32,769 bases of DNA from Mediterranea sp. (in: CFB group bacteria). GTDB lineage: Bacteria > Bacteroidota > Bacteroidia > Bacteroidales > Bacteroidaceae. Made by a program: the position numbers and the translations under genes. The notes below the pieces were generated by a model. It was given only the letters and a program-made list of their open reading frames with translations. It had not been told where the DNA came from and made no database searches. Location of the stretch: contig JAIRKY010000008.1 in NCBI GenBank assembly GCA_031259755.1, positions 1 through 32,769 on the forward strand, written 5' to 3'. Shown here in pieces: positions 1 through 32,769 of this stretch (positions are counted from its first letter, which is position 1; each line of letters opens with the position of its first letter).

Positions 1-56
1 CACGAGGCGAACGCCAATGCGGCCAGTACGGATAGGGTTATCTTTATATGTGTCAT
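1..56 (-). CDS. N-terminus of an exported protein (signal peptide only, runs off window)
   Basis: Reverse strand from ATG at 56..54 reads MTHIKITLSVLAALAFAS..., a signal-peptide-like start that is open to the window edge. The rest of the protein is not visible. Confidence 0.55.
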   Translation of the reverse strand, partial: MTHIKITLSVLAALAFAS

Positions 57-128
57 ATTACCTGTTATTTTATTCTTATGTCGTTATGTCATCCGCCGTT
101 ATTAGCTGTTTTGAGAAGGATATTTGCG

Positions 129-150
129 TCATTAAACGATCGTTTAATGA
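129..150. promoter_or_regulatory. Perfect 22-bp palindrome TCATTAAACGATCGTTTAATGA, operator-like, copy 1
   Basis: Read directly. The core is identical to the palindrome at 311-342. Confidence 0.75.
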
Positions 151-279
151 GCAGCTTTTCGGGAAGCCTGTCCGTGTCCTGTTCCGGGGAAGAAAGCCGA
201 CTGATCGGGTACAAAAACAACCCTATAAACAACTGATAATAAGAAAGTTCAAGGGAAACATGAAAAAAATATCGGATAA

Positions 280-311
280 TTTGTTGTATTATAAAAAATA
301 AGATATATTTG
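280..311 (+). promoter_or_regulatory. Putative Bacteroidetes-type promoter (TTTG 280-283, 20-bp spacer, TAtaTTTG 304-311)
   Basis: Matches the TTTG/TAnnTTTG consensus known for Bacteroides promoters. Confidence 0.5.
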
Positions 312-342
312 CTGCTCATTAAACGATCGTTTAATGAGCAGC
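311..342. promoter_or_regulatory. Perfect 32-bp palindrome GCTGCTCATTAAACGATCGTTTAATGAGCAGC, operator-like, copy 2
   Basis: Read directly. It starts at the last base of a TATATTTG box (304-311). Confidence 0.75.
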
Positions 343-699
343 CCTGTTTTCAGCTATTTTCTCTTACAACCCATTTCCCATTTCATATCTATAATAGGCG
401 CATACGTGTAAGGATGCGTTTGAAATAAACGGACTTGTTTATGATGCTTTTCTCATAAAGGCGCCCTATCCCTGAAGCCATTATATTTGAGTCATAAACC
501 CTATATATTAAGACAAAGAGATCTCCTACATCGAACTCACGTTATAATAAGATGGGTAGGCGGATGACACGGATTTAACGGATGAACGCAGAATTAAAGG
601 CTCGGTTGTATCGCTCCCATAGCATAAGACGTTGTGTTTCACTATACCCTGATACGATTATCTCTTCATGATTCCTTTTGTTTCTCCTGCTTTCCCGGG

Positions 700-744
700 C
701 GACCAGATATATATCTCGTATATGACTAGATATATATCTGGTCG
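700..744. repeat. Inverted repeat, 17-bp perfect arms with 11-nt loop
   Basis: CGACCAGATATATATCT (700-716) / AGATATATATCTGGTCG (728-744). Confidence 0.8.
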
Positions 745-951
745 TTCGGATGATTAGACGAAATGAAAGAGATGATGGTATGGTATACAACTTTCCAAGC
801 CGGAAGGCGGAACGTTTTAAGGATGATCTTACCGGAAACTCTTATATCGGACTCACGTTAACTAAATATGCCTTAGGTATATATCCTAAATTTACGCAGT
901 GTAAACGTCATAAATCAAATGATTGCAGATTCAACAATACGCGATTTAGGG

Positions 952-1003
952 AAATTTGTTCAGCGAAGATTGGGTAAAATCAATTAGTTGATGTTATATT
1001 TGC
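952..1003 (+). promoter_or_regulatory. Promoter-bearing repeat copy 1, upstream of the oxidoreductase operon; -10 TAtaTTTG at 995-1002
   Basis: AAATTTGTTCAgCGAAGATTGGGTAAAATC...TTAGTT...GTTATaTTTGC; near-identical to 19713-19764. Confidence 0.65.
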
Positions 1004-1030
1004 ATTACATTTTAATAAGGAGGATATAAA

Positions 1031-1318
1031 ATGAAGGACATAGATAAAATTAGAAAAGATATAAAAGACGGCAAATTGGATGATGCTATCCGGCATCTGG
1101 CCAATTGTATCGTTATTGCCGCAATAACCCCAGGCTCAGATAAATCCGAACTGTATTACCTGCTCGGAAACGCGTACAGGAAAAAGGGAGATTTTCGCCT
1201 GGCAATGGATTATTATAACAGAGCGATAGACGAGAATAAAGAGACGCCGGCGGTAGAAGCCCGAAAAGTGCTACAAGGGATCATGAGCTTCTACAATAAG
1301 GATAAGTACAATCATTAA
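1031..1318 (+). CDS. Small tetratricopeptide-repeat protein
   Basis: 95-aa ORF; ELYYLLGNAYRKKGDFRLAMDYYNRAIDENKET is a TPR-like motif. First gene of a tightly spaced run. Confidence 0.8.
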   Translation: MKDIDKIRKDIKDGKLDDAIRHLANCIVIAAITPGSDKSELYYLLGNAYRKKGDFRLAMDYYNRAIDENKETPAVEARKVLQGIMSFYNKDKYNH

Positions 1319-1336
1319 AATAGCGTATACGAAATT

Positions 1337-1561
1337 ATGGCGAAATTTAAAGGAGCGATAGTCGTTAACACAGAGCGTTGCAAAGGTTGTAACTTGTGTG
1401 TAGTGGCTTGTCCGCTTAATGTGATCTCTCTGACTAAAGAGGTGAATGTAAAAGGATATAATTATGCGAAACAGACGCTGGAAGATACCTGTAACGGGTG
1501 TGGTTCATGTGCTATAGTCTGTCCCGACGGATGTATCTCGGCGTATAAAGTAAAAGTATAG
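1337..1561 (+). CDS. 4Fe-4S ferredoxin-type (delta) subunit of 2-oxoacid:ferredoxin oxidoreductase
   Basis: Two clusters: CKGCNLCVVACP and CNGCGSCAIVCP. Directly upstream of the alpha subunit. Confidence 0.9.
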   Translation: MAKFKGAIVVNTERCKGCNLCVVACPLNVISLTKEVNVKGYNYAKQTLEDTCNGCGSCAIVCPDGCISAYKVKV

Positions 1562-1602
1562 CCTCGTTCCGGCAGGTTATAGAAACTTAGAATAATCAAA
1601 TA

Positions 1603-2679
1603 ATGGAAGAAGTTGTATTAATGAAAGGGAACGAAGCCATTGCCCACGCCGCGGTACGCTGTGGCGCCGACGGGTACTTTGGCTATCCTATTACTCCCCA
1701 ATCGGAAATTCTGGAAACCTTAGCCGACCTGAAACCATGGGAAACTACCGGAATGGTAGTGTTGCAAGCTGAGAGTGAAGTCGCGGCTATCAACATGGTT
1801 TATGGCGGCGCGGGAAGCGGTAAGATGGTTATGACCTCATCATCCAGTCCGGGTATAAGCTTAAAACAGGAAGGTATTTCCTATCTGGCGGGAGCGGAAC
1901 TTCCTTGCCTTATCGTAAATGTAATGCGTGGGGGGCCGGGATTAGGAACGATCCAACCCAGCCAGGCCGATTATTTCCAAACCGTGAAGGGCGGTGGTCA
2001 TGGCGACTACAGACTGATTGCGCTGGCGCCTGCATCCGTGCAGGAAATGGCGGATTTCGTGGAATTGGGTTTTGAATTGGCATTCAAATACCGTAACCCG
2101 GCGATCATACTTGCCGACGGAGTCGTCGGGCAGATGATGGAAAAAGTTGTTCTCCCGGCGCAAAGATCACGCCGCAAGGAAGAAGAACTTATCGCGCAAT
2201 GTCCATGGGCCAGTACGGGAAGAACAAAAGGCCGCAAGCCGAATATTATCACTTCACTGGAACTTCAGCCGGACGCTATGGAGCAGAACAACCTGCGCTT
2301 CCAGGCCAAATACAAACTGATCGAAGAAAACGAAGTCCGTTACGAGGAAATCAACTGTGAAGATGCTGATTACCTTATCGTGGCCTTCGGCTCTATGGCG
2401 CGTATCGGGCAAAAAGCGATGGAAATCGCCCGCGAAAGTGGTATCAAAGCAGGTATCCTGCGTCCTATCACTTTGTGGCCGTTCCCGACAAAAGCAATCG
2501 TCCGATATGCAAACAGGGTTAAAGGTATGCTTTCTCTCGAGTTGAACGCCGGACAAATGATCGAAGACATTCGCTTAGCTGTAAACGGAAAAGTAAAAGT
2601 AGAACATTTCGGACGTTTGGGGGGTATCGTACCCGATCCGGATGAAATTGTAACTGCTATCAAAAAACTAATGAGTTAA
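1603..2679 (+). CDS. vorB: 2-oxoacid:ferredoxin oxidoreductase alpha subunit (VorB-like)
   Basis: GYFGYPITPQSEI, QAESEVAAINMVYGGAGSGK and TSSSSPGISLKQEG are characteristic of the VorB/KorA/PorA alpha family. Confidence 0.85.
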   Translation: MEEVVLMKGNEAIAHAAVRCGADGYFGYPITPQSEILETLADLKPWETTGMVVLQAESEVAAINMVYGGAGSGKMVMTSSSSPGISLKQEGISYLAGAELPCLIVNVMRGGPGLGTIQPSQADYFQTVKGGGHGDYRLIALAPASVQEMADFVELGFELAFKYRNPAIILADGVVGQMMEKVVLPAQRSRRKEEELIAQCPWASTGRTKGRKPNIITSLELQPDAMEQNNLRFQAKYKLIEENEVRYEEINCEDADYLIVAFGSMARIGQKAMEIARESGIKAGILRPITLWPFPTKAIVRYANRVKGMLSLELNAGQMIEDIRLAVNGKVKVEHFGRLGGIVPDPDEIVTAIKKLMS

Positions 2680-2698
2680 ATCAAAGAATATTAATCCT

Positions 2699-2869
2699 AT
2701 GAGTCCGGACAAAATAAGAAACATCTTAAATATACTTTTTATGATCGGAGCTTTAGCATCCATCATCATCTACTTTGCCGCGGACGACAAAAAGGTATTT
2801 CTTTATGTATGCAGCGTTGCCATTTTCGTGAAACTGATGGAGTTTTTTATCCGTTTCACTCACCGGTAA
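2699..2869 (+). CDS. 56-aa small membrane protein within the oxidoreductase operon (not in the ORF track)
   Basis: ATG 2699 to TAA 2867-2869: MSPDKIRNILNILFMIGALASIIIYFAADDKKVFLYVCSVAIFVKLMEFFIRFTHR. Two hydrophobic segments; lies in a 209-nt gap between alpha and beta subunit genes. Confidence 0.75.
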   Translation: MSPDKIRNILNILFMIGALASIIIYFAADDKKVFLYVCSVAIFVKLMEFFIRFTHR

Positions 2870-2888
2870 CCAAAATTTAATTAAGCTT

Positions 2889-3650
2889 ATGACAAAAGAA
2901 GAGATAATCAAACCAGAGAATCTGGTCTATAAGAAACCGGCCCTGATGAACGATAACTCCATGCATTACTGCCCGGGATGCAGTCACGGAGTGGTACACA
3001 AACTTGTGGCCGAAGTGATCGAAGAGATGGGTTTTGAAGAAAAGGCGATCGGTATCTCTCCGGTTGGATGTGCTGTGTTTATCTACAACTACCTGGACAT
3101 CGACTGGCAAGAAGCCGCTCACGGACGCGCGCCGGCTGTGGCCACAGCTATCAAACGCTTATGGCCGGACAGGCTGGTGTTTACGTACCAGGGTGATGGT
3201 GACCTGGCATGTATTGGTACCGCAGAAACAATTCATGCTTTAAACCGTGGCGATAACATTACTATAATCTTCATCAATAACGCGATCTACGGCATGACCG
3301 GCGGTCAGATGGCTCCAACGACACTGGTCGGGATGAAGACATCGACTTGTCCATACGGACGTGAAGTCGACCTCCACGGTTACCCGTTAAAAATTACCGA
3401 GATCGCAGCTCAATTGGAAGGTACGGCTTACGTAACCCGCCAGTCCGTGCAGTCGGTTCCGGCTATACGTAAAGCCAAGAAAGCAATCCGTAAAGCGTTC
3501 GAAAATTCAATGAGCGGCAAAGGCTCGAACCTGGTAGAGATCGTTTCAACCTGCAGCTCAGGATGGAAGATGACTCCGGACGGCGCGAACAAATGGATGG
3601 AACAACACCTGTTCTCCTTCTACCCTCCCGGTGATTTAAAAGATAAGTAA
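2889..3650 (+). CDS. 2-oxoacid:ferredoxin oxidoreductase beta subunit (TPP-binding)
   Basis: HYCPGCSHGVVHKL, YQGDGDLACIGTAETIHALNRGDNITIIFINNAIYGMTGGQMAPTT: TPP-binding beta-subunit motifs. Confidence 0.9.
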   Translation: MTKEEIIKPENLVYKKPALMNDNSMHYCPGCSHGVVHKLVAEVIEEMGFEEKAIGISPVGCAVFIYNYLDIDWQEAAHGRAPAVATAIKRLWPDRLVFTYQGDGDLACIGTAETIHALNRGDNITIIFINNAIYGMTGGQMAPTTLVGMKTSTCPYGREVDLHGYPLKITEIAAQLEGTAYVTRQSVQSVPAIRKAKKAIRKAFENSMSGKGSNLVEIVSTCSSGWKMTPDGANKWMEQHLFSFYPPGDLKDK

Positions 3651-3652
3651 AC

Positions 3653-4195
3653 ATGAAAGAAGAAATTATTATAGCAGGTTTCGGTGGACAGGGAGTGTTG
3701 TCCATGGGAAAGATACTGGCCTATTCCGGCTTGATGGAAGGTAAAGAAGTGAGTTGGATGCCCGCATACGGGCCCGAGCAACGGGGAGGAACAGCTAACG
3801 TTACCGTTATTGTGAGTGACGAAAGGATCTCTTCGCCGATCTTAAGCCGGTACGATGCGGCCATTATCCTGAACCAACCTTCGTTGGAAAAGTTTGAAAG
3901 TCGTGTTAAACCCGGTGGAATACTGATCTTTGACGGTTATGGTATTATCGATCCTCCGACGCGCAAAGACATCAAGGTATATCGTATCGATGCTATGGAT
4001 GCGGCCAACGAGATGAAGAACGCCAAAGCATTCAACATGATTGTATTAGGCGGATTGCTTAAGCTGCTTCCGATCGTTTCGATAGACAGCGTGCTCAAAG
4101 GGTTGAAAAAAACACTGCCCGAACGTCATCATCACCTGATATCGATGAACGAAGCGGCCATCCAAAAAGGAATGGAACTGATTGAACAAGCTTAG
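3653..4195 (+). CDS. 2-oxoacid:acceptor oxidoreductase gamma subunit
   Basis: IIIAGFGGQGVLSMGKILAYSGLMEGKEVSWMPAYGPEQRGGTANVTVIVSD is typical of gamma/KorC-like subunits. Confidence 0.9.
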   Translation: MKEEIIIAGFGGQGVLSMGKILAYSGLMEGKEVSWMPAYGPEQRGGTANVTVIVSDERISSPILSRYDAAIILNQPSLEKFESRVKPGGILIFDGYGIIDPPTRKDIKVYRIDAMDAANEMKNAKAFNMIVLGGLLKLLPIVSIDSVLKGLKKTLPERHHHLISMNEAAIQKGMELIEQA

Positions 4196-4214
4196 TTGCA
4201 TTGCAACTAAGCTT
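4188..4214. other. Stem-loop overlapping the gamma-subunit stop codon
   Basis: AAGCTTAGTTGC (4188-4199) / GCAACTAAGCTT (4203-4214), loop ATT; stop TAG at 4193-4195. Confidence 0.7.
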
Positions 4215-4241
4215 AATTTGCCAATGCGGCATATTAGATTT

Positions 4242-6233
4242 ATGAGAAGAATTCAACTACTGTTTATCCTGTTGCTCTTTTGCCGGCTTGGAACAATTGC
4301 GCAAAACACATCATCGCTTGACGGGTTCGAACGTTTGGGAGACCAGCAAATTGACCCTGCCATGCGTATAGGGATGCAGGATAGTTCCAATGTGGAGATT
4401 ATCAGTCTGGTTGCAAAGATGTACATGTGGAAAATCAGTGAAGAGTTGGGCAATATCATTCCGATCCCGGTGGACACGACCTTCCACCTGTTCCAGAATA
4501 CGAATCTGATGGAAGGCATGAGAGGGCGCTACAACCATTTGGGAAACTTGGGATCGCCACGCCTTTCACGTATATTTTTCGATCGTCCGTCAGGTTCTTC
4601 TTCCCTGTTCCTGGATCCGTTCTCCATATTCTTCACACAGCCCTGGGACCACCATTTCGTAAATAGTAATATTCCATATACAAACCTGACATACCATACC
4701 AACTTTGACAAGCAGGATGGAGAAGAGCGCTTCAAGGCTTACTTCTCGGTCAATGCCAACAAGAACCTGGCCTTTGGATTCAATTTCGATTATTTATATG
4801 GAAGAGGATATTATCAGAATCAATCGACCTCATTCATGAAAGGCGGATTGTTCGGTAGTTATACAGGTGACAGATACAAGGCGCATTTCATCTACAACAT
4901 GTTCAACATGAAGATGCAGGAAAACGGCGGTATCACAGACGACCGGTACATAACCGCACCCGAAGAGATGTCCGAAGGAAGGAAGGAGTACAGAACAACT
5001 GAGATCCCGACCAACCTGACCAGAACATGGAACTACAACAAGAATTTCTACGTACACTATACCCACCGTTACAACCTGGGATTCAATAAAGATATACCCG
5101 ATCCGAAAAAGGAAGGCGACACGATAGAATCGTTCATTCCGGTAACCAGCTTTATCCATACCGTTAGAGTAGAGCGTTCAAGGCATAAGTTCATTTCGGA
5201 AGACAAAGAGTATCAGGGGGCGCTCGACACGACCACCTATGTGGGCGTTAAAAATACGTTTGGCATAGCTCTTCTTGAAGGTTTCAACAAATACGCCAAA
5301 GCGGGGCTGACTGCCTATATTTCCCATAAACACAGCCAATATACCTTAATGAACAGCACAGACGGCTCCGGAAATGCGAAGTACAAAGAAAGTGAAGTAT
5401 TTGTTGGCGGCGAACTTTCCAAGAGAGAAGGTAACCTCCTGCATTATCGTGTATTGGGTGAAGTCGGCATGGCAGGACAAGCCGGCGGACAATTCCGTGT
5501 CAATGGCGATATGGACTTGAACTTCCGGTTATTCAATGATACGGTGAATCTTATAGCCCGTTCTTCCATCACGAATACACTCCCCGCTTTCTATATGCGT
5601 CACTACCATTCGACCTATTTCCAGTGGGATAACGAAGGTATGGATAAAGAATTCCGTAGTCGCGTCGAAGGTGAATTGAATATCGGCCGTTGGGGTACAA
5701 ACCTGAAAGCTGGTGTGGAAAACATCAAAAACTATACGTATTTTAACGGTACGGCGAATCCGGCACAGTCGGGGGGTAATATCCAAGTGCTGTCGGCCAC
5801 GCTATCTCAAAACTTCAAGGCAGGCATCCTCCATTGGGACAATGAGGTAACCTGGCAGAAATCGAGCAAGGAAGAGATCCTTCCATTGCCCGATCTTTCC
5901 ATATACAGCAACCTGTATCTGGATACCAAGCTTGCTAAAAAAGTATTAAGCCTTCAACTGGGCGCCGATGTACGTTATTTCACGAAGTACAAAGCTCCGA
6001 CATATACGCCGGCTATTCAACAATTCCACCTGCAAGGGGAGGATCAGATGGATATCGGCGGTTTCCCTATAGTTAATATTTACGCTAACTTTCACTTGAA
6101 ACGTACTCGTTTCTTTGTGATGATGTCTCATGTGAACTCCGGTATGGGCGATCTGAACTATTTTATGGTCCCGCATTATCCGGTCAACCAGAGTTTGTTA
6201 AGATTTGGTCTGTCTTGGAACTTCTTTGATTAA
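4242..6233 (+). CDS. Putative outer-membrane porin (Bacteroidetes putative porin family)
   Basis: The tracked start at 4182 is a TTG inside the gamma gene and hairpin. ATG 4242 gives the signal peptide MRRIQLLFILLLFCRLGTIAQN. Aromatic-rich, beta-barrel-like sequence with terminal FGLSWNFFD. Confidence 0.75.
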   Translation: MRRIQLLFILLLFCRLGTIAQNTSSLDGFERLGDQQIDPAMRIGMQDSSNVEIISLVAKMYMWKISEELGNIIPIPVDTTFHLFQNTNLMEGMRGRYNHLGNLGSPRLSRIFFDRPSGSSSLFLDPFSIFFTQPWDHHFVNSNIPYTNLTYHTNFDKQDGEERFKAYFSVNANKNLAFGFNFDYLYGRGYYQNQSTSFMKGGLFGSYTGDRYKAHFIYNMFNMKMQENGGITDDRYITAPEEMSEGRKEYRTTEIPTNLTRTWNYNKNFYVHYTHRYNLGFNKDIPDPKKEGDTIESFIPVTSFIHTVRVERSRHKFISEDKEYQGALDTTTYVGVKNTFGIALLEGFNKYAKAGLTAYISHKHSQYTLMNSTDGSGNAKYKESEVFVGGELSKREGNLLHYRVLGEVGMAGQAGGQFRVNGDMDLNFRLFNDTVNLIARSSITNTLPAFYMRHYHSTYFQWDNEGMDKEFRSRVEGELNIGRWGTNLKAGVENIKNYTYFNGTANPAQSGGNIQVLSATLSQNFKAGILHWDNEVTWQKSSKEEILPLPDLSIYSNLYLDTKLAKKVLSLQLGADVRYFTKYKAPTYTPAIQQFHLQGEDQMDIGGFPIVNIYANFHLKRTRFFVMMSHVNSGMGDLNYFMVPHYPVNQSLLRFGLSWNFFD

Positions 6234-6285
6234 GTGGTAAGTAATAACTACCAGCCACTTATTATTTACGACTTATTACTTATTT

Positions 6286-7266
6286 ATGAAAACAATAAAA
6301 TGGGGATTTATCGGATGCGGTGATGTAACGAAACAAAAAAGCGGCCCCGCATTTCAAAAGATAGAAAATTCAGAGGTTGTAGCCGTTATGAGCCGCAATC
6401 CGGAAAAGGCCAAGGCTTATGCCACAGAAAGAGGTATCGGGAAATGGTATGATGATGCTCAGGAACTGGTAGATGATCCGGAGATCAATGCCGTATATAT
6501 CGCTACCCCGCCATCCTCTCATGCCACTTACGCTATCATGGCGATGAAAGCCGGAAAAGATGTGTATGTGGAAAAGCCGATGGCTGTAACATACGAAGAA
6601 TGTACCCGTATCAACCGTATAGCCAAGGAGATGGGGCGTAAATGCTTCGTAGCTTACTACCGTAGATATATACCCTATTTCCTGAAAGTAAAAGAACTGA
6701 CGTCCAACGGAACCATCGGTAATGTGATCAACATACAGATACGCTTCGCGCAACCTCCACGCGAGTTGGATTACAACCGCGATAATCTTCCGTGGCGCGT
6801 GCAACCCGATATTGCCGGAGGAGGATATTTCTACGATCTCGCCCCGCACCAGATAGACCTTCTGCAAGATATGTTCGGCTATATACTGGAAGCAAGCGGA
6901 TATAAAAGCAACCGGGGCGGACTTTATGAGGTGGAAGATACATTAAGCGCTTGCTTCCGGTTCGACAACGGTTTGGTTGGTTCGGGTTCCTGGTGTTTCG
7001 TAGCACACGACTCCGCCAAAGAAGACCGCATTGAAATCATCGGCGACAAAGGCATGATCAGCTTCTCCGTATTTACTTACGACCCCATCGCCCTGCACAC
7101 GGAAAGAGGCAGGGAAGAAATCATCGTCGAAAATCCCAAGCATGTACAACAACCCCTTATCCAAGCCGTTGTCGACGACCTTCTGGGGAAATCCACCTGC
7201 ACTTGCGACGGCGAAAGCGCTACTACGACCAACTGGGTGATGGACAGGATACTGGGAAAGATTTAG
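6286..7266 (+). CDS. Gfo/Idh/MocA-family oxidoreductase
   Basis: WGFIGCGDVTKQKSGPAF, YIATPPSSHATYAIMAMKAGKDVYVEKPMAVTYEEC. Confidence 0.92.
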   Translation: MKTIKWGFIGCGDVTKQKSGPAFQKIENSEVVAVMSRNPEKAKAYATERGIGKWYDDAQELVDDPEINAVYIATPPSSHATYAIMAMKAGKDVYVEKPMAVTYEECTRINRIAKEMGRKCFVAYYRRYIPYFLKVKELTSNGTIGNVINIQIRFAQPPRELDYNRDNLPWRVQPDIAGGGYFYDLAPHQIDLLQDMFGYILEASGYKSNRGGLYEVEDTLSACFRFDNGLVGSGSWCFVAHDSAKEDRIEIIGDKGMISFSVFTYDPIALHTERGREEIIVENPKHVQQPLIQAVVDDLLGKSTCTCDGESATTTNWVMDRILGKI

Positions 7267-7276
7267 CCGGGCATCT

Positions 7277-9016
7277 TTATTTATACTCATACAGCCTCAC
7301 ACGAAGAATACTAAATTCCCCGACAGGAATGCGTATGTGTCGTCCCTGATGAGTCTGATCGCCATTCAGGCGGCGTACATAACTTAAAGCGCCATCGGCA
7401 TTGACTTTTACCTCATCTACCGGACCGATACCTGCACGGGAAGTCCCTTTCCAACCGGATTCCTGTTTCCGGGCTTTACCTCCGGCGTTTACAAATCCGT
7501 CCTCTCCAAGGTCTTTAGCTTCAATCAATTCATTCTCTCCCGCTTTCCGGAATTCGATAACAATACCGCTACCGGCAACGATGTATTCATCCTTAGCCAG
7601 TTTTAAAACAATACCACCGCCTTCCGGCCATTGACTGCCATCCGTAGCGCGCGGATCCCAAGGTAAAGTAAAGTAATGCCTGCATATCAAGCTAAGATCG
7701 TTATATGTTAGTATGCGTTCTTTGTTCTCCGCGTCAAAATGTAAGCCATTCATCACGCCCTTTCCCTGATGTTTGGTGAGTAACGGCATCAACTCCCGCA
7801 GTCTGGCATAAGCCTGTACGGTAGGAGCTTCCGGGGCATCCGAACCATTCTCGATAGAGAACGGGCAGTATCCGATCGCATCGTGTTCACCAAATACATA
7901 GAACGCCTGGGCTCCATTGTTATTTGATAATCTGATCTCAGGAATAAACAACGGATTATTGCGTAGTTTATATTGCGCCACCCAGTCCACGAAACCTTTA
8001 TCATATAGGTCGGGGGCAAGAATATCAATACCCGGCGCACCGCAACGCCATACATCAATAAGGTGTGCCAGTGGGCCTGCCGATGGGTATTCGCCCGGTT
8101 TACGTCCGCGACTGTTCATGGCCGCATTTACATACAGAGGCACATGGTGAATGGAACGGGCAGTCTGTGCCAGTCTCTCCACATATTGAGCATACGACCA
8201 GGCCATGAATATTTCGTCGGTGTACAGGTCGTTACCAAAGACCTCCTGCCAGTTACCTTTTGTTTTATATCCCTGCTTTCCCCATTTCTCAGTCATCCAG
8301 GGATGCAGCGCCTTTTTGTTCTTATTCAGGTAACTCATCAAGGCATCAGGAACAGGAGCGTTGAACAACGCATTGGCTTCCTTGGAGTAGTCGCGGGCAT
8401 CTTCGAGCATGCCGATCTCATTCTCTATCTGCACCATCACTACCGTATGTTCTTTACTGTCGACAGCGGCGATATGCTTCATAAACCGGCCGAACGCGCG
8501 ATTATCGGCCTGACACACGTTGTCGGAGAACGAGCTGGCAATCTCCAACGGTTTCCCCATTTTGGTATAAGCCCGGGGATATTTCTTATCATCCTTTTTG
8601 AACCACAAAGGGGCGTAACAACTCATTGAGTTCTTCCATGCTCCAAACCAGAGGAAGATTACTTTCAGGTTGTTTGCTCTCGCTTGCAGAATGACCTTAT
8701 CGATCAAAGTAAGATCAAAGTTCCCTTCGGTAGGCTCAACCAAATCCCAATAAGCCGGAACCAGCACGGTATTCAGCCCCATCCGCTGTAGTTTGGGAAA
8801 TATCCGTTCAATATCTTCAACGGACGATGCCGATGAGTTACCCAGTTCTCCACCTATGATCAGAAATGGGTTGCCGTCTACCATAAGCTGTGTTGCCGTA
8901 CCTTGTTTCCGGAGATAAGGCAACTGAGAATAAACCTTTGTTATACCTACAAACGGTAGTATGAGGAAAAGAACGAGTATTGTTTTCTTTTTGAATAATG
9001 ATTTATTGTATTTCAT
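7277..9016 (-). CDS. Secreted GH35-like glycoside hydrolase with DUF5597-type C-terminus (beta-galactosidase-like)
   Basis: Signal peptide; FLIIGGELGNSSASS, VLVPAYWDLVEPTEGNFDL, VVMVQIENEIG, FIPEIRLSNN fold features. Confidence 0.8.
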   Translation of the reverse strand: MKYNKSLFKKKTILVLFLILPFVGITKVYSQLPYLRKQGTATQLMVDGNPFLIIGGELGNSSASSVEDIERIFPKLQRMGLNTVLVPAYWDLVEPTEGNFDLTLIDKVILQARANNLKVIFLWFGAWKNSMSCYAPLWFKKDDKKYPRAYTKMGKPLEIASSFSDNVCQADNRAFGRFMKHIAAVDSKEHTVVMVQIENEIGMLEDARDYSKEANALFNAPVPDALMSYLNKNKKALHPWMTEKWGKQGYKTKGNWQEVFGNDLYTDEIFMAWSYAQYVERLAQTARSIHHVPLYVNAAMNSRGRKPGEYPSAGPLAHLIDVWRCGAPGIDILAPDLYDKGFVDWVAQYKLRNNPLFIPEIRLSNNNGAQAFYVFGEHDAIGYCPFSIENGSDAPEAPTVQAYARLRELMPLLTKHQGKGVMNGLHFDAENKERILTYNDLSLICRHYFTLPWDPRATDGSQWPEGGGIVLKLAKDEYIVAGSGIVIEFRKAGENELIEAKDLGEDGFVNAGGKARKQESGWKGTSRAGIGPVDEVKVNADGALSYVRRLNGDQTHQGRHIRIPVGEFSILRVRLYEYK

Positions 9017-9040
9017 ATCTATTTATTTAGTGAGTGTCTA

Positions 9041-9099
9041 AAAAGTCCGGATGTTCTTGAGCAAAGTTAATAGATTGCTCAAAGAACGTCCGGACTTTT
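9041..9099 (-). terminator. Long imperfect stem-loop between susD and the GH35-like gene (terminator/attenuator-like, T-run on both sides)
   Basis: AAAAGTCCGGAtGTTCTTgAGCAA (9041-9064) / TTGCTCaAAGAACgTCCGGACTTTT (9075-9099). On the minus strand it is followed by T residues. Confidence 0.65.
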
Positions 9100-9134
9100 A
9101 AACGCTTTTTTCTATGATTAACTAAAGAAAAGCG

Positions 9135-11150
9135 TTAATATCCGGGATTCTGATAAGCATCCTTTTCCGCTTCGGTCATCTCCAGCGCGTCGATCTGTCC
9201 TTGTGGAATGGGGCGCAGGTAATGATGCTTGTCGATGATACGCGTAAACGTCTGCTTTTCAACGTCGCCGTTGGTTGACATACTGCCTTGTGCATTGAGC
9301 GCACTGCCTATCTCGTAGGACTGGCTATACTCTATCCACTTCTGCGTGCGCGCGAGGTCGAACCAGCGGAAGCCTTCGCCGAAGTATTCGCGACTGCGCT
9401 CGGCTAAGATATAGTCGATGTCGATAGTAGCGGGAGTAGCTGCTACCATGGCAGCGCTGTTATCTTGTATTTTCTCTGCATTGCCATTGTTGTCCCAACG
9501 CCACTTGCCTGCACGGGCGCGGATTATATTGATCAGACCTTTGGCTGTTCCGTCGTTGGCATAAGCGCCCGATACGGCTTTGGTCGTCGCACCTTTCACT
9601 GCGGCTTCGGCGGCTATAAAGAACAGTTCGGAGAAATAAGCCAGGTTTATCGGGCGGGTGATACCACCGTTAGGTTGCCCCAGGCCTGTGCCGTTGTCCG
9701 TACGATAAGTGCCGAGTTTCCATAATATCGGGTAGCGGCCACGGCTGATGTAGCTTGGTTCTACTACGTAGTCGGCTCTTCCCTCTGTTACGCCGCCACG
9801 GACGTCACTGAAACATTTGGTATCGGAATAATCCACCGAGGCGCTGATGTCCTCATCGAGGAATGTGAGAACGGCATCGCCGTTCTTTATCGGAAGCCCG
9901 TTGGCATTATAGTAAGTCTCTGTTGCATCACCTCCTTTTGCCCAGTTACCGCGGAAGACGGTGGTAAACGTGCCGTCGTAACGTGAGTCATTGCTCTTGT
10001 CGGAAAATGTCCGGGTGAATACGCCGATAGGAGGAGCCATACAACTCCACGGACGGCCATAGGCCTGCGCGGCTTCACGTTTCACGGTTTCTATAGCGCC
10101 GATAGTTTTACCATCATTATCTTTTTTCCATTCCGAGGTTATGCTACTTCTGATCAGCGTGTAGTTGTACGTCACGAACCATACGATCTGATTACCCGGA
10201 GCGCCGCCGCTGAAATACGTGTGGCTTTGCCCGTCATACTGTTCGCTGCCTTCGGTATGGTCGGCATACAGCATCACTTCGCTGTTGCGGTCGTTCGATC
10301 CGAGATGGATGTCATAATAAGTAGGTTGCAACGCATAAGGGCCGGGGTTGACGATACCGTCCACCGCATAGTCGTATGCTTTCTGGAAATACCAAGCCTT
10401 GTCGCGCCCGTCCGGGTCGGTACGGTCGCAAGCCGGATAAGTGGGAATATCGCCCGGATTCTCCAGCCACCAGCCGTAGGTCAGGTATGCCTTGGCCAGC
10501 ATGAGGCGGGCGAGGGTTTTGGTGACGCCGCCCGTGACGCGGGGAGTTTCGGGCAATTCCCCGATTGCCGTAAGCAGGTCCGGGAAGATGGCTTTCGTAT
10601 AGACTTCGGGCACTGTGTTGCGCACGGAAGTACGATTGGGGGTCGTGTTGAACATCAGTTCTCCGCCACCCAGATCCAACGGAACGCCTCCGAAGTTCTG
10701 TACCAGTTGGAAGTAATCGTAGGCGCGGAAGAAGCGCGCTTCGGCGATCAGCGCTTCCGAGATGCCTACGGATGCCGCATTCTCTATGATGCCCGATGCT
10801 GTGTTGATGTTGCTGAACGCCTCGTTCCAGAGCGCATCACTACGATGGGTGTTAGATGCAAGATTTCCAACGCCCTGCGTCAGGTCTGCATCCTTGAAGT
10901 TGTTGTCGGCGCTCCAGGCATACGTGTACTCATCGGTGGCGCATTGCAGGGCGGCGTAGTAATACTGTCCGTTGAAGTAGCGCAGGTGCGCGTACATGGC
11001 GGTCAAGCCTCCCATTACACCTGTTTCGGTCTTGAAGAAAGTGGGGTCGTAAGTGCTGCGCGGTTGCTCGTTCAGTATATCGGAACATCCCGCAAGAAGC
11101 AGCGAGCAGAGCGCTGTTCCTATGATTGACTTTATAGATTTCGTATTCAT
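9135..11150 (-). CDS. RagB/SusD-family lipoprotein
   Basis: MNTKSIKSIIGTALCSLLLAGCSDILNEQPRSTYDPTFFKTETG (lipobox LAGC), C-terminal ILAERSREYFGEGFRWFDLART...HHYLRPIPQGQIDA. The tracked start at 11225 lies upstream of the lipoprotein signal. Confidence 0.93.
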   Translation of the reverse strand: MNTKSIKSIIGTALCSLLLAGCSDILNEQPRSTYDPTFFKTETGVMGGLTAMYAHLRYFNGQYYYAALQCATDEYTYAWSADNNFKDADLTQGVGNLASNTHRSDALWNEAFSNINTASGIIENAASVGISEALIAEARFFRAYDYFQLVQNFGGVPLDLGGGELMFNTTPNRTSVRNTVPEVYTKAIFPDLLTAIGELPETPRVTGGVTKTLARLMLAKAYLTYGWWLENPGDIPTYPACDRTDPDGRDKAWYFQKAYDYAVDGIVNPGPYALQPTYYDIHLGSNDRNSEVMLYADHTEGSEQYDGQSHTYFSGGAPGNQIVWFVTYNYTLIRSSITSEWKKDNDGKTIGAIETVKREAAQAYGRPWSCMAPPIGVFTRTFSDKSNDSRYDGTFTTVFRGNWAKGGDATETYYNANGLPIKNGDAVLTFLDEDISASVDYSDTKCFSDVRGGVTEGRADYVVEPSYISRGRYPILWKLGTYRTDNGTGLGQPNGGITRPINLAYFSELFFIAAEAAVKGATTKAVSGAYANDGTAKGLINIIRARAGKWRWDNNGNAEKIQDNSAAMVAATPATIDIDYILAERSREYFGEGFRWFDLARTQKWIEYSQSYEIGSALNAQGSMSTNGDVEKQTFTRIIDKHHYLRPIPQGQIDALEMTEAEKDAYQNPGY

Positions 11151-11163
11151 ATTTACATGGATT

Positions 11164-14100
11164 TTAGAATGACAGATTGATACCAAACAGATAGTTGCGT
11201 GTGGAAGGTGCATTTGTTCCCACAATTAGCAGGCGGGGCTTCAAACTGGTAGTCACGGCCTGATTCTCGTTACCATAAGAGTTTGTTTCCGGGTCGCATC
11301 CCGATTCGTCATGATAGGGCGAGAGGAACACGAACGGGTTCTGTACGGTGGCATACAGCCTGAGGTTGCTTACGCCTAAGCGGTTCAGCCACTCTTTCGG
11401 TACGTTATAGCCCAGGGTGATGGCGCGTACCTTCAGGTATGACGCGTCGAAATATCCCATCGTGCTGCCATACTTCGGATTGTCGCTTTGTTCCACACCT
11501 CCGGGTTTCGGATACTTGGCGTTCGTGTTTTCGGGTGTCCAATAGTCTACTTTCACGTTACCGCGTCGGCCTGTCATCATGTTCAGATAGCCTGTGGACG
11601 AATAAAGGGTACTGATAAGGATGCCTCCGCTCTTAAAAGCTCCGACAACGCTCAGGTCGAAGTCCTTGTATGCCACGCGGGTGTTGAAGCCACCCTGGAA
11701 GTCAGGTTCCATATCTAATATCTGGCGGTCGTCGGCGCCGATGGCTCTCTTGGGGGTGCCGTCTTCATTGTATCCACCGGTATATTTCACCTTGATCATA
11801 CCCGCGTTGCCACCCGGTTCGAGTGTAGTGAAATACTTGTAGTCAGGGTCGGTCTCGTTCCACAGTCCTATCTTCTCGTAATCATAAATCACGTCGATGG
11901 GATGCCCCACGAACCACCAATTGTCTACATCCTGCTTTGCACCCGAGGCGAGCGATACCAACTCGTTGTGGTTGGAATAAAGGTTGATGCCCGCGTCCCA
12001 GCTCCAGCCGTTCACATTATCCAGTATGACGCCGTTCAGCGAAAGCTCGAAACCTTTGTTACGGGTGTCGCCTACATTCGCCATGTAGCTTCCTACGCCG
12101 GCAGTCTCGGGCAGGTTCACGCTCTGCAACACATCTTTAGTGTCTTGCACATAGTACTCGAACGTACCGTAAATGCGGTGTTTGAGAAAAGAGAAGTCAA
12201 AGCCGAAGTTCCAAGTCTTGGAGTATTCCCATCCCAGTTCCTGGTTGGCCAGTTCCGATACGTAATAGCCGGTAGTGTAGGTGTCGCCGAAGTTGTACGG
12301 ACGGGTAGCCAGCAAGCCGAGCGTCTTGTAAGGGTCAACGGACTGGTTGGAAGTTTCCCCGTATCCTACGCGTAACTTGAGCTGATCCATTATCGGGAGC
12401 AGATTTTCCATGAAACCTTCTTTCGCTATATTCCAACCGAGGGATACAGCCGGATACGTATGCCATTTGTGTCCCGGAGCCAGGCGTGAGGAAGCGTCGG
12501 CGCGGAAAGTCACGCTTGCCATGTATTTATCGTCATACGAATACATCGCACGTCCCATCCACGACATCAATCCGGTTTGGTAATACCCCTGGTCGCCCGG
12601 TCTGACGGAGATTTCGCCTGCCGCCTGCCCCAGGTTATAGTATTGGAAGTAATCGGCGGGAACATCTTTGGCGGAAACCGCCGACTTGTTGTAAGTGGTC
12701 TGTTCGGCAGAATACATTCCTACAATGTTCAGCCGGTGTTTGTCCGCAAAGGTGCGGTCATAGGTCAGCAGGTTCTCGATCGTCCAGTTGGTAGTGAGCG
12801 AATTGCTGATGGACGCAGACGATTCGGTGGTGGCATTCGTACTGTTGATGCCCTGGCCTGTGAAAGAGCCGTTATTGCCCATGCGCAGGTTCAAACCCAG
12901 ATTGGCGCGGTACTTCAACCCTTCTATACCGGGCGCTTTTATTTCGGCATAAACGTTGTTGTATGTACCGAATGCCTTATTCTGCTGGATCCACAGGTCT
13001 TTTGTATTTTCCAGCACAGATTTCGTAATGACGAATTGGTCATCGGTAGCCATCTTGACCGTTCTCTTCAACGTGCCGTCTTCATTGTAGGGATTGACTA
13101 TGGGCGCCATGCTCAGTATACCATACGTACCCAATTGTCCGCCTTCGGTGATGTTATAGGTGTTGTTGCTCACAAAGCCCATCTTCACATACTTGCCTAT
13201 CTCCTGGTCGATGGAACCGCGCAGAGAGATACGGTTGAATTGTTGCGTAGGTATCGCACCACTATCATGATAGTAACCGGTTCCGAAGCTGTAGTTGTTC
13301 GTCTTTCCGCCACCCTGTACGCTTATGTCGTGGCTGGTGGTGATTCCCGTTTGATAGACCAGATCTTGCCAGTCGGTATTTACATCATCAGCTTCATCTA
13401 TATTATTATTGTATTTACCTGCGGCCTTGCGGAGGGCTACAAACTCTTCACCGTTCATCATCGGGTATTTGATGGCATTCTTGATACCATAGTACCCGTT
13501 GTAGGTCACTTGCGCTTTCATTTCCGTATGGCCCTTGTTAGTCGTTATCATGATAACGCCGTTAGCGCCGCGCGAACCGTAGATAGCCGTCGAAGAAGCA
13601 TCTTTCAGGATATCCATGCTTTTGATGTCATTCGGATTGATATCCGATATGTTCCCGGCGAATGGAATACCGTCCAATACAACCAGCGGGTCGTTGCTGG
13701 CGTTGAGTGAACGCGTACCGCGGATACGTATCTGCATGGATGCGCCAGGCTTTGAAGACGTCTGCGACATGTCTACACCTGCCACACGTCCTTGCAAAGC
13801 GGAGGATATGTTACCTGTCTGCACTGCACGGAGTTCTTCGCCGCGTACGGAAGCGATAGAACCCGTCACATCCGATTTACGTTGAGTGCCATATCCGATC
13901 ACTACAACTTCATTTAAAAGTTGTGCGTCATCTTGCAAAATAATAGCAAAGCGAGTCTTACCATCGACATTGATGGTCTGGCTTTGGTAACCTATAAAAG
14001 AGATAACAAGTTTACCCTGAGAAGATACTTTCAAGGTAAAGTTACCATCAATGTCGGTAATAGTACCATTGGTGGTTCCTTGTTCCAATACACTGGCGCC

Positions 14101-14235
14101 AATTATCGGCTCGCCCAAAGGATCATTAACTACACCTGTTACGGTAATAGTTTGCGAGAATGCCCATATAGGTATCAAGCATAACAGAAAGAATAGCCCA
14201 AGGGGCCTGATAACAACACAATTGGTGTTTCTCAT
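11164..14235 (-). CDS. SusC/RagA-family TonB-linked outer-membrane protein
   Basis: Carboxypeptidase-like domain ITVTGVVNDPLGEPIIGASVLEQGTTNGTITDIDGNF, then LLNEVVVIGYGTQRKSDVTGSI plug. Start at MRNTN (14235) preferred over the tracked 14274, but this is uncertain. Confidence 0.93.
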   Translation of the reverse strand: MRNTNCVVIRPLGLFFLLCLIPIWAFSQTITVTGVVNDPLGEPIIGASVLEQGTTNGTITDIDGNFTLKVSSQGKLVISFIGYQSQTINVDGKTRFAIILQDDAQLLNEVVVIGYGTQRKSDVTGSIASVRGEELRAVQTGNISSALQGRVAGVDMSQTSSKPGASMQIRIRGTRSLNASNDPLVVLDGIPFAGNISDINPNDIKSMDILKDASSTAIYGSRGANGVIMITTNKGHTEMKAQVTYNGYYGIKNAIKYPMMNGEEFVALRKAAGKYNNNIDEADDVNTDWQDLVYQTGITTSHDISVQGGGKTNNYSFGTGYYHDSGAIPTQQFNRISLRGSIDQEIGKYVKMGFVSNNTYNITEGGQLGTYGILSMAPIVNPYNEDGTLKRTVKMATDDQFVITKSVLENTKDLWIQQNKAFGTYNNVYAEIKAPGIEGLKYRANLGLNLRMGNNGSFTGQGINSTNATTESSASISNSLTTNWTIENLLTYDRTFADKHRLNIVGMYSAEQTTYNKSAVSAKDVPADYFQYYNLGQAAGEISVRPGDQGYYQTGLMSWMGRAMYSYDDKYMASVTFRADASSRLAPGHKWHTYPAVSLGWNIAKEGFMENLLPIMDQLKLRVGYGETSNQSVDPYKTLGLLATRPYNFGDTYTTGYYVSELANQELGWEYSKTWNFGFDFSFLKHRIYGTFEYYVQDTKDVLQSVNLPETAGVGSYMANVGDTRNKGFELSLNGVILDNVNGWSWDAGINLYSNHNELVSLASGAKQDVDNWWFVGHPIDVIYDYEKIGLWNETDPDYKYFTTLEPGGNAGMIKVKYTGGYNEDGTPKRAIGADDRQILDMEPDFQGGFNTRVAYKDFDLSVVGAFKSGGILISTLYSSTGYLNMMTGRRGNVKVDYWTPENTNAKYPKPGGVEQSDNPKYGSTMGYFDASYLKVRAITLGYNVPKEWLNRLGVSNLRLYATVQNPFVFLSPYHDESGCDPETNSYGNENQAVTTSLKPRLLIVGTNAPSTRNYLFGINLSF

Positions 14236-14372
14236 GATGATACATTTTAAATTAATAATAAGAAGTTGATTCACTCTGTTTTCACCACTATAATACAGTG
14301 CGATTTATTGTGCTAATATAGGACTATTCCAGTTCTTATTTATGTTTTTTTTGTTTCATTATGTTTGTTGTT

Positions 14373-14421
14373 TGTTACATCGACTTGCAGAAATGTTACA
14401 AAAGTTTGCAGAAATGTAACA
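14373..14421. promoter_or_regulatory. Three TGTWACA direct repeats with exact 21-bp spacing upstream of susC
   Basis: TGTTACA at 14373 and 14394, TGTAACA at 14415. The last two sit in the 16-nt repeat TTGCAGAAATGTWACA (14385-14400, 14406-14421). Confidence 0.65.
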
Positions 14422-14499
14422 TACAGCAGACTGGACAGCTTGGAAACTCCCAGAGATATTACCTTACTAACGTGAGTTCGACGTAATATTCAAATAAGT

Positions 14500-14735
14500 C
14501 GTTGACTTATTGAATTATTACGTTGAGTTATGAGATTATTACGTCGAGTTATTAAATTATTACGTCGAGATATGATGAGAATAAAACGAATCATAACTTT
14601 TGCAGGTGGCTTTTCAAATTTTGCGTTGGTCTCTTCGATTTTTGCGTTGGGCGTTTTGATTTTTGCGTTGGGCATTTGGGGTAAATGCGTTGGGCATTTA
14701 GTGAAAACATCAACGCAAAAATCAAAACGCGTTGG
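14500..14735. repeat. Degenerate tandem array with ~21-bp period
   Basis: CGTYG cores at 14500, 14521, 14542, 14563, 14624, 14645, 14666, 14688, 14730. Clear units: CGTTGAGTTATGAGATTATTA, CGTCGAGTTATTAAATTATTA, then TTTTTGCGTTGGGCGTTTTGA-type units. Confidence 0.75.
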
Positions 14736-14934
14736 GCTTTTCGGGTGCGTTAATAGTGCGTTGGATTTGCGCTGTTTGCGGCGGTTGATATCCTGCTGCC
14801 GGGCGTCGGGCCGACGGCGGCAGGTTAGCTAACATAGGGCCGGAGGGTGTAGTTTGGACTGCGAATACGAGTGATGTAAATAATGGGCAGTATCTTCTCC
14901 TTCGATCGTCCGGAGTTGGCTTTTTCTCTGGCTA

Positions 14935-14974
14935 CTCCTCCCATCTAAGCATGGAAATAGGGAGGAGGTTTTTT
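14935..14974 (+). terminator. Intrinsic-terminator-like hairpin oriented for plus-strand transcription
   Basis: CTCCTCCC (14935-14942) / GGGAGGAG (14960-14967) followed by GTTTTTT. The minus-strand readout has no T-run after the stem. Confidence 0.5.
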
Positions 14975-16466
14975 ACTGATACTTCCCCCAGTCGATCTCT
15001 CTCATATCACCGGTTTTGTTGAACTGAGCGTGCATGCCAAGCGCAGCCCGGATACAGTGGGGAGTTTGTCCCTTACCTGCCAGTTTCACGTAATCCCAAA
15101 GGATCTGTCTGTAGTCGGGGTGGGCGCAGTTCTCGATAATCGCGCGCGATCTTTCCGCCGGACTCTTGCCACGCAGGTCGGCAATACCTTGTTCGGTGAT
15201 AACCACGTTTACAGAATGTTCGTTGTGGTCGTGGTGCGAAACCATCGGTACGATAGAACTGATCTTGCCACCCTTAGCCACAGAAGGACAAGAGAAGATA
15301 GAGATAAACGCATTACGGGTAAAGTCGCCCGATCCGCCGATACCGTTCATCATCTTCGTTCCTGTGATATGTGTAGAGTTGATGTTACCATAGATATCCG
15401 CTTCGATAGCCGTATTCATTGAAATGACGCCCAGGCGGCGAACGATCTCGGGATTATTGGAGATTTCCGATGGGCGAAGCGCCAATTTGTCACGGAAGAA
15501 GTTCATATCGTTATAGATCTCGTTCAGGCATCCGTTTGTTACAGACAACGAACAAGTACTACCGAACTTGACGCGCCCTTCTCTCATCAGCTTGATCACC
15601 GAATCCTGAATGACCTCCGTGTACATTTCGAACGCAGGGATTGTTTTATCGCGTCCCAACGCTCCCAATACGGCATTAGCAATGTTACCCACGCCGGATT
15701 GCAACGGAAGGAAAGTCGATGGAATGATACCGCGTTTCATGTCCGCGGCCAGGAAGTTTGCCACATTGATACCGATCCGGTCGGTGACAGGATCCGGTTC
15801 GGTGAAGTCGCGGGCCTCGTCGCACAAATGTACTTCGACAACCGCCGCGATCTTTTTCGGGTCTACCTGAATATACGGTTTACCCACGCGGTCGCCCGGC
15901 TTATAGATTGGAATTTCACGACGGTAAGGAGGGTCGAGCGGCTCATACACGTCGTGCAGGCCCATCATATTTTTGCTGTGCGCGCTGTTAAGCTCCACGA
16001 TGATATGGTCGGCCAAACGGCAGATCGTCGGAGTGATACCGCCGGCAGCGGTCAGGTATATTTTGCCGTCGGCCGTCAGTTCGCAAGCTTCAATGATCGC
16101 TACGTTTACCTTTCCCAGAAAACCGAAACGTACCTCCTGAGCCATTTGTGAAAGATGAATATCGTTATACGCGATCTCCCCGTTGTTTACAGCCTTACGA
16201 AAATCATCGTTCGTTGTGTAAGGAGCGCGATAACGGATAGCTTTGGCGCGCGTCAGCACACCGTCACAAGATTCGCCTGTCGACGCGCCACTCAGAATAT
16301 CAATCTGGAAAGGATTTCCCTTCGCATGTTCTTCTTCCGCGATCTTAGCGATCTCGGCAGTCACGGCTTTTGGCGTTCCGGCGGGCGTAAACCCACTGAC
16401 ACCAACCACATAGCCATGTTTCACAATACTCGCGGCAGTTGCCGCAGTCACGATTTTAAATGACAT
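14973..16466 (-). CDS. Acetyl-CoA hydrolase/transferase family, succinate CoA-transferase-like
   Basis: MSFKIVTAATAASIVKHGYVVGVSGFTPAGTPKAV..., ITEQGIADLRGKSPAERSRAIIENCAHPDYR. Start at 16466 chosen over the tracked 16529. Confidence 0.88.
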   Translation of the reverse strand: MSFKIVTAATAASIVKHGYVVGVSGFTPAGTPKAVTAEIAKIAEEEHAKGNPFQIDILSGASTGESCDGVLTRAKAIRYRAPYTTNDDFRKAVNNGEIAYNDIHLSQMAQEVRFGFLGKVNVAIIEACELTADGKIYLTAAGGITPTICRLADHIIVELNSAHSKNMMGLHDVYEPLDPPYRREIPIYKPGDRVGKPYIQVDPKKIAAVVEVHLCDEARDFTEPDPVTDRIGINVANFLAADMKRGIIPSTFLPLQSGVGNIANAVLGALGRDKTIPAFEMYTEVIQDSVIKLMREGRVKFGSTCSLSVTNGCLNEIYNDMNFFRDKLALRPSEISNNPEIVRRLGVISMNTAIEADIYGNINSTHITGTKMMNGIGGSGDFTRNAFISIFSCPSVAKGGKISSIVPMVSHHDHNEHSVNVVITEQGIADLRGKSPAERSRAIIENCAHPDYRQILWDYVKLAGKGQTPHCIRAALGMHAQFNKTGDMREIDWGKYQ

Positions 16467-16498
16467 AATGATTTTAGATATATTTTTGTGATTAGCAT

Positions 16499-16834
16499 TT
16501 AATATTTCCTGTTGAGAATTTCCGACCAAATGACCGCACGCCGCACCTCTTCGGCGGAATGGATGTCAAACTCCCGCGCGTCATCCGGCTCTTCCCGAAC
16601 AGGTGGAGGAACTGATGGTTCTGATCTTTTAATTTGTTTTTTGGAATGTTGTCGTTCCGCTATCTTGGCGGAAAAAGTAAAATGATCATTATCACACACT
16701 TCATTGTCTTCGGATAACGTCACCGGACGACGACGACGTTCCTTCCCCTCTTCACCGGAAGCCATCAGTCGCCTGATAACAGCGAAGAAGATAATAAGGC
16801 CTATAATAACAACTATCTGAAAAATATCTTCCAT
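16499..16834 (-). CDS. Small membrane-anchored hypothetical protein
   Basis: 111 aa; N-terminal TM MEDIFQIVVIIGLIIFFAVI, charged linker, C-terminal EFDIHSAEEVRRAVIWSEILNRKY. 32 nt upstream of the CoA-transferase start, same strand. Confidence 0.65.
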   Translation of the reverse strand: MEDIFQIVVIIGLIIFFAVIRRLMASGEEGKERRRRPVTLSEDNEVCDNDHFTFSAKIAERQHSKKQIKRSEPSVPPPVREEPDDAREFDIHSAEEVRRAVIWSEILNRKY

Positions 16835-16921
16835 GCGATTTCGGAATTGATTGCCAAAGGTATGGATTTAATCTGATAAGTACAATCTCACGATTCGTTT
16901 ATATGATCCCGCCATTTATTT

Positions 16922-16956
16922 TTTATACGCGGATTACACGAAAATCCGCGTATAAA
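16922..16956. repeat. Inverted repeat, 14-bp arms with 7-nt loop
   Basis: TTTATACGCGGATT (16922-16935) / AATCCGCGTATAAA (16943-16956). Confidence 0.75.
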
Positions 16957-17005
16957 TAATATAAACTAATTGTGCTGAGCTACTTAGGAACGAAAGGTAT
17001 AACAT

Positions 17006-17040
17006 AAATTAAGGGCAACTTCACAGTTACCCTTAATTTT
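17006..17040 (+). terminator. Terminator-like hairpin followed by T-rich tract
   Basis: AAATTAAGGGcAACT / TCAC / AGTTaCCCTTAATTTT then CTTTT. Confidence 0.5.
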
Positions 17041-17061
17041 CTTTTAACCTAAACCTTAACT

Positions 17062-17112
17062 ATGAAAAAATCTATTGTTTCTTTCATGATACAAAGATGT
17101 GAATTATCATAA
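17062..17112 (+). other. Possible 16-codon leader ORF or truncated gene start
   Basis: AACCTAAACCTTAACTATGAAAAAA followed by MKKSIVSFMIQRCELS and a stop. Confidence 0.3.
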
Positions 17113-17380
17113 AAGACACGAAATAATTCTCAAAAAAGATTTGTCGTTTTAACGTTTATTATTGGAATAGCTCCCAAAACAGGCTTTTTTCTGGTTATAA
17201 CTTCTTCATTAACCGCTCGGCTGAATCGTTCAACGCAAAGATTAAAGCATCCGAAACTTTGTTTAGAGGGGATGATAGATATTATTTTTAAGAAAAGACG
17301 CATTAAATATAAAGATTTAGTTATTTTTGTGGCCTGATAATATTAAATCATCACTTTTGGTCACATCGAAAGAATAGAGT

Positions 17381-17956
17381 ATGGATACGAGTAAAATTGT
17401 TGGAGAGAAAATCAGAGGTCTCCGTGAGGCTAAAGCAATCACAACCGAAGAATTGGCCGAACGCTCCGGCCTGGCAGTAGAGCAAGTCGAAAGAATTGAA
17501 AACAACATAGACTTGCCATCATTAGCGCCGCTCATCAAAATAGCGCGTGTGTTGGGTGTACGTTTAGGTACTTTCCTTGACGACAACAATGAAATAGGCC
17601 CTGCTGTCTGTCGCAAACAAGATACAAGCGACACGATCAGTTTCTCAAACAACGCGACACAATCCCGCAAACACATGATCTATCATTCGCTTTCCAAATC
17701 GAAAGCCGACCGTCACATGGAACCATTTATCATTGACGTCGCCCCTTCGGAAGAGACACATTTTATTCTTTCCTCCCACGAGGGCGAAGAGTTCATCATG
17801 GTCATGGAAGGTACGATGGAAATCAGCTACGGAAAGAACAAGTATATTCTTGAAGAAGGCGATAGCATATATTATGATTCAATCGTACCTCACCATGTAC
17901 ACGCATTCGAAGGAAAAGCCGCAAAAATACTCGCAGTAGTATATACCCCTGTATAA
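17381..17956 (+). CDS. XRE-family transcriptional regulator with C-terminal cupin domain
   Basis: [39 protein letters not shown]; cupin [43 protein letters not shown]. TAttTTTG -10-like box at 17322-17329. Confidence 0.92.
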
Positions 17957-17976
17957 ACTCAAAACTTCAAACTCAA

Positions 17977-19626
17977 ATGCAATTATTTGACAGGACTTTG
18001 GGCCAGTGGCTTGAGCATTGGGCCGAAACAACACCCGATAAAGAATATATCGTATATTCCGACCGTAATCTTCGCTTTACTTGGAAACAGTTCAATGAAC
18101 GTGTTGACAATATGGCCAACGGGCTCTTGTCTATCGGCGTAGAGAGAGGTTCACACGTAGGGATCTGGGCTGCTAACGTACCCGACTGGTTGACACTGCT
18201 CTATGCCTGCGCCAAGATCGGAGCGATATACGTAACCGTGAATACGAGCTACAAACAATCGGAGCTGGAATATCTCTGTGAGAACTCTGATATGCATACA
18301 TTATGTATCGTCAACGGTGAAAAAGACAGCGACTTTATACAGATGACATACGCCATGCTTCCTGAACTGCGGACGTGCGAACGCGGACACCTGGAAAGTG
18401 AGCGGTTCCCTAAAATGAAAAACGTGGTTTACGTCGGCCAGGAAAAGCACCGTGGTATGTACAATACATCCGAGCTGCTCATTCTTGGCGAGAATATGGA
18501 CCATACTCGTTTGAACGAACTTAAGAGTCAGGTGAATTGTCACGACGTTGTAAACATGCAATATACTTCCGGAACGACCGGCTTCCCGAAAGGGGTTATG
18601 TTGTCACATCATAACATTGCCAACAATGGTTACCTCACAGGCGAGCACATGAAGTTCACTCAGGACGATAAACTCTGTTGTTGCGTACCGTTATTCCATT
18701 GTTTCGGTGTAGTATTGGCGTCCATGAACGTATTGACACACGGATGTGTACAAGTCATGGTGGAACGTTTCGACCCGCTCGTGGTTTTAGCCTCAATACA
18801 CAAAGAGCGCTGTACCGCGCTTTATGGCGTACCGACCATGTTCATCGCCGAATTGAACCATCCGATGTTCGACATGTTTGATATGTCCAGCCTTCGCACG
18901 GGTATCATGGCAGGATCGCTTTGTCCTGTCGAACTGATGCGCCAGGTACAAGAAAAGATGTATATGAAGGTTACCAGCGTATATGGACTGACAGAAACGT
19001 CGCCGGGTATGACACAAACCCGCATCGAAGACTTGTTCGATGCGCGTTGCAATACGGTGGGGAGCGATTTCGAATTTACAGACGTGAAGGTTCTTCATCC
19101 TGAAACAAACGGGGAATGCGCTGTAGGCGAGCAAGGCGAAATGTGTTGCCGGGGGTATAATGTCATGAAAGGATATTATAAAAACCCACAAGCAACCGCT
19201 GAGGTCATCGACTCTAACGGCTATCTGCACTCAGGAGATTTGGGCGTGAAGGATGAAGATGGCAACTACCGCATCACCGGACGTATCAAGGATATGATCA
19301 TCCGCGGTGGCGAGAACATCTATCCACGCGAAATCGAAGAATTCCTTTATAAAATGGAAGGCGTTAAGGATATTCAGGTCGCCGGCATCCCTTCTCCCAA
19401 ATACGGCGAAGTGGTAGGCGCCTTTATTATCCTCAAAGAAGGTTCCCGGATGCAGGAATCTGACGTACAAGATTTCTGCCGAAACAAAATAGCCCATTAC
19501 AAGATACCCAAATACATTTTCTTTATTAACGAATTCCCTATGACCGGCAGTGGTAAGATCCAAAAGTTCAAACTAAAAGACCTGGGCGTCGAATTATGCG
19601 AACAGCAGGGCATAGAAATAATTTAG
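17977..19626 (+). CDS. AMP-binding acyl-CoA synthetase/ligase
   Basis: [80 protein letters not shown]. Confidence 0.93.
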
Positions 19627-19712
19627 GCGCCTCATTACTTTTATGAATTATCATTTCGTCCGGAATCTTATTTGAATATGACGCCGAAAATCAATGAGAT
19701 GCGAATCCGCTA

Positions 19713-19764
19713 AAATTTGTTCAACGAAGATTGGGTAAAATCGTTTAGTTAACGTTATCTTTGC
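19713..19764 (+). promoter_or_regulatory. Promoter-bearing repeat copy 2; -10 TAtcTTTG at 19756-19763
   Basis: AAATTTGTTCAaCGAAGATTGGGTAAAATCgTTTAGTTaacGTTATcTTTGC; matches 952-1003. Confidence 0.65.
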
Positions 19765-19822
19765 TCCGTGTATTTTAAGTTTATCATGAAATACATGTAG
19801 TAATTTCAATCGTAAATTAGAG

Positions 19823-21016
19823 ATGGGAAGAGTTTTGATTATTGGCGCAGGCGGTGTAGGTACTGTCGTCGCACACAAGGTAGAACAAAATGCCGGTGTT
19901 TTTACTGATATAATGATTGCCAGCCGCACAAAGTCAAAGTGTGATGATATTGTGAAGTCGATAGGTAATCCGGCAATAAAAACAGCGCAGGTAGACGCGG
20001 ATAACGTGAATGAATTGGTGGCGCTGTTTCATGAATTTAAACCGGAGATTGTTATCAATGTGGCTCTGCCATATCAGGACCTGACGATTATGGAGGCCTG
20101 CTTGCAAGCCGGAGTGAATTATCTCGATACGGCTAACTATGAGCCTAAAGACGAAGCGCATTTTGAGTATAGCTGGCAATGGGCTTATCATGACAGATTT
20201 AAAGAAGCCGGCCTCACAGCGATCCTGGGTTGCGGATTCGACCCGGGAGTAAGCGGAATTTATACGGCTTATGCGGCAAAGCATTATTTTGATGAAATAC
20301 ATGACCTGGATATTGTAGACTGTAATGCGGGCGACCATCACAAGGCGTTTGCAACGAATTTCAATCCGGAAATCAATATCCGTGAGATCACTCAGAAAGG
20401 GCGTTATTACGAGAATGGGAAATGGGTGGAAACGGGTTCTCTGGAAATCCACCAACCGATCACTTACCCGAATATCGGGCCCAAAGAGTCGTATCTGCTT
20501 TATCACGAAGAACTGGAATCGTTGGTGAAACATTTCCCCACAATTAAGCGCGCCCGCTTTTGGATGACATTCGGACAGGAATACCTGACTCATTTACGGG
20601 TGATCCAAAATATTGGTATGGCGCGTATTGATGAGATAGACTATAACGGACAGAAGATCGTACCGATCCAATTCCTGAAAGCTGTGCTTCCGAATCCACA
20701 GGATCTGGGGGAGAACTATACCGGTGAGACATCAATCGGATGTCGTATCCGTGGTATAAAAGATGGCAAAGAACGTACATATTACGTTTACAATAACTGT
20801 AGCCATGAAGCGGCTTATAAAGAAACCGGTATGCAGGGGGTAAGCTATACCACCGGCGTACCCGCGATGATCGGCGCGTTGATGTACTTCAACGGAGAAT
20901 GGAAACGCCCTGGAGTGAACAACGTAGAAGAGTTTGATCCGGATCCATTCATGGAACAACTGAACAAACAGGGATTGCCTTGGCATGAAGTGTTTGACAG
21001 TGATCTGGAAGTTTAG
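19823..21016 (+). CDS. Saccharopine dehydrogenase-family protein, probable carboxynorspermidine synthase
   Basis: MGRVLIIGAGGVGTVVAHKVEQNAGVFTDIMIASRT..., GCGFDPGVSGIYTAYAAKHYFDEIHDLDIVDCNAGDH. Confidence 0.85.
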   Translation: MGRVLIIGAGGVGTVVAHKVEQNAGVFTDIMIASRTKSKCDDIVKSIGNPAIKTAQVDADNVNELVALFHEFKPEIVINVALPYQDLTIMEACLQAGVNYLDTANYEPKDEAHFEYSWQWAYHDRFKEAGLTAILGCGFDPGVSGIYTAYAAKHYFDEIHDLDIVDCNAGDHHKAFATNFNPEINIREITQKGRYYENGKWVETGSLEIHQPITYPNIGPKESYLLYHEELESLVKHFPTIKRARFWMTFGQEYLTHLRVIQNIGMARIDEIDYNGQKIVPIQFLKAVLPNPQDLGENYTGETSIGCRIRGIKDGKERTYYVYNNCSHEAAYKETGMQGVSYTTGVPAMIGALMYFNGEWKRPGVNNVEEFDPDPFMEQLNKQGLPWHEVFDSDLEV

Positions 21017-21066
21017 CGGTAAGATACCGGAGATTGAAACGCAAAAATAGAAATGTACATATTTAA

Positions 21067-22113
21067 ATGATTATGGCGAAGAAAGACGAACTGAACTTTG
21101 AAGGAGAGAAAACAGTAGCTAATGAAAAGCTAAAGACGTTGCAGAATGCAATGGACAAAATAGAAAAGAGCTTCGGAAAAGGCTCGATCATGAAAATGGG
21201 TAATGAGAGCGTAGAACAAATGGAGGTCATTCACTCAGGTTCGGTAACGTTGGATGTCGCTTTAGGTGTTGGCGGGTATCCGCGTGGAAGGATCATTGAA
21301 ATATATGGCCCCGAATCATCCGGTAAGACGACGCTGGCTATACACGCTATTGCTGAAGCACAGAAGGCTGGTGGTATCGCCGCTTTTATTGACGCGGAAC
21401 ACGCGTTCGACCGCTTCTATGCGGAAAAGCTCGGAGTGGATATTGACAATCTGCTCATTTCTCAACCGGATAATGGTGAACAAGCGTTGGAAATTACGGA
21501 GCAATTGATCCGTTCATCGGCTATTGATATTATTGTCATTGACTCGGTAGCGGCGTTGACCCCCAAGGCTGAGATTGAAGGTGATATGGGCGAGAACAGA
21601 GTGGGTTTGCAGGCGCGCCTTATGTCACAAGCTTTGCGTAAGTTAACGGCAACAGTAAGTAAGACGCGTACAACATGTATCTTCATCAATCAGTTGCGTG
21701 AAAAGATCGGGGTAATGTTTGGTAATCCGGAAACAACCACCGGAGGTAATGCGTTGAAATTCTATGCCTCTGTACGTATTGATATCCGTCCTTCAACTCC
21801 AATTAAAGATGGCGAGGAAGTATTGGGTAAACTGACTAAGGTAAGAGTGGTGAAGAATAAAGTAGCGCCTCCTTTCCGTAGAGCTGAATTTGATATTATG
21901 TTTGGGGAAGGTATTTCCAAATCAGGGGAGATCATCGACCTGGGAACTGAACTGGGTATAATTAAGAAAAGCGGATCATGGTACAGCTACGATGAAACGA
22001 AACTGGGACAAGGCCGTGACGCCGCGAAACAAGTGATACGGGATAATCCGGAACTGGCGGAAGAACTGGAAGCGCATATCATGGAGGCTCTGAAAGAGAA
22101 AAATAAAGGATGA
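21067..22113 (+). CDS. recA: Recombinase RecA
   Basis: [68 protein letters not shown]. Confidence 0.98.
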
Positions 22114-22116
22114 ATT

Positions 22117-22155
22117 CTCAGCGTAGACTTGAGGCCGGCTCAAGTCTACGCTGAG
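22117..22155. terminator. 17-bp perfect stem-loop between convergent recA and the DUF3127 gene
   Basis: CTCAGCGTAGACTTGAG / GCCGG / CTCAAGTCTACGCTGAG. Confidence 0.7.
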
Positions 22156-22189
22156 TTTCCTGGAATTATTACTTGCCTGTAATGTTATT

Positions 22190-22564
22190 TTAGAAAGGAA
22201 GATCATCCTTTGCGTCACCGGGGATAAATTCCGGAGCAGCAGTAGGAAGTGGAGGAGGAATAGGTGCATCCGCACTAACCGGAACGTCGGCAGTTACACG
22301 CTCTATTTTCCATGCGCGGATACTGTTGAACCATCTATCTTGCCACTGACGGGCATCGATATCGAACGATACATTTAATTCTTCGCCCATCTGGATAGCA
22401 AATTGATCTATTTTATCGGCTCCGAATACCCCGAAACACATTCTTTTCGGATATTGATCATGGTTTTCAATAACAAACTCTTGCGCGATCCACTCGTTAC
22501 CGGTGGATTTTGCTACTCCACTTTTCTGGGGGAGTATCGCGATGATTTTTCCGCTAAATTCCAT
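22190..22564 (-). CDS. DUF3127-family protein with SSB-like acidic C-terminal tip
   Basis: MEFSGKIIAILPQKSGVAKSTGNEWIAQEFVIENHDQYPKRMCFGVFG...WKIERV, Pro-rich linker, ends GDAKDDLPF (checked codon by codon). Confidence 0.8.
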   Translation of the reverse strand: MEFSGKIIAILPQKSGVAKSTGNEWIAQEFVIENHDQYPKRMCFGVFGADKIDQFAIQMGEELNVSFDIDARQWQDRWFNSIRAWKIERVTADVPVSADAPIPPPLPTAAPEFIPGDAKDDLPF

Positions 22565-22674
22565 CTTTTAAAATTATGAGTTTTAAGTAAGCGGCATCTT
22601 GCCGCATTTCCGTCGCGAAGTTACGGTTTTTTTATTGGATTAGACGAATAAACGCCGGAATTTCTTGTGACGTA

Positions 22675-22706
22675 TTGCAACTACATATATTTTTTTTGTA
22701 ACTTTG
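22675..22706 (+). promoter_or_regulatory. Putative dnaN promoter (TTG 22675-22677, 21-bp spacer, TAacTTTG 22699-22706)
   Basis: Consensus match 40 nt upstream of the dnaN ATG. Confidence 0.6.
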
Positions 22707-22745
22707 TCCACTTAGGAAAATAAGAATACTTAAAAATAAGAATAT

Positions 22746-23867
22746 ATGAAATTTATCGTTTCCAGTACCGCTTTATTTAATCATCTACAGGCTGTTAGCC
22801 GAGTGATAAATTCCAAGAACACGCTGCCTATTCTGGATTATTTTTTATTCGACCTTCAGGACGGGACTTTATCTATTACGGCGTCAGACACAGAAACCAC
22901 GATGGTAACTTCGGTTGAAGTGAGCGAAAGTGATGCGAACAGAAAGTTCGCTGTGGTAGCCAGGACATTGTTAGACGCGCTAAAAGAGATCCCAGAACAA
23001 CCAGTCACATTCGATATCAGCGATGTACTGGAGATCACGGTACACTATCAGAACGGTAAATACAGTTTGATGGGACAACACGCGGATGAGTACCCGCAAT
23101 CTACAACACCGGGTGATGACGCCGTACGTGTGGAGATCGGAGCGGATATTTTATTGAGCGGCATTAACCATACTTTCTTCGCTATGGCTGACGATGAGTT
23201 ACGTCCGGTGATGAACGGTATCTATTTTGATATTACTACTGATGATATTACGATGGTGGCATCGGATGGCCATAAATTGGTACGTTATAAAACACTGTCG
23301 GCTTTCGGAAACGAACGCGCGGCATTTATCTTGCCGAAGAAGCCTGCCAATCTGATAAAGAATATCTTGGGTAAGGAACAAGGAAACGTAGTGATTGAGT
23401 TCGATGAACGCAATGCGGTGTTCACTATGGAAAGATATCGCATGGTATGCCGTTTAATCGAAGGCCGCTATCCGAACTATAATTCGGTAATTCCGCAAAA
23501 CAATCCGCATAAAGTAACAGTAGACCGTCAGACGCTTGTAGGAGCGCTACGCCGTGTATCTATTTTTTCTTCACAGGAAAGTAGTTTGATCAAATTACGG
23601 ATGGAAGAGAATGAAATGGTGATCTCGGCGCAAGATATCGACTTCTCTACATCAGCGGAAGAAACACAGGTATGCCAATATGCGGGAAATGCCATGAGCA
23701 TCGGTTTTAAATCGACTTTCCTGATTGATATCCTGAACAATATGTCATCTTCTGAAATCGTAATTGAATTGGCAGACCCGTCACGCGCAGGAGTTATCGT
23801 ACCTGTAGAACAGGAAAAAAACGAAGAGATCTTGATGTTGTTAATGCCGATGATGCTTAACGACTAA
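22746..23867 (+). CDS. dnaN: DNA polymerase III beta subunit (sliding clamp)
   Basis: MKFIVSSTALFNHLQAVSRVINSKNTLPILDYFLFD...C-terminal LMLLMPMMLND. Confidence 0.97.
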   Translation: MKFIVSSTALFNHLQAVSRVINSKNTLPILDYFLFDLQDGTLSITASDTETTMVTSVEVSESDANRKFAVVARTLLDALKEIPEQPVTFDISDVLEITVHYQNGKYSLMGQHADEYPQSTTPGDDAVRVEIGADILLSGINHTFFAMADDELRPVMNGIYFDITTDDITMVASDGHKLVRYKTLSAFGNERAAFILPKKPANLIKNILGKEQGNVVIEFDERNAVFTMERYRMVCRLIEGRYPNYNSVIPQNNPHKVTVDRQTLVGALRRVSIFSSQESSLIKLRMEENEMVISAQDIDFSTSAEETQVCQYAGNAMSIGFKSTFLIDILNNMSSSEIVIELADPSRAGVIVPVEQEKNEEILMLLMPMMLND

Positions 23868-23988
23868 ACACATTTGCAATTAGACTATTTACGATTGGAG
23901 TTACTTACTAAATTGAAGGTTGAAAATTAAATAGCCTTGTTCAATCGTAAACAATAAATTGCTTTGTAACTTCAATCGTAAATTTAAT

Positions 23989-24762
23989 ATGATAAAATTG
24001 AATCTGAAAAATCCGATTGTTTTCTTTGACCTCGAAACCACAGGTACGAATATAAACGCCGATCGTATTGTTGAAATCAGCTATCTGAAAGTACACCTCA
24101 ATGGTAATGAAGAGTCAAAAACAATGCGTATTAATCCGGAAATGCCAATCCCTGCCGAATCCTCGGTTATACATGGAATATATGACGAAGATGTAGCGGG
24201 AAGCCCTACATTCAAAGAGGTGGCAAAGACAATCGCTCATGATATTGAAGGGTGCGATCTGGCAGGTTTTAATTCTAACCGTTTTGATATCCCTGTTCTG
24301 GCGGAAGAATTTCTACGCTCCGGAGTGGATATTGATATGTCACGCCGTAAGTTTGTGGATGTTCAGGTGATCTTTCACAAGATGGAACAACGCACGTTAT
24401 CAGCAGCCTATAAATTCTATTGCGATAAGGAGCTGGAAGACGCCCATACGGCGGAGGCGGATACCCGCGCAACCTACGAAATCCTGAAATCCCAACTGGA
24501 ACGCTATCCGAACTTGCAGAATGACGTTGCTTACCTTTCGGAATTCTCGAGTTTTAACCGGAATGTAGATTTTGCCGGACGGATGGTATATGATGATAAA
24601 GGGGTGGAAGTATTCAACTTTGGCAAATATAAGGGTATGGCTGTAGAAGAAGTGCTGGAAAAAGATCCAGGCTATTATGGCTGGATATTAGGCAGTGATT
24701 TTACGCTGCATACCAAGGCTATGTTGACCAAGATACGCCTGCGCAAAATAACAGGTAAATAA
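23989..24762 (+). CDS. 3'-5' exonuclease (DnaQ/Pol III epsilon-like)
   Basis: IVFFDLETTGTNINADRIVEIS (ExoI), GFNSNRFDIPVLAEEF (ExoII), HTAEADTRATYEI (ExoIII). ATG 23989 preferred over the tracked 23959. Confidence 0.93.
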   Translation: MIKLNLKNPIVFFDLETTGTNINADRIVEISYLKVHLNGNEESKTMRINPEMPIPAESSVIHGIYDEDVAGSPTFKEVAKTIAHDIEGCDLAGFNSNRFDIPVLAEEFLRSGVDIDMSRRKFVDVQVIFHKMEQRTLSAAYKFYCDKELEDAHTAEADTRATYEILKSQLERYPNLQNDVAYLSEFSSFNRNVDFAGRMVYDDKGVEVFNFGKYKGMAVEEVLEKDPGYYGWILGSDFTLHTKAMLTKIRLRKITGK

Positions 24763-24798
24763 AGCGAAGCGCCACATTGGCTATTTACATATTAGTAC

Positions 24799-25989
24799 AT
24801 GCTACAAGGAAAGAAAATCATACTCGGGATCACAGGTAGCATCGCTGCCTATAAGGCTTGTTATATTATTCGCGGGCTGATAAAGAAAGGCGCGGAAGTA
24901 CAGACCGTGATCACTCCTGCAGGAAAAGAATTTATCACTCCGGTCACACTTTCGGCATTGACCCAAAAACCGGTAATCAGTGAATTTTTCGCCCAACGCG
25001 ATGGGACGTGGAATAGTCATGTCGACCTGGGGCTTTGGGCGGATGCCATGCTCATCGCACCAGCTACAGCCGCAACAATAGGAAAAATGGCGAACGGGAT
25101 AGCGGACAATATGCTGATAACTACGTATTTGTCGGCTAAAGCTCCGGTTTTCATTGCGCCGGCAATGGACCTGGATATGTTTGCGCATCCGTCGACCAAA
25201 CAGAATCTGGATGCGCTACGCTCCAGGGGTAACCATATCATTGAACCGGAAGTGGGTGAGTTGGCCAGCCGTTTAGTCGGAAAAGGCAGAATGGAAGAAC
25301 CGGAAAAGATCATAGAAATACTTGATGAGTTCTTTAATTCGCACTCCGAACTGTTAGGCAAGAAAATATTGATCACTGCCGGGCCAACTCATGAACGTAT
25401 AGATCCGGTACGCTTTATCGGTAACTATTCTTCCGGAAAAATGGGATTTGCCTTAGCCGAAGAATGCGCCAATCGCGGAGCAGAGGTAACATTGATTGCG
25501 GGACCCGTACAACAAAGCGCACATCACCCGAATATCCGGCGTATCGATGTGGAATCGGCCATTGAGATGTATGAGCAGTCTATACGGCTTTATCCGAAAA
25601 TGGATGTGGCCATCCTTTGCGCTGCGGTAGCCGACTTTACTCCTGATACGGTAGCAAAGAAGAAGATAAAACGCGGAGATGATGGCTTGACGCTTCGCCT
25701 CGAACCTACTCATGATATTGCAGCTACACTTGGAAAAATGAAGAAAGAAGGACAGGTATTGGTGGGCTTTGCGCTTGAAACCGATAATGAGAGTCAGAAT
25801 GCGCAAAGTAAACTGAAACGCAAGAACTTTGACTTTATCGTGCTGAACTCATTAAATGATATAGGCGCCGGTTTCCGTTTCGACACCAACCGGATCAGCA
25901 TCATCGACAGGCAAGGGCAATCGAACTATAGCCTGAAACCCAAATCCGAAGTAGCGAAAGACATCATCAATCGAATATTTAACACTTAA
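24799..25989 (+). CDS. coaBC: Bifunctional phosphopantothenoylcysteine decarboxylase/phosphopantothenate-cysteine ligase
   Basis: GKKIILGITGSIAAYKACYIIRGL, PAMDLDMF, ITAGPTHERIDPVRFIGNYSSGKMGFALAEE. Confidence 0.96.
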   Translation: MLQGKKIILGITGSIAAYKACYIIRGLIKKGAEVQTVITPAGKEFITPVTLSALTQKPVISEFFAQRDGTWNSHVDLGLWADAMLIAPATAATIGKMANGIADNMLITTYLSAKAPVFIAPAMDLDMFAHPSTKQNLDALRSRGNHIIEPEVGELASRLVGKGRMEEPEKIIEILDEFFNSHSELLGKKILITAGPTHERIDPVRFIGNYSSGKMGFALAEECANRGAEVTLIAGPVQQSAHHPNIRRIDVESAIEMYEQSIRLYPKMDVAILCAAVADFTPDTVAKKKIKRGDDGLTLRLEPTHDIAATLGKMKKEGQVLVGFALETDNESQNAQSKLKRKNFDFIVLNSLNDIGAGFRFDTNRISIIDRQGQSNYSLKPKSEVAKDIINRIFNT

Positions 25990-27666
25990 ATGCTACGTTC
26001 ACTCTACATACAAAATTATGCATTGATAGAAAAGCTGGATATCACTTTTGATACGGGCTTTTCTGTCATTGCCGGTGAAACGGGTGCCGGTAAATCAATC
26101 ATTTTGGGGGCAATCGGATTATTACTTGGACAGCGGGCGGATGTGAAGGCAATCCGTCAGGGGGCATCCAAATGTGTGATCGAAGCCCGGTTTAATATCT
26201 CTACCTACCATATACGATCCTTTTTTGAGGAAAATGAGTTGGAATATGAAGACGAATTGATTCTTCGCCGTGAAGTGCATGCTTCCGGTAAAAGCAGGGC
26301 ATTTATCAACGACACCCCGGTTTCGCTTACACAGATGAAGGAACTGGGTGAACAACTGATCGATATACACTCCCAACATCAGAACTTACTGCTCAATAAG
26401 GAAGACTTCCAGTTGAATGTACTCGATGTGCTGGCTTCTAATGAAAAGGAATTGGCAGCGTATAAGGATGCCTATACACGATGGAAACAGCAGGAAAAAG
26501 AGCTGAAAGCGCTGATCGCACAGGCGGAACAGAGCAAAACGGATGAAGATTATCTTCGTTTCCAACTGGAACAGCTTGAAGAGGCTAAACTGCATGCGGG
26601 TGAACAAACCGGACTGGAGCAAGAAATGGAAACACTGACTCATGCCGAAGAGATCAAGGCAGGATTATATAAGGCAGAACAATTGTTCATTTCCGACGAG
26701 ATAGGATTGTTGCCATCCATGAAAGAAGCGTTGAATACGCTGATCAGTGTGCAAAAAGTGTATCAGCCGGCAGAAGAGCTGGCGGAACGTGTGGAAAGCA
26801 GCTATATTGAACTTAAAGATATTACACAGGAGATCAGCAGCAAGGTAGACGAAATCGAATTTAATCCGAACCGGCTGGATGAGGTGAACGAACGCCTGAA
26901 CCAACTCTATTCCTTGCAACAAAAACATAGGGTACAATCGGTTGAAGAACTGATTCAATTGACTGAAGACTACCATGCGAAGCTGACTGTGATCACATCT
27001 TACGATGAGCAGATCAGCAAGCTGACGGCCGAAGTGGAAACGCAATTCCGTATGGTGAAAAAATTAGCGGCGGAGCTGACCGGAAAGCGTAAGGAGTCAG
27101 CCCGGGAGGTTGAGAAACAGATGGTGGAACGACTGATACTGTTAGGTATGCCCCATATTCGTTTTCAGGTGGATATGGGGATACGCAAAGAGCCGGGAAT
27201 CTCGGGTGAGGATACGGTGGCGTTTCTGTTCTCTGCCAATAAAAACGGTATGTTGCAACAAATATCATCTGTCGCGTCGGGAGGTGAGATTGCCCGTGTC
27301 ATGTTGTCAATTAAAGCAATGATTGCCGGAGTAGTGAAGCTACCGACTATTGTATTTGATGAGATTGATACCGGAGTATCGGGAGAAATAGCCGACCGCA
27401 TGGCAGATATCATGTATGAAATGGGCGAACAGAAGCGTCAGGTGATCAGCATTACCCATTTACCGCAGATCGCTGCCCGCGGGCGGGCGCAATATCTGGT
27501 ATATAAGCAAGATAATGATAAGGAAACAAATAGCCATATTCGCCGGCTGAAAGAAGATGAACGGGTTGCCGAAATAGCCCGGATGCTGAGTGGCGCGAAA
27601 CTAACGGAAGCGGCATTAAATAATGCAAAGGAACTATTAAAAAAGGAGTTAGAAGCCAGAAATTAG
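25990..27666 (+). CDS. recN: DNA repair protein RecN
   Basis: MLRSLYIQNYALIEKLDITFDTGFSVIAGETGAGKSIILGAIGLLLGQRAD; SVASGGEIARVMLSIK; VFDEIDTGVSGEIADRMADIM. Confidence 0.97.
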   Translation: MLRSLYIQNYALIEKLDITFDTGFSVIAGETGAGKSIILGAIGLLLGQRADVKAIRQGASKCVIEARFNISTYHIRSFFEENELEYEDELILRREVHASGKSRAFINDTPVSLTQMKELGEQLIDIHSQHQNLLLNKEDFQLNVLDVLASNEKELAAYKDAYTRWKQQEKELKALIAQAEQSKTDEDYLRFQLEQLEEAKLHAGEQTGLEQEMETLTHAEEIKAGLYKAEQLFISDEIGLLPSMKEALNTLISVQKVYQPAEELAERVESSYIELKDITQEISSKVDEIEFNPNRLDEVNERLNQLYSLQQKHRVQSVEELIQLTEDYHAKLTVITSYDEQISKLTAEVETQFRMVKKLAAELTGKRKESAREVEKQMVERLILLGMPHIRFQVDMGIRKEPGISGEDTVAFLFSANKNGMLQQISSVASGGEIARVMLSIKAMIAGVVKLPTIVFDEIDTGVSGEIADRMADIMYEMGEQKRQVISITHLPQIAARGRAQYLVYKQDNDKETNSHIRRLKEDERVAEIARMLSGAKLTEAALNNAKELLKKELEARN

Positions 27667-27749
27667 CAGTTAGGTTATATAAACACAACAAGGTAAAAAT
27701 AACTCCTAACCTCCAATTTCTAACTTCTAACTTCCAACTCCTAATTATA

Positions 27750-28490
27750 ATGACAGAAAACAGCGAAATGATATTTGGCGTGCGCGCCGTAATAGAGGCT
27801 ATACAAGCCGGTAAAGAGATAGATAAGATTTTAGTTAAGAGAGATATCCAGAGTGATTTATCCAAGGAACTCTTTGCTATACTGAAAGGTACACTGATCC
27901 CGGTACAGCGCGTGCCGGTGGAACGGATCAATAAGTTTACCCGGAAGAACCATCAGGGTGTAATTGCTTTCGTATCTTCCGTAACTTATCAGAAAGTAGA
28001 AGAACAGGTGCCTTTCTTCTTTGAGCAGGGTAAGAATCCTTTTTTTATCATGCTCGATGGGATAACCGATGTACGTAACTTTGGGGCCATAGCGCGTACG
28101 TGCGATTGCGCCGGGGTGGACGCCATTATTATTCCTGCTAAAGGCAGTGTATCGGTAAATGCCGATGCGATGAAAACATCTGCCGGAGCATTGCATACAT
28201 TGCCCGTTTGCCGGGAGAAAAACTTGAAAGAGACATTACAATACCTTAAGAAGAGTGGATTCAGGATTATTGCCGCTACCGAAAAGGGAGATTACGAATA
28301 TACCAAAGCCGATTATACCGGACCGCTTTGTTTAATTATGGGAGCGGAAGATACCGGACTCTCATACGAGAATCTGGCTTTGTGTGATGAGTGGGTAAAG
28401 ATACCCGTCAGAGGAACGATCGGATCGCTTAATGTATCTGTTGCAGCCGGCATCCTCATGTATGAAGCATTAAAACAACGAATCGATTGA
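27750..28490 (+). CDS. rlmB: 23S rRNA (guanosine-2'-O-)-methyltransferase RlmB-like (SpoU family)
   Basis: IFGVRAVIEAIQAGKEIDKILV, LDGITDVRNFGAIARTCDCAGVDAIIIP, GTIGSLNVSVAAGILMYEAL. Confidence 0.93.
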   Translation: MTENSEMIFGVRAVIEAIQAGKEIDKILVKRDIQSDLSKELFAILKGTLIPVQRVPVERINKFTRKNHQGVIAFVSSVTYQKVEEQVPFFFEQGKNPFFIMLDGITDVRNFGAIARTCDCAGVDAIIIPAKGSVSVNADAMKTSAGALHTLPVCREKNLKETLQYLKKSGFRIIAATEKGDYEYTKADYTGPLCLIMGAEDTGLSYENLALCDEWVKIPVRGTIGSLNVSVAAGILMYEALKQRID

Positions 28491-28494
28491 TACA

Positions 28495-30198
28495 ATGAAG
28501 AAGAACTGTTTTTTACTTATCCTGTTTAGCCTGATCACGCAATGGAGCATGGCTCAAGTTCCTAAGTGGCTGGATAAATCCCGTCGCGCCGTGTTTTCTG
28601 TGATAACGTACGATAATGACGATAAGATACTGAATACCGGGAACGGATTCTTTATATCGGAAGACGGTTTGGCACTGTCGGACTATACCTTATTCAAAGG
28701 CGCCCAACGCGCTGTGGTTGTTGATTGTGACGGAAAGCAGATGCAAGTGTCGACTATCCAGGGCGCCAATAGCATGTATGATGTTGTGAGATTCAGAGTG
28801 GAGACCAACGGAAAGAAAGTTGCTGCGTTGCTCATAGCTACCACCGGATCAACCGTAGACGCTACCGTCTATCTATTACCTTATTCCACCCAGAAAGCCG
28901 CTACATTTACTACAGGTAAGGTAAAAGAGGCGACTTCTATCGGGGATAATCAATATTATTATGGCCTAACGATGAAGTTAGACGACAAAATGGTGAGCTG
29001 TCCGGTGATGAACGAGGCGGGTCAGGTTATAGGTCTGGCGCAAAAATCATCAGGAAAAGATGTTGGCGAGATATGCTACGCCGTCAGCGCTTCGTATGGC
29101 CAAGCGCTGACTGTTTCTGTCTTGTCGGTTGGTAATATTGCGTTGAAAAGTATCGGCATAAAGAAAGGGTTGCCTGATACAGAAGAGCAAGCGCTGGTTT
29201 ACCTGTATATGTCATCGTCTTCAATGCCTGCGGAAGAGTATGAGGTGTTACTCAATGATTATATTGTCCGGTTCCCGAACAGCGCCGATGGATATATCCG
29301 TCGTGCAAACAATACCATCTATCACGCTACAGATGAGGCCTCGATGGATAAAGTTGTTGCGGATATGGATCGCGCATTGAATGTGAGTCAGAAAAAAGAC
29401 GATGTGCATTACAATTTGGCTAAGTTGATTTATTCTTATCAGTTGACAGCTCCGGAAAAAGTGTACAAAGACTGGACGTACGAAAAAGCATTAAGTGAAG
29501 TCCGGATAGCGATCGGTACGGATCCGCTTCCTATATATACTCAGCTTGAAGGTGATATCCTTTTTGCGAATAAAGATTACGCGGGAGCATTTACCAGTTA
29601 TGAGAAAGTAACAAAAAGTAATCTGGCTTCGGCGGCAGCTTTCTTTAGTGCGGCTAAGGCTAAGGAAATGGCTCAGGGCGACATTAATGAAATGATTGCT
29701 TTGATGGATAGCTGTATAGCATACTGCTCTAAGCCTATGACATCGGACAATGCTGCTTATCTGTTGGAGCGCGCCCGGGTTTATATGGAGGCGAAACAAT
29801 ATCGTCAGGCGATGCTGGATTATGATGCTTATTACGATGCGGTAAACGCTCAGGTGAATGATATGTTTTATTATTACCGGGAACAGGCTTGCTTCCATGC
29901 CAAACAGTTCCAACGCGCATTGGATGATGTGAATAAGGCGATCGAGATCAATCCGGAAGAAGTCACCTATCGCGCAGAGCTGGCTGTGGTCAATATCCGT
30001 GTAGGACGTTACGAAGAAGCGGTAAAAGTATTAAAGGATGCTCTCACTATCGATCCGGAATATTCAGAAGCATATCGTTTGATGGGAATTGCACAAGTGC
30101 AACTGAAACAGCAGAATGAAGCATGTGCGAACTTTGCCAAGGCAAAAGAATTGGGAGACCTTAATGTGGATTCACTGATTGAAAAGCATTGTAAATAA
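28495..30198 (+). CDS. Exported trypsin-like-fold (apparently catalytically degenerate) plus TPR protein
   Basis: Signal peptide; HtrA-like GNGFFISEDGLALSDYTLFKGAQRAVVV...VSCPVMNEAGQVIGLAQ; C-terminal TPRs (ALDDVNKAIEINPEEV, AVKVLKDALTIDPEYSEAYRLMG). Confidence 0.75.
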   Translation: MKKNCFLLILFSLITQWSMAQVPKWLDKSRRAVFSVITYDNDDKILNTGNGFFISEDGLALSDYTLFKGAQRAVVVDCDGKQMQVSTIQGANSMYDVVRFRVETNGKKVAALLIATTGSTVDATVYLLPYSTQKAATFTTGKVKEATSIGDNQYYYGLTMKLDDKMVSCPVMNEAGQVIGLAQKSSGKDVGEICYAVSASYGQALTVSVLSVGNIALKSIGIKKGLPDTEEQALVYLYMSSSSMPAEEYEVLLNDYIVRFPNSADGYIRRANNTIYHATDEASMDKVVADMDRALNVSQKKDDVHYNLAKLIYSYQLTAPEKVYKDWTYEKALSEVRIAIGTDPLPIYTQLEGDILFANKDYAGAFTSYEKVTKSNLASAAAFFSAAKAKEMAQGDINEMIALMDSCIAYCSKPMTSDNAAYLLERARVYMEAKQYRQAMLDYDAYYDAVNAQVNDMFYYYREQACFHAKQFQRALDDVNKAIEINPEEVTYRAELAVVNIRVGRYEEAVKVLKDALTIDPEYSEAYRLMGIAQVQLKQQNEACANFAKAKELGDLNVDSLIEKHCK

Positions 30199-30209
30199 CC
30201 GGAGGGTTA

Positions 30210-30248
30210 TTAGAATAAGGGTTGTCCGTCGGACAACCCTTATTCTAA
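30210..30248. terminator. 19-bp perfect inverted repeat, terminator-like, between convergent genes
   Basis: TTAGAATAAGGGTTGTCCG / T / CGGACAACCCTTATTCTAA. Confidence 0.8.
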
Positions 30249-30269
30249 AATAGATGAAACCTGAATTGA

Positions 30270-30554
30270 TTAATCGTCACAGAAATCAACAATATATAGT
30301 GTATTATTTTCCGTATAATACAGCACTTTAATTTTTTTAACGGAGATAAAGCGTGAATATATCTTTTGTGGCTGATTCAACATAGAAGCTTCAATGTAAC
30401 CGTTATAAGGACGTTTTCTTAATACTTCAATGTCTTTGATCACTTTTTCAATGATCCTTTTTGTCTCTTTCTTCCCGTGGCGGCGGTATAATGCAAGAAT
30501 ATTTTTTAAGTTATTCAATGCATCTTCTCTCCAGTATATCTTTGTTATTTCCAT
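30270..30554 (-). CDS. RelE/ParE-family toxin
   Basis: MEITKIYWREDALNNLKNILALYRRHGKKETKRIIEKVIKDIEVLRKRPYNGY...RFISVKKIKVLYYTENNTLYIVDFCDD. Confidence 0.8.
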   Translation of the reverse strand: MEITKIYWREDALNNLKNILALYRRHGKKETKRIIEKVIKDIEVLRKRPYNGYIEASMLNQPQKIYSRFISVKKIKVLYYTENNTLYIVDFCDD

Positions 30555-30826
30555 GGTTCGATCATTTTAGCAAGTTCTTGTAACGCTTCTTCGTGAGTGA
30601 TATTCTTCGTAGATTGTAAAGAGGTTATGCTATGCACCCTTGCTCTTAAAGGAGTCTGGACCTTTCTTAATTTTGCCTTCTGAGCTTTTTGGATTTTGGC
30701 TTCCCTTTTTAATATGAGCTTATTAATCAGATTGATAAGCACTTCTACCTCTTTATCTTCTACAATTTTGGTTCTGATATTATTTATCAGATGTTCCCTT
30801 CGTTTTTCAAATTCGGTTGTAGGCAT
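30545..30826 (-). CDS. Putative antitoxin partner (no recognised DNA-binding fold)
   Basis: 93-aa charged helical protein; overlaps the toxin gene by 10 nt, upstream on the same strand. Confidence 0.65.
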   Translation of the reverse strand: MPTTEFEKRREHLINNIRTKIVEDKEVEVLINLINKLILKREAKIQKAQKAKLRKVQTPLRARVHSITSLQSTKNITHEEALQELAKMIEPWK

Positions 30827-30856
30827 ATTGTTTATATTTTTTTAATTTATTCAGTG

Positions 30857-30888
30857 CAAAGGTAATAAATTATTTTTGTTATCTCAAA
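30857..30888 (-). promoter_or_regulatory. Putative promoter of the toxin-antitoxin operon (minus strand)
   Basis: Reverse strand TTTG (30888-30885), 20-bp spacer, TAccTTTG (30864-30857). Confidence 0.6.
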
Positions 30889-31380
30889 AACAAAAATTAT
30901 ATTTTTTTATAATATAACCAACACATACATGCTGTGTGGGCTATATTATACTTTATTAAGACTTATCTCCATTGAAAGAATGTCTATTAACAGTTAAAGC
31001 AGGTTTTCCATTAACTTTTTGAAAAAACATAATAATAATCCGGATTTACGAAGATCGAACAATGATCTTTCTTATCCTCATTCACGAATTAATACTTAGG
31101 CTGCGAACAAAAAAAGCGTGGAATTATCTTTGTCTTGAAATGCGTCTTCATTCAGGCATTGAGATATTTGCGCCGGATTTTTTCTTACCTTTGCTGTATG
31201 GATTCTACAAAAAAGTGATTAAATGCGAAAAAGGATGAATCGACTGATATTTAGAAGAATATGTATGGGTTGTCCGAAACTGTCCTAACCTCAAAAACGC
31301 AAAGTATTATAGTTTTCATTGGATTTCTGTTACCAAGTCATTACCTGTTTTTGACGATGCAGAATACGGCGGAATACTTT

Positions 31381-31697
31381 CTATAAGATTGAGATTTTTT
31401 TCCATACATCAAAATAGTTGTTTTCAAGCATTTGTAATACATCCGACAGCGCTTATACAGGATTTTGCCTTCAATCTTGTAGTAGGCAAGATGCCCTCGC
31501 TCCCGGTAATCCTGTAAAGTCCTCAGTCCCAACCCCAACATCTTACAAACCTCTTTATTGGTCTGGAATGTTTTGCCTAGCAATGTTGGTTTCCGCAGTT
31601 GCCTGTAATTGAAAACTTTGTTGCCGCCAATGCGTATTGCTGAAAACAACTCGTTTATTTCCAGCGAACGGGAATCCAAGACATCATCTATGTTCAT
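31381..31697 (-). pseudogene. Helix-turn-helix (excisionase-like) gene with a frameshift near the C-terminus
   Basis: LLGKTFQTNKEVCKMLGLGLRTLQDYRERGHLAYYKIEGKILYK, then the family-like tail continues in another frame: ..LSDVLQMLENNYFDVWKKISIL, stop at 31381-31383. Confidence 0.65.
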
Positions 31698-31981
31698 TAT
31701 TCATGCTTTTTTAGTAATTCAACCCTGTTCCTTTCAAGGAATTCCTCCACATCCTCCTGCCTGTAGAAGCATTTGTGCCCGATCTGGGAATAAGGAATCA
31801 ACCCTTTATCCCTAAATGTCTGAAGTGAGCGCTTACTGATACTTAAGATTTGGCAAACCGCCTGGTTATCCAGTCAGCCGTTACCGGGTTCAGCATATAA
31901 AGTATCAATTTGCTCCAGCAAATCGGCAATGCACATTTTCAACTTCTCAAAGGTCTTTCCTTCTATCATTCGTATTTTCAT
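31697..31981 (-). pseudogene. Helix-turn-helix (excisionase-like) gene with in-frame TGA
   Basis: MKIRMIEGKTFEKLKMCIADLLEQIDTLYAEPGNG*LDNQAVCQILSISKRSLQTFRDKGLIPYSQIGHKCFYRQEDVEEFLERNRVELLKKHE. Stop codon at 31876-31874; family pattern suggests W at this site. Confidence 0.7.
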
Positions 31982-32317
31982 ATATTCTTTTCCTATTTTT
32001 ACTTGGAAATACAAAGGAAAGCGAAATTTATCAGAAAAACGACAAACACAAACTTAGTGGTACAGGTTGGCAGTCGAGAGGTAGTAAGATTATTATTAGT
32101 TCCCAGAATATATCCGTAACAAGCAAGAGGTAAATTCCTGCGAGGGAACGTTGTCTTTCCAAATAGCCATTGGTTTTCAATATAAACTAGAGCCGTCAGC
32201 ATTTATGCATATGCTGTAGTTCTGTGAATCGCTTCGGGTTTTGATTGATACAAGGTTAGATATAATTCCCTACTTCAACAATTTTATATGTGTATACCGA
32301 TAGTAATAAGCTTTTAA

Positions 32318-32769
32318 CCGTTTTTAGAGCTACAACGCAAAGTCAGCCTGCTGATGGCAATCTTCGTCAAGATGATGTGCATGGGCAAATGTACAGGGAT
32401 CTCCTTTATCGATTCCACCCCGCTTCGTAGCTGTCACATAAAAAGAGAGAAACAGCATAAGACATTTAAAGGTATTGCCGGGAAGGGACAATGTTCCATC
32501 GGCTGGTTCTATGTTTTCAAACTCCACCTGATTATCAACGACAAGGGAGAAATCCTGGAGTTTATCCTCACCCCGGGCAATGTGGATGACAGGGAACCGC
32601 TCAAAAACATGTACCTGCATAAACGGATTTTCGGAAAACTCTTTGGTGATAAGGGATACATTTCAAAAGACCTGTTCGAGCAACTCTTTGTCGACGGGCT
32701 AGATCTTGTTAACAAATTACGCAAGAATATGAAAAATGCCCTGATGCTATTGCATGACCGGATCATGCT
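32318..32769 (+). pseudogene. IS982-family transposase, 5'-degenerate and 3'-truncated by the window
   Basis: FLELQRKVSLLMAIFVKMMCMGKCTGISFIDSTPLRSCHIKREKQHKTFKGIAGKGQCSIGWFYVFKLHLIINDKGEILEFILTPGNVDDREPLKNMYLHKRIFGKLFGDKGYISKDLFEQLFVDGLDLVNKLRKNMKNALM. Open to the window end, so absent from the ORF track; upstream frame is broken. Confidence 0.85.

Follow-up and report, generated by a model that had tools for sequence, protein, structure and literature searches.

What does a protein of unknown function do when its gene sits between recA and dnaN and its sequence ends like that of an SSB? The question is raised by an open reading frame on the minus strand (22190..22564) of the window, the whole 32,769-nucleotide stretch of Mediterranea DNA that we analyzed. 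The frame is real. It codes for a DUF3127 protein of 124 amino acids plus stop, which reads MEFSGKII...PPPLPTAAPEFIPGDAKDDLPF and has the C-terminal end GDAKDDLPF with the DDLPF tip that the earlier note, which gave no strand, had reported. Based on the reading frame and its matches to Pfam and PHROG, we propose that it encodes a second SSB-like protein. We consider it very likely that DUF3127 proteins are ssDNA-binding hubs of the SSB superfamily that stand beside SSB in most Bacteroidota and have displaced it in one clade; binding to DNA and to partners is inferred, not shown. The computational evidence consists of the reading frame, a fold model, the conservation of the tip, similarity to SSB profiles, the loss of ssb, and a complementary distribution.

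The gene order in the window is recA, DUF3127, dnaN, and then a dnaQ-like gene, coaBC and recN. The neighbors serve as context only: recA (21067..22113, plus strand) is convergent with the DUF3127 gene and dnaN (22746..23867, plus strand) is divergent from it. The gap between recA and DUF3127 contains a perfect 17-bp inverted repeat (22117–22155; −32.7 kcal/mol, z −6.5) without a T run, which is probably a two-way terminator for both convergent genes. DUF3127 is thus its own transcription unit, because it converges with recA across this hairpin and diverges from dnaN. A promoter and terminator scan found nothing, and the promoter model may not suit Bacteroidota. By reading the sequence only, we noted two motifs resembling the Bacteroidota −7 box, TAACTTTG upstream of dnaN (22699–22706, plus strand) and TAACTTCG upstream of DUF3127 (22616–22623, minus strand). 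Elsewhere in the window, two adjoining small ORFs on the minus strand (30270–30826; 94 and 93 aa) look like a RelE/ParE-type toxin and antitoxin, judging from the ORF list alone.

The earlier note had taken these neighbors (recA, dnaN, the dnaQ-like gene and recN) as a sign of function. All of them are present in the window, and DUF3127 is divergent from dnaN-dnaQ-(coaBC)-recN in 75 Bacteroidaceae loci. As functional evidence, however, the argument is weak because the adjacency to recA is unique to the window and absent from all other loci examined, the divergence from dnaN is confined to the Bacteroidaceae, and no gene recurs beside DUF3127 outside this family. We rejected the neighborhood as functional proof outside the Bacteroidaceae, where there is no constant neighbor. 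The conclusion drawn from it still holds. Phages and an ssb-less clade provide better evidence than the neighborhood, and what supports the proposal most strongly comes from outside the window.

Profile searches placed the protein in two families. Residues 2–88 match Pfam DUF3127 (PF11325; 3.2e-33) with 114 bits against a cut-off of 27, enough for membership. The full length (1–124), tail included, matches PHROG 4932, 'single strand DNA binding protein', at 3e-21, again enough for membership. PHROG 4932 and the phage DUF3127 proteins are the same family and match over their full length, including the tip. PHROGs thus already applies this name to the phage branch. It is a phage annotation made from homology, and the host protein is still a Pfam DUF without an NCBIfam name. 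In the literature searched, no host role of DUF3127 was described. PHROG 4932 matches 58/58 members of a wider DUF3127 set, and phrog_44, a different phage SSB family, matches 47 of the 58. The canonical SSB profile (PF00436) did not match the window protein, which does not qualify as a member; among relatives it matched 1/59 at 0.004, and phage members reached 1.8e-4 and 0.0017, below the cut-off.

The AlphaFold2 model of the window protein predicts an OB domain of beta-beta-beta-alpha-beta-beta topology, followed by a disordered tail. The OB-fold domain, supported by the model, Foldseek and conservation, spans residues 1–89 (22298..22564, minus strand), with strands at 2–10, 24–33, 41–47, 62–74, and 77–89 and a helix at 49–55. 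It is followed by a flexible linker rich in Ala and Pro (residues 90–115; 22220..22297, minus strand), recognized by low model confidence and poor conservation, and by the SSB-Ct-like acidic tip GDAKDDLPF (residues 116–124; 22193..22219, minus strand). G5, D50, G60, and W85 are nearly invariant in the OB domain, and aromatics at 25, 38, 74, 78, 79, and 85 and basic residues at 26, 51, 72, and 86 are conserved (the fold-model alignment left out phage rows). These aromatic and basic residues are compatible with stacking on ssDNA, which is an inference. Alignment of DUF3127 with Bacteroidota SSB profiles in hhalign gave E 8e-11 with tails and 4e-4 with the domains alone; reversed or column-shuffled controls gave 0.06–0.57. 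A single-protein sequence search of solved structures returned nothing useful, and the DUF3127 profile reached the D. radiodurans SSB only at 0.009.

Foldseek searches of the PDB with the window model ranked PriB and SSBs at the top (best E 8.5e-5), in agreement with the OB fold for which the earlier note had suggested a check. The top solved structure was PriB, a proteobacterial restart protein derived from SSB and itself an SSB-fold ssDNA binder, which resembles DUF3127 in its small SSB-type OB fold. DUF3127 could thus be a PriB-like restart factor that works with PriA and whose tip only anchors it, without general coating of ssDNA. We regard this as unlikely, though not negligible. SSBs scored in the same range as PriB, and the better model of a DUF3127 relative from an ssb-less genome (domain pLDDT about 97) retrieved only SSBs among the 50 matches listed (best 8.4e-7), with no PriB among them. 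Query-normalized TM-scores were only 0.5–0.6, in part due to the disordered tail. PriB is not known to carry an SSB-type acidic tip or to take the place of SSB. DUF3127 therefore departs from the PriB pattern of an OB domain without a tip, because its OB fold is present but its tip is conserved. A restart factor would also leave unexplained the four genera that live without SSB and the phages in which DUF3127 is the sole SSB-like gene. The predicted SSB-type OB fold, the disordered linker, and the acidic tip ending in PF are instead the features of a canonical SSB.

We assessed tip conservation in a set of DUF3127 proteins drawn from Bacteroidaceae contigs, a phylum-wide sample (115/198 genomes have DUF3127), phages, and one family in depth. 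The C-terminal end is PF in 208/213 distinct complete proteins and [LIVMCA]PF in 206/213, whereas only 2/538 other ORFs from the same loci end in PF. The linker that precedes the tip can scarcely be aligned among DUF3127 proteins, and synonymous sites in the five DDLPF codons show free variation across 78 Bacteroidaceae sequences. Together, the PF ends, the diverged linker, and the synonymous variation indicate that the tip is under selection; shared ancestry alone is not enough to explain it, given how poorly the preceding linker aligns. The tip is therefore conserved across the family and the phylum. Of the three results that the earlier note named as refuting, two were thus checked, the lack of an OB-like fold and a tip without conservation, and neither was observed. 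Along with the OB fold, this supports the earlier proposal of an SSB-like ssDNA-binding or hub protein, with ssDNA and partner binding still inferred. E. coli SSB no longer binds its partners when the last Phe or the tip is deleted, and such deletions are lethal (PMC10164576).

In genomes with DUF3127, a canonical SSB that carries a DDLPF tip of its own is usually found as well. For example, the genome of the window has one (G000:C88:7326-7643) that ends in ...NPADDLPF. In an outlying family, DUF3127 lacks the PF tip in two genomes, G001 (L193) and G006 (L174), and the SSB there keeps DDDLPF. Canonical SSBs bind ssDNA and oligomerize, usually as tetramers, and their tip binds SSB-interacting proteins. 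Canonical SSB (PF00436) and DUF3127 share an OB fold, a disordered linker, and an acidic D-D-[LI]-P-F tip, and both occur in phages and in core genomes. However, the DUF3127 domain is shorter, falls below the Pfam SSB cut-off, and belongs to Pfam DUF3127, and its gene is usually additional to ssb and lies outside the mutY-ssb-gldD locus.

Phages carry DUF3127 as well. The gene lies near an exonuclease, NinG, and a primase-helicase in Cellulophaga phage phi10:1, and in Maribacter phage Panino it follows Erf and exonuclease VIII and precedes a replication initiator and a primase-helicase. Its annotated neighbors in LoVEphage and Dulem virus 40 include no replication gene. A canonical SSB is absent from all four of these complete records, and in 2/4 the DUF3127 gene is the sole weak match to an SSB profile in the whole record. 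Scans of viral contigs yielded no DUF3127 relatives in one case and no usable pattern in another. The sole paper that we found mentioning DUF3127 describes a Pantoea phage SSB that carries this annotation (PMC8004638).

Within the class Bacteroidia we followed one family, f4, in depth. It is probably the Weeksellaceae, although the name is inferred and remains a guess; an f4 protein matches an Elizabethkingia plasmid protein at 71%. DISPLACEMENT of SSB is inferred for f4, where the canonical protein is being lost. The ancestral locus is mutY-ssb-gldD. In Flavobacterium psychrophilum, gldD adjoins mutY and ssb (PMC5682007), and in f4 ssb is kept at this place in G502. By contrast, mutY is directly followed by gldD, with ssb missing, in eight genomes (G477, G470, G520, G500, G493, G491, G490, and G507). 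In a mutY tree, 13/13 ssb-less loci form one group (support 100/99), eight loci with a tip-bearing SSB a second, and four with a decayed tip a third. By this tree, there is a single clean loss of ssb in f4. In four genera (G482, G490, G491, and G493; 99% complete), neither Pfam nor a family-specific profile detected an SSB. When the cut-off was relaxed to E<=1, only weak matches (0.01–0.4) appeared in these genomes, among them their own DUF3127 gene. The absence of ssb from the four genera rests on draft genomes (3 to 50 contigs) and on synteny, and the searches could have overlooked a strongly diverged SSB or an unrelated replacement. Other f4 genera keep a tailed SSB in some cases and an SSB with a decayed tip in others. 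DUF3127 is present in 35/35 f4 genomes tested for it, each time with an acidic LPF tip. In a literature search, we found no paper on an ssb-less Bacteroidota clade.

In genus g4 of the same family, all 30 genomes sampled encode a core 110-aa SSB that ends right after the OB domain (at about 1483–1830 of loci L228–L256, next to hisS in the locus examined, L228), and in 16/30 this is the sole SSB. DUF3127 was found in 29/30 g4 genomes and ends in DDDDDLPF in 29/29. Some g4 genomes have extra low-scoring SSBs of mobile-element type, which may carry tips. The coexistence of a tailless SSB and a tip-bearing DUF3127 in 16 g4 genomes would fit an adaptor without ssDNA binding of its own, which joins SSB or tailless SSB and lends it a recruiting tail. 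This explanation is improbable in our judgment, as the four genera above have no detectable SSB to join, the four phages have DUF3127 without SSB, and the fold and the conserved aromatic and basic positions match an ssDNA binder. For f4, we lean toward, without being confident of, a free-living Bacteroidia family that lost its canonical SSB and relies on DUF3127 as SSB and as hub of interactions in replication and repair, whether by non-orthologous displacement or by takeover by an ancient paralogue. There is a precedent outside the bacteria. Thermoproteales lost the canonical SSB and use another ssDNA-binding protein, ThermoDBP, of unrelated fold (PMC8998557). Unlike DUF3127, ThermoDBP is archaeal, does not have an OB fold, and lacks an SSB-Ct tip.

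The two tips also complement each other across the class. DUF3127 is present in 275/296 genomes of Bacteroidia and, in the reverse test, 18 of the 20 listed DUF3127-negative genomes have a tip-bearing SSB. The remaining two are fragmented assemblies (400 and 460 contigs), and with their exception no genome checked lacks both tips. This mutual compensation bears on the last alternative, namely, that DUF3127 is an RNA-binding or translation-related OB-fold protein whose tip resembles the SSB-Ct by coincidence. OB folds are common among RNA-binding proteins and some DUF3127 members give weak matches to IF-3 profiles. Yet a coincidental tip would hardly be conserved in 208/213 proteins and compensate for that of SSB, and the phage recombination context and the top structural matches, which are SSBs, also speak against this reading, which we consider very remote.

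We therefore return to DUF3127 as a compact protein within the SSB/PriB superfamily of bacterial OB folds. In the mechanism that we propose, the N-terminal OB domain would bind ssDNA, as inferred from its fold, its conserved aromatic and basic residues, and the phage context. The flexible linker would present the acidic D-D-[LIV]-P-F tip, which may dock in those pockets of genome-maintenance proteins that receive the canonical SSB tip. RecO, PriA, RecG, RecQ, and primase are candidate partners, also by inference. In most Bacteroidota, including the genome of the window, DUF3127 would work beside a canonical tip-bearing SSB. In f4, the ancestral ssb would have been deleted and DUF3127 would have become the supplier of the tip, and in at least four f4 genera it appears to be the sole SSB-like protein left. 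In bacteria, SSB and its tip are regarded as both essential and universal. One clade seems to have given up the original SSB, and this ssb-less clade offers a natural experiment on the purpose of SSB. Furthermore, DUF3127, which occurs in nearly all Bacteroidia and is catalogued under 'unknown function', appears to be a second SSB that shares this tip, so that a core gene of a dominant gut phylum would receive a corrected annotation. Phages of Bacteroidota hosts would gain an SSB that may plug into the host machinery via the shared tip.

Duplicated DUF3127 genes were also noted. Marseilla massiliensis (L104) has two in tandem (6001–6399 and 6453–6872), the first with an extra Ser after DDLPF that is expected to spoil docking of the tip. 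Second paralogues of about 90–100 aa occur at L286 and L351, with further unlisted copies in G479 and G460. The two that we read (L286 and L351) have neither linker nor tip and mirror the tailless SSBs.
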